From contig NZ_JAENIM010000021.1 in the NCBI RefSeq assembly GCF_016595495.1, forward strand, positions 186,001 to 250,000: a stretch of 64,000 nt of DNA, read 5' to 3'. The notes under the pieces are model-generated. The model was not told the origin of the DNA. It saw only the letters and a program-made list of their open reading frames with translations, and did not search any database. Positions within the stretch are counted from its first letter, which is position 1, and each line of letters opens with the position of its first letter. The position numbers were made by a program, and so were the translations under genes. This stretch comes from Persicirhabdus sediminis. GTDB lineage: Bacteria; Verrucomicrobiota; Verrucomicrobiia; Verrucomicrobiales; Akkermansiaceae. Positions 1-64,000 of the stretch are shown here, in pieces.

Positions 1-2
1 CC

Positions 3-1217
3 CCAGTGCTCACCCAGCCAGTAACTCTGGACGTCGCCAAGCTCGACCAGCTGATGGGCGGATCTATCACTCTAGCTGAAGCCGAAGCTATCCTCATTTC
101 ATTAGGGTTAGAAAAAGGCGAAGACAACCAATGGATCATCCCATCATTCCGCCTCGATCTGCAGCGCCACATCGACTTGGTAGAAGAAATTGCCCGCGTC
201 CACGGACTCGACAAAGTAGAGAGCCGCTACACAGGTACCTTTGTTGATGAATCTCCAGTGGACAAAGCCTACGACGCCCAGATGGCGCTGCGCTACAAGC
301 TGGCATCACTTGGTTTCTACGAAGCGCAAACTATCAAACTGATTGCTGAAAAATCACTCGATGCCACCGTTGCTCAGCTCGGTGACGCGCTGCCTCAGCG
401 ACCACTGCAAGACGGCGACCTCGTCAAAGTAGCTCTGCCGCTTAGCGAAGATCACGCCATCATGCGCCCGAGCCTAACTCCAGGTCTCGTTGCCACCGCT
501 GCACGCAACCTGCGCCAAGGAGCCAAAGCACTGCGCTTCTTCGAAATGGGTCGCCAATTCCGCAACATGGGCGGCGGCAAAGCCAAAGATCTCGAAGCTG
601 ATTCTCTAGCAATTCTCATTTCTGGTGAACTCCAGCCAGCCAGCTGGGCGAATACCAAACCATCTCTAGCTGATCTAGCTGACGCCAAAGCCATCGTTGC
701 CCAACTCCTGCCTCAACAGGACGTACAGATCAACAAACGCGACCGCGACGGATTTATCCTCGCCGGTGATGTGCTCGCTGACGGCAAGCCAATCGGCGCC
801 ATCGCCCAACTGAAACCATCTCGCTGCCGTGAACTCGGTACTGAGCTGCCAATCTACGTTCTCGAGCTAGACCTCAAGAAACTCCAACAGCTCACCAGCG
901 AAGATAGCCCAGTCAACCCGCTGCCTCAGTTCCCTGGCTCAGCGCGCGACTCAGCGATCGAAGCTCCGCTGAGCTTAGCTAACGGAGAGATCGAAAAAGT
1001 ACTCGGCAAGTACAAAGAGCCGCTGCTAGTTGAATTCCGCTGCACCGACATCTTCGCCGATCCTAGTGGCGAGAAGATCGCCGCAGATAAAAAGTCCATG
1101 ACCTACAGCTTCATGTACCGCTCAGATAAAGGCACACTGAAACAAAAAGAAGTCGATCAAGCACACCAAAAACTGCTCGATCACCTCACCAAATCACTGC
1201 CTATCAGCTTCCGATAG
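3..1217 (+). CDS. pheT: Phenylalanyl-tRNA synthetase beta subunit, C-terminal part (5'-truncated by window edge)
   Basis: This charges tRNA-Phe together with PheS in the cytoplasm. The reading frame is open to the left edge, so the GTG at 6 is probably internal and the true start lies outside. Visible domains are a B5-type DNA/tRNA-binding region at the start (ending in the DLVEEIARVHG motif typical of PheT), the catalytic-like core in the middle (MRPSLTPGLV, FEMGRQF), and a ferredoxin-fold anticodon-binding domain at the end (SFMYRSDKGTL and a terminal helix). The roughly 404 visible residues are about half of the usual ~800. The gene is followed by a strong intrinsic terminator, so it ends its transcription unit. 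Family assignment is firm; only the N-terminal half is unseen. Confidence 0.95.
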   Translation, partial: PVLTQPVTLDVAKLDQLMGGSITLAEAEAILISLGLEKGEDNQWIIPSFRLDLQRHIDLVEEIARVHGLDKVESRYTGTFVDESPVDKAYDAQMALRYKLASLGFYEAQTIKLIAEKSLDATVAQLGDALPQRPLQDGDLVKVALPLSEDHAIMRPSLTPGLVATAARNLRQGAKALRFFEMGRQFRNMGGGKAKDLEADSLAILISGELQPASWANTKPSLADLADAKAIVAQLLPQQDVQINKRDRDGFILAGDVLADGKPIGAIAQLKPSRCRELGTELPIYVLELDLKKLQQLTSEDSPVNPLPQFPGSARDSAIEAPLSLANGEIEKVLGKYKEPLLVEFRCTDIFADPSGEKIAADKKSMTYSFMYRSDKGTLKQKEVDQAHQKLLDHLTKSLPISFR

Positions 1218-1241
1218 AAATTTCAAACCACCCCCAAACAG

Positions 1242-1278
1242 AAAGATCCCAGCGCTCACCGCGCTGGGATCTTTTTTT
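1242..1278 (+). terminator. Intrinsic terminator after pheT
   Basis: A perfect 14-bp inverted repeat (1242-1255 with 1261-1274, 5-nt loop) ends in a run of seven T. It sits 25 bp past the pheT stop codon. The stem also starts with AAA, so it may work in the other direction for the minus-strand gene ending at 1312. Confidence 0.93.
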
Positions 1279-1311
1279 GTTATGAAATGATTGTGCTAGA
1301 GCACGCAGAAA

Positions 1312-1962
1312 TTAGAATCTGTAAGTAAGACCTGCTTCTATACCGAAGAGGTTGTCGAATTTATTGAAGTCACCTTCAAAATCACCATAGACTTCATAAG
1401 CGCCATCTGATGGGTATTTCACATCATAATCGTTAATCCATAAGTAGCGTAAATTAACGTTGAAGGCCCAATGCTCGGTGATTCGCTGCTCAATGCCAGC
1501 TACCGCATCCAAGTAGATAGATGTCGTATCTCCGCCACCACGATAGGTTGAACTCATATCTGGTGCTTTATAGATCAGAGAGTCATTGATAAATGCTAAA
1601 CCAAGGCCTACACCTGCATATAACTGAGTGCTGGATGTAAGTGAGTAAGACGCACGGTACGCCGCCCCAATTCCGAACACATCGACGTCAGATGAACCAA
1701 AATATCCATATCCATCATAGCTCTGCTCATCATTGAAGTAGAACATCTCTAATGAAAAGCTGTTGATTGCATCTAGCTGATAGCCAAAGTTGGCAAATAC
1801 ATAAGGAATTTCATCGTCAATAAATTGGCCACCACCAACAGTAACATAGCTAAGCCCCGCATCATCAGCTGGCAGATAGGCGCTATGATCTAGGTCTTTG
1901 GCTTGAGCTGACGCAGCTAACAGGGCCACCGCTGAGAGAGAAATGATAGAATTTTTTTTCAT
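1312..1962 (-). CDS. Outer-membrane beta-barrel family protein (paralogue 1 of 3)
   Basis: 216 residues. An N-terminal Sec signal peptide with an AQA-type cleavage site lies near residue 21. The rest consists of alternating amphipathic strands rich in Tyr, Gly and Asp, with a C-terminal Phe (GLTYRF), the usual signature for BAM-dependent barrels of about eight strands. The mature part resembles small OmpW/OmpX-size porin-like barrels, but I cannot name a family. It shares the pattern SLEMFYFND, YAGVGLG, LDAVAGIEQ and FGIEAGLTYRF with the next two minus-strand genes, so the three are tandem duplicates. No ligand or substrate can be inferred. Confidence 0.85.
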   Translation of the reverse strand: MKKNSIISLSAVALLAASAQAKDLDHSAYLPADDAGLSYVTVGGGQFIDDEIPYVFANFGYQLDAINSFSLEMFYFNDEQSYDGYGYFGSSDVDVFGIGAAYRASYSLTSSTQLYAGVGLGLAFINDSLIYKAPDMSSTYRGGGDTTSIYLDAVAGIEQRITEHWAFNVNLRYLWINDYDVKYPSDGAYEVYGDFEGDFNKFDNLFGIEAGLTYRF

Positions 1963-2120
1963 AGTTTTGCTTAGTCATGAAACCTAACCCACAGCCGAGG
2001 ACAAACCATTGATTAGGTCGCGCCGATAACAAGCAAAATCCTTTCAGCTGTAAACTACTAATTATTGATACATAGCTAAAGATTCTTCTACCAAGCTAAC
2101 AACCAAGCCATTACAAAACA

Positions 2121-2151
2121 AAAAAATACCCCCAGCGCGAGGCGCTGAGGG
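2121..2151 (-). terminator. Intrinsic terminator for the beta-barrel gene ending at 2191
   Basis: Read on the minus strand, a ten-base-pair GC-rich stem built on CAGCGC/GCGCTG with a 3-nt loop is followed by TATTTTTTG. It lies 40 bp past the stop codon of the gene at 2191-2856 and separates it from the next barrel gene. Confidence 0.85.
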
Positions 2152-2190
2152 CATTCACTTACCTATGAATTCACAAGAATCCAAAAACTA

Positions 2191-2856
2191 TTAAAATCTA
2201 AATGTCAGGCCCATCTCAACGCCAAACATCAATGGTTCAAGTTCGTCGTTTCTGATAGTAAATGAGCCGTAATCCACGTCATAATAACTCACATGCATAA
2301 GTCGCATACCGATGTTAGCATGTAGGTTATGGCTGAGTTTTTGGTCCAATCCAAATACTGCATCCATATAAAAGGTAGTCGCGTCGCCGGTGTAGCGGCC
2401 CCAATAGCCATCACTGTCACTCCACGTCAGCTTGGAATCAACAAACATTGCCCCTAACGAACCACCAAAATAAAGCTGCGTATTAGGTCCAACAGGATGA
2501 TAGGCTTTATAGGCTAAGCCGATACCAAAGTAGCTATCGTCGTAAATATCGTCGACCCAATCACCGTAGCCGTAATCGTAAAAGTAACCCTCACTATTGT
2601 CGAAGAAGGTGAACTGCAGTGATACCGAGCTGAATTCGTTCAGATGGAAGCCGATGTTCGTAGTATATACGGGTTCGCTGAGGTCAAACAATGTCCCTAC
2701 AGTACCTGATAGAAAGAGCCCTGTGCTCTCATAGCCTTGGCCAGGAGCCATTGGCGCTGGCTGCTGAGGCGCTTGCTGTTGGCCTGAATAATATCCATTC
2801 TGCGCCACCGCTGCTGAGACGGCCAATCCACTTACACAAATTATCTCTTTAATCAT
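2191..2856 (-). CDS. Outer-membrane beta-barrel family protein (paralogue 2 of 3)
   Basis: 221 residues with a short signal peptide (cleavage after AAVA-Q near residue 19), then a Gln/Pro-rich linker (QQQAPQQPAPMAP), then a small beta-barrel body. Shared family signals are SLQFTFFDN, LYFGGSLGAMFV, MDAVFGLDQ and the C-terminal GVEMGLTFRF. It differs from its neighbours mainly by the PQ linker, which could hold the barrel away from the periplasmic face or simply be disordered. It has its own terminator, so each paralogue seems to be a separate transcription unit. Function unknown. Confidence 0.83.
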   Translation of the reverse strand: MIKEIICVSGLAVSAAVAQNGYYSGQQQAPQQPAPMAPGQGYESTGLFLSGTVGTLFDLSEPVYTTNIGFHLNEFSSVSLQFTFFDNSEGYFYDYGYGDWVDDIYDDSYFGIGLAYKAYHPVGPNTQLYFGGSLGAMFVDSKLTWSDSDGYWGRYTGDATTFYMDAVFGLDQKLSHNLHANIGMRLMHVSYYDVDYGSFTIRNDELEPLMFGVEMGLTFRF

Positions 2857-2982
2857 ATCTCAATAAATTCTTGTTATTAAGCAGCTAGCTAGTCGCAGCC
2901 ACTGCCCAGAAATAGACGGCCCGTCCGGTCATTTTATTCAATCCACCAAGACCAATGACCGAACGAGTGTCTCTAAAAAACG

Positions 2983-3687
2983 TTAGAAGCTGTAGCTCAC
3001 ACCCAGCTCGAGGCCAAAATAGACGTTGTTGAACTTCCCTGTAAACTCACCCAAGTCATAGTCAAAATCATTATCGTTAATGTAGTACATCCGCGCGCCC
3101 AGTTGGACAGATAAGTTTTGGTTGATCATCTTTTCGATTCCAACCTTCGCGTCTGCGTAGGCGCTCCACGAACTATCATCAAAGTAAAATTTTCCAAAGA
3201 ACATGCTGCTCATCGTCAAGTCAGACTCAAGGTAGGCTGCTCCTATGCCGCCGCCGTAATACCAGTTCAGAGTTTCCGTCAGAGGCTCTGTACGCTGGTA
3301 AGATATACCTATTGACGTCTGATATAGTTTGTTAGTCACTTCATAGTGAGATGACATTCCGGTACCATTGTCCTTGAAGCGCATTAGCTGCAGAGACAGG
3401 CTACTTTTCTCATCAAGATGATAACCCAGACTCAGGGTAAAATATGCTTCCTGAGTATCAAACATATTACCCACGCTCGCTGAGGTGAACCAGCCACCAT
3501 CTTTGCGCAGCTCTAGGTAATCGATACGGGTATCGTCCAGCGATGGCACCAGCATGTCATTGACGCTAGCTGGCTGGCTTCTTTTGTCTACAGAAGTCGG
3601 TGTTGGCTCCACAAGCATGTCATCAGCTACTACTGATTGAACTCCCACTGCACAAAGCGCCATGGCGCCCATCATTAAATGTTTCAT
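2983..3687 (-). CDS. Outer-membrane beta-barrel family protein (paralogue 3 of 3)
   Basis: 234 residues from the ATG at 3687. An upstream in-frame start at 3723 would add 12 residues before an otherwise standard signal peptide (MKHLMMGAMALC..., cleavage near VVA-DD), so I prefer 3687. About 50 residues of polar linker follow, then the same barrel body as in the two genes downstream (SLQLMRFKDN, YGGGIGAAYLES, ADAKVGIEK, FGLELGVSYSF) with a terminal Phe. It is the likely head of the tandem array. No enzymatic motif is seen; the role is probably structural or a passive channel in the outer membrane. Confidence 0.83.
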   Translation of the reverse strand: MKHLMMGAMALCAVGVQSVVADDMLVEPTPTSVDKRSQPASVNDMLVPSLDDTRIDYLELRKDGGWFTSASVGNMFDTQEAYFTLSLGYHLDEKSSLSLQLMRFKDNGTGMSSHYEVTNKLYQTSIGISYQRTEPLTETLNWYYGGGIGAAYLESDLTMSSMFFGKFYFDDSSWSAYADAKVGIEKMINQNLSVQLGARMYYINDNDFDYDLGEFTGKFNNVYFGLELGVSYSF

Positions 3688-4113
3688 TTTGCCTAATTGG
3701 ATCGGTTTTAATTCCCCCCACACTCACCCGCATGGGTACTTCAATCACATTAACCGCAGCCAAAATTGCAACCAATTCATTTTCAGAAACATGCGTCCAT
3801 TCAATTTCACCACCACTACACAACTCACTGAAAACGAAAGGGATAAAACCATTCATTCAAATACTCAATTTATTAAAACCATAAAGCCAAAAACACCTTA
3901 CTCATTCATTATCAACAACAAGAGACTAGCCTGTTGATTTATCAGATCTAATAGCCAATAAAAGCAAACTAACAAACTCGTCAATCATGACAAAAACGAA
4001 CGCTCTGCAACCGTTGTCACTACAGCAAAAACTAGCCCACAGGTAAAAATTAGGTCATCAATGACATCTTTATTTCTTGGCAGCCCAATGCATCTCTCTA
4101 GAGTATTGCGGTT
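3688..4113. other. Intergenic region between divergent genes
   Basis: 426 bp, AT-rich, between the third barrel gene (minus) and the small hypothetical gene (plus). Overlapping reading frames on both strands lack sensible composition and I do not call them genes. Promoters for both directions must lie here, but I see no convincing -35/-10 pair. Confidence 0.5.
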
Positions 4114-4560
4114 ATGGGTATGCAATCTGTAAAAAGTGTTCCAGTAGAGATCTACTGTAGAGTTCTCAAGGTAGCCTCACACATCACAGAAGCCATTATC
4201 AATGACGACAAGGTCATGCATCAGGTGCACGTCCAGCGGCTACGATCGCTTTACGATGAATACATCATCACCAACGGCGGCGCTCATCCCTTTCTTATCG
4301 AAACCATTGCAGACTTCACCGAAGACCTTCCCGAAGCTGTGATGTGGTACCAACTTGCCATCAAAGAATCGGCCAAGTACCCAGACGAGCCGGTATACAC
4401 CAAGCAAATCTCAGCTGGAGAGCGCCTCATCTTCTGCAGCAACCGCAGCATGCACGAGCAGGCTGCCGCCTTCCTCACAGATGGCCACCGCGGCGCGCTC
4501 GAAGAAGAAGACTGGGAGTGGATTGGCCGCTCTGGTGATCTACTCGAGCAGATGCCCTAA
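4114..4560 (+). CDS. Hypothetical cytoplasmic helical protein
   Basis: 148 residues with no signal peptide or membrane segment. The central part (EDLPEAVMWYQLAIKESAKYPDEPVYTKQISAGERLI) reads like one or two TPR-like helical hairpins, in which age- or size-ordered residues of consecutive helices would pack. The C-terminus is acidic (LEEEDWEWIGRSGDLLEQ). I do not recognise the family. It stands alone, followed by a run of AGCT-containing inverted repeats. The product is probably a small protein-interaction module; this is an inference from composition only. Confidence 0.6.
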   Translation: MGMQSVKSVPVEIYCRVLKVASHITEAIINDDKVMHQVHVQRLRSLYDEYIITNGGAHPFLIETIADFTEDLPEAVMWYQLAIKESAKYPDEPVYTKQISAGERLIFCSNRSMHEQAAAFLTDGHRGALEEEDWEWIGRSGDLLEQMP

Positions 4561-4600
4561 AAGCTCAGCGCAATAAAAAGACTCATAAATTATCTTTGCA

Positions 4601-4742
4601 TTCAGCCAGCTCAATTAGCAGCTGGCTGAAATTCACTACCTCTATCTGAGTCACGAGATCGTCACTCATTCGCGCATGACATAGCTGGCCGACCAGCTAC
4701 TTCAGCCAGATGATCTATTCATCAGCTAGGATCCAGCTGATG
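4601..4742. repeat. Three successive perfect inverted repeats centred on AGCT words
   Basis: Within 142 bp of non-coding DNA there are three perfect hairpins. They are 11 bp (4601-4611 with 4620-4630), 7 bp (4682-4688 with 4693-4699) and 8 bp (4720-4727 with 4735-4742). All are built on AGCTGG/CCAGCT-type words. None is followed by a T run, so they are not classical terminators. They lie upstream of the Ppx-like gene and could be operator-like sites, transcript-stabilising structures, or a by-product of the AGCT bias of this genome. Confidence 0.6.
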
Positions 4743-4847
4743 CAATAAAATGCATTCCTGATGAGTCACCCACTTGACTAATTTAAACAACCTGCAAAAC
4801 TGGTAAACCCAATAAGGGTAAATCAATAACCGTACCCAGAAATCGAC

Positions 4848-6440
4848 GTGTCACCCACAGAGCAGCAAAGGCCGCAATCCCATCCTGAAAAAAATTCATC
4901 AGCTAGTGATCTTGTATCATCTATCCATATAGGCGCTGGCAGTGTTAGTATGCTAGTTGGCAGCTACGCAGATGATCAGCAAACCATTTCAGCAGTTGAT
5001 TTTTTAGAGCAGCCATTGCCTCTAGCTAGAGATGTATTTGGCGAGGGCACCATACGTCGAGATACGGTTGAGAGGATTGTGAAAATCCTCAAAGACTTCC
5101 GCGCTGCGCTCAGCGAGCTAGGCATCCCAGACGGCATGCCTAACCGCGTGGTAGCCACCAACATCATCGCCGAATCTAGCAACCGCGACGCCGTTCTCAA
5201 CCGCGTGCAAATCGCCTGCGGCATCAGCGTTGAACCACTAGACGACGGCGAAATGACCCGGCTGATCTACATGCAAAGCCAGGCGCTGCTGAAATCAGTA
5301 AAATCACTTTCCAACAAAAATACCTTAGTCGTTCACGTTGGCCCCGGAAATACGCGGGTTCTTTATTTCTCCAATGGCAACATTGCCCAGTACTCCAGCT
5401 ACCGGCTCGGCAGCTTCCGTGCCTATCAGGCGATCCAGAAAAGCCAAGCCAAAGGCAAAGCGCTGCTCTCCATGCTGCAACAACAGACACGCGCCAGCAT
5501 CGACAGCATCCTCTTTGACTATCAAAACCAGCAGATTGACCAGATGCTCGTCATTGGTCACGAAATGCAGTTCATCAGCCCTCACCTATCAGCCGCTAAT
5601 AGCGAAGGAATCACGCCTCCTGAGCTGCGCTCATTCTTGAGTAAAATCGCGGACATGGGAGCCGACAAACGAGTCAAAAAATACCACCTCGACTACGCTC
5701 ACGCCGACTCACTCATCGCCGCGGTAAAGATCAACTCCAGGCTGGCTGAAGCATTTAAAGCTGAGCGCGTATTCATCCCTAGCGATGATTACGAAACTGA
5801 ATTGTTAGCAAACCTACCAAACTCTACCAACTTCACCGTACGCTTCCAACAAGTAGTCCGCCAATCAGCCATCTCCATTGCGAGCAGATATAAAATCGAC
5901 CTCAACCACGCCAAGTTAGTTGAATCATTAAGCACGACCATATTTGATAAACTAGCACCACTACACAACCTCGGAGCCAAAGAAAGGCTGCTACTCAGCA
6001 CTGCCGCCATCCTTCACGAGACAGGTAATTTGATCAGCGCCAGCTCGCACCACAAACATTCCTATTACATCATTCGCCATTCCGAAATCTTTGGACTCAG
6101 CTCCAAGGATATTGAAATTGCTGGGCTCATCGCACGCTACCACAGACACTCGATGCCCAAACCGTCGCACGAAGGCTACAAGGAACTCAGCCGTGAGAAT
6201 CGCATGTTAGTCAGCAAACTAGCGGCCATCCTAAGAGTCGCAGATGCGCTAGATCGCACTCACGCACAGCGTATACAAGACATCGACATCAAGCTCAGCA
6301 ATCAACGCATGAGGATTTCTATCACCACCCAGCGAGACATCGCCATTGAGCAGCTCGCCCTCAAAGAAAAGGCAGACTTATTCCGCGACATCTACGGACT
6401 CGATGCCTCACTAGAAGCCCAGCCACCGAAACAATTCTAA
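4848..6440 (+). CDS. Ppx/GppA phosphatase-family protein with altered active-site motifs
   Basis: 530 residues from a GTG start. The layout matches exopolyphosphatase/guanosine pentaphosphatase: two actin-like ATPase lobes (about 20-320) and a C-terminal HD-like helical domain (ILHETG, SSHHKHSYYIIRHSE, LIARYHRH, about 385-480). Key N-terminal motifs deviate. The first phosphate loop, normally D-[IL]-G-S-N-S, reads HIGAGS (His27). The second, normally D-I-G-G-G-S-T-E, reads HVGPGNTR (His163). The catalytic Glu of the GEEEARLIY-type motif is kept as E135 in GEMTRLIY. It lies 14 bp upstream of ppk1 and is surely co-transcribed, which ties it to polyphosphate or (p)ppGpp metabolism. It may be an active but divergent enzyme or a ligand sensor. 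Confidence 0.85.
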   Translation: MSPTEQQRPQSHPEKNSSASDLVSSIHIGAGSVSMLVGSYADDQQTISAVDFLEQPLPLARDVFGEGTIRRDTVERIVKILKDFRAALSELGIPDGMPNRVVATNIIAESSNRDAVLNRVQIACGISVEPLDDGEMTRLIYMQSQALLKSVKSLSNKNTLVVHVGPGNTRVLYFSNGNIAQYSSYRLGSFRAYQAIQKSQAKGKALLSMLQQQTRASIDSILFDYQNQQIDQMLVIGHEMQFISPHLSAANSEGITPPELRSFLSKIADMGADKRVKKYHLDYAHADSLIAAVKINSRLAEAFKAERVFIPSDDYETELLANLPNSTNFTVRFQQVVRQSAISIASRYKIDLNHAKLVESLSTTIFDKLAPLHNLGAKERLLLSTAAILHETGNLISASSHHKHSYYIIRHSEIFGLSSKDIEIAGLIARYHRHSMPKPSHEGYKELSRENRMLVSKLAAILRVADALDRTHAQRIQDIDIKLSNQRMRISITTQRDIAIEQLALKEKADLFRDIYGLDASLEAQPPKQF

Positions 6441-6454
6441 GCGCAGACCATCCC

Positions 6455-8554
6455 ATGAATCCATCACACTTTATCAACCGCGAACTCAGCTGGATCGAAT
6501 TCAACCAACGGGTGCTAGACGAAGCACTCAACCCAGATCTACCGCTGCTAGAGAGGTTGAAATTCCTCGCCATCTCGGGCTCTAACTTAGATGAATTTTT
6601 CATGGTTCGCATTGGTGGCTTGATGTTATTGCACCAAAGCGGCAGCCGCAAAAAAGACATCGCTGGCCTCACCCCCTATCAACAACTCACCGAAGCTAGA
6701 ACTCGGCTAGACGAGATGTTGATGTGCCAATATCAACTGCTCAATGAAGAGCTGATTCCAGAACTTGAGCAGCAAGGCATTCGCCAAATTCACGATTTCA
6801 ACCAGCTAGAAGGCAGCCAGATCAGCGCGCTTGAGCGGGTGTTCCACGAGAGCGTCTATCCAGTAGCTACGCCACTAGCCATAGACAAAGATAGAGACAT
6901 TCCGTTGTTCCCAGATCTACAAATCGCCGTTGCCTGTTTACTCACTAACGACGATAATGAAGAACCGCGACTAGCCATCATCCCAGCGCCTAACCACGTG
7001 CCTAGGTTCATCGAAGTTCCTGACGAAAAATGGCTCAGCTACGTCACCATCGAGGACCTACTCATCAAGCACCTGCATGATTTCTTCCCCGGTGAGAAAG
7101 TCAAAGCAGCTGCTCCATTCCGCGTTACTCGCAATGGAGACATCACACTCAATGACGAGAATGCGCTCGATCTAGCAGACGACATGGAAGACATTCTAGC
7201 AGCTAGAAAACACAGCACTACCGTGCGGCTAGAAACCGTCAAAGGAGTTTCAGCTGAGCTGCTCACTGAACTGCAAGAAGTATTTGGCATCAGCAAACGC
7301 GAAACCTACAGAATCCCCGGTCTCATTGATCTCAAATCACTGCTGCAAATCGCCTTCACCAATGGGTTTGAAAAACTCAAAACCGACTCTTGGGCACCTA
7401 GCAGATCACCTCAAGTTCCAGCCCACCAGTCGATCTTTGAAACACTGAGTGAGGGTGATGTCCTACTCTATCACCCATACGAATCATTTGACCCAGTCAT
7501 CAAGCTGATCAAAGAAGCGTCTGAGGATCCTAACGTTCTCGCGATCAAACAAATTCTCTACCGTACCGCATCTGATAGCCTGATTGTTGATGCGCTCATC
7601 AAAGCGGCGGAAAATGGCATTCAAGTCACTGTGTTAGTTGAGTTGAAAGCACGCTTCGACGAAGCGCGCAATCTCATCCGAGCAGACGAACTTCATCGCG
7701 CTGGCGCAACTGTGATCTACGGAGTGAAGGGTTTAAAAACCCACGCCAAGTGCGCGCTCGTGGTGCGCAAGGAAGAAGGACGCATCAAACGTTACTGCCA
7801 CTTTGGCACCGGCAACTACAACGAAAGCACGGCTAAACTCTACACCGATGTTTCCCTGCTGACCTCAGATTCCAGCTACGGATCTGATGCATCCGCATTT
7901 TTCAACTCGGTATCGGGCCGCACACAAATTCCTAACTACCAGCATATCGTCGCCGCCCCCTACCATCTCAAGCCACACCTGCTAGAGCTCATCCAGAGTG
8001 AGCAACAGCGCGCCAAACAGGGAGAAAAAGCCTACATTTGGGCGAAGGTGAACAGCCTACAAGATCCCGATATCATCAACGCGCTCTACAAGGCATCGCA
8101 AGCAGGAGTTAGTATCCGTCTCAACATTCGAGGCATCTGTTGCCTGCGCCCAGGCGTGAAAGGTCTATCTGAAAATATTAAAGTCACTAGCATCATCGAC
8201 CGCTACCTAGAGCACGCGCGGGTCATGCTCTTCCACCAAGGTGGCCAAGATCGTGTCTATATTTCCTCAGCTGACTGGATGGTGCGCAACTTAGAAAAAC
8301 GTGTCGAACTTCTCGTTCCTGTACTCGATACTGGCGCGAAGAAAAGGCTCATCAAATTGCTAAAAACTCACCTTGATGACAACGTCAAAGCCCGCCACAT
8401 GTTAGCTGACGGCAGCTACAAACTGCTCAGCGCAAAATCTGGCAGCAAACAAATCCGCGCGCAAGAATCACTACAGAAAGCAGCGGTGCGCCGTGCTCGC
8501 CGAGCTGAACGCGAGCGCTCAGTGATTCTCGAGCCGCACATGCCAAAGGATTAA
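6455..8554 (+). CDS. ppk1: Polyphosphate kinase 1
   Basis: 699 residues, the normal PPK1 length. It polymerises the gamma-phosphate of ATP into inorganic polyphosphate, reversibly, through a phosphohistidine intermediate. Visible in order are the N-domain opening (NRELSWIEFNQRVLDEA), the head domain, and two phospholipase-D-like catalytic domains. The autophosphorylated histidine sits in GLKTHAK (His430) and the second conserved one in YLEHARV (His587), close to the E. coli positions 435 and 592. The conserved HFGTGNYNESTAKLYTD stretch is intact. The gene follows the Ppx-like gene by 14 bp, the usual synthesis/degradation pairing, and ends in a strong terminator. Confidence 0.97.
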   Translation: MNPSHFINRELSWIEFNQRVLDEALNPDLPLLERLKFLAISGSNLDEFFMVRIGGLMLLHQSGSRKKDIAGLTPYQQLTEARTRLDEMLMCQYQLLNEELIPELEQQGIRQIHDFNQLEGSQISALERVFHESVYPVATPLAIDKDRDIPLFPDLQIAVACLLTNDDNEEPRLAIIPAPNHVPRFIEVPDEKWLSYVTIEDLLIKHLHDFFPGEKVKAAAPFRVTRNGDITLNDENALDLADDMEDILAARKHSTTVRLETVKGVSAELLTELQEVFGISKRETYRIPGLIDLKSLLQIAFTNGFEKLKTDSWAPSRSPQVPAHQSIFETLSEGDVLLYHPYESFDPVIKLIKEASEDPNVLAIKQILYRTASDSLIVDALIKAAENGIQVTVLVELKARFDEARNLIRADELHRAGATVIYGVKGLKTHAKCALVVRKEEGRIKRYCHFGTGNYNESTAKLYTDVSLLTSDSSYGSDASAFFNSVSGRTQIPNYQHIVAAPYHLKPHLLELIQSEQQRAKQGEKAYIWAKVNSLQDPDIINALYKASQAGVSIRLNIRGICCLRPGVKGLSENIKVTSIIDRYLEHARVMLFHQGGQDRVYISSADWMVRNLEKRVELLVPVLDTGAKKRLIKLLKTHLDDNVKARHMLADGSYKLLSAKSGSKQIRAQESLQKAAVRRARRAERERSVILEPHMPKD

Positions 8555-8602
8555 TAGCTAGCTCAGCTAGAAATTTGATCTAGCTGGCTGGAAATTCAAA
8601 AA

Positions 8603-8643
8603 GTTAAAAGCCCTGATGGAGTGGGATCCATCAGGGCTTTAAT
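8603..8643. terminator. Bidirectional intrinsic terminator between ppk1 and coxB
   Basis: An inverted repeat of about 16 bp (TTAAAGCCCTGATGGA-type arms around 8604-8620 and 8627-8642) has a 6-nt loop and A/T flanks on both sides. It lies between convergent genes and can serve both. Confidence 0.88.
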
Positions 8644-8677
8644 GTAACGGTGCTTGGGGGGTGTATTTAGGAAATCT

Positions 8678-9463
8678 TTAGTTAGCCGCAGTGGCTTTAC
8701 GTTTATCAAGTGATTCTTTTGACTGAGCGTCGGCCCATTCGTCAAATTCGTTAGCGTCGATCACCTCAATGTAGCCAAGCATGTTAGCGTGACCTTCACC
8801 GCATAGCTGGGCACAGACCACTGAGCTTTCCATGATTTTCACTGGCTTGAACCAGATAGGAATGTCTTTACCTGGAATGCAGTCCTGTTGGATACGCATT
8901 GGTTTGATAGCGAAGTTATGAATTACATCCTTAGAACCTAACTTAACAATTGCTGAGCGATTGACAGGAAGCTTGAGGCTTGAGCCGAGGAAGTCGTCAT
9001 AACCATTAGGATCATTAGGATCAAGCCCAAGTGGGTTAGCGTCGCCAATAAAATGCGGCGAGGTCCGGCCAAACACACCATCTTTGCCTGGATATTGATA
9101 ACGCCACGCATATTGTTCACCCACAACGCGTACTCGAGTCGCGTTAGGCTCACGGCGAAGGACGTCTGAGAAGCTCTTGGCGTCAGCGCGCTCAGCCCAC
9201 AGCGGGAAGGCAAAACCTAGCAAGAAGATCGCTTCGACGATAACCACACCAATTTCGAGATGAGATGAGGCGTGGTTTTTCACACCTGAGTATTCAGCTT
9301 TTGGATTGCGGCGGTGCCAGAATCGGAAAAGTGTATAGAGGAAGAAAATCGTCCAGCCAACAAAGAGAACAAGCATCAACCAATGAACAAATTCGTTCTG
9401 TTGGTCAACTTGACCTCCGTGCTCGGAGTAGTTTTCAGGTAAGCCAAGGTATTTGGTAAGCAT
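8678..9463 (-). CDS. coxB: Cytochrome c oxidase subunit II (CuA subunit)
   Basis: 261 residues. Two membrane helices (about 26-48 and 68-90) are followed by a periplasmic cupredoxin domain. All CuA ligands are present: His182, Cys217, Cys221, His225 and Met228, with the CAQLCGEGHANM motif. The aromatic electron-entry patch (GEQYAWRYQYP) is kept. There is no fused cytochrome c domain, so electrons must arrive from separate cytochromes such as those encoded upstream in this block. It is the last gene of the minus-strand oxidase operon, an unusual place since coxB often leads; two small membrane proteins separate it from subunit IV. Confidence 0.96.
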   Translation of the reverse strand: MLTKYLGLPENYSEHGGQVDQQNEFVHWLMLVLFVGWTIFFLYTLFRFWHRRNPKAEYSGVKNHASSHLEIGVVIVEAIFLLGFAFPLWAERADAKSFSDVLRREPNATRVRVVGEQYAWRYQYPGKDGVFGRTSPHFIGDANPLGLDPNDPNGYDDFLGSSLKLPVNRSAIVKLGSKDVIHNFAIKPMRIQQDCIPGKDIPIWFKPVKIMESSVVCAQLCGEGHANMLGYIEVIDANEFDEWADAQSKESLDKRKATAAN

Positions 9464-9489
9464 AACAAATAGGGTGAGAAAATATTGAG

Positions 9490-9702
9490 TTAGGAAACAG
9501 GTGGATGGTCTTGCAGCTCAGGTGGGAGCGCTGCGGCAGATCTACGAGCGATGCGGATGATGAAAAAGAAAATCGCACACAAGACCGGCATGATGATGCA
9601 CAGCATGAAGAGCATGGCGTAGCCAGCTGCTAGGCTGTCTTTATGGTCCGGGCCATTGCCCATGCATACGTAGCAAGCGAGTGTGTTGATTTGATAGATC
9701 AT
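9490..9702 (-). CDS. Small membrane protein with an N-terminal CxxC motif
   Basis: 70 residues. A short N-terminal segment carries CYVC at about residues 10-13, then comes a single strongly hydrophobic helix (about 26-50) and a basic, then polar tail. Its start overlaps the stop of the preceding gene by 4 bp (ATGA), so the two are translationally coupled. The location between oxidase subunits IV and II suggests an accessory subunit or a metal/redox assembly factor. CxxC beside a membrane helix could bind copper or form a disulfide, but this is inference. I do not recognise a named family. Confidence 0.7.
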   Translation of the reverse strand: MIYQINTLACYVCMGNGPDHKDSLAAGYAMLFMLCIIMPVLCAIFFFIIRIARRSAAALPPELQDHPPVS

Positions 9703-9908
9703 AACTGAGCGCTGAGTTTTTTGATTTTAGAATAAAAAAGCACGCCGTAGACAGGCAGGATAATCATGCCGAGCCCACATGCTCGGCCGATGATTTTGAT
9801 CATCGAATCATCACCGGTTGGCTCGAGCGTGAATGCCCAAGTGGTGATGAATGCACAAAATAGCGTGGCTAGAGTGACAAAGAGAATGTGGAAACCTTTC
9901 AGAGACAT
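9699..9908 (-). CDS. Small two-helix membrane protein of the oxidase operon
   Basis: 69 residues with two predicted membrane helices (about 6-27 and 38-60) joined by a short acidic loop (EPTGDDS). It starts 2 bp after the stop of subunit IV and overlaps the next small gene, so it belongs to the oxidase operon. Size and topology fit a small structural or assembly subunit of the oxidase. No catalytic or metal-binding motif is visible and I cannot name the family. Confidence 0.7.
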   Translation of the reverse strand: MSLKGFHILFVTLATLFCAFITTWAFTLEPTGDDSMIKIIGRACGLGMIILPVYGVLFYSKIKKLSAQL

Positions 9909-9910
9909 GA

Positions 9911-10273
9911 TTAGCTTTCGGTTACGATGCCGCTTCTAAAGACATCTTCGTTTTCAAATTGGATAGGATCAGCTTTGCTCCAGCCGATGAGCCAGACCAT
10001 GCAGATGGTGAAAATCACGGCAATTCCCATGGAGAAATATACCATAAATTTCTCGCCGGTGAAGTGCATGAAGATCATTAGAACCAGCGATGCCTTGATG
10101 GTAGCAATGAGCAAACCGAGGATAAGGTCAGCAGTATCAAAGCCGTGAACACCGATATCGAGAGCTGGAATCTTAGCCACCGCTACGGTGACCACCGTAC
10201 CAATAAACAGGATTGCTCCAACAATCAGGAACTTCTTCTGTGACTTTTTAACTTCTTCAATTGAATGAGCCAT
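9911..10273 (-). CDS. Cytochrome c oxidase subunit IV family protein
   Basis: 120 residues with three hydrophobic helices (about 16-34, 44-68 and 78-98). The LVLMIFMHFTGEKFMVYF segment is characteristic of prokaryotic subunit IV (CyoD/CtaF/CoxD superfamily). This subunit has no cofactor and helps assembly or stability of the subunit I/III core. It lies 28 bp downstream of the subunit III gene in the same operon. Assignment to the superfamily is confident; the exact symbol is not. Confidence 0.88.
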   Translation of the reverse strand: MAHSIEEVKKSQKKFLIVGAILFIGTVVTVAVAKIPALDIGVHGFDTADLILGLLIATIKASLVLMIFMHFTGEKFMVYFSMGIAVIFTICMVWLIGWSKADPIQFENEDVFRSGIVTES

Positions 10274-10301
10274 TTGATAAAAATAGTTGAGGTTAAGAGG
10301 A

Positions 10302-11927
10302 TTACATCAAATACATGATTGGGAACAGGAAGATCCACACCAGATCGACAAAGTGCCAGAACAGGCCACCGACTTCCACGCGGTTAGCCAGCCACTCTGG
10401 GTTCTTGCGGTACATGCCAGTGCCGAAGAAGAGATAATAAGCTAGTACAATAGCACCACCAATAACGTGTAGGCCGTGTAGACCAGTCATGGTGAAGTAG
10501 ATGGCGTAGTAGTTATTCCAAGCTGGAGTAAATTTGGATTCAAACAGAACCTGCTCGCGGGGAATCGTTAGCTTAGGGAAATTGTATTTACCGCTCTTGT
10601 GATCAGCGCCGGTGAAGCCAGCAGTCATGCTCGGGTAAGCGTCTTGGATCTCTTGGTGAGTCAGGTCGTGCAGGTCTTTGCCAGCTTTTTGCAGCTCTTC
10701 GAGAGCGACAATTTCTTTCCAGCCCATACGGTAGCGATCAGCTTCGGTAGGCACACGCTTGGCGACTTCGTTGCCGTTAGCGTCTGTCTTTGTCTTGTAC
10801 TCTTCCAGCAAGTGCTGTTCGAGTTTTTCCACTACGATGAGGTGGTTATCCCAGAGAGTTTTGATGCCTTCATCTTTCAGCAACCATGAGTTTGCAATGG
10901 CAGCTTCAGGGTCGATGCCCATTTTTTCAGCCTGCATCACCGTGTGGCGGAATGAAATCGCATCCACATCGAGAACGATATCACTATTGCCCATGGTTCC
11001 AGCTAGCGTCGTGCCGTCGTTGAGCACGATAGATCCGCTGTCCCCTTCTTTGTCGCTTGCACTCTTGTAGATTTTCTTAGGATCAATGTGCAGCGCGATA
11101 GGAGAGGTTGCTTTGAATGTCAGTGAGCCCACAGCAGTCTTCAAATCACCAGCTGGAATAGCGTCCACCAGCTCTTTGTATTTGTCGTTTTGCAGCTTCT
11201 TGCGCTCGGCGTTGCGGTTGTTCTCGCCAGGAGTTTCCTCCTTAGCGAATTTCCATGACTGACGCAGCTTATCTTCGAGGATTTCAGCATTGTTAGCGCG
11301 GTTGTTAATAAACAGCTCTTTAGCTTGGCTGAGCATGTCCACGGAAATGGCTTGGCCAGCTGGGAAGATTTCCTCGCCGTCAACCACCAGAGCTTTTTCT
11401 AGCTGGAGTTTGCCGTCCCACTCAGCTGAAAAATCAGCGTAGTATGACTTGGAAAACTTAAATAGATCGATGGATACAGTTTCCGCCTCGATAGTAATTT
11501 CAGTGCCTTTGAGACCCTCATGCGGGTGCAAATGACCTTCAACCACGGCGTAGTCGTTAAGACGCACCGCTTGGTGGTGGAACTTGGCATTGTACTCCAT
11601 GCCCTTGAGCACCATGAACAATCCAGCGCAAAGCACCGTGATGCTCATATAGATGCGGAACTTCGTCAGCTCGCGCAATTTCAATGACGCCCAAGCCATC
11701 ACCACAGTAACGGATGATGCAATGAGGATGAAGGTATTGATCAAACCTGGCAGCACTGGCAGTGCGCGCTCTGGCCACGGGTAATCTGCGTAAACACGCA
11801 GGAAGATGTAGGCTGAGAACAGGCCGCCGAAGAGCATGACCTCTGAGGCCAGAAACAACCAGATAGCAATCTTGGAGTTCGTTAAGCCAGTGTCCTTACG
11901 AGGATTGACGATATATGGAATTTCCAT
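10302..11927 (-). CDS. coxC: Cytochrome c oxidase subunit III with a ~340-residue insertion
   Basis: 541 residues against the usual 190-280. Residues 1-117 hold the first three helices of a five-helix subunit III (including LFLASEVMLFGGLFSAYI and the FMVLKGMEY end of helix 3). Residues about 471-541 hold the last two (MTGLHGLHVIGG and the C-terminal WHFVDLVWIFLF). Between them is a hydrophilic block of about 340 residues, rich in Lys, Glu and Asp, partly helical, with a short beta segment (IVLNDGTTLAGTM). If the N-terminus is cytoplasmic, the block faces the periplasm, near where cytochrome c meets subunit II. The frame is continuous, so this is an insertion and not an assembly error. Subunit III normally stabilises the D proton channel. 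Confidence 0.93.
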   Translation of the reverse strand: MEIPYIVNPRKDTGLTNSKIAIWLFLASEVMLFGGLFSAYIFLRVYADYPWPERALPVLPGLINTFILIASSVTVVMAWASLKLRELTKFRIYMSITVLCAGLFMVLKGMEYNAKFHHQAVRLNDYAVVEGHLHPHEGLKGTEITIEAETVSIDLFKFSKSYYADFSAEWDGKLQLEKALVVDGEEIFPAGQAISVDMLSQAKELFINNRANNAEILEDKLRQSWKFAKEETPGENNRNAERKKLQNDKYKELVDAIPAGDLKTAVGSLTFKATSPIALHIDPKKIYKSASDKEGDSGSIVLNDGTTLAGTMGNSDIVLDVDAISFRHTVMQAEKMGIDPEAAIANSWLLKDEGIKTLWDNHLIVVEKLEQHLLEEYKTKTDANGNEVAKRVPTEADRYRMGWKEIVALEELQKAGKDLHDLTHQEIQDAYPSMTAGFTGADHKSGKYNFPKLTIPREQVLFESKFTPAWNNYYAIYFTMTGLHGLHVIGGAIVLAYYLFFGTGMYRKNPEWLANRVEVGGLFWHFVDLVWIFLFPIMYLM

Positions 11928-11973
11928 GGTATTGTGTTGAAATAGGGTTCGTTAGACGCGGGGAGCTGGGTGA

Positions 11974-13815
11974 TTAGGCGTCTTTATTAGTTTCGGCTTT
12001 TGGCTTCACAGGCGCTTGCCACTGCGGGTAGTAATCTTCGTCCACTTCTGGGCGTGAGTACTCGTAAGGGCCACGGTAAACGATTGGCTCCTTAGTAAAG
12101 TTGCCATGTCCTGGAGGGGTTGGAGTTGCCCACTCGAGAGTGGTCGCATTCCACGGGTTATCATTTTCCACCTTCTTGCCCCAAATCCATGCGGAGAGAA
12201 CGTTGATGATGAATGGCAGCTGGGCGACAGCGAGCAGCCAAGCAGATGTGGACATCAGGATGTTGAGGTCAATGTGTTCGGCGACTACTTTACCAAAAAC
12301 GTTAGCGCTTTCTGGGTCAGTCACCACATAGGCGTCACCACCATTATACCAGCGGCGGTGGAAACCAGCCATGCCCTGAATCAGCATTGGGAAAAACAGG
12401 AAGTTGATGAGAATCAATGACGGCCAGAAGTGCAAATGAGTGAGCACCTTGCTCATGTAACGCCCGCTGATTTTTGGATACCAATGATAGATACCAGCAA
12501 AGAGACCAAACAGAATGCCCGGTGCTACCACATAGTGGAAGTGACCGATGACGTAGTAGGTATCGTGCAAGTGCAGGTCGAGCATGCTGAATGCCAGCGG
12601 CAGACCAGTGAGACCACCGATACCAAACATTGGTAGGAAGGCACAGGCCCACATCATTGGTGGTGTGAAGCGGATAGATCCACCCCAGAGTGAAATGATC
12701 AAACAAGTCAGCAGAATCACTGACGGGATAGAAATCAAGTTAGTGGTAGTTTGGAAGAAGGTAGAAATCGCTGGTCCCATGCCAGTCATGTACATGTGGT
12801 GAGCCCACACGATGAATGAAAGGAAACCGAGAACGAGCACACCGTAAACCATGGACTTATATCCCCACAGCGGGCGGCGTGTGTTTACTGGGATAATTTC
12901 AGCCACACAAGCAATCGCTGGCAGCAGCAGAACGTAAACCTCTGGGTGACCGAGGAACCAGAATAGGTGCTGGAAAAGAAGTGGTGAACCACCACCAGCT
13001 GCATTTACCAAACCAATCTCGCGGTGATAGAGACCACTTGGCTGGAAGAAGCTAGAATCCCATACGCGGTCGACCAGCTGCATGATGCCAGCTACTTCGA
13101 GTGGTGGGAATGAAAGAAGAAGGATGAAACCAGTAACGAGCATTGCCCATACCAAGAATGGCATGCGGAACCATGTGAGGCCCTTAGCGCGCAGGTTAAT
13201 GATCGTGGTGATGAAGTTTACCGAACCGAGCAGCGATGAAGTGATCAAAAAGACCATGCCAACAAGCCACTGAGTTTGACCAGTCATCCACTGGTTTGGG
13301 TGCTGAGTATCAGCGAAAAATGAAAGCGGTGGGTAGTTTGTCCAGCCAGACTTAGCAGCGCCAGATGGCAAGAAGAAGCTAGCACACATGATGATGCCAC
13401 CCACTAGGTAAAGCCAGTAGCTGGCCATGTTGAGTTTTGGAAAAGCCATGTCCGGCGCACCAATCTGCAGCGGCGTCACGTAGTTACCAAAGGCACCAAA
13501 TCCGAGCGGCACCACCCCAAGGAAAACCATGATCGTTCCGTGCATCGCACCAAACATGTTATAGGTCTCGCCCGGCATTTTACCATTCTGCAGCCACTGA
13601 GCCTTCCAGGTATCATTGAGGAAAAAGCTCATCCATTCCGGCACAGGCTCGTTAGGGTAAGCGATGCTCCAACGCATCATAATCATCAGGTAAAAACCAA
13701 ACAACAGAAACAACATGGCGGTGAGGCCGTATTGAATCCCGATCGTCTTATGATCGGTTGAGAAGATATACTTCTGTATGAATCCAGGGTTGTGGTGATC
13801 AGCGTGGTCGCTCAT
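11974..13815 (-). CDS. coxA: Cytochrome c oxidase subunit I (A-type haem-copper oxidase)
   Basis: 613 residues, twelve membrane helices. It reduces O2 to water at the haem a3-CuB site and pumps protons. Ligands are intact: His92 and His427 (haem a), His425 (haem a3), and His290, His339 and His340 (CuB), with Tyr294 in HPEVY. The D-channel Asp122 (IGAPDMAFP) and Glu292 are kept, so it looks like subfamily A1. In the K-channel helix, however, the usual PTGIK motif reads PSVIL, placing Leu368 at the conserved lysine in a gap-free alignment. It is the first gene of its operon, downstream of a terminator and a possible promoter. Confidence 0.97.
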   Translation of the reverse strand: MSDHADHHNPGFIQKYIFSTDHKTIGIQYGLTAMLFLLFGFYLMIMMRWSIAYPNEPVPEWMSFFLNDTWKAQWLQNGKMPGETYNMFGAMHGTIMVFLGVVPLGFGAFGNYVTPLQIGAPDMAFPKLNMASYWLYLVGGIIMCASFFLPSGAAKSGWTNYPPLSFFADTQHPNQWMTGQTQWLVGMVFLITSSLLGSVNFITTIINLRAKGLTWFRMPFLVWAMLVTGFILLLSFPPLEVAGIMQLVDRVWDSSFFQPSGLYHREIGLVNAAGGGSPLLFQHLFWFLGHPEVYVLLLPAIACVAEIIPVNTRRPLWGYKSMVYGVLVLGFLSFIVWAHHMYMTGMGPAISTFFQTTTNLISIPSVILLTCLIISLWGGSIRFTPPMMWACAFLPMFGIGGLTGLPLAFSMLDLHLHDTYYVIGHFHYVVAPGILFGLFAGIYHWYPKISGRYMSKVLTHLHFWPSLILINFLFFPMLIQGMAGFHRRWYNGGDAYVVTDPESANVFGKVVAEHIDLNILMSTSAWLLAVAQLPFIINVLSAWIWGKKVENDNPWNATTLEWATPTPPGHGNFTKEPIVYRGPYEYSRPEVDEDYYPQWQAPVKPKAETNKDA

Positions 13816-13887
13816 GAATTTAGGGTAATCTTTTAAGTTAGCACTTAGATTGTTTGAGGTCTTCGCATTTCTTGCTCCAGCGTTGGC

Positions 13888-13916
13888 ATTATCTGCCTTT
13901 AACTATCAGATCCGAA
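13888..13916 (-). promoter_or_regulatory. Possible sigma-70-type promoter for the coxA operon
   Basis: On the minus strand a GATAAT box (13888-13893) lies 17 bp downstream of TTCGGA (13911-13916). The -10 is good and the -35 weak. It sits just after the upstream terminator and about 70 bp before the coxA start, where a promoter is needed. Confidence 0.3.
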
Positions 13917-13919
13917 CTG

Positions 13920-13945
13920 CAAAAAGAGGACTCCGAAGAGTCCCG
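13920..13945 (-). terminator. UUCG-loop terminator separating the ACIII/cytochrome genes from coxA
   Basis: On the minus strand GGACTC-TTCG-GAGTCC forms a stem capped by the very stable UUCG tetraloop, followed by TCTTTTTG. It lies 134 bp past the stop of the cytochrome c gene. The 17 kb respiratory block is therefore probably two transcription units, with some read-through possible. Confidence 0.85.
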
Positions 13946-14078
13946 TAGTTTGGGTGGGGTGATTGGGTGAGTGTGGGAGAATCCAGCTGGATCCCTCACC
14001 ATGCATGAAATCTTAACGACTATGCATATCTTGCTCAGGCAGGTGAAATAACCTACCTGAGAAGTTTTTCAAGTATAA

Positions 14079-14846
14079 TTATTCAGCAGCCTTTTCAGGA
14101 ACTAATGTTCTCTTATTGACTAGAGATGTAGGATCTAGCGCTTCGCCTGGGAGAGCGACGGCGTGATCAGCTTGCAACTCAGCAGCAGTGAATGATTTAG
14201 CACCAATTGTATTGGAAAGCGCAATCGCTTCTTTAGCCATATCTACTGAGATGATATCGCCACTATCGTTGCCCCATGCGTTACGCACGTAAGTCAACAG
14301 CGCAGCGAGTTCTGCAGGTGAGAGGCCTTGGCCCATAGCAGCCATGACACCATCGTATGATTTTCCAGCTACTTCGATTGGTCCATTGATACCATTCAGA
14401 GGAATCAGCGCCAGTGTCTGGGTATGACCAGTCACCCACTCAGATCCTGCAAGCGGCGGGATACCTGTACCACCTGCACCATTTGGCTGGTGACAGCTAG
14501 CACACTTAGTTGAGTAAACTTGCTCACCTTTACGCATGAAGGCTTCCATTGCCTCAACCGGCTTATCCACAGCTCCACCGCCCGGCTGTACAGCACGTAC
14601 GTATTTGACTGGGGCTGATTTTTGATAATCGAACATGTGCCCACCAGCTCCAATAACGCCACCTGCAATCAGCAGAACAATAGCGCTACCAATGATGACC
14701 CAGAGCGAGAGTGGCTCGAGACCTTCTTCCTTGAGACGCTTTTCACGCGCAGCTGGAGAATTCAGTCCAGTGTGAGCATCAGTCACATTGGTGGTCTCAT
14801 CGAGATCCGGCTTATCCGGAAATGAATTGTTATTCGTGTCAGACAT
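14079..14846 (-). CDS. Membrane-anchored monohaem cytochrome c
   Basis: 255 residues. A polar cytoplasmic N-terminus of about 46 residues is followed by one membrane helix (SLWVIIGSAIVLLIAGGVIGAGG), then a periplasmic class I cytochrome c domain with one CASCH haem site at about residue 115 and a likely axial Met in GVMAAMGQ. The C-terminal ~60 residues are an extra polar tail. It resembles the C-terminal part of CcoP-type subunits and lies right after CcoO-like and CcoN-like genes. A role in carrying electrons from ACIII to CuA is plausible because CoxB lacks its own cytochrome domain. Confidence 0.88.
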   Translation of the reverse strand: MSDTNNNSFPDKPDLDETTNVTDAHTGLNSPAAREKRLKEEGLEPLSLWVIIGSAIVLLIAGGVIGAGGHMFDYQKSAPVKYVRAVQPGGGAVDKPVEAMEAFMRKGEQVYSTKCASCHQPNGAGGTGIPPLAGSEWVTGHTQTLALIPLNGINGPIEVAGKSYDGVMAAMGQGLSPAELAALLTYVRNAWGNDSGDIISVDMAKEAIALSNTIGAKSFTAAELQADHAVALPGEALDPTSLVNKRTLVPEKAAE

Positions 14847-14884
14847 GGGATGTAAAATCTATGATGAAGTGAATCCAGCTAGGC

Positions 14885-15625
14885 TTATTCTTCTTCGTCT
14901 TTGTTTGGGTTATAATTGATGCTATCGGGCACTGGCTGGTCACGCTTGAGTGACAGCAGGTAGCTAGTGAGCGCTACAGCCTGATCGTTAGGGATGACCA
15001 TATATCCTGGCTTATTTTCCAGCGGCAGAGCTATATCAGTGCCTTGGCCTGAGTTTTTCACCTGCTCAAAGAATCCCAGCTGAGATGGGCAATTTGACCA
15101 TTTTTCGTGAGTTTTCGTCACCGTATTGCGCGGGTTATAGAAGTGCAGGTAGAGGTACATCTCAGGGCTGATGCCAAGCGCTTTTGCTTTAGCATTGATG
15201 CGATGTCCAACGTTGCTGAGATCTTGGCCGATGCGGTTGGTACCGATCTGGGCAAATTTCTCACCTTGGTAATCCCAAGCTGTAGTTTCGCGGCGTGTAT
15301 CACCACGTTTTTCGTCATCCATCACGCCAGCGAAATCTGGGCGCCAGAGATCGGTAACGACCACGGATGAGCTAGCTGAAAGCGAAGTTGGGCGAATCAG
15401 CTGGGTGTGACAGTTATAACAACCATTAGAGGCGTAAACCTCGGCACCTTGTGAAATCAGGCCTGCGTTGACTGGATTAAAGTAAACCTCAGATTTGCCA
15501 GAGTCTTTGTCGCCCATTGGCAGAGGAGCCGCATCTGTCATCTTGATAGCTGGTACCAAGAGCATGAAGATGAATGGCAGTCCAAAGCTAGTCAGCATTA
15601 AGATGATAAAGTATTTCAATTTCAT
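14885..15625 (-). CDS. CcoO/FixO-like membrane-anchored monohaem cytochrome c
   Basis: 246 residues. One N-terminal membrane helix is followed by a periplasmic domain with the CcoO signature around the haem site (GAEVYASNGCYNCHTQLIRP). The regions W-R-P-D-F and the late GYMVIPNDQAVALTSYLLSL are also CcoO-like and could supply the axial Met. CcoO normally passes electrons from CcoP to the haem b of CcoN in cbb3 oxidase. Here the haem motif is intact although the neighbouring CcoN-like protein seems to have lost its redox centres, so the partner may instead be ACIII or the aa3 oxidase. It is co-directional with and 39 bp from the CcoN-like gene. Confidence 0.9.
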   Translation of the reverse strand: MKLKYFIILMLTSFGLPFIFMLLVPAIKMTDAAPLPMGDKDSGKSEVYFNPVNAGLISQGAEVYASNGCYNCHTQLIRPTSLSASSSVVVTDLWRPDFAGVMDDEKRGDTRRETTAWDYQGEKFAQIGTNRIGQDLSNVGHRINAKAKALGISPEMYLYLHFYNPRNTVTKTHEKWSNCPSQLGFFEQVKNSGQGTDIALPLENKPGYMVIPNDQAVALTSYLLSLKRDQPVPDSINYNPNKDEEE

Positions 15626-15664
15626 GATGATTAGGAAATTTGTGATCTTAGTTCGCTTTGGCGA

Positions 15665-17149
15665 TTAGTTGTTATCAATCAATCCTTCACGACCGTGTGG
15701 GCCAGTAGCGGAATGATCATGAGTCAGCAGAGTTGGGTGATTGCTGCGGCGTCCGAGGCGCAGCCACATCAGCGTGAGATGGAAGAGGAAGAACACGTTA
15801 GAGAGCAGCATGAATCCCCAAACGATAGAGGTAGCGATAAGGAATGGACGAGTCGCCATGAACGCGCTGTACCATGGTTGCTCCCAATCTTGCTGAGCCA
15901 CACCTTGAGAAATGCTACCAAACAATGCGATGCAGCCGAGCAGCGTGAGCACACCGTAGATAGAAAGCCAGAAGTGCCAGCGGATCATACGGCGTGAGAT
16001 CCACTCACGGCGAGTGATGCGAGGAACGATGAAATAAATCGCACCAAACATGGTCAAGCTGAAGAATCCGTAGAGGCCAACGATATCCAGACCGTAACCA
16101 GCTGAAGTAAACTGCGTGATGGCGATCATATCAGGACGCGCTAGGAAGGCGCCAAAGATAGCGTAAGATAGCAGACCAATCACGCCAGCTACTGTAAAGC
16201 GCAGTGATGGGCTGTGAGCCACAGTCTGAGCTTTGCCTTTGAGTGTCTTGAACAGACTTACAGTCAGCGCGAGCACTGGGATAACCACAGCGATCGTAGC
16301 TGCCGCACTGGTGAATGGCATGAATGTTGGGATTGGAGCACCCATCAGCACTTGCATGCCAGCCCATGGAGCAAGTCCAGCCAACAGCCAGAATGCCACT
16401 TGTGAGAGTGAGTAATTGTACACCGCACGACCGGTGATTTTTGGCACCAAGTAGAAGGCCGCAGCCACACCAATTGGTACAAAGAAGAGCAACATCAGCG
16501 CTGAGCGGAACCACGCAGCGGAAGCGGTTACCATCAGTGGGTGGATGTCGAAAACGTGCACAAACAGGTTCGCAGCAAGAAATACCCATGGGAACCAGAT
16601 GATTGCTCCGAGCAGGAACCACTGAGAAACGTAGATGTGCTGCCAGCGGCGAACACGGAAGTGAATCATAGACCAGATCGCAATCGCTGCATATGTAGCT
16701 AGCATTGGAGCCCAGATGAATTCAGGGAAATCCATCCAGTAGATACCAGATCCTTTTCCAGCTAGAATGCAGATGGTGCCCAGGGCAACCAGAACATTCC
16801 AGACGTGTCCAGCTACCAAGATAGCTACTGAACTACGGCTTTCCTGGCGAGACAGACGGGCCATCAGCCAGATGGCGACGCCAAATGCAGCCTGCAATCC
16901 CCATCCGTAGATCAGGGTATTCAGGTGAGCTGGGAAAACTCTACCATAATTTAAGGCTGAGCAATTTCCCAGAAAATCTGGGCTGTGCGCCTTCATGGTG
17001 GCGATCATCGCCAAAACGAGTGATACGGCTAACCAAGCGGCCCCACTGGTGAAGAAAAACATCACTGGGTGACGCAGAGAGTGGTCAATAAGCGCTCTCT
17101 GCTTGCCGTGCTCGGCTGAAGGAATGTGGCTATCGGGTGCTGATTCCAT
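15665..17149 (-). CDS. CcoN-like (cbb3 subunit I) protein lacking most haem and CuB ligands
   Basis: 494 residues, about twelve membrane helices, with clear CcoN sequence pattern in several helices (FYLVPKITGRAVYNYSLSQVAFW; ALL-type helix packing; IYFIVPRITRREW). His75 in RVFPAHLNTL matches the first low-spin haem ligand. The remaining sites are changed: the WYGHN CuB His is Ser216, the two CuB His of the G-x-HHL motif are Gln266 and Val267, the active-site Tyr is Ala260, and the HVH haem ligands are Leu354 and Ile356. The protein can hardly be an oxygen reductase. Length and frame are intact, so it is not a pseudogene. It follows actF and a small membrane gene, and precedes CcoO-like and cytochrome c genes. 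A scaffold role in a supercomplex is my inference. Confidence 0.85.
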   Translation of the reverse strand: MESAPDSHIPSAEHGKQRALIDHSLRHPVMFFFTSGAAWLAVSLVLAMIATMKAHSPDFLGNCSALNYGRVFPAHLNTLIYGWGLQAAFGVAIWLMARLSRQESRSSVAILVAGHVWNVLVALGTICILAGKGSGIYWMDFPEFIWAPMLATYAAIAIWSMIHFRVRRWQHIYVSQWFLLGAIIWFPWVFLAANLFVHVFDIHPLMVTASAAWFRSALMLLFFVPIGVAAAFYLVPKITGRAVYNYSLSQVAFWLLAGLAPWAGMQVLMGAPIPTFMPFTSAAATIAVVIPVLALTVSLFKTLKGKAQTVAHSPSLRFTVAGVIGLLSYAIFGAFLARPDMIAITQFTSAGYGLDIVGLYGFFSLTMFGAIYFIVPRITRREWISRRMIRWHFWLSIYGVLTLLGCIALFGSISQGVAQQDWEQPWYSAFMATRPFLIATSIVWGFMLLSNVFFLFHLTLMWLRLGRRSNHPTLLTHDHSATGPHGREGLIDNN

Positions 17150-17188
17150 GGTGTTGTGTAAAAATCTGGTTAATTATAGGGGCTAAAA

Positions 17189-17482
17189 TTACTGCGCGGC
17201 TGGTTTATCAGATGCGCTTGGCTTCTGCTTAAGCAGCTCAGCACCCACCTTATCGAAGGCAGTTGTTGGGTTTGCTTCTTTTAATGCAGCCTCCTCAGCA
17301 GCATTGACCTCTTGGTTGACCTTCATCCGGCGCTCGGCGTTTTTATCTTCGGCATCCACCTTGCCACAAACTGAGCAAGGCACGATGACGACGGCTAAAA
17401 TGCCAAAGGCTACGAAGAGACCCAGACCAAACCAAAATGTGCTGAATCTGCGGAAGAATGTATCTCGTGGATTGGAGTCCAT
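17189..17482 (-). CDS. Small membrane protein with a CxxC motif, downstream of actF
   Basis: 97 residues. A short basic N-terminus precedes one membrane helix (about 14-35), directly followed by CSVC (about 36-39) and then a long charged, probably helical tail rich in Ala, Glu and Lys. The topology would place CSVC at the membrane surface. It lies 30 bp after actF and 39 bp before the CcoN-like gene, so it is part of the ACIII transcription unit. It may be an accessory or assembly subunit. No named family is recognised. Confidence 0.7.
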   Translation of the reverse strand: MDSNPRDTFFRRFSTFWFGLGLFVAFGILAVVIVPCSVCGKVDAEDKNAERRMKVNQEVNAAEEAALKEANPTTAFDKVGAELLKQKPSASDKPAAQ

Positions 17483-17512
17483 AATGATGAATTAGTTTTG
17501 AGCTTCTTCGGG

Positions 17513-18940
17513 TTAGTTGGAAACGTTAGCTGACTCGAGGATACGAGCGTCACGGTTTGGATAGAGCGATTGCTTACCGAGGTTACGCAGCAGGATGAAC
17601 ATGAAGAATGACCCCACAGTGACAAAGGCTAAGATATCTCCCCAGAAGGCTCCGCTGAACCATAGCGTTGGCTCAAAGCCATTCATGGTGCTGAGTGATG
17701 GAGCGCGCTCAGGGATGACGATGATGTACATATCGAGAATATGCAAAATCAGCATGTAAGAGGCAAAAATGCAGGCCAGAGCTGGCTTACGCTTCATGTA
17801 ATGTGGCAGCATGAAGACAAATGGCACGGCGAAGTGACCAAATACCAGGATGATGTTAGCTACGTTCCAGCCCTCTGTATTTCGCAGCAGGAAGTAACGA
17901 GTCTCCTCGGTGATGTTTGCGTACCAGATGAGGAAGAACTGAGAGAAGTTCACATACGCCCAGAAGACGATGAAGGCGAACATCAGCTTACCCATAATGT
18001 GGTAGTGCTCGGCGCTAGTTACCGTTTTCAGGTACCCCTTACTGCGCAGCCATGTGAGCACGAGGATCAATACTGCCATTGAGTTCAATACAGAACCAGC
18101 AAAGTAACATACTCCCCACATAGTTGAGAACCAAGTGTAGTCGAGAGCCATCAGCAAATCGAAAGCGATGAAACTGATAGACAGACCGAACATGATCAAG
18201 CCAGCTGGCGCCCAGTAGCGCAACTGCAGTGTGCTCTTAGCACTTGGATTGTCGTCAGTATCTTGTTTGACCGACTTATTTTTCAGCCAGATAACAAAGC
18301 CACCGAGGCCCACAAAGTAGAGTGCCATGCGTACGTACCACCAGTTGAGGTTGACGTAGAAATACTTCACATAGAGCAAGTGATCATGTGGATCGTGAGA
18401 CGCGTGCAGGCCATCTTTAGCGTAGCTACCAAAGATACCACCACCGATGGCATCTTTTGCCGCCGCGTAGTTGAAGCCAGTTTCACGGTGAATATTCATC
18501 CACTCAAATAACTTAGACTGCACCTGCGGGAAGAAGAATGGAATCGCGATGATCGCCATCCATGGGAAAACTGTAGCCAGGTTCTCCATCAGACGACGAA
18601 TCGACACGCCCCAACCTGAGTTAGAAACATGATGCAGAATCAGCCAGAAACAACCGCCGAATGACAGTGTAACGAAGTAAGCAAAGGCGAAAAGCCATGA
18701 GTAGGCGTAGTTGCCGCGGATGTCACCGCCGGGAGCGTCAGCTACTGGCTTAGTGATGAAAGCTGCAGCCTCAGATGGGCTTTGCTCTTGGTAGCTACCG
18801 GCAAAGAAAAGCAGGTAAACGCTGAGAATCAGACCAACAAATGCCAGCCCACCAAAAATCATCATTGGCTTAGCCAACTTTGACTTATCGATGTGTTCAC
18901 CGTCAGCCGGGATATCCTTAGATGTAACGAAATGTGCCAT
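17513..18940 (-). CDS. actF: Alternative complex III subunit ActF
   Basis: 475 residues with about ten membrane helices, matching the ActF subunit that supports the quinol-oxidising membrane core of ACIII (quinol:cytochrome c/HiPIP oxidoreductase). Recognisable features are the N-terminal helix, the YSWLFAFAYFVTLSFGGCFWLILHHVSNSGWGVSIRR segment (given here only as landmark, around residues 80-115), and repeated WY/FF-rich helices. It starts 24 bp after the actE stop. In characterised complexes ActF lacks cofactors and pairs with ActC; proton translocation by the pair has been proposed. Confidence 0.92.
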   Translation of the reverse strand: MAHFVTSKDIPADGEHIDKSKLAKPMMIFGGLAFVGLILSVYLLFFAGSYQEQSPSEAAAFITKPVADAPGGDIRGNYAYSWLFAFAYFVTLSFGGCFWLILHHVSNSGWGVSIRRLMENLATVFPWMAIIAIPFFFPQVQSKLFEWMNIHRETGFNYAAAKDAIGGGIFGSYAKDGLHASHDPHDHLLYVKYFYVNLNWWYVRMALYFVGLGGFVIWLKNKSVKQDTDDNPSAKSTLQLRYWAPAGLIMFGLSISFIAFDLLMALDYTWFSTMWGVCYFAGSVLNSMAVLILVLTWLRSKGYLKTVTSAEHYHIMGKLMFAFIVFWAYVNFSQFFLIWYANITEETRYFLLRNTEGWNVANIILVFGHFAVPFVFMLPHYMKRKPALACIFASYMLILHILDMYIIVIPERAPSLSTMNGFEPTLWFSGAFWGDILAFVTVGSFFMFILLRNLGKQSLYPNRDARILESANVSN

Positions 18941-18964
18941 GGGATGTGATAGAAATGGGTTGGA

Positions 18965-19594
18965 TTACTTGCTCTCGTTTGCTGCGGTCTGTAGGGCGCG
19001 AACGTAGGCAATGATCGCCCAGCGGTCGCGTGTGGAAATGTTTGCTGCGTAGCCACTCATCTGCCTTACACCGTGAGAGACGACGTTGAACATCTGGCCA
19101 TCTGGGTAAGTCTGAGAACCGAAGCTCTCCAGCTTGAGGTTAGCTACACCAGTGATGCCGATTTTAGCGACGATGCCTTTGCCGTCACCAGCTTCGCCGT
19201 GACATGGTAGGCAGGAAATGTTGTAGCGCTCTTGGCCGCGGCGCAGGAAGGCTGCGGTATTCTCAGCTGTCAGCCCGAGTTCTTCAGGCATGCCAGTTCC
19301 GTAAGTGCCGTCGATCTGGCCAGTGTGGTAATAGCCCACACCGTTTGTGAATCCGTAGCCGTTAGCATCTTCAGCATTGGCTTCAAAGCCGCGCGGAATG
19401 GTTCCCACTACTGGCTTACGAGCACCCATGCCGTCTTGGAAAAACAAGCTAGGTTTCTGAGCTTTTACGTAATCTTGTTCGTCCATATCTGGGAAGATAC
19501 GGAGCGGTCTCTCACTGAATTTTTGCCCGCGGAATCCGAAGATACCGATGACCATCACGATGATCAATGTGTAGGCGAGAAGAAAATAGCGCAT
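18965..19594 (-). CDS. actE: Alternative complex III subunit ActE (monohaem cytochrome c)
   Basis: 209 residues. An N-terminal hydrophobic segment acts as signal or anchor, followed by a periplasmic cytochrome c domain with one CLPCH haem site at about residue 132 and a possible Met ligand in GVRQMSGYA. ActE is the exit cytochrome of ACIII that hands electrons to the terminal oxidase or to soluble carriers. It is placed between actD and actF as in other act operons. Confidence 0.92.
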   Translation of the reverse strand: MRYFLLAYTLIIVMVIGIFGFRGQKFSERPLRIFPDMDEQDYVKAQKPSLFFQDGMGARKPVVGTIPRGFEANAEDANGYGFTNGVGYYHTGQIDGTYGTGMPEELGLTAENTAAFLRRGQERYNISCLPCHGEAGDGKGIVAKIGITGVANLKLESFGSQTYPDGQMFNVVSHGVRQMSGYAANISTRDRWAIIAYVRALQTAANESK

Positions 19595-19663
19595 GATAAA
19601 TGGTTTTTGAGTTGTCTAATGAGTCGCGGATTCCAGCCAACTGGCTAGTTTCCATTCATGTGG

Positions 19664-20218
19664 TTAGTCTTCCTCTTCAACGAGTTCGATATTGGTTCCA
19701 CCGGCTTCCTCGAGTAGCTCTCGAGTAGCGTCGGCATTAAAGTTAGGGTCGCGTGCTTCCACCGCGATGAAGAACGCGTCATCAGTCACGCGCTTGAACT
19801 GCTTGCTCGCAAACAGTGGATGGTTGAGACGTGGCAGGCCCATCAGGCCAAGCACTCCAAACAAGGTAGTGAAACCTGAAAGAAGAATCGTCAGCTCAAA
19901 TAAGATTGGGAAAAAGGCCGCTGTAGTGAAAATGTTAGCTGGCTTCGCCTGAACTACGGTTGGGTAGATCACCACCTGAGTGGTATAGGCAAGCGTGAAG
20001 CCTGTGATGAGACCAAGGGTACCACCACAGAAAACCAGGTAAGGAAGGATGGACCGTTTCATGCCCATCGCATTGTCTAAGCCGTGAATTGGGAACGGCG
20101 AATAACAATCCCACTTTTTAAAGCCGGCATCACGTACCTTTTCAGCTGCTTTATAGAGGGCAGATGCGCTCTCATATTCAGCGAGGTAACCATAAACGCG
20201 TTTTGCAGATGTGCTCAC
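19664..20218 (-). CDS. actD: Alternative complex III subunit ActD (DUF3341)
   Basis: 184 residues. The N-terminal ~55 residues form a soluble domain with the family pattern YGYLAEYESASAL...GF/YDCYSPFPIHG. Two membrane helices follow (about 63-85 and 100-130) and then a polar C-terminus ending in acidic residues. ActD has no cofactor; it covers the cytoplasmic face of the ActC membrane core. It starts 28 bp downstream of actC. The assignment rests on the SPFPIHGLDNAMG signature. Confidence 0.93.
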   Translation of the reverse strand: MSTSAKRVYGYLAEYESASALYKAAEKVRDAGFKKWDCYSPFPIHGLDNAMGMKRSILPYLVFCGGTLGLITGFTLAYTTQVVIYPTVVQAKPANIFTTAAFFPILFELTILLSGFTTLFGVLGLMGLPRLNHPLFASKQFKRVTDDAFFIAVEARDPNFNADATRELLEEAGGTNIELVEEED

Positions 20219-20245
20219 AATAATGTAGTTGTTAAATGGTTGTGT

Positions 20246-21724
<1,479 letters not shown>

Positions 21725-21772
21725 GGTTTCTTATGAAATTAGGTATTAGTAAATGTGATAATTCTCAGCTGA

Positions 21773-24700
21773 TTAGTGCATGGAGATGGTGGCTTTACCA
21801 ATCGCCTTAGCGTCTGGCATCTTGGCATTTGGATTCTTAACGCGTGCCAAGTAAGTGGTACGCGGCATGGTGCCAATGTAGTTGAGTAGGGCGTAGTTAC
21901 GCTTCGAGTCACGAGCGCGAACCACGGTCTCTTTGTCACCATTTTGGATGTTACCAAAGGTAATGGCTCCAGCTTCACAGGCGTCTTGGCAAGCCACGCG
22001 CACTGAGTTCACTGGCGGACGCATTTCTGCATCAGAAACGCTAACTTCAGCTGAAGGAACTCCAGCAGCCACTGACTTGTTCTTAAGAACTGACTTGGCC
22101 TTGATCTTAGCTTCCTGCAGGCGCTGCACACAGTAAGTACATTTCTCCATCACACCACGCATACGAACAGAAACGTTCGGGTTGCGCTGCAGGTGTGGAG
22201 CTTCGCCCACTTGCTTCTCACCGAGAGGTCCTTTGTAGAGGTTCTTGTGAACTAGCGGGTTGCGCTTGTTGTAATCAAAGAAGTTGAAGCGACGTGCTTT
22301 GTACGGGCAGTTGTTAGCGCAGTAACGAGTACCGATACAGCGGTTGTACGCCATTGTATTGAGACCGTCTTCTGAGTGAACGGTAGCATTCACTGGGCAA
22401 ACAGTTTCACATGGAGCGCTTTCACACTGCTGACAGGCTACCGGCTGAGGAATCATCTCTGGGTTAGACTCGTCGTAAACTGGCACCTGATGACCGTGGC
22501 CATCATCTTCAGTGATCAGTTGACCATTGATGTCTGTTTTCTGCACCGCAGCAAAGTAGCGGTCCATACGGATCCAGTGCATCGCGCGACCAATCGCCAC
22601 CTGAGTTTTACCCACAACTGGGATGTTGTTTTCCGCCTGACAGGCTACCAAACAAGCATTACAGCCAGTACAGCTGTTGAGGTCGATGGTCATCGCCCAC
22701 TGCTGACGTTTGTCAAACAGGTGCTCGTCGGCTTGGTACTTATCGTGCCAAGTGCTTGAGCCTTTCTGTTTGTAGAGAGAAATATTTGGCGGTGCGTGTG
22801 AATCAACACCTTGCTTTTTCACGCCTTCTAGCTGCTTCTCGAAGCTGCCTTTGTGCTCCACGTCGTTAGTGGAAATCTCGCGAGCAATCGCGCGACCGTA
22901 CATTGAGTGGTGCTCCTGAGTCACCGCGGTGCTGTAGCGTTTATCGAGGTCTTCGATCTTCGCGCCAGTGGCGATGTATGGAGTTTCAGCGGTGCGTAGC
23001 AGATAGGCATTGAAACCTGTGTTGACGCCTACTTGGCTAACATTCGCTGCACCTTCAGTGCTGAGGCCTAGCTCGTTGTGCTCGTCGTACCCTTGACCGT
23101 AACCAAGTGCGATTGAGATCAAATTATCAGCCTGACCAAATGCCACCATCACTGGGATTTCCAGCTCGGCGCCATTGACCACAACTTTGATCACTGGCTG
23201 GGCGCGATCGCGACCTTCACCGTCAGGACCAACTGGTGCGTTAGGCTTGGAAACATCCACCATGCCGTACAGCTTACCTTTTGGCTCCAGCTGCACGAGT
23301 TTCTCATAGAGTCCCAGATCTTTAGCTGTCTGCGGCGAAATCATCGCGCAGTTATCCCAAGTGATCTTGGTTAGCGGATCCGGAGCTTCCTGCAACCAGG
23401 CGTTGTTGATGTAGCGACCATCCAGAACTGATGGATCCGCTAGGAATGAAATTTCTAATGCCTCAACTGTAGGAGCAGCTACTGCCGCGCCAACTACAGA
23501 TGATAGATCAGCTGCACCCACTTGAGCGGCTGCATAAGCTCCCTTATCTGAGAATCCGTCGCGCAGCAGTTTTGTCCACGCGGCGTCGCCTGCCCCACCA
23601 ATGCCTTCAAAGGTCTTGCGAACCTCTTTGTAAGCAGGTGAAAGCTTGGCGCCTTCGGTGATAGAGTTGAAAAGTTTGCTACCAGTTAGCAGAGCAACCA
23701 AAAGATCCAGCTCAGAAACACCACCGTAGAGTGGCAGAATCATTGGCTGAACAACGGTGTAACGACCGTCAGCAGCATAGGAATCACCCCAACTCTCGAG
23801 GTAATGAGCAGCAGGAACGTGCCAGCTAGCTGCATTGGCGGTGGCATCGAGGCGTTCGCCCAAATGCACCAAGTTTTTCAGTTTCTTAGCGGCAGCGGCA
23901 AATCCAGCGGCGTCGTACACTGGGTTAGCTGGACCAACGAGGATCACATTTTCCACGGCACCAGAATCGATGTCAGCGAGCAGATCAGTTAGTTTGCCGT
24001 AAGCACCAGAGTTAGTCACTACTGGCTTGAGTGTTTTGCCGTAGCTGCCGAGCTTCTGGTTGATCGCAATCACCAGCTGCTGGACGGCTTCACTGTGACG
24101 TGAGCCAGCTACTACCACACTGTGACCAGCGTGTGCTTTCAGGTCAGCGGCACATTCTTTTACCCACTTCTGCTCGAACTCACCGAGCGCGCCAGCTGGA
24201 ACCTGAGTGCTAACACCCAGCTCAACAGCAACTGCCGCAGCGATGCGAACAATCTGGCTTGGAGCAATGCGCAGGCGGTGATCCGCCATGCCACCTGTCA
24301 GGCTGAAGATACCTTCAGCGATATAAAGACGATTGATGCGGTTTTTGTCCGGCTTCTGGTCGTACTGAGGACCTTCAACAGCGCGGTTGTTATAAAAACC
24401 ACTAACTGGACCCTGCTGGTCCATTTCTAGAAAATCAGCATCTAGCGAGAGAATGCGCTCAGCCTTGCTGTAATCAGCAATAACAGCTGATCCTTTGCCA
24501 AATACTTTTTCGTTAGCTAGCTTCTGACCTTCGCCAGCTAGAGCTTCGTATTTGTAAAACTTAGATCCGCTATGCTTGGCGGCAATCTCACCTACCAAAC
24601 GGTCGCGAGTCGCTGAGTTATCTTCACCAAATACAAAGGCTGTCTTATTAAGATCAGCGGAGAGCTCTTTGGCAAATTCTTCAAACTCGCCACGAGTCAC

Positions 24701-25189
24701 TGTTTTACCAGCCTTAACAAAATCACGTGAACGAGCTGGATCGTACATGTTAAGCACAGATGCCTGAGCAAATGTACCTGTACCGCCCTGCTTGCTGAAC
24801 AAGCGGTTAGGCTCAATCTTTGTAGGACGACCTTCGTGTGTAGTCACTACTAGAGATGCCGCACCTTTGGCAGATGGCATCGACGAAGCATAATATAGTG
24901 GCTTCCCTGGGATCACCCATTCAGGTGCCTCAGCGAAAGGAACGATCAATGATTCAGGGCGGCGACATGACGCCAAACCAAATCCAGCCAAAGCTGTAGA
25001 TGCCCCCATCAACTTCATGAATGAACGGCGAGTTACCTCGCGATCTTCTTCGGTCTCAATCTGGGCTGAACCCTCTGGGAATTCACGTTCCAAATACTCA
25101 CGGAACTGTGGCGTATCCTCCAGCTGGCCAAGACTACGCCACACTTTCGTGCCGGTCTCTTCTGCCTTATTCATCTTGCGGTCGCTCAT
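21773..25189 (-). CDS. actB: Alternative complex III subunit ActB (molybdopterin-like and FeS)
   Basis: 1138 residues. A twin-arginine-type motif (TRRSFMKLMG, residues 53-62) followed by a hydrophobic stretch marks export of the folded protein. The first ~800 residues resemble the molybdopterin-oxidoreductase fold but are thought not to bind a cofactor in ACIII. The C-terminal part (from about residue 830) is a four-cluster ferredoxin domain with Cys groups CTGCNACLVAC, CQQCESAPCETVCP, CIGTRYCANNCP and CTYCVQ...CQDAC. Electrons from quinol pass through these clusters to ActA. The protein lies between actA and actC, the standard order. Confidence 0.95.
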   Translation of the reverse strand: MSDRKMNKAEETGTKVWRSLGQLEDTPQFREYLEREFPEGSAQIETEEDREVTRRSFMKLMGASTALAGFGLASCRRPESLIVPFAEAPEWVIPGKPLYYASSMPSAKGAASLVVTTHEGRPTKIEPNRLFSKQGGTGTFAQASVLNMYDPARSRDFVKAGKTVTRGEFEEFAKELSADLNKTAFVFGEDNSATRDRLVGEIAAKHSGSKFYKYEALAGEGQKLANEKVFGKGSAVIADYSKAERILSLDADFLEMDQQGPVSGFYNNRAVEGPQYDQKPDKNRINRLYIAEGIFSLTGGMADHRLRIAPSQIVRIAAAVAVELGVSTQVPAGALGEFEQKWVKECAADLKAHAGHSVVVAGSRHSEAVQQLVIAINQKLGSYGKTLKPVVTNSGAYGKLTDLLADIDSGAVENVILVGPANPVYDAAGFAAAAKKLKNLVHLGERLDATANAASWHVPAAHYLESWGDSYAADGRYTVVQPMILPLYGGVSELDLLVALLTGSKLFNSITEGAKLSPAYKEVRKTFEGIGGAGDAAWTKLLRDGFSDKGAYAAAQVGAADLSSVVGAAVAAPTVEALEISFLADPSVLDGRYINNAWLQEAPDPLTKITWDNCAMISPQTAKDLGLYEKLVQLEPKGKLYGMVDVSKPNAPVGPDGEGRDRAQPVIKVVVNGAELEIPVMVAFGQADNLISIALGYGQGYDEHNELGLSTEGAANVSQVGVNTGFNAYLLRTAETPYIATGAKIEDLDKRYSTAVTQEHHSMYGRAIAREISTNDVEHKGSFEKQLEGVKKQGVDSHAPPNISLYKQKGSSTWHDKYQADEHLFDKRQQWAMTIDLNSCTGCNACLVACQAENNIPVVGKTQVAIGRAMHWIRMDRYFAAVQKTDINGQLITEDDGHGHQVPVYDESNPEMIPQPVACQQCESAPCETVCPVNATVHSEDGLNTMAYNRCIGTRYCANNCPYKARRFNFFDYNKRNPLVHKNLYKGPLGEKQVGEAPHLQRNPNVSVRMRGVMEKCTYCVQRLQEAKIKAKSVLKNKSVAAGVPSAEVSVSDAEMRPPVNSVRVACQDACEAGAITFGNIQNGDKETVVRARDSKRNYALLNYIGTMPRTTYLARVKNPNAKMPDAKAIGKATISMH

Positions 25190-25238
25190 TATCTTTCTAA
25201 ATGCTTTGTTTTCCTATTAGCAGGCGTGGGATACGAAA

Positions 25239-25955
25239 TTATCGGTGACAGGTGAAACAGCTCTCTTTCGGCTGAATGCTCCACTTCTCTTTTAGGGCCT
25301 TGCCCAAAGCCAGCTGGGCATCTTCTCCAGCCTCAACTTTGATCCCTAACTCAGGATGCGCTGCGAGATATTCAGCCGCATCAAACTTCAAATTATACAC
25401 TTCTTCTAGCGGTCGCAGGTGCTTCTCTGGCGCGCGGTGACACTCCAAACAGAAATCCATGCTCAGGCTCTTATCATGCCAGACTTTGCGCATTTCATCG
25501 ACCTGCCCGTGACAGCTAACACATGAAATACCGCGGTTAAGGTGAGCTGAGTGATCAAAGTAAACGTAGTCGGGCGCTTTGTGAATGCGCACCCACTCGA
25601 TGGGTTTACCTGTATACCCTGCGTAACTCTCATCAACTGCTGCTCGCAGTGGTTCAAGCTTCGGATTCTCCGTTTGTACGTGCTGGTGACACTTCCAACA
25701 AGTGTCAGCCGTAGGCACATTGGCATGGCCGCTCTCTTCCACAAAACTGTGGCAGTAACGACAATCAATACCGTTCTGAGTGACATGCAATGCGTGATCA
25801 AAGGGGATAGGCTGGTCCGGCTGATAGCCGACCCTCTGTGCTTTCGGAGTTGCATAATATGCAAAACCCGCAGCTACACCTAATGCGATACACGCAACAG
25901 ATCCTGCGATCTGAAACGGAACTAAATTGGACCAACGTGGAAAGAAATTAGCCAT
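25239..25955 (-). CDS. actA: Alternative complex III subunit ActA (pentahaem cytochrome c)
   Basis: About 238 residues. Five haem c sites are visible: CRYCH, CWKCH, CVSCH, CLECH and the C-terminal CFTCH. One N-terminal helix (about 10-35) anchors it to the membrane. An in-frame TTG at 26021 would lengthen it by 22 residues. I choose the ATG at 25955 because ActA proteins usually begin close to the FPRWSN motif. ActA accepts electrons from ActB and passes them to ActE. It is the first gene of the act operon, and no convincing promoter was found upstream. Confidence 0.93.
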   Translation of the reverse strand: MANFFPRWSNLVPFQIAGSVACIALGVAAGFAYYATPKAQRVGYQPDQPIPFDHALHVTQNGIDCRYCHSFVEESGHANVPTADTCWKCHQHVQTENPKLEPLRAAVDESYAGYTGKPIEWVRIHKAPDYVYFDHSAHLNRGISCVSCHGQVDEMRKVWHDKSLSMDFCLECHRAPEKHLRPLEEVYNLKFDAAEYLAAHPELGIKVEAGEDAQLALGKALKEKWSIQPKESCFTCHR

Positions 25956-26351
25956 GACTTCTGCGGGGCTTTTAGGGCTTGTTAAAAATTTCACAAGCAA
26001 ATTTCGCGCAAAATTTGACAATTAGTACTCAGCTTATCGTTAAAAATACTCTACTAAACGCCTGATCTCAGGCCATTACAGCATCCACGCCCTGCAAACG
26101 ACCGTTCCTAAACGCAATTTGACAAATAAAGAAGTACATTTCTCCTTTAGTCTATAAGGCATAGAGGCAAAAAAACCAGTGTCAGCAGAGCTGACACTGG
26201 TTGCTTTTTGCTATTCTTATCCAGCTACCAAACAAGGTAATCACCAAGCAATTAGCCAGCTTTCAAAAAACTTACGTCAGTATAATGGAGCCAACTCTCC
26301 ATTTTTGCTAGAAAACCTGATAGATTAACCATTCAGCCCGACACACTCAGA
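25956..26351. other. Intergenic region upstream of actA
   Basis: About 396 bp. It holds a strong terminator (26168-26209), listed separately, and presumably the act operon promoter between about 25960 and 26165. A 24-codon frame at 26068-26139 has a GGAG too close to its ATG and is not called. The part from 26210 to 26351 shows nothing I can interpret. Confidence 0.5.
26168..26209 (-). terminator. Intrinsic terminator downstream of the 26352-26903 gene
   Basis: A perfect 12-bp stem (26175-26186 with 26190-26201, 3-nt loop) is followed on the minus strand by seven T. The plus side also has a T run, so it may act both ways. It insulates actA from the upstream gene. Confidence 0.9.
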
Positions 26352-26903
26352 CTACCTTCTGTAGTCAGATCTGTTCCTGTCATCCTGGCGATTTGATGAA
26401 TAGCTAGATGACTTCTTAGTTGAAGACTTTGGCTTCGGAGCAGGTTTCGCTTTAGGTTTAGGAGCTGGCTTTGCTTTTGGCTTTGGCTGAGGCGCAGCTT
26501 TAGGTTTACTCACCTGACGATAACCTTTACCGGAGTCATGACGGTAATATTGGTTATTAGCCACCCAGTAATTGCTATTGTTCACGCGCACCTGCTTGGC
26601 GCCACGCGGTGGCGACTTCACATAGCTCGTGCGACTAGCTGGAGCTGAGTGATGCCTCACCCCGTAATGTTTACTTCCACGCGGTGGCGCGCAGGACACA
26701 TAACCGCGGCTAGGATAGTAGCGGTAGTAGCTGCTGCCAGAATGCCAATACGACACCCCGCTGATCACCACACGGGTGTGGCCACGCGGCACCGAATGGC
26801 CTGCCGAAGCATAGACAGGAGCAGAAGTTTCGACGTAACAAGATGTAGTGAATAGGGCAATACAAAGAATGGGAACCAATTTAGTTAGTGTTTTCTTTAT
26901 CAT
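26352..26903 (-). CDS. Putative lipoprotein with SYWHSGSSYY-type repeats and a Pro-Lys tail
   Basis: 183 residues. The signal peptide ends in a lipobox (LFTTSC, Cys about 22), so it is probably a lipoprotein. Two similar segments follow: PRGHTRVVISGVSYWHSGSSYYRYYPSRGY (about 39-68) and PRGAKQVRVNNSNYWVANNQYYRHDSGKGY (about 99-128). Each has a P-R-G start, a Tyr-Trp/Tyr-Tyr core and a Gly-Tyr end. The C-terminal third is a Pro/Lys repeat (KPKAKPAPKPKAKPAPKPK) and a Ser/Arg-rich end, probably disordered and suited to binding the cell wall or anionic polymers. The double YxYY module resembles small periplasmic proteins of the DUF6515 kind; function unknown. Confidence 0.75.
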   Translation of the reverse strand: MIKKTLTKLVPILCIALFTTSCYVETSAPVYASAGHSVPRGHTRVVISGVSYWHSGSSYYRYYPSRGYVSCAPPRGSKHYGVRHHSAPASRTSYVKSPPRGAKQVRVNNSNYWVANNQYYRHDSGKGYRQVSKPKAAPQPKPKAKPAPKPKAKPAPKPKSSTKKSSSYSSNRQDDRNRSDYRR

Positions 26904-27193
26904 TTATTTAATTTCTCACTAGTTCGCCATCTTGGACTCACTAGTTATTTTTATATTCACTTTTTGACAGGTTATTTACCTGCAAGTGCGGAAATACAGC
27001 AGCTCGCACGTGGGCGAAATAAAAAAATCTCAGCCCAGCAAGAACCCACAGAAAACTAAAACGATCTGTTATTTTTCATTGCCCGACCACATCACCCTGC
27101 TAGAAAACTAACATAAAGCCACTCATCTCCCTGCTGAAAACCTTCAGCCTCATTTTAGCCGTCCTAGCGACTGGCTGGTTTGCGCTCAACTAC

Positions 27194-27466
27194 ATGACCA
27201 TCACCGACCCATCCGCCGAGCAGGCAGCATTAGCCACTATAGAGAAATACCATGCCATCGACACCAGCCAGCTGGAACTGAGACAACTCGACCGCGGAAC
27301 TGGCAACAACTTCGGCGAGTTTATTGTCTACGAAGTCAGCCAGACCACCAGCAATGGAGAAAAAATCGCGCGCGTCACCGTCAACAGCTTCCTATCACTC
27401 GGCTGGCAGCAAACCAGCTACTCGAATCTACAACACGACACAATCGACCAGCGCAATCAACCATAA
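27194..27466 (+). CDS. Small hypothetical membrane-anchored protein, start uncertain
   Basis: From the first ATG the product has 90 residues with a small alpha/beta domain (ATIEKYHAIDTSQLELRQLDRG, then strands). The same frame is open upstream to a TAG at 27101. That extension encodes a classic membrane helix (ISLLKTFSLILAVLATGWFALNY), yet it contains no ATG, GTG or TTG. Translation may start at a rare codon (ATA at 27113 or CTG at 27131), or the 5' end may have mutated. No Shine-Dalgarno is visible at any candidate. The protein is probably anchored in the inner membrane with its domain outside. No family recognised. Confidence 0.55.
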   Translation: MTITDPSAEQAALATIEKYHAIDTSQLELRQLDRGTGNNFGEFIVYEVSQTTSNGEKIARVTVNSFLSLGWQQTSYSNLQHDTIDQRNQP

Positions 27467-27479
27467 CCAGCCACCGTAC

Positions 27480-27544
27480 ACCTTCAGGGCGCAGCCCGAA
27501 CCTTAGGCCGAAGGCCATACCTTCAGGGCGCAGCCCGAACCTTA
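27480..27544. repeat. Tandem pair of a 26-bp GC-rich palindromic unit
   Basis: The 26-base unit from 27480 to 27505 (ACCTTCAGGGCGCAGCCC...) recurs exactly at 27519-27544, a period of 39 bp. Each unit contains GGGCGCAGCCC and the spacer holds GGCCGAAGGCC, so the array can fold into three hairpins. It lies between convergent genes and may serve as a transcription barrier or be a REP-like element. Confidence 0.8.
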
Positions 27545-27567
27545 TGCCGCACTAGCAAAGCGCAGCG

Positions 27568-29040
27568 CTAAGAAACAGCATCCAGCGCTTGCTCGAGCTT
27601 TTCAATGATCCAGTTAGCATCTTCACAGCCCACTGAGATGCGGATGAGGTTACGGGAAACCCCACAGCCTTCTGCCCAGTCGAGCTCGTCGTAGTGAGCC
27701 AACATGGTGAATGGACACACCAGCGTGAAATCGGTGCCGAGGCTCGGCCCTTTAGTCAGCTGCAGCGCGTCGTAAAACTTCGCTGTTTTCTTGGCCTGTT
27801 TGAGCGTGAATGAAATCAGCCCACCAAAACCACCGCCTTCGCGCATGAGTTTTTCATACTCAGCTGCCGTGGTAAATTTAGGAAACATCACAGAATCAAT
27901 AGCCGCGTGTTCCTGCAAGAAATCAGCTACCAACTCACCAGCTGTGTTCACCTTTGCCATGCGCTCAGAGAACCCTTCAGCATTAAATGACAGCACCGAG
28001 GCGTCGTCGCCATACAGGCGCACACCGCTTGGGCAGTCGATTTCAAAAAACTCTCTCAGCTCTGAGTAAAATGGTGATTCAGGCACTAAAGTCACCTGCC
28101 CCGCCATCACATCGCCTTTACCTGACACCCATTTGGTCAAGCTTGTGGTGATCACATCCGCGTAGCTCGTGACGTCGATGTTGTAGGCGCTAGCCACAGT
28201 ATCATCAACAATCAGAGGGATGCCACCTTCGCGACAAGCCGCTGAGATTTTAGCGAGATCAACGGTGCGTAGCAGCGGATTGCTTGGCATTTCACAGAAC
28301 ACCGCAGCAAACTCACCCAGAGTCATGCGCTGCAGCGCTTCATCCAAACTCTCGCCAACGGCCTCATTGAGAAATACAACGCCTTGACCAAAATGCTGCT
28401 GCACCTTGAGCACGTCCACGTAGGGAAACTCAATTTGCAATGTTTTCTTGCTTGGCTGGCTGGCTGAAATCGTCCGGTAAACAGCATAAATCGCCGCCAT
28501 GCCATTTTCGTAAAGGTAAACGTCCTCAGCTTGGTAACCACCAAGTCGCGCCATCTGGTGGCGAATCACCTGCGGTTCATCTGGCTGGGCGTCCTTGCCC
28601 TCGAGCACGTTTACAGCTTGGCGGCTGGAAATGATTTCGCCGGTAAAGCGCCAGTACTCCATCGCCAACTTAAGATTTTCTTCTGAAACCAACAGCGCGT
28701 GCATGCCCTCGTAGCTGACAATGCTAGTCGCCTCGCTGGTGCGCTTTTCTACATACCGCTGGGCTCTCTGAGCCGCCTCTTTGCGTGGAAATAATACCGC
28801 CTTCTGGCCCGGGCTCGCAAGAGCTGTAGTAGCCTCAGCAAACACTCGCTCAACAGCTGGGTGAATACAAAATCTAGGGTATCCACTGCGCAGCTTGCGC
28901 ATCACTTTGTCGCGCCCTTCTTCATATCCCACAATGGAATCCCAAGTAGGCAGGCACACAGAACACGCATGGCGAGTATCTGGCAACGGTAGGCCAAGAT
29001 CCTCTGCAGTCCAAGCGGGGGCTGTCTGTAAATCTCTCAT
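27568..29040 (-). CDS. Cystathionine gamma-synthase-like PLP enzyme with N-terminal extension (fungal Str2-type)
   Basis: 490 residues from the ATG at 29040; an in-frame GTG at 29103 would add 21 residues with no family support. The C-terminal ~370 residues are a Cys/Met-metabolism PLP enzyme with the Schiff-base lysine in TTSLTKWVSGKGDV and the phosphate-binding GMAAIYAV region. The ~110-residue N-terminal part (LPTWDSIVGYEEG, GYPRFCIHPAVE) is not found in the usual bacterial MetB of ~390 residues. From memory it matches fungal Str2-type cystathionine gamma-synthases. The expected reaction joins an activated homoserine with cysteine to give cystathionine. No methionine genes are adjacent. 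Confidence 0.85.
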   Translation of the reverse strand: MRDLQTAPAWTAEDLGLPLPDTRHACSVCLPTWDSIVGYEEGRDKVMRKLRSGYPRFCIHPAVERVFAEATTALASPGQKAVLFPRKEAAQRAQRYVEKRTSEATSIVSYEGMHALLVSEENLKLAMEYWRFTGEIISSRQAVNVLEGKDAQPDEPQVIRHQMARLGGYQAEDVYLYENGMAAIYAVYRTISASQPSKKTLQIEFPYVDVLKVQQHFGQGVVFLNEAVGESLDEALQRMTLGEFAAVFCEMPSNPLLRTVDLAKISAACREGGIPLIVDDTVASAYNIDVTSYADVITTSLTKWVSGKGDVMAGQVTLVPESPFYSELREFFEIDCPSGVRLYGDDASVLSFNAEGFSERMAKVNTAGELVADFLQEHAAIDSVMFPKFTTAAEYEKLMREGGGFGGLISFTLKQAKKTAKFYDALQLTKGPSLGTDFTLVCPFTMLAHYDELDWAEGCGVSRNLIRISVGCEDANWIIEKLEQALDAVS

Positions 29041-29514
29041 CAGATGGCTGGGAAATAATAGCTTTCTACCAAAATGCAAGCTCGATATGCGCCAAGCAAA
29101 CACGTTTTCATGTCTTAATCACTCATTTTGCTATGTCTAGCTAGCCCATGCAACCAAACACCGCCAGCAGCAAAAGGCACCGCTATGAGATTGGAAATCA
29201 GTGAGAAAAACCAGCAAAAAGATGTCAGGCATTTTTATATAACATAATCACATTCCCTTATAAATTAAGCCTTCTGGCTGATAATTGTCATTCAAAAATG
29301 GGTTTTTCTGGCTCACTTCGCCGCGGCCAAATGAATCGATAATCTGCACATTGCCAACCACCTCAGCTAGGCGACATCAGTTAATTACGGTTAGTTTGGT
29401 GAATTAACTGGGAAATTTCTCGCAGCAGGTCATGATCGTACCCTACGTTTTTCATAGAAAAGCACTGGCGGAATTTCGTATAACTGTAATCTTAAGGTTC
29501 AACATCTATTATCC
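29041..29514. other. Intergenic region before the exported-protein operon
   Basis: 474 bp between divergent genes. It is AT-rich, with TATA-like words near 29236-29250 and 29479-29484 (TATAAC), but no well-spaced -35/-10 pair. The promoter of the six-gene operon starting at 29515 should be here. I see no RNA gene or repeat. Confidence 0.5.
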
Positions 29515-32205
29515 ATGCAGGATCCCAATCATCAGAATCACGAAGCACCTCTCCCTGAGGAGCTGCGTGCCCAACTGGAAAAATTCCGTAAACGTCTCTG
29601 GCACATCAAAGTAGCCGAGGCGGTACTTGCTGGTGTCTTTGGTTTACTCGCGTCATTTTTGCTAGTATTTGCACTCGACCGTCTCTTACCCACCTCGGGC
29701 ACCTTGCGCCTGAGCATCTTGATTGGCGGCGTTTCTCTGTTCACCTTATTTGCGCCATTCTGGATTCACCGCTGGGTTTTTCGCCACCGCCGTGAAAACC
29801 AGATAGCCAAACTTATTGCTCAAAGTTTCCCCAGACTCGGTGACCGCCTACTCGGCGCCGTGGAACTGCAAGATCAGCACGAAGATAAAAACTCACTCTC
29901 ACCCGCCCTGCGCCAGGCAGCGCTGCGTGCCGTCGCCCAGGAAGTCTCACACCGCGACCTCGAGCTAGCACTACCAGCCTCCAGCCACCGCAAGTGGTCA
30001 CTAGTGGTTCTCGGTCTCTTTCTCATCACCTCATCGGTTCTGGTCTTCACCCCGCAGGCTAGCTTGAATTCACTCAAGCGCTGGCTGCTACCGCTCTCAG
30101 ACACCGAGCGTTTCACCTATACCAACCTCGATTTATCCGAGCTGGGCACACCGCTGATGGTTCCCTACGGCGAGGCCTTCACCATCGAGGCGCCCTTGAA
30201 AAAAGAATCCGACGAGCCAGCTGTGGCGCGCGCTCAATACGGCAACCAAGAATGGATTGAAACCCCACTTGTTGGTGATGCCTATCATTTCAACTTTCCA
30301 GCTCAGCAGAGCCAAGATCGCATCCGCATCCACGTTGGCGACGCCCGCTACACGCTGCAAGCCGAGCCTATCATCCGCCCGGTCATCGAGCGTATCGAGG
30401 CTACGGTGAACTACCCAGAATACCTGCAACAAGCGCCACTCACCACCGACCTCAGAGCTGGATTCCTCACCGCGCTGGAAGGCAGCGAAGTAGAAATCCA
30501 AGCATTCATCAACCGCAACATCGCCACGGCCAGCGGGCAAATTATTCCGCTCACCGCAGAAGGCACCGGTGATGCCCAAGCACTCAAAGTTAGCATCTCA
30601 CGCAACCAGCTGACCACTGAGAAAATTGCCATTGGCCAGCAGTCGCTACAGATCCCGCTCGACTGGGAAGACATCTACGGGCTCGCCACTGACCAGGCCA
30701 TCAAAGTCCAGCTAGAAAGCAAACCTGACGCCGCTCCAGCTGCCTACCTCCAAGGGATCCAGCGCCAGCACGTCATGCTGGAAGAAGAGACCGTCAACTT
30801 CGAGATCGTCGGCGAAGATGATTTTGGCCTGAAAGCGTGCGGCATCATCTGGCAAGGTGAGTTCACCCGCCCGAGCCCAGAAACACCAGCTGCTGGTGAG
30901 CTGACGCTGAAAAAAGGATCGCCAACAGAAACAAACCTCAACCACGACTTCGCCTTCGCACCAATGACGCTGGATATCCTGCCGCAAAAACTCACCGTGC
31001 GTGCTTGGGCCCAAGATTACCACCCAGATCGCGAGCGCTCGTATTCCGCGCCCATCACCATCTACATCCTCTCAAAAACTGAACACGCACAAGTGCTCAA
31101 AGTCGAATACGACAAAGCCATCGGCGAGCTCGAAGAAGCACTGCGCCGTGAGCAAAACCAGCTAGATCAAAATAAGCGGCTGGAAAAACTCGACGCCGAC
31201 GATCTGCAAACCGACGAGGCATTAGAAAAACTCAACCAGCAAAACCAAGCTGAAAAGGAAAGCATCGAGCGCCTCAAGAAACTAGATGAAAAGCTCGAGC
31301 AGCTATTCAAAGATGCCGTGCGCAATGGCGAAATCGAAAAAAGCACCCTGCGCAAAATGGCTGACGCCAAACAATCCATCGGTGAGCTAGCTGAAAAAGA
31401 TTTGCCTGAGGTGCAGAAGAAACTCGAAGAATCCGAGCAGCGCAGCAATACCCCAGAAAAGGCCAAAGAGGACCTCAAGGAAGCCGTTGAAAAACAACAA
31501 GCTGCCGTGCAAAAGATGAATGAGGCACTGAAAAATGCCAACCAAGCCAACGAACAACTTGAAGCTGGCACATTTGTCAGCCGGCTGAAACGTGCCGCCT
31601 CACAAGAAGACGGCATCAGCGCCAGCTTCAAAGAGAATCTGCCAAAAATCATCGGCTTATCAATGGACGAGCTTGATCCAGTCGACTTCCGCACCATCAG
31701 CGAGCTGTTCCTTGAGCAAAAACAAACCGCCAACGACATCCGCTGGATCAAAGAAGATCTCGCACATTATTTTGCCCGCACGCAAAAAGACGAACACAAG
31801 CAGCTGGCTGAAAAAATGGAAAATGCCAGAATCACCGAAGCCATGGAGCGGCTCACTACCGCCACTCAGGCCAACGTCAGCTACCTGTCACTCAGCAATG
31901 CCAGCGCATGGGCCGATCAACTGCGCGATTGGGCAAAAACGCTCGATGGTAATTCTGGCGGCGGCGGCGGTGGTGGCGGAGGAGGTGGCGGCGGCGGCAT
32001 GGCCGATCAAGACTTCGAGTTCATGCTGCGTGTCATGAAGATGATTCAGACTGAAACCGACATCCGCGCGCGCACTCGCGCCGCCGAGCAACTCAAGCGC
32101 ACCATGGAAGAAAATCCAGCCAGTGAGCGCCCAGCGCCAGCTGAGCTGAAAGATGAACCCGGCACACCAGCTGAAAAAGACAACCAGTCACCAAGCACGA
32201 TATGA
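29515..32205 (+). CDS. Large coiled-coil membrane protein (DUF4175-like), operon head
   Basis: 896 residues. Two membrane helices near the N-terminus (about 37-57 and 63-82) and a third (about 158-176) are followed by a periplasmic beta-rich region (about 185-515). A long charged coiled coil comes next (about 525-690, with repeats such as KLEKLDADD, LNQQNQAEKESIERLKKLDEKLEQL). A helical domain contains a run of 14 glycines (31957-31998), and the tail is Pro/Glu-rich. The N-terminal part resembles DUF4175-type proteins, which in planctomycetes and verrucomicrobia often sit near MoxR/DUF58 operons; those genes are not in this window. The stop overlaps the next start by 4 bp. It may anchor a cell-envelope complex. 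Confidence 0.8.
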   Translation: MQDPNHQNHEAPLPEELRAQLEKFRKRLWHIKVAEAVLAGVFGLLASFLLVFALDRLLPTSGTLRLSILIGGVSLFTLFAPFWIHRWVFRHRRENQIAKLIAQSFPRLGDRLLGAVELQDQHEDKNSLSPALRQAALRAVAQEVSHRDLELALPASSHRKWSLVVLGLFLITSSVLVFTPQASLNSLKRWLLPLSDTERFTYTNLDLSELGTPLMVPYGEAFTIEAPLKKESDEPAVARAQYGNQEWIETPLVGDAYHFNFPAQQSQDRIRIHVGDARYTLQAEPIIRPVIERIEATVNYPEYLQQAPLTTDLRAGFLTALEGSEVEIQAFINRNIATASGQIIPLTAEGTGDAQALKVSISRNQLTTEKIAIGQQSLQIPLDWEDIYGLATDQAIKVQLESKPDAAPAAYLQGIQRQHVMLEEETVNFEIVGEDDFGLKACGIIWQGEFTRPSPETPAAGELTLKKGSPTETNLNHDFAFAPMTLDILPQKLTVRAWAQDYHPDRERSYSAPITIYILSKTEHAQVLKVEYDKAIGELEEALRREQNQLDQNKRLEKLDADDLQTDEALEKLNQQNQAEKESIERLKKLDEKLEQLFKDAVRNGEIEKSTLRKMADAKQSIGELAEKDLPEVQKKLEESEQRSNTPEKAKEDLKEAVEKQQAAVQKMNEALKNANQANEQLEAGTFVSRLKRAASQEDGISASFKENLPKIIGLSMDELDPVDFRTISELFLEQKQTANDIRWIKEDLAHYFARTQKDEHKQLAEKMENARITEAMERLTTATQANVSYLSLSNASAWADQLRDWAKTLDGNSGGGGGGGGGGGGGGMADQDFEFMLRVMKMIQTETDIRARTRAAEQLKRTMEENPASERPAPAELKDEPGTPAEKDNQSPSTI
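31957..31998 (+). repeat. Poly-glycine tract of 14 codons
   Basis: Fourteen consecutive GGN codons (mixed GGC, GGT and GGA) encode a flexible linker in the coiled-coil protein. The mixed codons argue against recent slippage and for selection on the amino acid run. Confidence 0.9.
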
Positions 32206-32960
32206 TTGCCCATAACTACAGAAGCTATAGAAGCATCTGCACATCGATCGCTATCATCGGTCTCGTCGCCACTGTGCCAGCCAACGCTGAGCTGGATACC
32301 GACGCGATGATAGAATCCGCTGGAGAATCAGCCGCTGCAAATAACGCGTATCGTATTTCTCGCAACCAAGACGAACTGGCGGCAGATGTGCAAGAACTCA
32401 TCGACGAGCAGGCTAACGAAAAAATCATCGGCATGCTAGAAGAGCTTGAGGGGTTCATGGGCGAAGCCACTGACCGGCTGGAAAGCGATATCACCGACGG
32501 CGATACGCTAGCCATCCAGACACAAATCATCGAAAAAATCTTCGAAGCAGCCAAAGAGAAAAATAAACAAAACCAACAAGGCGAAGGTGAAGGCGAGGGC
32601 CAAGAAGGCGAGGGCGAAGGCCAACAAGGTCAAGGTCAAGGTCAAGGAGGCCAGAGCGACCAAGGCGGTATGGATTCCATGCTGCAGATGATGCAAAATA
32701 TGATGGATGGCGGTAGCGACATTGGCGAGACCCAGAAAGAAGGTGGCAAAGGAGGCAAAGGTGAAAAACCTGGCCAAGGTGGCGGCGGTGAAAGTGAAGG
32801 AGACGCCCAAGGCCCAGCCAATGATGCGGACAACGAACTCAACCCAAGCGAGCGCACCGTGCCCAAGAATTCCGGTAAATCAGGCCAAAGCGTGCCGCGC
32901 GAATTTCGCCAAGCCATGGACGCATTCAACAAAGGAGCTACCAAACAAATTCAGCCTTAA
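32202..32960 (+). CDS. Exported low-complexity protein rich in Gly, Glu and Gln
   Basis: 252 residues. A signal peptide ends near residue 29 (ANA-ELD). A helical stretch follows (about 30-125: NQDELAADVQELIDEQANEKIIGMLEELEGFM), then a degenerate repeat of GEGEGQEGEGQQGQGQ type (about 127-150). A short Met-rich helix (MDSMLQMMQNMMDGG) comes next, then Gly/Lys repeats, and a conserved-looking end (VPREFRQAMDAFNKGA). Such proteins with a terminal P-R-E-F/Y-R motif often accompany the coiled-coil protein encoded just upstream. It overlaps both neighbours by 4 and 1 bp, so the three are translationally coupled. Confidence 0.75.
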   Translation: MIAHNYRSYRSICTSIAIIGLVATVPANAELDTDAMIESAGESAAANNAYRISRNQDELAADVQELIDEQANEKIIGMLEELEGFMGEATDRLESDITDGDTLAIQTQIIEKIFEAAKEKNKQNQQGEGEGEGQEGEGEGQQGQGQGQGGQSDQGGMDSMLQMMQNMMDGGSDIGETQKEGGKGGKGEKPGQGGGGESEGDAQGPANDADNELNPSERTVPKNSGKSGQSVPREFRQAMDAFNKGATKQIQP

Positions 32961-33949
32961 TGAAATCTCTCATCACCATTTTTCTCGCGCTCTGTCTTGT
33001 GGCCCAAAGCCAGCTAGACGCTCAATCGCTGCCGCGTCAGCAAAATGATCCAATTCCTGGCCAGCTGGAAGCAATGTACACCCGCGGGCTTCGATTCCTC
33101 TCTCAATCACAAAATGAAAATGGCGCATGGGGCGACCAATCGGGCTCTCGCCGCGGTGTCGTCGCACTCTGCACCATTGCCATGCTCGCCCACGGTGATG
33201 ACCCAAATACCGGCCCCTACGCTGGGCAAATTAGCCGATGCATTGGCTTCTTGGTTGATGGGCAAAATTCCAACGGCTTCATCGGCCCGCAAATGTACGA
33301 TCATGGATTTGCCACCCTCGCACTAGCTGAATGTTACGGCATGGTAGATGATCCCAGAATCGCGCCAGCGCTGAAAAATGCCGTCGACCTCATCCTCTCC
33401 GCGCAAAAACATAACTCCCTCGGCGGCTGGCGATATTCTCCAACAGACAAACACCCAGATACCACGGTAACGGGCTGCCAGATCGTAGCACTTATGGCAG
33501 CGAGAAATGCTGGCATTCCCGTACCTGATGCCGCACTGCAAAAAGCTATCGACTACATGAAAAGCTGCTGCGGCAGCAATGGCTCATTCGGCTACACCAG
33601 CAATGCTGGTGGTCGCGTCACTCTCACTGCTATCGGCAACCTTTGCCTATCGCTGACAAACCAAACTGAAAGCAACAAATTTAAAAAATCGCTAGAATAC
33701 CTCAAAAAAGAGATCACCTATCAAGATAGCTCCTACCCATATTACTTCATGTACTACATGTCGCAGGCGCTCTTCCAGGCTGACGAAGAAACATGGCAAG
33801 TATGGAACGCAAACCACATCCGGCTACTCGCAGCCACCCAGCTGCCTGATGGATCGTGGGCCGGCAACCGCGGCAACGCCTACTCCACAGCAGGCGCCTT
33901 GCTTTCTCTAGCGCTCAACTATCGATTCCTCCCCATCTACGAAAAATGA
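32960..33949 (+). CDS. Exported prenyltransferase/squalene-cyclase-like alpha/alpha-toroid protein
   Basis: 329 residues. A signal peptide (cleavage near residue 22) precedes an alpha/alpha toroid. Repeats carry QW-like motifs: SQNENGAWGDQ, SAQKHNSLGGWRYS, CCGSNGSFGYTS and ATQLPDGSWAG. Helices with GVVALCTIAMLAHG, HGFATLALAECYGM and TVTGCQIVALMAARNAG pack the inner and outer rings. The DxDD acid motif of squalene cyclases is not seen, so I do not infer terpene cyclisation; the fold is also used for protein or peptide binding (complement C3d-like). The start overlaps the previous stop (TAATG) and the stop overlaps the next start (ATGA). Confidence 0.85.
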   Translation: MKSLITIFLALCLVAQSQLDAQSLPRQQNDPIPGQLEAMYTRGLRFLSQSQNENGAWGDQSGSRRGVVALCTIAMLAHGDDPNTGPYAGQISRCIGFLVDGQNSNGFIGPQMYDHGFATLALAECYGMVDDPRIAPALKNAVDLILSAQKHNSLGGWRYSPTDKHPDTTVTGCQIVALMAARNAGIPVPDAALQKAIDYMKSCCGSNGSFGYTSNAGGRVTLTAIGNLCLSLTNQTESNKFKKSLEYLKKEITYQDSSYPYYFMYYMSQALFQADEETWQVWNANHIRLLAATQLPDGSWAGNRGNAYSTAGALLSLALNYRFLPIYEK

Positions 33950-35451
33950 TTTTCCCCAATCACCATCTTAAAATCAGCCAAGCGCTCACCATCGCACTCA
34001 GTTCATTGGCCAGCTGCCTGCTCGTTCACGGCCAGAGCGACCTCTTGCGCTTTGCCAACAACGACCAGCTGCACGGCAAATACCAGTCGATTGACAGCCA
34101 GGGCCAAGTGGTATGGAAAAATGATCATGCCGAGCAGGCCATTGCCTTCAAACAAGATAAACTTCACCGCATTATTTTCAACAACGCCCAGCCAGCTGAA
34201 TCCAGCCAGTACACTCAGTTTGTCGAGCTCAGCAATGGCGATATTTTGCCAGCCAAAGTAGAATCGTTAGATGCTAACTTCATCCAGCTAGATACCGACT
34301 ACGCCGGCCACCTAAGCATTCCGCGCAATAAGCTAAAAAGCATCTACTCACACCCCTATCAAGGACGGCTGCTCTACTACGGGCCACTCAATGAAGATGG
34401 CTGGGTACAAGTCAGCTCACCTGAAGAGAATGGTGATGAGGAATTCGACGATGAAGAGCTGCCCGCAGAAGATCCCACCGACTGGACCCACCATGGCCTG
34501 TCTTGGTACTCCACCTCAGACAGCAACCAACATCTCGTTAGAGAAAATGCACTCACTGACCAATGCAGCCTGCGTTTTGAAGTCGAGTGGCGAGACCTCT
34601 TTTACCTCAACGTCGCGCTGTTTGCAGAAACGCCAAACCTTCACCTAGCAGATGAAGATGCCGCGGCTAGCGCCAAGAAAAAGCTCAGCACCATGCAAAA
34701 AATTGGCGAGGTCACCGGCCAATGTTATGTGCTCACACTCAGCCAGCACAATGCCAATTTGCTCAGACTGATTGAAGACGAAAAGGGTGAAATCACATCG
34801 CAAAAAATCAGCGACCGATCCAGCTCAGTGCGCGCTATGGCCAACAAAAAGATGGCCGTAGAAATCCGTATCAGCCGCCCTAACCGGCTACTCTTACTCT
34901 TCATCGACGGCCAGCTAATCAAACAATGGCCACTAGGTAGCGAAGTGCATACCAAGGGACTCAGCCTAGCACTGAGCAACGGTAACAATAACCACACACG
35001 CTCAAATATTTTCAAAATCTCCCAGCTCAGCATCAGCGAGTGGTCTGGCTATTTTGATAGCCCAGCCAGCATGGAAGTCTCCGACCAAGACCTCATCATG
35101 CTGCACAACGGCATCGATAGAATGGCTGGCAACTGCGAATCTATCAACAATGGTAAAGTCACCTTCTACGGGCCGTACGACTCACAACTCAGCGTACCAC
35201 TCGATGAGGTTAAAGTCATCAATTTCGCCACCGAAAACATCAGCCAAGAAAGCGAAAACGACAACCAGGTCAGCCGCATATTCCTCGCTCCCTACGGGCG
35301 CATCTCTGGATCGTTAGTAAAATCTGACCACCAGCACCTCAACATCAAACACTCTCTGATAGGAAACGTCCCCATCTCCATTCATTTTGCCAGCACGCTA
35401 GATTTCTCAGCTAACCAATCATTACTCGACCTTTGGGATGACCGCTTCTAA
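33946..35451 (+). CDS. Exported multi-module beta protein (paralogue 1 of 3)
   Basis: 501 residues from the ATG at 33946, which overlaps the upstream stop; an in-frame upstream ATG at 33856 lies inside the previous gene and is rejected. A signal peptide (cleavage near VHG-Q) is followed by two short beta modules, each with an N-G-D or N-D start, a central D/T-x-x-A-G and an I-P-x-x-x-V/L-x-x-I end. A central ~190-residue beta-sandwich comes next, with the order seen in LamG/concanavalin-like folds (CSLRFEVEW, VLTLSQHNANLLRL, RLLLLFIDGQLIKQW). Two more short modules complete it. An acidic stretch (EENGDEEFDDEELPAED) lies before the sandwich. Function unknown; secreted binding protein likely. 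Confidence 0.8.
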   Translation: MIFPNHHLKISQALTIALSSLASCLLVHGQSDLLRFANNDQLHGKYQSIDSQGQVVWKNDHAEQAIAFKQDKLHRIIFNNAQPAESSQYTQFVELSNGDILPAKVESLDANFIQLDTDYAGHLSIPRNKLKSIYSHPYQGRLLYYGPLNEDGWVQVSSPEENGDEEFDDEELPAEDPTDWTHHGLSWYSTSDSNQHLVRENALTDQCSLRFEVEWRDLFYLNVALFAETPNLHLADEDAAASAKKKLSTMQKIGEVTGQCYVLTLSQHNANLLRLIEDEKGEITSQKISDRSSSVRAMANKKMAVEIRISRPNRLLLLFIDGQLIKQWPLGSEVHTKGLSLALSNGNNNHTRSNIFKISQLSISEWSGYFDSPASMEVSDQDLIMLHNGIDRMAGNCESINNGKVTFYGPYDSQLSVPLDEVKVINFATENISQESENDNQVSRIFLAPYGRISGSLVKSDHQHLNIKHSLIGNVPISIHFASTLDFSANQSLLDLWDDRF

Positions 35452-36769
35452 CCACATCATCAGACTTCTATCCTGTGCCTACGCAGGGCTGCTCTGTCTG
35501 CCTGCGTCAGCTGATACACTCACTCTGACCAGCGGCGATAAAATCACCGGCACCCTAACGGCTCTGAATGATGATTCATCACTCAGCATTAAAACGCCAT
35601 TTGCCACCGAGCCTCTTACCATCGTAGGCGACAGCATAAAGAACATCGCCATCGACCAGCAGAGCCAAGCTCACCAACTGCACCACAACCGGCTGGTACT
35701 CATTAATGGCGACACCCTGCCATGCGACATCACCCACATCGACCAACAGGCGGTCCACATCAATACTTGGTATGCTGGTGAGTTTTCTATCAAACGCGAG
35801 CTCATTGATAGAATCATCGTTGGTGTCGACAATAACCAAATCATTCACTCAGGCATCGACGACGTCGCTAACTGGGAAAACAGCCAGTCTGGCCAATGGG
35901 AACTCGATGATGGACGCTACGTCAATGCCGACGGACGCGGAACCTTATCGCGCCAATTTGACCTACCGGAAAATTACATCCTGAAATTCAGAATCAGCTG
36001 GCAAGACGGCATCAGCATGCGCATGCGCTTTAGCTCAGTGCAAAGCTCCATTCAGACAAACAACGATAACGCCTATGAGTTAGTCTACAATGATGCCGGG
36101 CTGCGTCTTTCTAGCATCTCAAAAGAACATGGCTTCAGCACATTGCTAGAGCTGGCAGAAGCCGCGCCAGATAACCTTCCAGCTAACCACATGGATGTCG
36201 AACTTCGTGTCAACCAAAGCACGGGAGCCATCTCACTCTACCTCGAGGACGAACACATCGAAGATTGTACCAGCGCACTACCGGCACCACTGGGAAAGTA
36301 TATCAGCTTTGCTAACAACAAAAGCAGCAGCCAGCTAAATATCGAATCAATCTCCATAGAAGCGTGGAACGGAACCAGCCGCCCAGAGCAAACCAGCAAG
36401 ATCACCGATCGCTCTCAAGATGTTCTTGTCGATGACATTGGCAATGTTATCCGCTGTAATTTTGATGCTCTCATCACTGAGAATAAAAAAACCAAACTCA
36501 CCTTCATCCAACCTAACGAGCAGACCAAAGTAAAGGCGCCGATGGAAAAAATCAGTGCGCTCTTCTTCAAACAAGATGACCAAGCCAACGCGCCATCTCC
36601 GCCAACTAGCATGCAAGCTGAGCTCAGTGGCCACGGGCATATCAAACTGTCAGCCAGCTCACTCAATGACGGCACACTCTTGACTACTCACCCACTGCTC
36701 GGCCCCTGCAAAATCAATCTATCTGCCGTCACCTCACTATCTAACCCAAGCAAAGCTGATGCCCAATAA
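35438..36769 (+). CDS. Exported multi-module beta protein (paralogue 2 of 3)
   Basis: 443 residues. A signal peptide (cleavage near ASA-D) precedes the same layout as its upstream neighbour: module 1 (LTSGDKITGTLTAL...), module 2 (LINGDTLPCDITHI...NTWYAGEFSIKRELIDRI), a LamG-like sandwich (YILKFRISWQDG, AISLYLEDEHIEDC), then modules 3 and 4. Start and previous stop overlap by 14 bp in a different frame, and the next gene overlaps by 11 bp, so expression is coupled. Sequence identity among the three is low but the module order is conserved, which points to an old duplication rather than a recent one. Confidence 0.8.
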   Translation: MTASNHIIRLLSCAYAGLLCLPASADTLTLTSGDKITGTLTALNDDSSLSIKTPFATEPLTIVGDSIKNIAIDQQSQAHQLHHNRLVLINGDTLPCDITHIDQQAVHINTWYAGEFSIKRELIDRIIVGVDNNQIIHSGIDDVANWENSQSGQWELDDGRYVNADGRGTLSRQFDLPENYILKFRISWQDGISMRMRFSSVQSSIQTNNDNAYELVYNDAGLRLSSISKEHGFSTLLELAEAAPDNLPANHMDVELRVNQSTGAISLYLEDEHIEDCTSALPAPLGKYISFANNKSSSQLNIESISIEAWNGTSRPEQTSKITDRSQDVLVDDIGNVIRCNFDALITENKKTKLTFIQPNEQTKVKAPMEKISALFFKQDDQANAPSPPTSMQAELSGHGHIKLSASSLNDGTLLTTHPLLGPCKINLSAVTSLSNPSKADAQ

Positions 36770-38171
36770 ATTCATCCAATACATCATTTTGGGAATCGCC
36801 CTAGCCAACTTAGCTCACCCAGCAAAGGCAAGGGCGGAGGAAAATGAAGCGCCTGCTGACAAACCTATCAGCAAGCTCTATTTCAAAGGGCGCGATTCTC
36901 TAGATGCGAGTCTGAAAAACAGCACCGACGAGCAATCACTTGCTATAGAATCACCTCATCTAAAGCTGCCAGCTAACATTCTCAAATCTGAACTCATCGG
37001 CATGAGTTCCACTGGACCAGCTAGTGATCGTCAGATCCCCAACAATATTGCCCGAGTCGTATGTAAACCAAGGTTCCTTGAGCAACAAGGTGATGTCCTG
37101 CAAGGTGAATTGATCGGCCTATCAGCCAGCGAAATTGTACTCAAAACCTGGTACGCTGGTGAGGTCACCATCCAGCGAAGCATGGTCGACTCCTTAGACA
37201 TTCTCAACAAAGGAAATGGCTCGTATTACGGCCCCAACAAACTCAGCGAGTGGGTAAACTCTAGCCCAAAGTCATGGACATTCTCCAATGGCACACTCAT
37301 CTCTAACGAAGCAGCTCACATCGGCCAAGACATTGGCCTCAGGGATAAAGCTTATATCTCATTCATGATGGAGTGGACCAATAGCCCAAGCCTAGAAGTT
37401 CACCTGTATGCTAATGAGATCAATACTAACCACCCGAGCCACAGTTATGTCATCTCCATCATGAGCAGCCAAGTGCGGCTTCAGGTCAAAGGAGGCAAAG
37501 CAAATAACGCCCACATGACCTCATTCCTGAAATGGGATAATCCTAATACCCAAGGTAAGAAAGCGCACATAGAGATCTACGCTAACAAAGAAAATGGCGA
37601 CTTCACCGTAGTCATCGATGGCAAACGTGTTGGCATGCTGCGCTCCAACAACCCAAACCTAGCGAAAGCTAAAAAAGGCCTCATCTTTGCCTCATCTGAT
37701 AGCAAACCGATGCGTGTCAGCAACATCAATGTTAGACCGTGGAATGGCATGGAAAAATCAGCCATTAACGAACTGATTACACCGCCAACATTTGAGCAAG
37801 ATGAAGAAACCGCGCCTCACCAGATCAAACTCCGCAATGGCGATTCCATCCGCGGTTCGGTCGTCGCAGTGAAAGATGGTTTCATCTCATTGAAAACTCA
37901 GTTTGCAGAGATCGAAGTTCCAGCTGACCGCGTATCATCCATTGAGTTTGATTCACAAGCTGACGCGCCGATTTGGCAAGCTAACGACTTACGCGCATGG
38001 TTCCATGAAGGTGGCTTTATCACCATGCGTTTTGACCGCCTCGAAGATGGAAAAATCATTGGTTACAGCCAGAGCTACGGCGAACTAACTATTGACATCG
38101 AAGCCTTCTCTCATATCCATTTCCAAGTCGACAATCAGTCATTAGATCCACTGCATTCTAGAATCAGGTAA
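36759..38171 (+). CDS. Exported multi-module beta protein (paralogue 3 of 3)
   Basis: 470 residues with a signal peptide (cleavage near ARA-E). Module 1 is degenerate (LYFKGRDSLDASLKN). Module 2 is clear (GDVLQGELIGLSASEIVLKTWYAGEVTIQR region, about 112-142), then a LamG-like sandwich (AYISFMMEWTNSPSLEVHLYA; FTVVIDGKRVGML), then module 3 (LRNGDSIRGSVVAV, with Q-F-A-E-I-E-V-P), and module 4. It is the last gene of the coupled six-gene run; selB follows after 35 bp without an obvious terminator. The short modules look like small SH3- or Sm-like barrels, but this needs structure prediction. Confidence 0.8.
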   Translation: MPNKFIQYIILGIALANLAHPAKARAEENEAPADKPISKLYFKGRDSLDASLKNSTDEQSLAIESPHLKLPANILKSELIGMSSTGPASDRQIPNNIARVVCKPRFLEQQGDVLQGELIGLSASEIVLKTWYAGEVTIQRSMVDSLDILNKGNGSYYGPNKLSEWVNSSPKSWTFSNGTLISNEAAHIGQDIGLRDKAYISFMMEWTNSPSLEVHLYANEINTNHPSHSYVISIMSSQVRLQVKGGKANNAHMTSFLKWDNPNTQGKKAHIEIYANKENGDFTVVIDGKRVGMLRSNNPNLAKAKKGLIFASSDSKPMRVSNINVRPWNGMEKSAINELITPPTFEQDEETAPHQIKLRNGDSIRGSVVAVKDGFISLKTQFAEIEVPADRVSSIEFDSQADAPIWQANDLRAWFHEGGFITMRFDRLEDGKIIGYSQSYGELTIDIEAFSHIHFQVDNQSLDPLHSRIR

Positions 38172-38206
38172 TGCTCAGTGGGGCCTAATCATCTTTCACT
38201 ATCAGC

Positions 38207-40120
38207 ATGGATAAACATTTTATTCTGGGGACCGCTGGCCATATTGACCACGGTAAATCCAGCCTCATTCAATCGCTAACAGGAACTAACCCGGACCGCC
38301 TCCCAGAGGAAAAGTCACGCGGTGTCACTATCGAGTTAGGGTTTGCCCATGCCGAGCTAAGCGACGCTAAGCACAGCTACCAACTAGGCATTGTCGACGT
38401 GCCCGGCCACGCTGATTTTGTCAATAACATGGTAGCTGGAGTCAGTGCGCTAGATTTGGTGGTATTTTGTGTCGCGGCTGATGATGGCTGGATGCCACAG
38501 TCAGAAGAGCACTTGCAGATACTTCAATACCTCGGCATCAACGAGGTCATCATCGCCCTCACCAAATGTGACATCTGCTCAGATATAGAATTTGCCACTG
38601 AGCTGGTACGCGAAGAAATCGCAGGTAGCGGTATCGCCGAAGCCCAAATCATCCCTATATCCGCCCACACTGGCGATGGGCTGGACGAGCTCAAGCTGGC
38701 CATCATTAAAAATCTAGCCAAACGTGATTCCGCTAGATCTGATCTTCCAGCCAAACTCGCGGTCGACCGCGTTTTTTCTCCTCGTGGAGTCGGCACTGTG
38801 GTTACGGGCACATTAGTTGGCGGCCCTATCCAGCTAGGTGAGTCACTCATCTGCCTGCCTAGCAAGCTGAGCTGCAGCGTGCGCAACATCCAAAACCATA
38901 ACAGCACTAGCGAGGTGGCGGTACCGGGATCTCGTACTGCGCTAAATTTACCCGATCTATCCATCGCCGCTAACGGCAAAGCTGGCGTGCATAAAGGTGA
39001 CTACATTTGCGCGACAGGCATTGGAAAACTGAGCGATACGCTGGACGTTTTCCTGAGCAGAGATGCTAGACCTATTGGCAAACTCGCACCGCGCACACTC
39101 AAACATACCGAGAAGGTGATGTTACATCACGGTGCTCATCGCGTTTGGGCTAGAGTTATCCTGCATGGCACTAACGAGCTGCAAATGGGCGAGCAGACAT
39201 ACGCACAACTGCGGCTCGACGAAGCTCACTTCTTTCAGCTGAATGAACATGCTATTCTTCGCGATGGCGCGCAGAGCCAAACGCTAGCTGGCGTGGTTGT
39301 TCTCGACCCGCTTGCCGAGCGCGCGCAGTTCCGCAGCGCTGATAGACTGACAAGGCTCGAAGCTAGATGGCTAGACCAACTCAGCCCAGAGTCGGTATTG
39401 CAGACCGAGCTGGAACGGACAAAAGTTCTCGCCGAAGATCGTTTACTCACTAATCACCAATTCTCCGATGCGGAGCTAACGCGTGCCGTCAACCGACTGA
39501 AGCACCAAAACGTGGTGAACTCTCAGCTAGGGCATTTGGTTCTAGCAGAGTGGTGGCTGCCAACTATTAACAAAGCCAAACAGCTGGTGCTTGATTGGCA
39601 CAATAACCATCCAGAACAAACCGCGATGCCAAGTGGTGAGTGGGAAAAACAGCTAGAGCTCAATGAGGATAGACAAGTTCAGCTGGTACTCGCGACCTTA
39701 TGCGCTGATGGATTTAAAAAGACAGACAAAGGAATCGCCAGCAATAATCACCTGACAGAAATTCCAGCTGAGCTAGAATCGTTAGCTGAACAAATTTACC
39801 AAACGATCACGCAAGCCAAACTGCTCCCGCCAGCAAAAACTGAGCTACTAACGACTCCGCAACACCAGCAGGTTTACCATTTCCTCATCAGAAGCGGCAG
39901 GCTGCTAGAACTGGATGGCGGCATCCTCATGACCGCTGAGCAAGTGGAACAATGCATCGCGCAGGTGAAAGCATTCATCCTCAGCCACGGCCAAGCAACT
40001 GCTAGTGAGCTGCGCCAGGAGTTGGCGACCAACCGCAAGTTGATCATGCCATTTTTAGAAATGTTGGACGCTGAGAAGATTACACTCCGTGACGGCAACT
40101 TCCGCACTCTGATCGCTTAA
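38207..40120 (+). CDS. selB: Selenocysteine-specific translation elongation factor
   Basis: 637 residues. The N-terminal GTPase has P-loop GHIDHGKSSL, switch region EEKSRGVTIELGF, DVPGH and TKCD, in the SelB rather than EF-Tu pattern. Domains 2 and 3 follow, then C-terminal winged-helix repeats (from about 380: LLTNHQFSDAELTRAVNRLK; FLLSHGQATASELRQELATNRKLIMPFLEML) that bind the SECIS hairpin of selenoprotein mRNAs. SelB delivers Sec-tRNA to UGA codons, so the organism should also have selA, selC and selD, none of which is in this window. The gene has no close relatives beside it. Confidence 0.95.
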   Translation: MDKHFILGTAGHIDHGKSSLIQSLTGTNPDRLPEEKSRGVTIELGFAHAELSDAKHSYQLGIVDVPGHADFVNNMVAGVSALDLVVFCVAADDGWMPQSEEHLQILQYLGINEVIIALTKCDICSDIEFATELVREEIAGSGIAEAQIIPISAHTGDGLDELKLAIIKNLAKRDSARSDLPAKLAVDRVFSPRGVGTVVTGTLVGGPIQLGESLICLPSKLSCSVRNIQNHNSTSEVAVPGSRTALNLPDLSIAANGKAGVHKGDYICATGIGKLSDTLDVFLSRDARPIGKLAPRTLKHTEKVMLHHGAHRVWARVILHGTNELQMGEQTYAQLRLDEAHFFQLNEHAILRDGAQSQTLAGVVVLDPLAERAQFRSADRLTRLEARWLDQLSPESVLQTELERTKVLAEDRLLTNHQFSDAELTRAVNRLKHQNVVNSQLGHLVLAEWWLPTINKAKQLVLDWHNNHPEQTAMPSGEWEKQLELNEDRQVQLVLATLCADGFKKTDKGIASNNHLTEIPAELESLAEQIYQTITQAKLLPPAKTELLTTPQHQQVYHFLIRSGRLLELDGGILMTAEQVEQCIAQVKAFILSHGQATASELRQELATNRKLIMPFLEMLDAEKITLRDGNFRTLIA

Positions 40121-40178
40121 ACGGACTAGGAAAAAATCTCACTGGATTTTTTCTCCAGCGTGATTAGCTTTAATCACT

Positions 40179-40880
40179 ATGTGGCGTATCAGCTTCATCA
40201 TTCTAATTTTTTCCAGCTCGTTTCTCTTCGCGCAAAGCCGTTCCTTGCTCGATGACGATCCCGAGGTCATTTACTTGGACCAACATATCGACCGCAAAAT
40301 CGAGCTGATTGTAGCTGAGGATGCCAACGTCTTTGCCACCAAAACAGCCAACCGCCATCTCGGTGTTTTTGCCAAAGGCACCAAGGTTGAGTTGTTAGCT
40401 ATGACTGACAAAGCCTATCGCGTCAGAGGTCAGGCGAAGCATGCTGGTGTCGCTGGCTGGGTATCGCCAAAATTAATGGCCTCCACAGATAAGGACTTCA
40501 TTGAGAATCTAAAGAAACTCTACGAGCGCCAGATGATCGTGACCGCCCTGATTAATAATAAAGAGGTCGCCATTGGCATGACGCTGGACGAAGTCTCTCA
40601 GTCCTTAGGAGAACCAACCAAGAAGAGCATGCGGCAGACGAAGGATGGGGTCACAGGCAGCTGGGAGTTCATTCAGCTAGAGGAGAAAAAACATTATCGC
40701 GCCGTCAGAGATATTAGATCGGGGCAAGTGTATCAACAGCTCTCGCACACAACAGTGGAAGAAAAAGGCAAAATTGTTGTCGAGTTTGAAGGTGATGTGG
40801 TCACCGCGCTCGAAGAGAGCGAAAACAATTCAGGAGGTCGCATCAAAATTATCACACCGCCCATTGTTTGGGGCTGGTGA
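40179..40880 (+). CDS. Exported SH3-domain protein
   Basis: 233 residues with a signal peptide (FLFA-QSR near residue 18). Residues about 45-100 look like a bacterial SH3 domain (ANVFATKTANRHLGVFAKGTKVELLAMTDKAYRVRG...GWVSPKLM). Residues about 135-165 contain an IGMTLDEVSQSLGEPTKKSM motif resembling the SmpA/OmlA (BamE-like) start of a lipoprotein domain. The combination suggests a periplasmic protein that binds peptidoglycan or another protein. It follows selB by 58 bp and ends at a bidirectional terminator. Function not known. Confidence 0.75.
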   Translation: MWRISFIILIFSSSFLFAQSRSLLDDDPEVIYLDQHIDRKIELIVAEDANVFATKTANRHLGVFAKGTKVELLAMTDKAYRVRGQAKHAGVAGWVSPKLMASTDKDFIENLKKLYERQMIVTALINNKEVAIGMTLDEVSQSLGEPTKKSMRQTKDGVTGSWEFIQLEEKKHYRAVRDIRSGQVYQQLSHTTVEEKGKIVVEFEGDVVTALEESENNSGGRIKIITPPIVWGW

Positions 40881-40890
40881 GCCGTTAGCA

Positions 40891-40918
40891 TGGCGACGCT
40901 TGGCGACGCTTGGCGACG
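40891..40918. repeat. Short tandem repeat, 10-bp unit, nearly three copies
   Basis: TGGCGACGCT occurs twice in full and a third time for eight bases, directly between the stop codon of the SH3 gene and the terminator. It may have arisen by slippage and could vary between strains. Confidence 0.85.
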
Positions 40919-40956
40919 AAAAAGCCCCTAGCTGAATCCAGCTAGAGGCTTTTTAA
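40917..40956. terminator. Bidirectional intrinsic terminator between the SH3 gene and frr
   Basis: A 14-bp stem with one mismatch (40921-40934 with 40939-40952) has a short AATC loop, an A run on the left and a T run on the right. It lies between convergent genes. The stem again contains TAGCTG/CAGCTA. Confidence 0.88.
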
Positions 40957-40974
40957 ATTTAATTGTCTCAGCAA

Positions 40975-41541
40975 TTAGACGGTCATTACTTCTTCCTCTT
41001 TCAGAGCGAAGATGCGATCGATTTCTTTAATCGCTGCGTTAGTGAGTTCCTGAACTTGGTTCTCGAAATCACGCTGGCCATCTTCAGTGAGGGCATTTTC
41101 GTTTTTCATCTTCTTCGCTTTGTCCATGCCATCTTTACGGCATGCACGAACGCGAACGCGTGCGTCTTCTGCGAGACCTTTGACCATCTTCACCATATCG
41201 CGGCGGCGCTCTTCTGAGAGTTCCGGTACTGGCAGGCGCAAGCTACGACCTTCGTTAGATGGGTTGATGCCAACGTTGCTTTCGATGATCGCTTTTTCGA
41301 TATCTTTAACGGTGCTAGGATCGAATGGCTGAACCATGAGCATGCGTGGTTCAGGCACAGTGATCACAGCGAGAGCTTTGAGCTTTGATTTGGTTCCGTA
41401 GCTCGCCACGTGAACGTCTAAGTTCTCGATCAGAGCTGGTGATGCTTTGCCTGTACGAACACCAGAAAACTCTGTGCCCATGTACTCAACGGCTTTGTTC
41501 ATCGCGTCTTCTACTTCTTTGATGACTGTAGTTGGTTCCAT
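40975..41541 (-). CDS. frr: Ribosome recycling factor
   Basis: 188 residues, the normal length. RRF splits the post-termination ribosome with EF-G. Motifs seen are FSGVRTGKASPALIENL, IESNVGINPSNEGRSLRLPVPELSEERRRDMVK (landmark region about 88-120) and the long C-terminal helix. It lies 28 bp downstream of pyrH, the standard pyrH-frr pair. Confidence 0.97.
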   Translation of the reverse strand: MEPTTVIKEVEDAMNKAVEYMGTEFSGVRTGKASPALIENLDVHVASYGTKSKLKALAVITVPEPRMLMVQPFDPSTVKDIEKAIIESNVGINPSNEGRSLRLPVPELSEERRRDMVKMVKGLAEDARVRVRACRKDGMDKAKKMKNENALTEDGQRDFENQVQELTNAAIKEIDRIFALKEEEVMTV

Positions 41542-41569
41542 AATTAGATTAGTTTTTAGAAATTGAAAT

Positions 41570-42301
41570 TTACTCTACGACGGTTCCGATATTCTCGCCG
41601 CCGAGAGCCTTAGTGATATTTCCATTTTTGCCCAGATCAAAAACGACGATAGGAATGTGGTTGTCCATGCACAGGCTGAAAGCAGTCGAGTCCATGACTT
41701 TAAGCTCCTCGCGAATACATGTTTGATAGTCGATGGTATCGTAGCGGACCGCATCCGGGTTTTTCTTAGGATCGCTGTCGTACACGCCATCTACCATGGT
41801 CGCTTTCATGACCACGTCTGCCCCCATTTCGCTGGCTCGCAGCGCGGCAGTCGTATCAGTTGAGAAGAATGGGTTGCCTGTTCCAGCGGCGAAGATCACT
41901 ACTGTACCAGCTGCTAGATGACGAGATGCCTTACGGCGCACAAATGGCTCGGCTACATTGCGCATTTCAATGGCGGATTGAACCACACATTCAACACCTT
42001 CAGCTTCGAGCGCACCCTGCAGTGCCAGAGCATTCATCACGGTAGCCATCATGCCAACGTAGTCAGCTGTTGGACGGTCCATACCGCGAGCGCTGGCGCT
42101 GGCACCACGCCAGAAGTTACCACCACCGACAACGACGCCGATTTCTACATCACCGGCATCCTTGGCTGCTCTGATTTCGCTAGCAATTCGCTCGACGATT
42201 TCTGGGGAAATATTATCCTGGCTGCCAACTTCTCTTAAGGCTTCACCACTGAGTTTTAAAATAACGCGTTTATAGACGGGAGATGATTCTGATTGGCTCA
42301 T
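41570..42301 (-). CDS. pyrH: Uridylate kinase
   Basis: 243 residues. It phosphorylates UMP to UDP with ATP in pyrimidine nucleotide synthesis and belongs to the amino-acid-kinase fold. Visible motifs are [10 protein letters not shown] at the N-terminus, [11 protein letters not shown] (substrate loop), [17 protein letters not shown] and [19 protein letters not shown] (ATP site). The pair pyrH-frr is co-transcribed on the minus strand; rpsB and tsf, often upstream, are not here. Confidence 0.97.
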
Positions 42302-42446
42302 AGGACAAGGTTTGTTGGCGTTAAGAAAACCAATTTTGAGTGCTAATGGAAAGCCAAATTGTCATGATTTGACGATTCACTTTATTCTCTGCTGATAGAT
42401 TGCAGATTACCCGCAGCAAGATAAGTTGACGTCCACGCCAGTCGCC

Positions 42447-43319
42447 ATGAATATAAAACAAATTGTTACCCATCCAGGAGGTGCCCATAAAGATGAATTT
42501 ATCGCCTGTAGCCTGCTCGTTTCACTTTACAATGTGCCCATTTATCGTCGTGAACCCAGCGCTGAGGATCTGGCTGACAAAGAAACTTGTGTGGTAGACA
42601 TTGGCGGCGAACACTCACCGGAAAATCGCAATTTTGACCATCACCAATTCCCGCGCGACTATCCACCGTGTTGTTCTATTTCTCTCATCCTTCAGCACCT
42701 CGGTGTATATGATGATGCTAAGGCATTTTGCGATTGGTTAGAGCCAGCTGAGTGGTTTGATACACGCGGCCCGGGGGTGACAGCCAAGTGGTTAGGAGTC
42801 GAACGTGATGCCATGGCAAAACTGAATTCACCAATCGATATCACCCTGCTACGTCGCTTTGCCAAACATGATGAACTAGCAGCTGGAAATCCAATTTACG
42901 AAGTGATGAAGATGGTAGGCGAAGACATGCTAGACTACGTGCAAAACCTTCGCCAGAAGCTAGATTACATTGAATCTCACTGTGAGCACTGGGAGATTCC
43001 AGCTGGCAATGAGACGATCAAAGCGATCTTTTTGCCGCGCACTGAACCACTTGCCGACGAACCATCTATGGGGCTGGGCCGCTACATCCTCAGTCGCCAG
43101 CTGGAAAATGAAGTTGCCGCGATCATCTATCCAGACCGCCGAGCTGGAGGTTATGGTGTCGCCCGCTTCAATGATCACCCGCAGATGGACTTTAATGCGA
43201 TCAGCGATGAAGAGGATGTTCACTTTGTACATAACAGTGGATTCCTAGCAAAAACCAGCGCGACCGATCCTCAGCGTCTGCAAGGATTTGTAAAATCTGC
43301 CTGGAGCCCACTAAGTTAA
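42447..43319 (+). CDS. MYG1-family metal-dependent hydrolase
   Basis: 290 residues from the ATG at 42447; a TTG at 42426 would add seven residues. The DHH-like metal-binding pattern of the MYG1 (UPF0160) family is clear: THPGGAHKDEF at the N-terminus, VVDIGGEHSPENRNFDHHQF (His/Asp cluster) and a long C-terminal domain with YILSRQLENEVAAIIYPD and FVHNSGFLA. Eukaryotic MYG1 acts as a 3'-5' exonuclease on RNA; bacterial members are mostly uncharacterised. It is divergent from pyrH and followed within 4 bp by the transpeptidase gene. Confidence 0.9.
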   Translation: MNIKQIVTHPGGAHKDEFIACSLLVSLYNVPIYRREPSAEDLADKETCVVDIGGEHSPENRNFDHHQFPRDYPPCCSISLILQHLGVYDDAKAFCDWLEPAEWFDTRGPGVTAKWLGVERDAMAKLNSPIDITLLRRFAKHDELAAGNPIYEVMKMVGEDMLDYVQNLRQKLDYIESHCEHWEIPAGNETIKAIFLPRTEPLADEPSMGLGRYILSRQLENEVAAIIYPDRRAGGYGVARFNDHPQMDFNAISDEEDVHFVHNSGFLAKTSATDPQRLQGFVKSAWSPLS

Positions 43320-43323
43320 TCTA

Positions 43324-44109
43324 ATGAGACCGTTTGACCAGCTCACTTGGGTAAAAGGATTACTAGCCGTTAGCCTAATCGGCTCACTAGGCATACTTGC
43401 CTGTAAGGCGGCTAAACCTAACGAATCGTCAGACATTTCTTCTGACGACCCCGAGCGAGCTGCGAAAGCGATGGAGAAAGTCTCCAAATACATGCCTAGC
43501 CAGCTGGAGGTGAAAGGGCTGGCTATCGGCGATCCAGTCTACATCCGAATTTTCAAAAAGGAACGCCAGCTGGAACTCTGGATGAAGGGCGCAGACAAAT
43601 CTTCCTATCAGCTGGCAAAAACCTACTCGGTAGCCGCCATGTCAGGAGAGATCGGCCCCAAGCTGAAGGAGGGTGATTTCCAAGCACCTGAGGGTTTCTA
43701 CGCCACTAACAAAGGATTACTCCATCCCCTCAGCCGTTACCATTTAGCTTTCAACATTGGCTACCCTAACGCCTACGATCGCGCTCATGAACGCACTGGA
43801 TCGTTCATCATGGTTCATGGGGGGCGCGTCTCGGCGGGCTGCTTTGCCATGACTGATCCAATGATTGAGGAGATCTACTCGCTCTGCGCCGCGGCTCTAG
43901 CTGGAGGCCAAAACGAGGTGCCTGTGCATTGTTTTCCATTTCGTATGGATGCTGAGCAAATGGAATCTTTTGCCAGCCACTCAGAGATTCAATTTTGGCA
44001 GTCGCTCAAACCAGCATACGACCAATTTGAAAGTGAGAAAAACCCGCCGCAGATCGACCTTGTCGACCGCAGCTATGTGGTAGCCAACTCAACTAAGGTT
44101 GAAGATTAG
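43324..44109 (+). CDS. YafK-type L,D-transpeptidase family protein, likely lipoprotein
   Basis: 261 residues. The N-terminus ends in LGILAC, a lipobox with Cys at about 27. The YkuD catalytic motif reads IMVHGGRVSAGCFAMTD (His and Cys present), the YafK subgroup pattern. In E. coli that subgroup (YafK/DpaA) cuts Braun lipoprotein from peptidoglycan rather than cross-linking. A similar amidase-like or transpeptidase role on the cell wall is likely here. The 3' end overlaps the convergent PDZ gene by 17 bp. It starts 4 bp after the MYG1 gene and is probably co-transcribed. Confidence 0.88.
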   Translation: MRPFDQLTWVKGLLAVSLIGSLGILACKAAKPNESSDISSDDPERAAKAMEKVSKYMPSQLEVKGLAIGDPVYIRIFKKERQLELWMKGADKSSYQLAKTYSVAAMSGEIGPKLKEGDFQAPEGFYATNKGLLHPLSRYHLAFNIGYPNAYDRAHERTGSFIMVHGGRVSAGCFAMTDPMIEEIYSLCAAALAGGQNEVPVHCFPFRMDAEQMESFASHSEIQFWQSLKPAYDQFESEKNPPQIDLVDRSYVVANSTKVED

Positions 44110-44791
44110 CCTGCTTTGCTTGTTGCTCTTTCAGCCAGTTTTTGAAGTAGGCTTCCTTGAGGTGCTGGACGTCTTCAAATTTGATCCGACTCTGCCGCTT
44201 AAGCTCTTCAGGCCAGCGGCCTAGCTCTAGGGTAAGCTTTATTTCTTTGTCGCCACGCAGCACCTTCAAAGTCACCTCGTCGCCCTCAAACATATCCGCT
44301 ACTCGTTGCCCAAATTGGCCAGTTGGCGCCACTTGGTCGTGAAATTTCTGACCATTAAGCTCGAAGATTTTGTCATCCAGCTGAAGCCCACCGCGGAAAG
44401 CTGGACCATCTGGCATCAGCGACCTAACAAGCACGCAGTTATAGGGGACATCCATCTGCCCCTTTCGAATATCATTCATGGTGATCCCCACGTACCCACG
44501 CTCACGCGGAAATCGCTGGAAGATAACTAACTCTTTGAGCAAGCCAAACAGGCGCCTCTTCGCCTCTGGGGATTCTTCCTTGGCATATCCTTGATAGATC
44601 AGCGGGAGCGATTCATCCAACGTCGCCTTCCCCCATTGCCTGAGCTGCTCAGTCGCCTGATCTCGTTTGGCATAACTTTCATTACTAAGCTGATCGATCC
44701 AAATTTGTGGTTCCTCAGCCTGCGCATGCGAGGCTGTGAAGATCGCTAGGATTACGGTGAAGAAGAACCATCTCATGTAGGCATTATTCAT
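44093..44791 (-). CDS. Exported PDZ-domain protein
   Basis: 232 residues. A signal peptide (cleavage near AQA-E, residue 25) precedes a helical region (about 30-90: IWIDQLSNESYAKRDQATEQLRQWG), which resembles the short repeats found in PVC proteins that start with a Q-x-L-G/S-x-x-x-Y-x-x-R-E/Q pattern. A PDZ domain follows (about 97-190: GYVGITM, GPAFRGGLQLDDKIFELNGQ) with the carboxylate-binding loop. No protease domain is attached. It may be an adaptor in the periplasm. It is a single minus-strand gene whose end overlaps the transpeptidase gene. Confidence 0.85.
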   Translation of the reverse strand: MNNAYMRWFFFTVILAIFTASHAQAEEPQIWIDQLSNESYAKRDQATEQLRQWGKATLDESLPLIYQGYAKEESPEAKRRLFGLLKELVIFQRFPRERGYVGITMNDIRKGQMDVPYNCVLVRSLMPDGPAFRGGLQLDDKIFELNGQKFHDQVAPTGQFGQRVADMFEGDEVTLKVLRGDKEIKLTLELGRWPEELKRQSRIKFEDVQHLKEAYFKNWLKEQQAKQANLQP

Positions 44792-44825
44792 TTTGGTGAC
44801 GAATTTAGCAACTGGGGATTTACGA

Positions 44826-44856
44826 AAAAGGCCCAGCTGGAATTCCAGCTGAGCCT
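44826..44856 (-). terminator. Intrinsic terminator of the polysaccharide-export operon
   Basis: On the minus strand an 11-bp stem (GGCTCAGCTGG with CCAGCTGGGCC, one G-T pair) with an AATT loop is followed by TTTTT. It lies about 20 bp past the stop codon of the gene at 44876. The loop arms are built on CAGCTGG. Confidence 0.9.
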
Positions 44857-44875
44857 ATAAAGGATTTCGGCGGGA

Positions 44876-45469
44876 TTAATTACCCAGCCAGTCTTTCTGA
44901 GGAATGTTGATATTGTCTCCCTCGTAGATTTTCAGCCCTTTGTGAGCGGTTTTACGCAGATCGTAAACGTAGCGTTTATTTTTGCGGAACAGCTCAACAC
45001 GCTGGATGGAACCAAAGGCAGTCTCACCCCCAGCCGCCGTCACCGCCTCATACAAGGTCATACCACGAAGATATGGAACTGGCCCAGGGCGCTTAACATG
45101 ACCACCAACCGTGACCACTTTGCGGTCAATTAATGATTCTTCCTTGTTCTTATTGGAAATCACAGTGATGCGCGGGTTGGTGTAAACCTCTGCATTTTTG
45201 TATGCCGCCTCGATAGATCTAGACAGCGAGGACGAAGTACGCCCGCTGGCCTTAATGCCACCTTCTAAAAGTGGCAGGTAAAGCAGACCATCCGTGCTCA
45301 CGACATATTGCCCCGTGATACGAGTTTGCTCGCCACCAGGTACCCCGCGGATAGAGATATTCAGCATCTCGCCCGTAGAGATCGTGTCCGCCATTGCGGT
45401 CAATGACATCACCATTGACAACATCATGGTGAGTAGGGATTTGAAACTTATCATTTTCATAGCTTTCAT
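44876..45469 (-). CDS. Polysaccharide export protein (Wza/SLBB family)
   Basis: 197 residues. A signal peptide (cleavage near AMA-D, residue 28) precedes a poly-export domain (about 30-110: ISTGEMLNISIRGVPGG, TNPRITVISN) and one SLBB domain (about 118-190: VTVGGHVKRPGPVPYLRGMTLYEAVTAAGG, landmark only). It is short for a Wza pore because the second SLBB and C-terminal helix are missing, as in many single-SLBB homologues. It lies 53 bp after the tyrosine-kinase gene, the usual partner for exopolysaccharide export. Confidence 0.9.
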   Translation of the reverse strand: MKAMKMISFKSLLTMMLSMVMSLTAMADTISTGEMLNISIRGVPGGEQTRITGQYVVSTDGLLYLPLLEGGIKASGRTSSSLSRSIEAAYKNAEVYTNPRITVISNKNKEESLIDRKVVTVGGHVKRPGPVPYLRGMTLYEAVTAAGGETAFGSIQRVELFRKNKRYVYDLRKTAHKGLKIYEGDNINIPQKDWLGN

Positions 45470-45522
45470 AAATAGGCTGCGAACTCGTCTTTCACCACGA
45501 TCTCGCAGCCATGGTTTGGTTA

Positions 45523-47685
45523 TTAATAAAGGTCTTCGTCGTTACTTGCTGGAGCTTGTGCAGCTGGTCGGCTAGCTGAAGCAGCTGGCTTCTTCACCGT
45601 GCCACCATCAGGCAAGACTTCCTCGCCAGTCGTTGGCGCATAGTAAGTATAATAACTCGTATAATACTGGTACTGGCTATCACTGCGTACGTCAACATTG
45701 TTGAGCACTACACCAATCACTTGACCACCTACATTTTCAACCGCTTGCTTCACTCGCATGAGCATCTGTCTAGGCAGTTTACGGTGCTGAACAACAATCA
45801 TAGTGAGGTCAACTTCACTGGCCAAAACGGACGCGTCAGAAACACCTAGGATTGGAGGTGAATCGACCAAAACAAGGTCAAAGCGCTGCTTCACATCTAG
45901 GATGAGCTCAGACATGCGGCGTGAGTTCAAAATACCAGCTGCATCCGCTGGCAACACACCTGACGGCATGAAGTACAGGTTATCAATTGGTGTTTGCAGA
46001 ATGACATCCTCAAGTAAGAGATCCGTAGTCAGGTAGTTCGTAAGACCTACTGAGTTATTGATATCAAAGAATGTATGTAGGCGTGGACGACGCAAATCAG
46101 CATCAATCATCAATGTGGTATAACCACCCTGCGCACAGATATACGCGAGGTTGACCATGGTAGTTGATTTACCTTCACCAGCCCCACCAGAAACCACGGT
46201 GATTGAGTTGTCCTCTGGGTTCTTACGGTTGAACTCGATGTTCGTTCGTAGAATTCGATATGCCTCCGCATCAGGGCTCATGCCACCTTGCTTATGCAGC
46301 ACACCAACATCTTTTGGTACAACAGCAAGAACTGGCACGTTGAGATATCTTTCAACATCTTCCAAGCTCTTCACTGAGGTATCTAGGAATTCTAGGAAGA
46401 AGGCAATGCCCACACCGAAGATGAGACCAACCACGGCACCTAAGCCAAGGTTAAGCACGACATTCGGGCTTACTGGTGACATCCCTTCCACTGGTCGTTC
46501 GTGAATGGTGATAGTATTCGGCGGAACCATGAGAGAGGCCTTTTCATTCTCCACCTTCAGCTCTAGCTCGTTACGGAACTCAAGCGCACTCTTATATTCA
46601 CGGCGAGCATTGTTAAACTCTTGAACTTCACGAGCACGGATACGTTCATCCTGCCCCTGTGAATCCACTACAGATTTCATCTTATTGACTCGCCCTTCTA
46701 TCAGAGTCAAACGGTGCTGAAGAAGCTCACGAACCCCACTCGTTCTTGATTCCAAATCTTTTTTCAATTCAGAAATATTACGCTCAAGCATACGCACTTC
46801 TGGGTGCTTCGCTCCCAAGCCTGATGCCTTCAATGACTCTAATGAGCGTTTCGATGACATATATTCATCATAAACGCCCTTCATCCCTGTATCCGGCAAA
46901 TCGGATACAAATTTAATCAATTGCTCATCTTCTAAACTGAGCAATTGGGTAATCTGAAAGCTCAGTTCTTCCTTTTCACGCTCAACTTCATAAAGCTGAG
47001 TTTGAGCCAAATCAATGAGGTTGGCCTGGCCGCGGATATTACTGCCGCCACGCTCGTCCTCAATATAAACCACCCCAACTCGGTCTGCAATGTTCATCAA
47101 GTTACTGCGTAACTCCTGCACACGATCTTTACGTGACTGCAACTGTTTATCCAGTGAATTGATGGTTGATACACGTTGCTCTTTTTCACGTGCCTCACGA
47201 CCAGCTTCGTAAGCATCTACAACCGCCTGTGCGATAATTTTAGCCTCCGCCTTATTTTTATAGCGCACGGAGATTTCAATCAGGTCAGTTCCGCGGCGCT
47301 GACGGGTATCGATGATACTTCTCAGCTGGAGCAAAGTCTCAGCCTGACTTTTACTCCACTTATTATCTAAAGCAATCAACTCAATCGCTCTACTCAAATT
47401 TTCGTTGGCAACAATGACCTCAAACTGAGTATTAAAGAACTGCCTTGTCATTTGCGGGCCAGAAACTTCGCGAACGCGCGAAGAAACATTACTGTAATTA
47501 ATTGGGCGTACTTCCACTAGCGCCTTACTTTCATACTTCTCAGGCATCACCTGCGTGATCACAGCTGCCGTTAAGAAGACCAGAAGGAAGGTTAGCAAAA
47601 TGACGCCATATCGGTTTTTGAGCACTTGCCAATAATCAATGGCATGAAGCGACACCTCGCTCTGGTTGGGATTAGGATCTTGCAT
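45523..47685 (-). CDS. Exopolysaccharide chain-length regulator and tyrosine autokinase (Wzc-like)
   Basis: 720 residues. A Wzz-type domain with two membrane helices (about 28-48 and 414-436) encloses a long periplasmic coiled coil (about 140-390). The C-terminal bacterial tyrosine-kinase domain has Walker A GAGEGKSTT (about 500), Walker A' LMIDADLRRPR and Walker B LVLVDSPP. Near the C-terminus lies the tyrosine cluster QYQYYTSYYTYYAP, the autophosphorylation site. The kinase controls polymerisation and export together with the Wza-like protein downstream. No glycosyltransferase is in the window, so the biosynthetic genes are elsewhere. Confidence 0.95.
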   Translation of the reverse strand: MQDPNPNQSEVSLHAIDYWQVLKNRYGVILLTFLLVFLTAAVITQVMPEKYESKALVEVRPINYSNVSSRVREVSGPQMTRQFFNTQFEVIVANENLSRAIELIALDNKWSKSQAETLLQLRSIIDTRQRRGTDLIEISVRYKNKAEAKIIAQAVVDAYEAGREAREKEQRVSTINSLDKQLQSRKDRVQELRSNLMNIADRVGVVYIEDERGGSNIRGQANLIDLAQTQLYEVEREKEELSFQITQLLSLEDEQLIKFVSDLPDTGMKGVYDEYMSSKRSLESLKASGLGAKHPEVRMLERNISELKKDLESRTSGVRELLQHRLTLIEGRVNKMKSVVDSQGQDERIRAREVQEFNNARREYKSALEFRNELELKVENEKASLMVPPNTITIHERPVEGMSPVSPNVVLNLGLGAVVGLIFGVGIAFFLEFLDTSVKSLEDVERYLNVPVLAVVPKDVGVLHKQGGMSPDAEAYRILRTNIEFNRKNPEDNSITVVSGGAGEGKSTTMVNLAYICAQGGYTTLMIDADLRRPRLHTFFDINNSVGLTNYLTTDLLLEDVILQTPIDNLYFMPSGVLPADAAGILNSRRMSELILDVKQRFDLVLVDSPPILGVSDASVLASEVDLTMIVVQHRKLPRQMLMRVKQAVENVGGQVIGVVLNNVDVRSDSQYQYYTSYYTYYAPTTGEEVLPDGGTVKKPAASASRPAAQAPASNDEDLY

Positions 47686-47741
47686 AGACTTTGTATTAAT
47701 AACGCTAGTAGGTTCTGAGGACTAAAGCCATTTTTGTAAAA

Positions 47742-47777
47742 CAAAAAAGCTGCCGCAGTGTAAGACACCGCGGCAGC
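47742..47777 (-). terminator. Intrinsic terminator after the EPS outer-membrane barrel gene
   Basis: On the minus strand a 12-bp stem (one G-T pair, about 5-nt loop) built on GCTGCCGC ends in TTTTTTG. It is about 30 bp past the stop codon of the gene at 47806-49050 and separates it from the tyrosine-kinase gene. Confidence 0.92.
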
Positions 47778-47805
47778 AAATACGTTCGGAATTTTCGACA
47801 GAAAA

Positions 47806-49050
47806 TTAGAAGTCTACACGTGCACCGATTTGAACACGGTTACGTGAGTAGTCACGACTTGAAATATCGTCGGAAATTGAGTTGGTGTAGTTATATGAAC
47901 CAGTTAATGACCAAGCATCATTGATCGCGTATGCAAAACCAATGTTCAAGTTGTACAGAGAAACGTCCGTATTCGGGCCTGCAGTTCCATTACTTCTCAC
48001 ACCATCTGAATAGTCAGTGTAGATGATATTTGCTCCTGCAAACAAAGTAAGTTGAGGAGAAACGATATAATCACCTGTGATACCAAAACGGAATGTTTCG
48101 TTAGTATCATAAGCAACAAGTCCTACGCCATCAATACCCTGTGTTGTATCCCAATCTTCGTAGCCGTAGCGAGCAAACAAACGATATCCGAACTGCTCAT
48201 TAACTTGACTACGCAGCGCAAGGTCAATATATGGAGAAGTTCCGTCTGAGCCATTATCAGTATCACGAATCTGTGCACCGATGTTACCGGCAAATACAGT
48301 ATTTGGGCTGAAACGATGTTCAACACCTACAGTTAAATAGTGACTGGTGCTATCACCAAGGACATCTCTATCTGTCTGACCATAGCGGTAACCTGCAGTC
48401 CAAACGGTCTGAGGCGTTGCACGGTAGCGTAACTGAAGGTATGCTTCCCATGTTGTTCGATCATTCGCAGAAGCTGAATTTTGGTAATCAGCACCATAGA
48501 TTGCAAAACCTGCATAGGTACCAAAACGCTCAGTCCACTGATAACCAATTGAGTTATCGGTACGGTAGTAGAGGTACTGCTCAAGAGAACGGTCAGATGA
48601 CATGCCGTAAGCGTAATCTGGCTCCATCTCATAGGAGACATAGTTACGTGAAGACAAACGAAGTCGCTCACTCACGCGGTGGGTGATATTGAAACCTAAA
48701 CGCGCTTCACCAAAGAGATCTTCGGTGTCAGTGCCATTGCTTGTCACGATAGGATCGAAATAGTAAATACCACCGATTTGTCCGTAAACATCCCATGTAG
48801 TCTGTGGAGTCACACTCACAAAAGTAGCTCCTACATAAGCGCTGAGGTAACCAGCTGATTGCTCGTGACCTGGACCAGATGTGATTGTTGGAGTTACATT
48901 GTCGTCATAACCAACGTTTGCAGTCGCATACCACTTCACTGGTGAGCTTTCCTGCGCATCGTCGTTTGGAGCAAGGTCATAAAGACCCTGCGCTGACGCC
49001 ACTCCCATTGAAGCAATCGCGATTGCTCCAGCAAAAATAGTTTTTTTCAT
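47806..49050 (-). CDS. Outer-membrane beta-barrel protein of the exopolysaccharide cluster
   Basis: 414 residues. A signal peptide (ASA-QG near 20) precedes a large barrel: repeated Tyr/Phe-ended strands (WYATANVGYDDN, LFGEARLGFNI, IGYQWTERFGTYAGFAIYG, YLQLRYRATPQTVWTAGYRYG) and a terminal Phe (RVDF). The size of about 16-18 strands and the GYDDNV start fit the BBP2/VpsM-like barrels that occur in exopolysaccharide loci. A possible role is secretion of the polymer across the outer membrane. It is upstream of the kinase gene on the same strand but has its own terminator. Confidence 0.88.
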   Translation of the reverse strand: MKKTIFAGAIAIASMGVASAQGLYDLAPNDDAQESSPVKWYATANVGYDDNVTPTITSGPGHEQSAGYLSAYVGATFVSVTPQTTWDVYGQIGGIYYFDPIVTSNGTDTEDLFGEARLGFNITHRVSERLRLSSRNYVSYEMEPDYAYGMSSDRSLEQYLYYRTDNSIGYQWTERFGTYAGFAIYGADYQNSASANDRTTWEAYLQLRYRATPQTVWTAGYRYGQTDRDVLGDSTSHYLTVGVEHRFSPNTVFAGNIGAQIRDTDNGSDGTSPYIDLALRSQVNEQFGYRLFARYGYEDWDTTQGIDGVGLVAYDTNETFRFGITGDYIVSPQLTLFAGANIIYTDYSDGVRSNGTAGPNTDVSLYNLNIGFAYAINDAWSLTGSYNYTNSISDDISSRDYSRNRVQIGARVDF

Positions 49051-49091
49051 AGCTTGTATTAATAATGTATTCGTTAAAAAAATTTACAATC

Positions 49092-49736
49092 CTAGGTCTC
49101 GTCAGAGCCAAAACCTTGGCTACCACCGCCATTATTAGGGGCGTCAGGAGATGCCGCCGGAGGAGTCACTACAGGTGGTTGACCGACAGGCACACCTGCA
49201 GGAAGAAGAGGAGAACCACCCGGACCACCGATTGTTGGACCTACTGGGTTAAAGTCGTTACCACCATTTGGGAAATCAAGTGGGTTGCTTGATGCTGGTT
49301 TAGCGATTGGCTCTTTAGCACCTTTGGCACTTTTCTCGCCACCTTTTGAGCTATAACCGGACTCACCACTATTTGCAGCAAACTTAACGTAAACTGCCTG
49401 AACTTCAGCCAGAGCATCAGGAGCAACAGCAACAGAACACTGAGCAATGATACGAGCTTTGTCTGGGGCTGCTGTCATCGCAGTAGATGCGATAGCTGCA
49501 ACGAGTTCTTTTTCAGCTTCAGTAGCAATAATAGCAGCCTTAACGATCTCGCATGCGCAAGACTCATTAGCGGAAACTGTTTTGGCTACGACTTCAAGCA
49601 AATCACCTGGAGAGTCAGCCACAGCCTTTTTGACTGTATTTGCAACGCTGACGCAATCAGCTGCCTGTGCTGGGGCCACTGCTGTCACAGCAGCAAGCGC
49701 AGCTGAGAAGAGCGCGAATTTTGTGGTTTTTTTCAT
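49092..49736 (-). CDS. Exported hypothetical protein with a Cys-rich helical domain and a Gly/Pro tail
   Basis: 214 residues. A signal peptide (AQA-AD, residue 25) precedes a helical domain (about 27-120) with four Cys (C28, ESCACEI pair, IIAQCS), likely in two disulfides. The remaining ~95 residues are low-complexity and rich in Gly, Pro and Ser (NGGNDFNPVGPTIGGPGG; PVGQPPVVTPPAASPDAP). It is 41 bp upstream of the EPS barrel gene on the same strand, so it probably belongs to this cluster. I do not recognise the family. The tail may reach into the outer membrane or polymer matrix. Confidence 0.75.
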   Translation of the reverse strand: MKKTTKFALFSAALAAVTAVAPAQAADCVSVANTVKKAVADSPGDLLEVVAKTVSANESCACEIVKAAIIATEAEKELVAAIASTAMTAAPDKARIIAQCSVAVAPDALAEVQAVYVKFAANSGESGYSSKGGEKSAKGAKEPIAKPASSNPLDFPNGGNDFNPVGPTIGGPGGSPLLPAGVPVGQPPVVTPPAASPDAPNNGGGSQGFGSDET

Positions 49737-50045
49737 AAGATTTATTTCTGTTTAAGCGACTTTAGTTGTCATCCGCTGTGGTTTAACCCTCGTGATATCA
49801 ACCAAAATCAATGATTTTCCGAACGATTCCCTCATTAAAAAGGTGACCGATACATTACTTTCTAACCTTGCTTGGGGGATCCCAACAAGCAAAATCTCAT
49901 TTTTTTTATAATTTATTTGAACGTTTTTGAACACCCCATGTCGTAACTAAATATCGTTTAAGTTTTTGCCTAGGTTTTCAATAAATCCAAATCGAACGAA
50001 AGTTTAACCTTAATGCCATCCTACCGCAACCTTTTTCATAACAAG
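49737..50045. other. Intergenic region upstream of the EPS genes
   Basis: 309 bp, AT-rich. A weak hairpin (49868-49892, TTGCTTG/CAAGCAA arms) is followed by CTCATTTTTTTT on the plus strand but has no plus-strand gene behind it. A minus-strand frame at 49752-49934 lacks gene-like composition. The promoter of the EPS genes should be here. Confidence 0.5.
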
Positions 50046-50801
50046 CTATAGTCCAGTAGGATGAATAATGGCCTCTTTAGCTAGTTTGAATTTCCCGGAT
50101 AACACCTCACTCAGCGCATTCACGCCAAATGTTTCCGTTGCGTAATGGCCAGCGTAAAACAAATTCACGCCGAGTTCTTCAGCCAATGGATAAGTCCAAT
50201 GCTGCCCTTCACCTGTGATATAAGTTTGAATACCAGCGTCTGCCATAGCTTGAACTTCTGAGCCAGCGCCACCAGTAATTAAACCGACCATACCAACTTT
50301 CTCGGGGCCAGCTGGGCAGACGTGGACCGGCCCACCGACTGCCTTTTCTAGGCGAGCTCGCAGCTCGTCACGGCTGATTTCCATATTTTGTTTCAATCCT
50401 AGCTGGATCCCTTTCCATGGAAAATACGGTTGCGCATCAGACATGCCTATCTCACGGGCAAGACAGGCATTGTTGCCAAAAAGCGGATGAACATCCAACG
50501 GGATGTGCGCGCTGTAAACCGCCATATCATTATCCATCGCCAGCTTGATTTTTTTATAATTAGCCCCCGTGAGCATCTGCGCGCCCTGCCAGAACATACC
50601 GTGATGCACGATCAATAAATCCGCACCAGCTGCCACTGCCTTTTCAAAAACCGGCAACGACGCATCCACTGCAGTCGCCACTTTATTTACTTCGCCAGAA
50701 TTTGCCAGCTGCAGCCCATTCATCGCGCCAGAATAATCAGGAACCTCACTCAGATTGAGCTCCTCATTCATCCAGCGCACCAAATCATCTAATCTTGCCA
50801 T
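50046..50801 (-). CDS. Nif3/YbgI-family dinuclear metal protein
   Basis: 251 residues. The metal ligands of the family are present: LLIVHHGMFW (two His), HIPLDVHP (His and Asp) and GHYATE (His and Glu) near the C-terminus. These proteins form hexameric rings with a two-metal site; the biochemical role is unsettled (often listed as GTP cyclohydrolase I type 2 homologue). The length matches the short, ~250-residue group. It starts 24 bp after the end of the pseudouridine-synthase gene and is co-directional. Confidence 0.93.
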   Translation of the reverse strand: MARLDDLVRWMNEELNLSEVPDYSGAMNGLQLANSGEVNKVATAVDASLPVFEKAVAAGADLLIVHHGMFWQGAQMLTGANYKKIKLAMDNDMAVYSAHIPLDVHPLFGNNACLAREIGMSDAQPYFPWKGIQLGLKQNMEISRDELRARLEKAVGGPVHVCPAGPEKVGMVGLITGGAGSEVQAMADAGIQTYITGEGQHWTYPLAEELGVNLFYAGHYATETFGVNALSEVLSGKFKLAKEAIIHPTGL

Positions 50802-50825
50802 GCCGCCATCCTAGCCACCCACGCA

Positions 50826-51602
50826 TCACTGCCCATGCAAAAATGCCTGTAAATCTGCCGTTAATGGGCAAACCCACTCCAGCTGGTGATCATCCAGCTG
50901 CACGCTCATTTTTTCACAATGCAGAGCCTGTCGTGGTAAAATTAGCTGGCTCGCCAAATCTGCCGACCAACCAAAATCGACATATTCTTGGTACAATACC
51001 GGGCTTGGACCGTAAATTTTATCCCCCACAATAGGATAACCAACATGCGCCAAATGCACACGAATCTGATGCGTCCGCCCCGTTTTTGGAAACACACGCA
51101 CCAGCGAAAATTTCCCATCAGCACGCTCAAAGCGATCCACTACCTCCAGCTGAGTCGTCGACTCACGACCAGCTGGATGCACCATGCGCTGGATATACAC
51201 ATCCGACTCCTCCACCTCGCCCCTACGGACAATTGGCGCATCCACAGCGAGCTCATCCCACTCAGGCCAGCCAACCACCATCGCCAGATATTGTTTAGAA
51301 AATAACCGTCGCTCCATAGCGCGGCCAAAATACCTAGCCGATGATTTATTCTTCGCCATCAACACCACACCACTGGTTTCGCGGTCCAGCCGGTTGATGA
51401 TGCTCAGTTTCAAATTTCCCGTGATCGCCTCGTAGCGCAGCAGCTCCTCCACACCACCCAGCAGCGTCAACGCCGACCTCTGGCCAGTTGGATGCACCAG
51501 CAATGGCGCCGGCTTGCCCAGCACAATCCAGTCATCGCATTCATCGATGACAGAAAAATCCTCCACCACCGCCAGCTCCGGTCTGTATTTTCGCTCCTCC
51601 AT
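50826..51602 (-). CDS. RluA-family RNA pseudouridine synthase
   Basis: 258 residues. The catalytic motif reads INRLDRETSGVVLMAK, with the nucleophilic Asp present although the usual leading His is Asn. Other RluA features are VHPTGQR, FSKQYLAMVVGWP and TGRTHQIRVHLAHVGYPIVGDKIYG. No S4 domain is seen at the N-terminus. It isomerises uridine to pseudouridine in rRNA or tRNA; the target cannot be told. The start abuts the preceding SDR stop at 51603. Confidence 0.93.
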   Translation of the reverse strand: MEERKYRPELAVVEDFSVIDECDDWIVLGKPAPLLVHPTGQRSALTLLGGVEELLRYEAITGNLKLSIINRLDRETSGVVLMAKNKSSARYFGRAMERRLFSKQYLAMVVGWPEWDELAVDAPIVRRGEVEESDVYIQRMVHPAGRESTTQLEVVDRFERADGKFSLVRVFPKTGRTHQIRVHLAHVGYPIVGDKIYGPSPVLYQEYVDFGWSADLASQLILPRQALHCEKMSVQLDDHQLEWVCPLTADLQAFLHGQ

Positions 51603-52274
51603 CTAGCTCATCACCCTGCCGTCGAGGTTAAATATCTGCCCAGACGTCCGCGCCATCTCCAGATGCAGGAAGCGGATAAACTTAGCCGCATCAGCCGCAT
51701 CGCTCACCCCGCCCATCACATGCCCGTGCTCTACACGTTCGCGCGCCGCGCCAGCCACATGCGCCGTCATTTTCGATGGCAAAAACCCCGGCATCACCAC
51801 ATTCACGCGGATACCGCGTCCGCCCACCTCCGCAGCTAGAGATTTAGCAAATCCATGCAACCCCGCCTTTGCCGCCGCATAATTCACCTGTCCAGCTGGT
51901 GGCTTCACCGCGGAAAAACTCGAAATCAAAACCACATGCCCACTGCGCCGCTTCACCATGCCGCGCAGCACCGCCTGCGCACAGCGCATCGCCCCAGCCA
52001 AATTCACATCCATCACCTCATCCCAGCTGGCTTCAGACATCTTCAGCAAAAGCCCATCGCGCACCAGCCCCGCATTACAAACCAACAAATCCACCCCACC
52101 ATCATTCTCCAGCTGGCGGAAATAATCAGCCACCGAGCTGCCATCCGCCACATCCAGCTGAGCGCGCCCAGGAGCCAAAACCTCCAGCCCACAGCCAGCT
52201 AGCTCAGCCACAATCGCCTGCGCCAGCTCACCCTGACCGCCCGTCACCACGGCTCGTTGTTGATTTTCTTCCAT
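51603..52274 (-). CDS. Short-chain dehydrogenase/reductase (FabG-like)
   Basis: 223 residues. The Rossmann motif is slightly modified (TGGQGELAQA rather than TGxxxGIG). NAG is in LLVCNAG, the catalytic Ser is in ISSFSAVKPP, and Tyr-Lys is in NYAAAKAG. The C-terminus (GQIFNLDGRVMS) resembles 3-oxoacyl-ACP reductases. The substrate is not known, though a fatty-acid or polyketide-like 3-oxoacyl thioester is likely. It abuts the pseudouridine-synthase gene and may be co-transcribed with it and the Nif3-like gene. Confidence 0.9.
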   Translation of the reverse strand: MEENQQRAVVTGGQGELAQAIVAELAGCGLEVLAPGRAQLDVADGSSVADYFRQLENDGGVDLLVCNAGLVRDGLLLKMSEASWDEVMDVNLAGAMRCAQAVLRGMVKRRSGHVVLISSFSAVKPPAGQVNYAAAKAGLHGFAKSLAAEVGGRGIRVNVVMPGFLPSKMTAHVAGAARERVEHGHVMGGVSDAADAAKFIRFLHLEMARTSGQIFNLDGRVMS

Positions 52275-52455
52275 GAATTCTCTCCACCTACTGAAAACCG
52301 AAGCTCTAGAACTAGCAAACTCAAAACCACGCCATTCTCTTGCCCATTATATCGACCACTGCAATTCGATCAAAAAATTACCCCACTCCCTCTCGATGGC
52401 GGAATCAGCCAACTCTACGCTTGAATCCACATCCATCCTGCCGTCTCTTGGATGT

Positions 52456-54528
52456 ATGCCCAATGCGCATCCATTTCTCTCTGATGATTTTTACATTCCG
52501 TGGTCACAGCTCACTGCCGACCGCATCGAGGCCGACCTCAACGAAGGGCTCCGCCTAGCCAAAGAAAACCTCCAGCAACTGCGCGACTTGCCACTGGACC
52601 AGCTCAGCTACGACAATACCTTCGGCGCGCTGGAATCATCCACCGATGAACTCGACCGCGGCTGGGGACGCCTGCAGCACCTAGACTCCGTTAACGACAA
52701 CGAAGCGCAGCGCGCCCAGCTCAATGCCATGCTGCCCACCATATCTGCATTTTACGCATCCATCGCGCTGGATGAGGAAATCTGGCAACGGCTCAAAACC
52801 TTCGCCGACAGCCCGGCAGCCAGCCAGCTGAGCGAAATCCAAAAACGCTTTGTCGACGAAACTTGCTCCAGCTTCATCGACTCCGGCGCTGCCCTGCCTG
52901 CGGATAAAAAACAACGTGTTTCAGAAATCCAATCTCGCCTGTCTGAGCTGACCCAGAAATTTGGTGAAAACGTGCTCGATTCCACCAACGCGTGGGAGCT
53001 CGTTGTCGACGATGCCGCACGCCTCGCAGGCCTGCCAGAATCCGCCATCGCCGGTGCGCTCGCCATGGCCAAAGCCAAAAACCTCGCCACCGACGACGAG
53101 CCAAAGTGGCTGTTCAACCTGCAATACCCGTCGATGGGCCCAGTGCTCCAGTACGCTGACGACGATTCATTGCGCAAAGAAATCTGGCAAGCCAACTGCC
53201 AAATTGGCCTCGGTGACTACGACAATACCGACATCATCTGGGAAGTGCTCGAGCTACGCCACGAGAAAGCTGGCATCCTCGGGTTCCAAGACTTTGGCGA
53301 TCTCACACTCAACCGGCGCATGGCCAAATCTGGCGCCACCGCCATGAATTTCACCAACGACCTGCACGCCCGCATCCAAGACGCATTCAAAGATGACGTC
53401 GACCAGCTGCGCCAGTACAAAGCTGAAAAAACCAGCAGCCAGCCAGAAACCATGCAACCATGGGAAACTGGCTACTGGGCAGAAAAACGCCGCCAAGAAC
53501 TCTACGACTTCGATGAAGAAGCACTGCGTCCGTATTTCCCCATGCAGCCAGTCATGGAAGGCATGTTCCACATCGTCAGCCAGCTGTACAACATCCGCAT
53601 CCAAGAGCGCGATACCAGCGCTGAAAAAATCGACACATGGCACGAAGACGTCCAGTTCTTTGACATCTTTGACAACCAAAACGACGAGCTGCTAGGTAGC
53701 TTCTATACCGACTGGTACCCACGTGCCTCCAAACGCGGCGGCGCTTGGATGAATTCATTCGAAACCGGCCTGCCACCAGCTGGAGATCAGCCACGCCAGC
53801 CACACCTCGGGCTGATGTGCGGCAACATGACCAAACCCGTCGACGGCAAACCTGCGCTGCTCAACCATCGCGAAGTCGAAACCGTTTTCCACGAATTTGG
53901 CCACCTGCTCCACCACTTGCTCGGTGATGTAGAAATCAAATCCCTCTCCGGCACCAACGTCGCCTGGGACTTCGTTGAGCTGCCATCGCAGATCATGGAA
54001 AACTTCTGCTGGGAGCGGCAAACGCTCGACCTCTTCGCCCGCCACTACGATACCGGCGAAACTATCCCCGAAGAGCTCTTCCAGAAAATGCTCGCCGCGC
54101 GCAACTACATGAGCGCCACAGGATTCATGCGCCAGCTCAGCATCGGCAAGCTCGACCTCGAACTCCACCTCAGCATCGACCAGTTCCGCGGCCGCGACCT
54201 CGATGAAGTCGACAGAGAAATCCTCGCTGACTACCGCGCCGAGCTAGCCACCGAGACACCATCCATCGCCCGTCGTCTATCCCACGTATTCTCATCACCT
54301 ACCGGCTACGCCGTTGGCTATTATTCGTACAAATGGGCCGAAGTTCTCGACGCCGACGCCTTCACCCGCTTCCAGCAAGAAGGCATCCTCAACCCAGAAG
54401 TTGGTCAAGCATTCCGCCAGCACATCCTCTCCAAAGGAAACTCAAAACCAGCTGACGAACTCTACCGCAACTTCATGGGCCGTGACCCAGAGCTCACACC
54501 ATTATTAGAACGTAGCGGATTGGCTTAA
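52456..54528 (+). CDS. prlC: M3-family oligopeptidase (oligopeptidase A-like)
   Basis: About 690 residues from the ATG at 52456, close to the 680 of E. coli oligopeptidase A. The frame continues upstream to an ATG at 52273 that overlaps the start codon of the divergent SDR gene, and another ATG lies at 52396. I prefer 52456 because MPNAHPFLSDDFYIPW aligns with the usual N-terminus. The zinc site is VFHEFGHLLHHL (His479, Glu480, His483) with the downstream Glu in FVELPSQIMENF. It degrades short peptides in the cytoplasm, including cleaved signal peptides. It stands alone and is followed by a terminator. Confidence 0.93.
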   Translation: MPNAHPFLSDDFYIPWSQLTADRIEADLNEGLRLAKENLQQLRDLPLDQLSYDNTFGALESSTDELDRGWGRLQHLDSVNDNEAQRAQLNAMLPTISAFYASIALDEEIWQRLKTFADSPAASQLSEIQKRFVDETCSSFIDSGAALPADKKQRVSEIQSRLSELTQKFGENVLDSTNAWELVVDDAARLAGLPESAIAGALAMAKAKNLATDDEPKWLFNLQYPSMGPVLQYADDDSLRKEIWQANCQIGLGDYDNTDIIWEVLELRHEKAGILGFQDFGDLTLNRRMAKSGATAMNFTNDLHARIQDAFKDDVDQLRQYKAEKTSSQPETMQPWETGYWAEKRRQELYDFDEEALRPYFPMQPVMEGMFHIVSQLYNIRIQERDTSAEKIDTWHEDVQFFDIFDNQNDELLGSFYTDWYPRASKRGGAWMNSFETGLPPAGDQPRQPHLGLMCGNMTKPVDGKPALLNHREVETVFHEFGHLLHHLLGDVEIKSLSGTNVAWDFVELPSQIMENFCWERQTLDLFARHYDTGETIPEELFQKMLAARNYMSATGFMRQLSIGKLDLELHLSIDQFRGRDLDEVDREILADYRAELATETPSIARRLSHVFSSPTGYAVGYYSYKWAEVLDADAFTRFQQEGILNPEVGQAFRQHILSKGNSKPADELYRNFMGRDPELTPLLERSGLA

Positions 54529-54867
54529 TATTCCAGACCTCTTAAGCAATTTCAGCTGGCTCCTTTAATCCAGTTGAAACAGAATTTTACATGCAAATAG
54601 GCGGCCATTCGGTCGCCTATTTTTTGTGCTCAAAAAAGTGCCAACCCTGCACTGATTACTTGATTTGGCTCCCCTCACTAGCCTTCTCCAGCGGCTCGTC
54701 CTCCATAAATTAAGAAAATCGATTCATGACGCAACAACGACAAGTTTCACCTATTAAATATATTTATTTGACCCATCCTACAGATCTCACTAAGTCTGCG
54801 TCCGTCAACCAACAAGACATCAAACATTCTCTCTCAGCAGAGCCACCCCTTAGCAAATCACCCCACA
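54529..54867. other. Intergenic region before the PEP-CTERM gene
   Basis: 339 bp. It contains the prlC terminator and an AT-rich stretch (54750-54775) where the promoter of the next gene may lie. A plus-strand frame at 54726-54962 overlaps the PEP-CTERM gene in another frame and is not called. Confidence 0.5.
54596..54626 (+). terminator. Intrinsic terminator after prlC
   Basis: An 11-bp stem (AATAGGCGGCC with GGTCGCCTATT, one G-T pair) with an ATTC loop is followed by TTTTTTG, 67 bp past the stop codon. Confidence 0.9.
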
Positions 54868-55707
54868 ATGAAATCCCACCAACTTCTCGCCTTAAGTTTC
54901 CTCATCCCCATGCATTGTTCCGCAGGCGTCTTTGTCATCACAGACAGCTTCAGCGCAACTAACGACAAGGATTATGCCAGTGGAACCTTCACAGATAATG
55001 GAGGCTCAGGGACCTGGAGCGTCACCACTGATGTGACCACCACAGGTGCCGACACTGCCCCCTACGGCTGGTACAATGACTCGGGAACCAACAAAGATCC
55101 CCAAGCTGGCAGCTTAGGCATTCAGACCACTTTCAGAAATGATAGTACCAATGAAAGTGCCGCCAACGAAGCCCCGCTAACAGTCAATTTCTCAGCAAGC
55201 GCTGACGATGGCTATCAAATCGGCAACATCACTATTTCTCAATCACCCTACAACAATCTATCGGGTGACAATGGTGTATCATACCTAGAGCAAATGGCCA
55301 CATTCACCCTCAGCTGGAGCGGTGGCGGCACAGCGCTAGTTAATGATCCAGCGGGCCAACTCAGCTCCACCATGCTGAACTCATTCTACGCCCAAGGAGA
55401 AGAAATTGCCGCTGGCAATGATCCAGGCTTCACCGCCACTAACGGTCTATCATTTTCCAGCACCCAGACATTTTATTATACAACAGACCTAAATAACGAT
55501 AGCGACCAATGGTCTATCACCCTGCCAGATGGCGTCGGCGATGTCACCGTCGAGTGGGATTCATATCTCGATAACGCCAGAAATAATAACTTCGGACTGA
55601 AATCCGAATGGATCAGCTTCAACGCCACCATCGTGCCCGAGCCATCATCAGCTGTGCTCGTCGCCCTATCAGGCATCAGCCTGCTAGCACGCCGCAAACG
55701 CAGCTAA
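54868..55707 (+). CDS. PEP-CTERM sorting-signal exported protein
   Basis: 279 residues. A signal peptide (cleavage near CSA-G, residue 19) precedes a beta-rich body with many Asn, Asp, Ser and Thr. The C-terminus is a PEP-CTERM tail: V-P-E-P-S-S, a hydrophobic helix (AVLVALSGISLLA) and a basic end (RRKRS). This signal is processed by an exosortase, and PEP-CTERM systems are tied to exopolysaccharide and floc formation. The exosortase is not in the window. The body has no catalytic motif I recognise and may be an extracellular matrix protein. Confidence 0.9.
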   Translation: MKSHQLLALSFLIPMHCSAGVFVITDSFSATNDKDYASGTFTDNGGSGTWSVTTDVTTTGADTAPYGWYNDSGTNKDPQAGSLGIQTTFRNDSTNESAANEAPLTVNFSASADDGYQIGNITISQSPYNNLSGDNGVSYLEQMATFTLSWSGGGTALVNDPAGQLSSTMLNSFYAQGEEIAAGNDPGFTATNGLSFSSTQTFYYTTDLNNDSDQWSITLPDGVGDVTVEWDSYLDNARNNNFGLKSEWISFNATIVPEPSSAVLVALSGISLLARRKRS

Positions 55708-55726
55708 GCCCAAACTCTCTCCCAAC

Positions 55727-55762
55727 AAAAAAAGCTCACTTCATCCCGAAGTGAGCTTTTTC
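55727..55762. terminator. Bidirectional terminator, copy 1 of a threefold repeated element
   Basis: A perfect 14-bp stem (55729-55742 with 55748-55761) with loop ATCCC has A and T runs. It ends both the PEP-CTERM gene (plus) and the giant Sel1 gene at 55788 (minus). The same stem and loop recur at 59514 and 62809. Confidence 0.95.
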
Positions 55763-55787
55763 TAATGATTAGATTTTCCAGCTAGAT

Positions 55788-58700
55788 CTAATATTTATCT
55801 TCCTCCATGCCATCCCAGTTAGGATAAGCATCCGCCCAGCGCTTCGCCATTGCACTAAGGTCTTGGATCTCTAGATAGATCTCCTGCGCTCTCTCCCAGT
55901 TTTTGCCCTCTGGATGAACGCCTAAGCGATACATATTGGCTATATTACGCTTACTTGTGTAATAATCAAACTTCTCTCTATCATCAGCTAAGTCAGCGAC
56001 TACATCTTTATAGAGGCCTACCGCCTTAGCTGGATCAAAATAGGGATTTATCTGCGCATTGCCATGATGTAGCATGAGTCGATAAAGCGACTCTGTATAG
56101 TCAGTCTCTCCAGCGGCACGGGCTTTTTCAATGTAGCTGAACGTCTTTGCATAATCTTCTTTCCAAATCATATAAGCGGAAGCCAATCCACTATAGCCCT
56201 CGTCATTTTCTAGTTCAATCGCCTTCGAGTGGTATTCAATTGCTTTCTCAAAACTCGATTTATCTCCCAACGCCTTATAAGAATGCATGTCTCCAAGACT
56301 ATAATAGCTATAGCTGTAGCCCAATTCTCCAGCTTTTAGCAGTTTCGCCTCAGCTTCCGCTATATCCGCCCCTCCCACAATGGCATTTCTTTCCAGAACC
56401 CAGTTTTCATTATAGGGGAAATAATATGTAGCTACCATATAGGTACTGTAACCATGCCCCAACTCAGCGGCTTTTTCATACCACTTCAGAGCCTTTTTCA
56501 GATCCTTCTCCACGCCATCAGGTCCATTCCTATACAGTTCACCCAATCTAGAAGCAGCCCATTTTTCGCCCTTATCAACAGCTTCTTTGTATGACTTAAT
56601 TGCCAGATCCGCATCAGCCCCGCCTACGACGATATTCCGCTCTTTAGCCCAATCCTCATCACTGGGATCATAAAACGAAGCATACATCGCCATCGAATCC
56701 TCACAGCCTCGCTTAGATCCCCATTTATACCAATCATGAGCCGATTTCAGCTCTTTCTCCCCACTAGCTAGACCATTCAGATAGATTCTAGCTAGACGGT
56801 TACAGGCCCAAGCACTACCAGCATTGGCTGCTACAGAATAAGATTTGATGGCCTTCTTGACATCTGCGCCACCCACAACGGCATTCCTTTCCCTGATCCA
56901 ATCCGCATCACTGGGATCATAAAATGAAGCATAGTCTTCCATACAGTTAAGCTGCTTCAATTCCGCACCTTTCTTAGAATAGAAAAATACTTTCTCCAGA
57001 TCTGCGCTCCCCCCTAGTTCACCGTCACGATACATCCAGGCCAAGCGATCACATGCCATCCCACTTCCAGCTTCTATCGCAGCCTCATAATACTTCGCTG
57101 CCTCCTTCGGACTAGCTGTTAACTTACTGCTCCGCTGTATGTCGCCCAACAAGAGAGCTCCATTCGCTATGCCCATATCAAATGCCCGCTGATAGTTAGC
57201 CAACTGCACCTTACTCTGGCTTAGGCCAGCTCGTTTAACTCGCTTATTTGATAGTTTATACGACGCGTCTTTTAGCCACAGCGTAAGCTCGCGAGTTTTT
57301 TTAAACTTCTCGACGATGCTCATGCCCTTCGTATTTGCAAAATCACCGCGATCTATCCCCAAAGACTCCGGCAGATAATCTAATAAAAAATCAAAATCTC
57401 CCTGCCCAGCTTCGAGCAAGCGGCTAAGGTCTCGATGAATCCAGACCAATTCAGGTGTTAGCGACTCGAGCTTACATTTATGCTCAGCCATCTCGGCCAC
57501 TAGTGGAGTTAGTGAGCTATCATTCGAGTCAAATAACAATGCGTATGCATACAGCTCTACTGGGCCAATTTCATCTTTCTCAAAGCGATCTAGCAAACTA
57601 GACAAAATCTGCTCGCCTTTACCTGTGTAGAGCAAAACGAGGTCTTCATGATTAGCTAAAAGCCATGCATCATCAGGTACTTGAGCAAACAAATAATCAT
57701 AGAAGATCAACACGGTAAACATCATCTCATAAGCCTGCGGCAAATCACTAGGCTGCGGCGGATCAAAACGAGCACCGTCTTCAGCACCCAGTAACATGAG
57801 TAAACGTGATATCGCTTTTTCTATTTGCGGACCATCTTTCTCTAAAACCTTCTCTAACTCCTGAAGTGGTTCTAGTTCCTCGTTCCACTGACGAGAAATC
57901 CGATTGAATCCAGTCAATCCACACTGGCTTAGGTCACAAACAAATTGGCTAAGACTAGGCTCTGATAGATTCTCAGGCAGAGAAATATTATCAAAACGAA
58001 TCTCTACCGCCTGGTAGCCAAAATCAGCAACATTCCCACATCTAACTCTGATCAATTCACCCGCGGCCCCCTCCACAATTTTGAATTTCATGTCGTCCTT
58101 AGTATAGGAAAATACCTTCTCACCGTTTTGAGCGGAGTCATCCACAGTCAGTTCGATAGATTCCCGCGAATCATACTTAATCAGCCCTGTTGGAAGAAGT
58201 TTGACACTCAAGACCTCAGAAGCGGCTCCTGATGCAGTTGGACATCCTACTCCTAAGTTCATTTCATAGTCACCGTCACCTCCCTTACTTGGAGAAAGCT
58301 TACAAAAGCTAGTGAATGTGGCTAGATCGCCAGCAGCCAACAGTTTCCCCGAAACCGCATTCTCTGAAAAGCCCTCAAAAGAATAATAGACGGTTGGGCC
58401 AGCCTCTTCTTCCACGCTGCCAAATTTCAGCAAACAGGCTTGCCCTTCATGTAGAAGCTCAACCCTAACTTCAAAATCATTTTTTCTAGCTAGCTGGTTA
58501 CAAAGTTCATCCATCAGAGTGAACAATTTCTCGGCGTCTTCGTCAATTTCATCCAAGGGAGGCGCGTCATTTTGAGTCGTTAGTCTGACTGCTACCTGAT
58601 CATCTTCATTGCCTAATGACACAGAACAATCACTGAACTGATAGGTAGCCAAAATAGTAGACTTCATCTTAGCCAACACCTCGTCGTTAGCTACAACTCC

Positions 58701-59435
58701 TTTGAAATCAGCTAGCAGAGCATTTAAATACTTCCGTTGTTTTGCATCTTTAGCTCCACTGAACTTCAACTTCCCAACCTTGTTGACTCTAAGCGGTTTG
58801 CTTGAACTCACGCTTATATCATAAACACGTCCATCTCGCGTTGCTCCACTTACCTTAATCTCTCCTGCAGTATAGGCTTTCGCCTCCAAATAAGTCTCAA
58901 TACTTGAAGCAATATGTTTTAGTTTCCCATCGGTACCATCAGCGTGGTCGCCAGATTTAAATAACGGCTCAACGGGCTGACTAACCAGAGCATCCATTCT
59001 TCTCGGGCTCGTTAGAAATTGAATCAATTGATCTTCCATCCCGTCGTGACGCTCCATCCCGACAATAGAAAGTTTTGCTTCACCATATTTATAAACGGCG
59101 CCCTCGACTATCTTCACGCTAACAAAATCTTCAGCGAGCTCAAAATCAACTGTAATGTCTAGGAACCCATTGCGTTGGTAACCAGATTTTACCAAATTCG
59201 CGGCCATTGCATAAAAACTATCCGCTGGTGAACCAGCTAGCTTGGCTTGAAATGTCATAAAATGACGCTCAAGCCCGCGCTTCAGTTCAGTCTCGGTGAA
59301 TGATTTGTTCCCTGAAAATCGAATTCCTGAAATCCCACCATACTTCGAAATCGGCTCAGCAGTTAACTCACTTGATGAAGAAAATGCAATGAGCAGCGGT
59401 AAAAGCACCCACAATCTAACGAACCTTAAAACCAT
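55788..59435 (-). CDS. Giant exported protein: POTRA-like N-terminus and C-terminal Sel1 repeats
   Basis: 1215 residues from the ATG at 59435, preceded by GAAGGG; the frame also allows a TTG at 59459. A signal peptide is followed by POTRA-like features (ISGIRFSGNKSFTETELKRGL; GYQRNGFLDITVDF; VKIVEGAVYKYGEAKLSI). A second such region lies at about 235-300 (KVGKLKFSGAKDAKQRKYLNALLADFKG). The middle (about 310-770) is unassigned. The C-terminal ~430 residues are Sel1 repeats in which helices alternate with an unusual insert, YDPSDxDWxxERNxVVGGAD. The last ~30 residues are nearly identical to those of the gene at 59574. Probably a periplasmic scaffold. Confidence 0.8.
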   Translation of the reverse strand: MVLRFVRLWVLLPLLIAFSSSSELTAEPISKYGGISGIRFSGNKSFTETELKRGLERHFMTFQAKLAGSPADSFYAMAANLVKSGYQRNGFLDITVDFELAEDFVSVKIVEGAVYKYGEAKLSIVGMERHDGMEDQLIQFLTSPRRMDALVSQPVEPLFKSGDHADGTDGKLKHIASSIETYLEAKAYTAGEIKVSGATRDGRVYDISVSSSKPLRVNKVGKLKFSGAKDAKQRKYLNALLADFKGVVANDEVLAKMKSTILATYQFSDCSVSLGNEDDQVAVRLTTQNDAPPLDEIDEDAEKLFTLMDELCNQLARKNDFEVRVELLHEGQACLLKFGSVEEEAGPTVYYSFEGFSENAVSGKLLAAGDLATFTSFCKLSPSKGGDGDYEMNLGVGCPTASGAASEVLSVKLLPTGLIKYDSRESIELTVDDSAQNGEKVFSYTKDDMKFKIVEGAAGELIRVRCGNVADFGYQAVEIRFDNISLPENLSEPSLSQFVCDLSQCGLTGFNRISRQWNEELEPLQELEKVLEKDGPQIEKAISRLLMLLGAEDGARFDPPQPSDLPQAYEMMFTVLIFYDYLFAQVPDDAWLLANHEDLVLLYTGKGEQILSSLLDRFEKDEIGPVELYAYALLFDSNDSSLTPLVAEMAEHKCKLESLTPELVWIHRDLSRLLEAGQGDFDFLLDYLPESLGIDRGDFANTKGMSIVEKFKKTRELTLWLKDASYKLSNKRVKRAGLSQSKVQLANYQRAFDMGIANGALLLGDIQRSSKLTASPKEAAKYYEAAIEAGSGMACDRLAWMYRDGELGGSADLEKVFFYSKKGAELKQLNCMEDYASFYDPSDADWIRERNAVVGGADVKKAIKSYSVAANAGSAWACNRLARIYLNGLASGEKELKSAHDWYKWGSKRGCEDSMAMYASFYDPSDEDWAKERNIVVGGADADLAIKSYKEAVDKGEKWAASRLGELYRNGPDGVEKDLKKALKWYEKAAELGHGYSTYMVATYYFPYNENWVLERNAIVGGADIAEAEAKLLKAGELGYSYSYYSLGDMHSYKALGDKSSFEKAIEYHSKAIELENDEGYSGLASAYMIWKEDYAKTFSYIEKARAAGETDYTESLYRLMLHHGNAQINPYFDPAKAVGLYKDVVADLADDREKFDYYTSKRNIANMYRLGVHPEGKNWERAQEIYLEIQDLSAMAKRWADAYPNWDGMEEDKY

Positions 59436-59513
59436 GCCCTTCGTATAAAGTCTAATCAATCAGCGTAAAGCTGAAAACTAACATTTAACTTAATCAGACC
59501 GACTAAAATTAAC

Positions 59514-59548
59514 AAAAAAGCTCACTTCATCCCGAAGTGAGCTTTTTC
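59514..59548 (-). terminator. Terminator, copy 2 of the repeated element
   Basis: The same stem-loop as at 55727 (arms 59515-59528 and 59534-59547, loop ATCCC). The ~60 bp beyond it, up to and past the stop codon of the 59574 gene, match the copy 1 flank almost base for base. Confidence 0.95.
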
Positions 59549-59573
59549 TAATGATTAGATTTCCCAGCTAGAT

Positions 59574-62500
59574 CTAATATTTATCTTCCTCCATGCCAGC
59601 CCAGTTAGGGTAAGCATCAGCCCAGCGCTTCGCCATTGCACTAACATCTTGAATTTCTAGATAAATTTCCTGCGCTTTCTCCCAGTTTTTCCCCTCTGGG
59701 TGAACACCTAAGCGATACATATGGGCAATATGCCTTTTGCTTGAATGATACCCGTGCTCTTTACGCTTTTTCTCGTTCTTGGAGATCGTTTGCTTATACC
59801 CCTCTAACGCCTTTGCTGGGTCGTAGTATGGATTGCTCTGAGCGCTGCCATGATACAAGATTTTATAATAATCACTCTGCCAGTTATCATCTTCCCCTAC
59901 CTTTTGGCACTTTTCAATCAGGCTCATCGCTGCTTTATAATCATCGTTATTTAAGACATAGAGCCACGCTAGGCTGCCATAAGCATCGTAACACTTCAGC
60001 TCGATCGCCTTTTTAAAGTAGCTAACGGCCTTGTCAAAACTGGAATCTGCACCAAAAAACTCGCTGACATGGCTACCTCCTAATACATTATAACAAGAAC
60101 CACGCCCCGCTTCTGCAGCTTTCAAAAGGTACTCTTCAGCTTTCTTCATATCCGCACCACCAACTACAGCATTTCTCTCTATTGCCCAATATTCATTATT
60201 AGGCAGATAGAAGCAGCCCAAGCAGTGATTACTATATGCATCTCCAGCCGCTGCTGCTTTTGAGTAGTAATCAAATCCTTTCCGTAAATCTTTCTCAAAA
60301 CCTTCTGAAGCATAAGAGTAAAGATCTCCTAGCTGTGAGTTCGCCCATACATTACCTGCTTCGGCTGCTTTTTGATACCAATGAATCGCTTTTACTGCAT
60401 CAGCACCGCCGACGACTGAGTTCCACTCTTTAGCCCAATCCCTATCAATCGGATTATAAAAACTAGCATACATCCCCATGGAGCTTTTGTCCCCGAGCTT
60501 AGCACCTTTTTCGAACCAATCATGAGCCAGCTTAAGCTCTTTCTCCCCACTAGCTAGCCCATTCAGGTAGACTTTAGCTAGGCGGTAGCAGGCCCAGCTA
60601 CTACCCGCCTCTCCAGCGGCCGAGTAATATTTGATTGCTTTTTCGACATCTGCTCCACCCACAGCCGCGTTCCTTTCCTTGAGTGGGCCAGAGTCACTTG
60701 GTTCATAAAAACTAGCGAAATAAGCACCTGCCCCCCTAGCATCACCTTGAGAAGCCCCAAGGCCAAACCACTTCGCCGCAGCTTGCAAATCAATCTCCAC
60801 GCCTGGAGCGCCATCTATATAAATTCTACCCAATTGGAACGAGCCGAAGCTATTCCCCAAATTAGCAGACTGCTCATAATAACTGATAGACTTCGCCATA
60901 TCAGCGCCACCTGCAGCTTTGTTACGCTCCTCATTTCCAGGTCGAGCATCGAGGAAATAGCCCATCATCGCCAATCCGAAGGCATCGCCCTGCTTGGCCG
61001 ATTTTTGATACCATGAACAGGCCGTTTTTAGCGACTTTTTATAACCCTCTGCTCCATCCTCATACTTTTTGGCCAAATAATGCATCGCGGCAGGGTACTT
61101 CAGCTTGGCTGCACGTTCTGCATATTGCTTAGATAGCTTCACATCTCTTTTACCTCCAATGTCCAGCTCAGCTGAATTCTTTGGCTTTTCATAGATTCTA
61201 GCCAAACGAAACAGAGCCGCCTCATACTCTAGCTCAGCAGACTTCTCTAGATATTCTAGAGCTTGAGCACCATACTCATTTCCAGCTTCAATATATAGGT
61301 CCGCTACATAATAATACATCTCAGCTCTGCGTTCCTCATCACTATTAGCAGACTCTAAGAATAATCGAATCAACTCATCTCTATCAGCAGCAGAACCGGT
61401 CTCATCATACTTTCGCTTTGCTAGCCGCATCTTCTCCCCTATGCCATGAGCATTCCCATCCTTATATAATTTCTCGACGGTTTCCTCATAATCAGCCGAA
61501 TTGGTACTGAATTTTTTCATCAGTAGCTGCGCCCCTTCTCTAGTATCTTTATAATCTGTCGCTTCAAGGTACGCCACCCAGTCCCTAGCCTCGGCAATAG
61601 ATTGCTCGTCAGCCAAACTATTCAAACACGATAATAGTGGCATATAATAGTCTTCCTTACCCAAAAGGCTTAAAGCCCGAAAAACCTGAGTCTCTTTCCC
61701 GATAGGCCAACTGTTCGTCCCTGTAGCCCCAACAACCATCATGTAGTGCTGTAGATATCGTTCTTGCCCCGCTATGGCAGCCTTCATAAAGGCCTCATGC
61801 ATCCATTCATGCTTGCCGATCTTGCCACCTGATTTAGCCAGTTGCCGCACGATTCTACAGTACTGTATTGCATAAGGACCGTGGACCTCAACAAGATCTA
61901 ACATATCCGCAAACTCCTCACTTTTTACAAGATCCGCGTTCGAAGCCGACAGCATCGTGAAATTCAATGCGGTAAGCACCCCACCGTTCCATAAGCGTTT
62001 TGAGTATCTCCCCAGTTTGTCTCTATCCTTATGCATTAATGCGAGCTGACACTCTAGGAACATCGCTTCGTTACTGCCCGCCTTAGAAAAAGAACTCGAC
62101 AATTTCCCTGCAAGACGGTGCTCATTAATCTCACATAAATATGACATCAAAGTCAAAGTGCCTCCGTAGTCCAATGCCTCATAGGCTTTCAAACAATTTG
62201 AGATCATCGACTCCTTCAACTCGGCCACCTTCTTTTCTGAGCGCTCCACGCCAAGTCCGTATTGATAAATACTTATCAAATAGCGATATCCAGCCAGCGC
62301 TCCTCTTTCTACAGATAATTCGGCTAACTCTCGCGCGATCGCAAAATCCCTATCAACGATAAATCCATGCAAATACAAGCGAGACAGTACTGCGGCAGCG
62401 CTGCCGTCTCCCAGCTTTACAGCCTTTTGCAAATAGGGAATACAATCACGCTGTGCTTCATCTCTGACATGTCCACCTAACACTATTTCCCCGCGGATAC

Positions 62501-62729
62501 GTAAAGCGACAGGATCACTCGCTGCATCAACGGACGATACCTTCGCAAACAGATCTGGATATTCGCGATAATCCCCGAGGCCATGCGCATAAATACGCTC
62601 ATATTCATGAGCTCCCGCCATCGCTTTTTTTGCTTTAGCTATGCTTGGAGCAAAGGGCAATTTGACCTCCGCTATACACGCTACAAGACTGCAAAAACTC
62701 ACCAGTAGAGATAATAAACAAATTTTCAT
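59574..62729 (-). CDS. Giant exported Sel1-repeat protein, probable lipoprotein
   Basis: 1051 residues from the ATG at 62729 (a TTG at 62735 is in frame). The signal peptide ends in LVAC, a plausible lipobox. Sel1/TPR-like repeats occupy nearly the whole protein (for example AAAVLSRLYLHGFIVDRDFAIARELAE; ALEYLEKSAELEYEAALFRLARIYE). In the C-terminal half they include the insert ERNAAVGGADVEKAIKYY / YEPSDSGPLKERN. It shares the C-terminal ~400 residues with the neighbour at 55788 but has no POTRA-like part. Sel1 proteins usually hold together membrane or signalling complexes. The tandem pair is separated by a duplicated terminator. Confidence 0.83.
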   Translation of the reverse strand: MKICLLSLLVSFCSLVACIAEVKLPFAPSIAKAKKAMAGAHEYERIYAHGLGDYREYPDLFAKVSSVDAASDPVALRIRGEIVLGGHVRDEAQRDCIPYLQKAVKLGDGSAAAVLSRLYLHGFIVDRDFAIARELAELSVERGALAGYRYLISIYQYGLGVERSEKKVAELKESMISNCLKAYEALDYGGTLTLMSYLCEINEHRLAGKLSSSFSKAGSNEAMFLECQLALMHKDRDKLGRYSKRLWNGGVLTALNFTMLSASNADLVKSEEFADMLDLVEVHGPYAIQYCRIVRQLAKSGGKIGKHEWMHEAFMKAAIAGQERYLQHYMMVVGATGTNSWPIGKETQVFRALSLLGKEDYYMPLLSCLNSLADEQSIAEARDWVAYLEATDYKDTREGAQLLMKKFSTNSADYEETVEKLYKDGNAHGIGEKMRLAKRKYDETGSAADRDELIRLFLESANSDEERRAEMYYYVADLYIEAGNEYGAQALEYLEKSAELEYEAALFRLARIYEKPKNSAELDIGGKRDVKLSKQYAERAAKLKYPAAMHYLAKKYEDGAEGYKKSLKTACSWYQKSAKQGDAFGLAMMGYFLDARPGNEERNKAAGGADMAKSISYYEQSANLGNSFGSFQLGRIYIDGAPGVEIDLQAAAKWFGLGASQGDARGAGAYFASFYEPSDSGPLKERNAAVGGADVEKAIKYYSAAGEAGSSWACYRLAKVYLNGLASGEKELKLAHDWFEKGAKLGDKSSMGMYASFYNPIDRDWAKEWNSVVGGADAVKAIHWYQKAAEAGNVWANSQLGDLYSYASEGFEKDLRKGFDYYSKAAAAGDAYSNHCLGCFYLPNNEYWAIERNAVVGGADMKKAEEYLLKAAEAGRGSCYNVLGGSHVSEFFGADSSFDKAVSYFKKAIELKCYDAYGSLAWLYVLNNDDYKAAMSLIEKCQKVGEDDNWQSDYYKILYHGSAQSNPYYDPAKALEGYKQTISKNEKKRKEHGYHSSKRHIAHMYRLGVHPEGKNWEKAQEIYLEIQDVSAMAKRWADAYPNWAGMEEDKY

Positions 62730-62808
62730 AAACAAACGTTACCTCGATCTAGCGATTCTAGCTGTTATATCCAGCGCATAATTAATTTTCTAGCTCGACC
62801 CACCCCAA

Positions 62809-62844
62809 CAAAAAAGCTCACTTCATCCCGAAGTGAGCTTTTTT
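62809..62844 (-). terminator. Terminator, copy 3 of the repeated element
   Basis: Same stem and loop (arms 62811-62824 and 62830-62843), here with a T run of six on the plus side. The flank AATGATTAGATTTTC-AGCTAGA toward the next stop codon is shared with copies 1 and 2, although the gene at 62871 is unrelated to the Sel1 genes. Confidence 0.95.
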
Positions 62845-62870
62845 ATAATGATTAGATTTTCAAGCTAGAC

Positions 62871-63593
62871 CTATCGTCTGCGTCTTTGCTGTGGTTTATT
62901 TTGCGAAACGTAGCTGCCTTTGGTGGCGAGCCAGATGGTGTGCTGGCGGCGCTTGTTGCCCTTATGGGCGGCGTCGACGGAGACGCAGTTGACGTTGAAG
63001 CCTACTTTCTCGAGTCGCTTGGTGAATTCTTTATCTGGGCGCGCTGACCAGACGGCGTAGACGCCGCCTTGTTTGAGCGCATTCCATGCGTCGCGCAGGC
63101 CGTTGAGCGTGTAGATTGAGTCGTTCTTTTTGCCGTGGAAGGCACCTGGGCCATTGTCCACGTCCATGAGAATGACGTTAAATTTATCACTAGCTTGGCG
63201 CATGACCTTCTGCACTGGGCCGAGCTTGATGACCACGCGCTCGTCGTCTAGCAGTTTGCCATCATGCAGCGGCGCGAGGTGAGTTTTATTCCACTCGACG
63301 ATAGCTTCGGTAAACTCGGATACGATGAAGGTGGCTTTTTTCTGTGGCAGAGATTCTTTGGCCGCGCTGAGTGTGTAGCCCATGCCGAGGCCGCCGATGA
63401 GAACGACTGGCTGGGTGGCTGGGCGGAATGGCGCGCAGCCAAGTCTAGCAAGTTCTTCCTCAGAGCCATGTGAGTAGCTGGTCATCAGCTGTTCACCGTT
63501 AGAGCAAATCATGTAGGTACCATCGTGCTCGATCAGCTCTAATGGATTTCCTTCAGGTGTTTGAGTTTCAGCGATTTTATTATACGGTTTCAT
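62871..63593 (-). CDS. Spermidine-synthase-like SAM-binding protein
   Basis: 240 residues. The N-terminal strand region is followed by the SAM-binding Rossmann motif VLIGGLGMGYTLSAAKE (about 63-80), the acidic end of strand 2 (FIVSEFTEAIVEW) and an acidic motif (VILMDVDNGPGAFHGKKND) that sits where spermidine synthases have their catalytic Asp. The C-terminus is basic (QQRRRR). It may use decarboxylated SAM or plain SAM; the small size and missing polyamine-binding N-terminal barrel make true spermidine synthesis uncertain. It stands alone on the minus strand. Confidence 0.85.
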   Translation of the reverse strand: MKPYNKIAETQTPEGNPLELIEHDGTYMICSNGEQLMTSYSHGSEEELARLGCAPFRPATQPVVLIGGLGMGYTLSAAKESLPQKKATFIVSEFTEAIVEWNKTHLAPLHDGKLLDDERVVIKLGPVQKVMRQASDKFNVILMDVDNGPGAFHGKKNDSIYTLNGLRDAWNALKQGGVYAVWSARPDKEFTKRLEKVGFNVNCVSVDAAHKGNKRRQHTIWLATKGSYVSQNKPQQRRRR

Positions 63594-63642
63594 GTCTTTG
63601 GCTTGCGGTCGCTAGGATTAGAATGGTAGAGGGTTAGGTGTT

Positions 63643-63894
63643 ATGTCTGATACACAAATACCAGGTGCAGAAAAAAAAGTGATGGCTGGAGTTCTCGGAA
63701 TTCTACTCGGAAGTCTAGGTATACACAAATTTGTTTTGGGTTACACTAAAGAAGGAATCATCCAAATTATTATTACAGCTGTCACTTGTGGCTGCGGTAG
63801 CATCATTGGCTTGATCGAGGGAATCATTTACCTCACCAAGTCCGACCAGGAGTTTGTTGATACTTACGTGAACAAGAAAAAGGGCTGGTTCTAA
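63643..63894 (+). CDS. TM2-domain membrane protein
   Basis: 83 residues with two membrane helices (about 13-32 and 36-64) and the TM2 signature GILLGSLGIHKFVLGYTKEG, followed by a Gly/Cys stretch (TCGCGSIIGLIEGIIYL). The short charged tail ends in KKKGWF. TM2 proteins are small inner-membrane proteins of unsettled function. It is divergent from the SAM-binding gene by 49 bp and is followed by a terminator. Confidence 0.9.
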   Translation: MSDTQIPGAEKKVMAGVLGILLGSLGIHKFVLGYTKEGIIQIIITAVTCGCGSIIGLIEGIIYLTKSDQEFVDTYVNKKKGWF

Positions 63895-63916
63895 TCCCGC
63901 TGGATTTATATTTCAA

Positions 63917-63956
63917 AAATACCGCGCGAGCTGAATGCCCGCGCGGTATTTTTTTG
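63917..63956. terminator. Intrinsic terminator after the TM2 gene
   Basis: A 12-bp stem (63917-63928 with 63940-63951), GC-rich with CCGCGCG, and an 11-nt loop end in TTTTTTT on the plus strand. The A run on the left lets it also serve a minus-strand gene reaching in from the right edge. Confidence 0.92.
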
Positions 63957-63965
63957 TCAACTTGA

Positions 63966-64000
63966 TTACAGGCTGGCCTTGATGCGGCGGCAGACTTCTT
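63966..64000 (-). CDS. Possible C-terminal end of a minus-strand gene cut by the window edge
   Basis: On the minus strand one frame reads E-V-C-R-R-I-K-A-S-L and stops with TAA at 63966. It lies just before the bidirectional terminator, as the end of a gene would. Ten codons are too few to name it. Confidence 0.4.
   Translation of the reverse strand, partial: EVCRRIKASL

Follow-up and report, generated by a model that had tools for sequence, protein, structure and literature searches.

The gene at 15665..17149 on the minus strand of the 64,000-nucleotide stretch of Persicirhabdus sediminis DNA analysed here (the window) encodes a 494-aa protein with the fold of a C-family haem-copper subunit I that lacks five of the six ligand histidines and the active-site tyrosine (hereafter CcoN*). 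Judging from sequence, we consider it fairly probable that CcoN* is an emptied C-family subunit that now acts as a scaffold for two cytochromes, CcoO* and CcoP*, which would wire ACIII to an aa3 oxidase.

Fold and ligand positions of CcoN*

CcoN* is read from an uninterrupted frame with an ATG start and no internal stop codon. Its product scores 130.2 bits against Pfam COX1, above the gathering cut-off of 34.8, and 89.9 bits against the NCBIfam ccoN model TIGR00780, below the equivalog cut-off of 583.15; three scanned ACIII-linked homologues with all ligands in place reach 235-254 bits and likewise fall under the latter. Matches to CcoN chains bear out the first-pass annotation in its description of a full-length, in-frame protein aligning to cbb3 subunit I. 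The structure prediction that it proposed as a check gave an AlphaFold2 model (58-sequence alignment; pLDDT 92.7, pTM 0.93) that superimposes on 3mk7_D in VIA-align with Z 46.1 and rmsd 2.2 over 447 residues at 20% identity. Foldseek and VIA-align rank cbb3 subunit I first, NorB next and other haem-copper oxidases after, and the modelled CcoN* has the complete CcoN fold. Trp39, Trp94, Trp213, Pro272, Pro274, Arg377 and Trp383 are among the residues conserved alike in copies that carry all six histidines and the tyrosine (intact) and in degenerate ones.

Ligand positions were read from an alignment to the solved CcoN chains 6xkw_n and 9g6b_A, which covers most of CcoN*, and residues were assigned to cofactors as we assume for the CcoN family. 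The low-spin haem ligand His75 is the one ligand histidine retained. The CuB histidine positions hold Ser216, Gln266 and Val267, the active-site tyrosine position holds Ala260, the haem b3 histidine position Leu354 and the position of the second low-spin haem b histidine Ile356, so that every replacement falls where it had previously been placed. The authentic CcoNO fusion of the same genome has all ligands at the seven positions (HHYHHHH), and the degenerate CcoN* is thus not the sole CcoN there; no CydA was found in this genome. The ligand loss is not a chance feature of one sequence, since every one of 30 aligned sequences (the window and 29 others) misses at least three of the six histidines.

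We also looked for ligands at other places in the protein. A conserved His392, together with His115 and His457 among near relatives, sits away from the metal positions, and a relocation of histidines to the metal sites, which would have overturned the first-pass reading, is not what the alignment gives. A NorB-like enzyme was rejected as well: the motifs H-X-Arom-X-E and H-H-X-Arom-Arom, given for NorB in a section of PMC3084760, are missing from CcoN*, and neither is possible at its place because the CuB-site histidines are Ser216, Gln266 and Val267. At the alignment position where we presume the conserved cbb3 active-site glutamate to lie, CcoN* has Phe332 and the genome's own CcoNO has glutamate; this residue is absent from all 20 intact ACIII-linked copies. 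The active-site glutamate is called mandatory in authentic cbb3 oxidases in a passage of PMC5492636 (after Muntyan 2015). Judged by its ligand content, CcoN* should be unable to act as an oxygen reductase, in agreement with the earlier conclusion.

Operon organization

The genes run on the minus strand in the order ActA-F, orfX, CcoN*, CcoO*, CcoP*, CoxA, CoxC, CoxD, two small ORFs and CoxB. ActA to ActF are all present in order, and all six match chains of solved ACIII, including 6f0k and 6btm. ActA (25239..26021) has five CxxCH motifs and aligns to residues 211-405 of 6btm_A only, lacking the N-terminal domain found in F. johnsoniae ActA. It is followed by ActB (21773..25189; profile and ACIII structure match), the NrfD-like subunit ActC (20246..21724; 6f0k_C, E 2.8e-177), ActD (19664..20218; PF11821), the monohaem cytochrome ActE (18965..19594; 6f0k_E, E 1e-29) and ActF (17513..18940; 6f0k_F, E 1.5e-50). 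Between actF and CcoN*, orfX (17189..17482) encodes a short form of 97 aa with no haem motif; homologues at the same position have a similar N-terminal part and usually a C-terminal cytochrome c domain, CxxCH being found in 61 of the 80 nearest loci (53 of them scored CcoP*-like) and absent from 12, with seven cut by an edge. Homologues at the orfX position include L163:8450-9358 and L178:10506-11276.

CoxA (11974..13815), an A-type (aa3-like) oxidase subunit I, has the HPEVY, HH and HFH ligand motifs and scores 549 bits against CtaD_CoxA, under the equivalog cut-off of 670.75. The subunit III CoxC (10302..11927, 541 aa) matches COX3 in two stretches with a long insertion between them; the stop-to-stop frames of its homologues span 225 to 635 aa. 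CoxD, subunit IV (9911..10273), is supported by profile matches, and the two small ORFs before coxB (9490-9702 and 9699-9908) have homologues in many relatives and no Pfam family. The subunit II CoxB (8678..9463) carries a CuA-type motif without a fused cytochrome c, and CxxCH is absent both from it and from 31/31 CoxB rows of relatives.

The same gene order recurs in relatives. Among the 80 nearest loci (the best 80 of 378 relatives, Verrucomicrobiota as far as named), 44 have the complete arrangement from ActA to CoxB, and the others among the 12 commonest arrangements, which together cover 65 of the 80, miss genes at one end or at both; strains of Haloferula and Luteolibacter contribute to the 80. 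The preservation of CcoN* in an operon joining ACIII to an A-type oxidase, proposed from the window, is seen across an order and beyond.

CcoO* and CcoP* cytochromes

CcoO* (14885..15625, minus strand) is a membrane-anchored monohaem cytochrome c whose CxxCH motif comprises Cys69, Cys72 and His73; the protein barely reaches the FixO gathering score (30 versus 29.6). In an alignment with 3mk7_B, the methionine that we take to be the axial ligand of the CcoO haem is replaced by Cys179, leaving the combination of CxxCH and axial methionine incomplete in the window. The 'intact CcoO-like cytochrome' of the first-pass annotation thus keeps its CxxCH but has lost its axial methionine. CcoP* (14079..14846, minus strand) is a monohaem cytochrome c with CxxCH at 115-119 and with Met168 present. 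Compared with cbb3 oxidases (3mk7, 6xkw), the window shares the whole CcoN fold and the CcoO- and CcoP-like genes that come after it; it differs in that CcoN* misses five ligand histidines, the active-site tyrosine and the conserved glutamate, and in that CcoP* has a single haem motif where canonical CcoP has two.

The CxxCH of CcoO* is present in 54/54 proteins encoded beside degenerate CcoN and in 25/25 beside intact CcoN (five of the 25 not ACIII-linked), that of CcoP* in 54/54 and 19/19, and Met168 of CcoP* in 53/54 and 19/19, respectively. The CcoO axial position is methionine in all 25 partners of intact CcoN; among the 54 partners of degenerate CcoN, 34 have Met there, 13 have Cys, two His, two Arg, and one each Ser, Ala and Lys. 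The position is Cys in 80/80 sequences when the window is taken with 79 of its nearest loci, and CcoO* of these near relatives possibly holds a His/Cys-ligated haem c. Replacement of an axial methionine by cysteine is expected to lower the haem potential.

Ligand states among relatives

A search of 38 genomes (the window's own and relatives) matched CcoN* in 36, 35 of them strongly (E 3e-67 or better); the G027 match is weak and has the size of an ordinary CcoN, G001 and G002 gave no match, and no row of the search has an internal stop. Across 288 genomes of the phylum, 92 have a match, some of these being ordinary CcoNO fusions, and 196 have none; the 20 listed of these 196 all carry genus code g3, in the window's family.

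Ligands were scored in 94 rows. ACIII genes occur in the fetched stretch of 73, a set that leaves out some matching genomes such as G034 and G075; the other 21 are 13 short context-free loci and one contig-end locus, which are degenerate, and seven fully ligated loci without ACIII. The ACIII-linked copies comprise 20 with six histidines and the tyrosine and 53 degenerate ones. Degenerate rows retain at most three of the six histidines, and the replacements at positions 75, 216, 260, 266, 267, 354 and 356 vary by lineage (for example HSAQKFI, AHSSRRW, QQGRHQQ and SESSHFV). L152 and L184 retain both low-spin haem ligands with the binuclear site gone (HNSQRYH), which suggests, as to the order of loss, that the binuclear site can go first. 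His75 is found in 81/81 near sequences, in all of which the second low-spin ligand is Ile, Val or Leu. Among 30 sequences of the order, three have Phe at position 75, and other degenerate copies carry Ala, Gln, Ser, Phe, Arg or Leu there. The degenerate CcoN* is neither private to this genome nor recent.

Four distant members of the phylum (L147, L148, L166 and L167) have fully ligated CcoN-like and CcoO-like genes with no ACIII in the stretch. A seven-CxxCH protein adjoins the CcoN-like gene in three of the four, Gln replaces the cbb3 glutamate, and they possibly form another unclassified C-family group. Genomes G054 and G134, in which the ACIII-linked copy is degenerate, encode a second, non-ACIII CcoN-like protein (L164, L165) that has all its ligands and carries Gln at the glutamate position. 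Two intact copies (G154:C56:25725-27143 and G193:C148:31482-32888) have one in-frame TGA each within the profile match, which is probably the gene's end, given open frames of 503 and 495 aa at these places.

Phylogeny of ligand loss and selection

A first tree of all 94 rows contained long branches, and a more careful tree was made from 74 rows with the ligand columns excluded. The 20 rows left out (L144, L145, L146, L155, L156, L160, L161, L164, L165, L166, L209, L214, L215, L221, L223, the outgroup CcoNO and the short L007, L011, L018 and L021) are 16 degenerate rows, including all methanotroph copies, and four fully ligated outgroups. On the careful tree the degenerate state amounts to three changes (bootstrap range 3-3), the starred branches alone forcing two. 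An AU test rejects the grouping of all 51 degenerate rows in one clade (p 0.0016); it does not reject such a grouping for the 50 that remain without L158, whose near neighbours are intact (p 0.256), and we therefore claim at least two losses and not three. The outgroups on the tree are fully ligated, and a re-gain of six histidines and the tyrosine is implausible. The ligands were thus lost at least twice, and three times on the best tree.

Nei-Gojobori dN/dS, calculated on stop-to-stop frames, is 0.05-0.29 in ten degenerate CcoN pairs, some of which share a member, and 0.05-0.14 in the four intact pairs for which dS is finite, two further intact pairs being saturated. The window enters no pair, as its nearest relative is only ~60% identical. 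By these ratios, degenerate CcoN is under purifying selection in relatives, somewhat relaxed, and a 24-sequence alignment of the order retains 47 invariant columns. Comparison of homologues, as the first-pass annotation had advised, thus reveals a shared loss, with purifying selection apparent in pairs of relatives. A recent pseudogene, or a recent product of decay, is excluded by these ratios and by losses common to whole clades. The earlier reading is borne out in part; it missed the fully ligated relatives and the repeated loss.

The ancestral subunit and its link to other oxidases

In two small genomes, G038 (1.7 Mb, 99% complete) and G181 (1.3 Mb, 98%), the intact ACIII-linked CcoN is the sole PF00115 protein, and CydA (cytochrome bd) was not found in either. 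With no other haem-copper oxidase and no CydA in these genomes, the ancestor was likely a working oxidase and intact copies likely reduce oxygen. Against this stand the lack of the mandatory glutamate in the 20 intact copies and the scores of the three scanned ones, which fall under the NCBIfam ccoN cut-off.

Loss of ligands goes together with an A-type oxidase gene at the locus, CoxA lying within the fetched stretch at 31/53 degenerate loci versus 1/20 intact loci. The 22 degenerate loci that have no CoxA in the stretch, one of them (L184) cut off by the end of its contig, suggest that docking to aa3 is not a constant property of the module; elsewhere, each of these 22 genomes encodes another PF00115 protein scoring above 430 bits. 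Another PF00115 match is also present in 18/20 genomes with intact copies, 16 of them above 430 bits, suggesting that a further oxidase allows the ligands to be lost without compelling their loss.

Discussion

We propose that C-family (cbb3-like) oxygen reductase genes joined the ACIII operon in Verrucomicrobiota and that CcoN* descends from the catalytic subunit. In lineages with an A-type oxidase for oxygen, CcoN would have lost its haem and copper ligands with the membrane fold kept, leaving a presumably cofactor-free scaffold that holds the monohaem CcoO* and CcoP* against ACIII; CcoN is the membrane protein that binds such subunits in cbb3 oxidases. Electrons would then pass from menaquinol through ACIII (ActB/ActA/ActE) to CcoO*/CcoP* and on to the CuA of CoxB and aa3, with the CcoN*O*P* module lying within the supercomplex. 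Among the roles suggested at first pass, that of a repurposed scaffold best accommodates the fold, the operon and the ligand loss.

The anatomy of the flanking subunits points to the module as the probable wire between ACIII and aa3, since ActA lacks the N-terminal domain and CoxB has no CxxCH. The ACIII-aa3/caa3 supercomplexes of F. johnsoniae and R. marinus likewise combine ActA-F with an A-type oxidase, whereas here the genes of a CcoN*O*P* module intervene. As the name caa3 implies, cytochrome c is fused to CoxB in that oxidase, unlike the CoxB of the window. According to a section of PMC8552683, the proposed route in F. johnsoniae relies on a sixth, mobile haem located N-terminally in ActA, that in R. 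marinus leads from ActE to cytochrome caa3, and F. johnsoniae ActE can be deleted with electron transfer unimpaired; from this last result, extra cytochromes may be dispensable and off the path. Three further observations weaken the scaffold-and-wire reading. Cys at the CcoO* axial position throughout the 80 nearest sequences is odd for a wire that feeds an oxidase, the invariance of His75 among near sequences is unexpected of a simply empty pocket, and dN/dS is somewhat above that of intact pairs. More tentatively, repeated in-place emptying may have produced a cofactor-free membrane hub, with ACIII, CcoN*O*P* and aa3 forming a supercomplex with a third kind of wiring in which the His/Cys haem of near-relative CcoO* gates or senses electrons; this fuller version is possible, and we regard it as doubtful.

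CcoN* could instead be an assembly or docking piece only, serving ACIII-aa3 cohesion or the stability of CcoO*/CcoP*, with electrons passing directly from ActE/ActA to CuA. The residues conserved in intact and degenerate copies alike fit such a structural role, as does replacement of the CcoO* axial methionine in 20/54 partners of degenerate copies, but a structural role would not need the invariant CxxCH of CcoO* and CcoP* (54/54 each) or the CcoP* methionine (53/54), and no CoxB row (31/31) offers a cytochrome c motif of its own, so that we think this unlikely. CcoN* could also retain a single low-spin haem b on His75, its second ligand being atypical or absent, and take part in electron transfer; this would explain why His75 is kept in 81/81 near sequences and is in keeping with the two low-spin ligands of L152 and L184; the aliphatic residue at the second position in the same 81, the Phe at position 75 in 3/30 sequences of the order and the other replacements in further degenerate copies make it improbable.

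An ion- or quinone-handling subunit, which the first-pass annotation had offered as an alternative to a scaffold, would use a polar network of His75, Gln266, Lys/Arg267 and Asp/Glu355 in the old metal cavity. Asp/Glu355 is indeed found in 80/81 and Lys/Arg267 in 70/81 near sequences, and a Fisher test over 67 degenerate copies associates positions 267 and 355 (p 4e-7). In a phylogeny-aware pairing, however, the association is not significant, with about 1.8 of seven independent pairs concordant and none discordant (median p 0.5); the two positions come 8th among 858 column pairs ranked by correlation, the window has Val267 and five methanotroph copies lack the charge pair. A compensating K/R267-D/E355 pair was accordingly rejected as an established feature and is kept as a suggestive lead only; nothing was found that speaks directly for the handling of quinones or ions, and we give this role very little weight. 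Least credible of all is a gene in the course of decay: the branch of a degenerate copy is in some cases the longer one (L158, 0.61 versus 0.03-0.09 for its intact neighbours), but the frames are free of internal stops, dN/dS in relatives is 0.05-0.29, 47 columns are invariant and the gene is retained in whole clades.

Cofactor-poor paralogues are known to be kept in respiratory enzymes, as with CydA' or CydB beside CydA. The scaffold proposed for CcoN* resembles these as a redox subunit kept without its haem ligands; it differs in being a haem-copper subunit I that was apparently emptied in place more than once and has fully ligated orthologues in relatives. Among the open-access literature matches listed, none was found to describe a CcoN without ligands next to ACIII, in line with the first-pass annotation, which knew of no described example. 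According to PMC3084760, sequences without the six conserved histidines were removed from its data set, and such proteins may be absent from that classifier for this reason.

The finding bears on published oxidase assignments. Passages in PMC8498564 and PMC6688271 place a cbb3-type oxidase adjacent to ACIII in verrucomicrobial methanotrophs and Opitutaceae: the former attributes a cbb3-type oxidase, with genes adjoining ACIII, to every verrucomicrobial methanotroph isolated except one, and the latter reports that in strain Kam1 cbb3-type oxidase genes are found together with those of ACIII. Five genomes of the class carry pmoA-family genes (PF02461), and the position near actF and the NOP order of the published calls match these genomes, which we infer to correspond to the published strains. 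Their ACIII-linked CcoN has one of six histidines in each case, and the CcoN profile matches only once per genome. They also encode PF00115 proteins of other kinds: two of ~430 bits (CoxA-like), one or two with frames of 563-568 residues, and a further one with both NorB motifs; of the two NorB-like proteins scanned, L241 has no NCBIfam match and L243 matches ccoN weakly (28.2 bits). In the methanotroph G107 (L215), actF lies ~7 kb from ccoN* and the operon is interrupted. Because a degenerate CcoN-like copy is all that these five relatives have, 'cbb3 beside ACIII' in methanotrophs needs re-examination, and if the identity holds, the published methanotrophs would have no working cbb3 oxidase at the ACIII locus. 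More generally, annotations of a 'cbb3, high-affinity oxidase' beside ACIII in Verrucomicrobiota, methanotrophs among them, should not count as evidence of high-affinity oxygen respiration unless the ligands are checked.

The proposed module also bears on how electrons may leave ACIII for an oxidase without an N-terminal ActA haem domain or a cytochrome fused to CoxB. Textbooks present the haem-copper subunit I as the catalytic core of aerobic respiration, and an orthologous series within one operon, from fully ligated to ligand-free, allows the role of its fold without metals to be asked directly.
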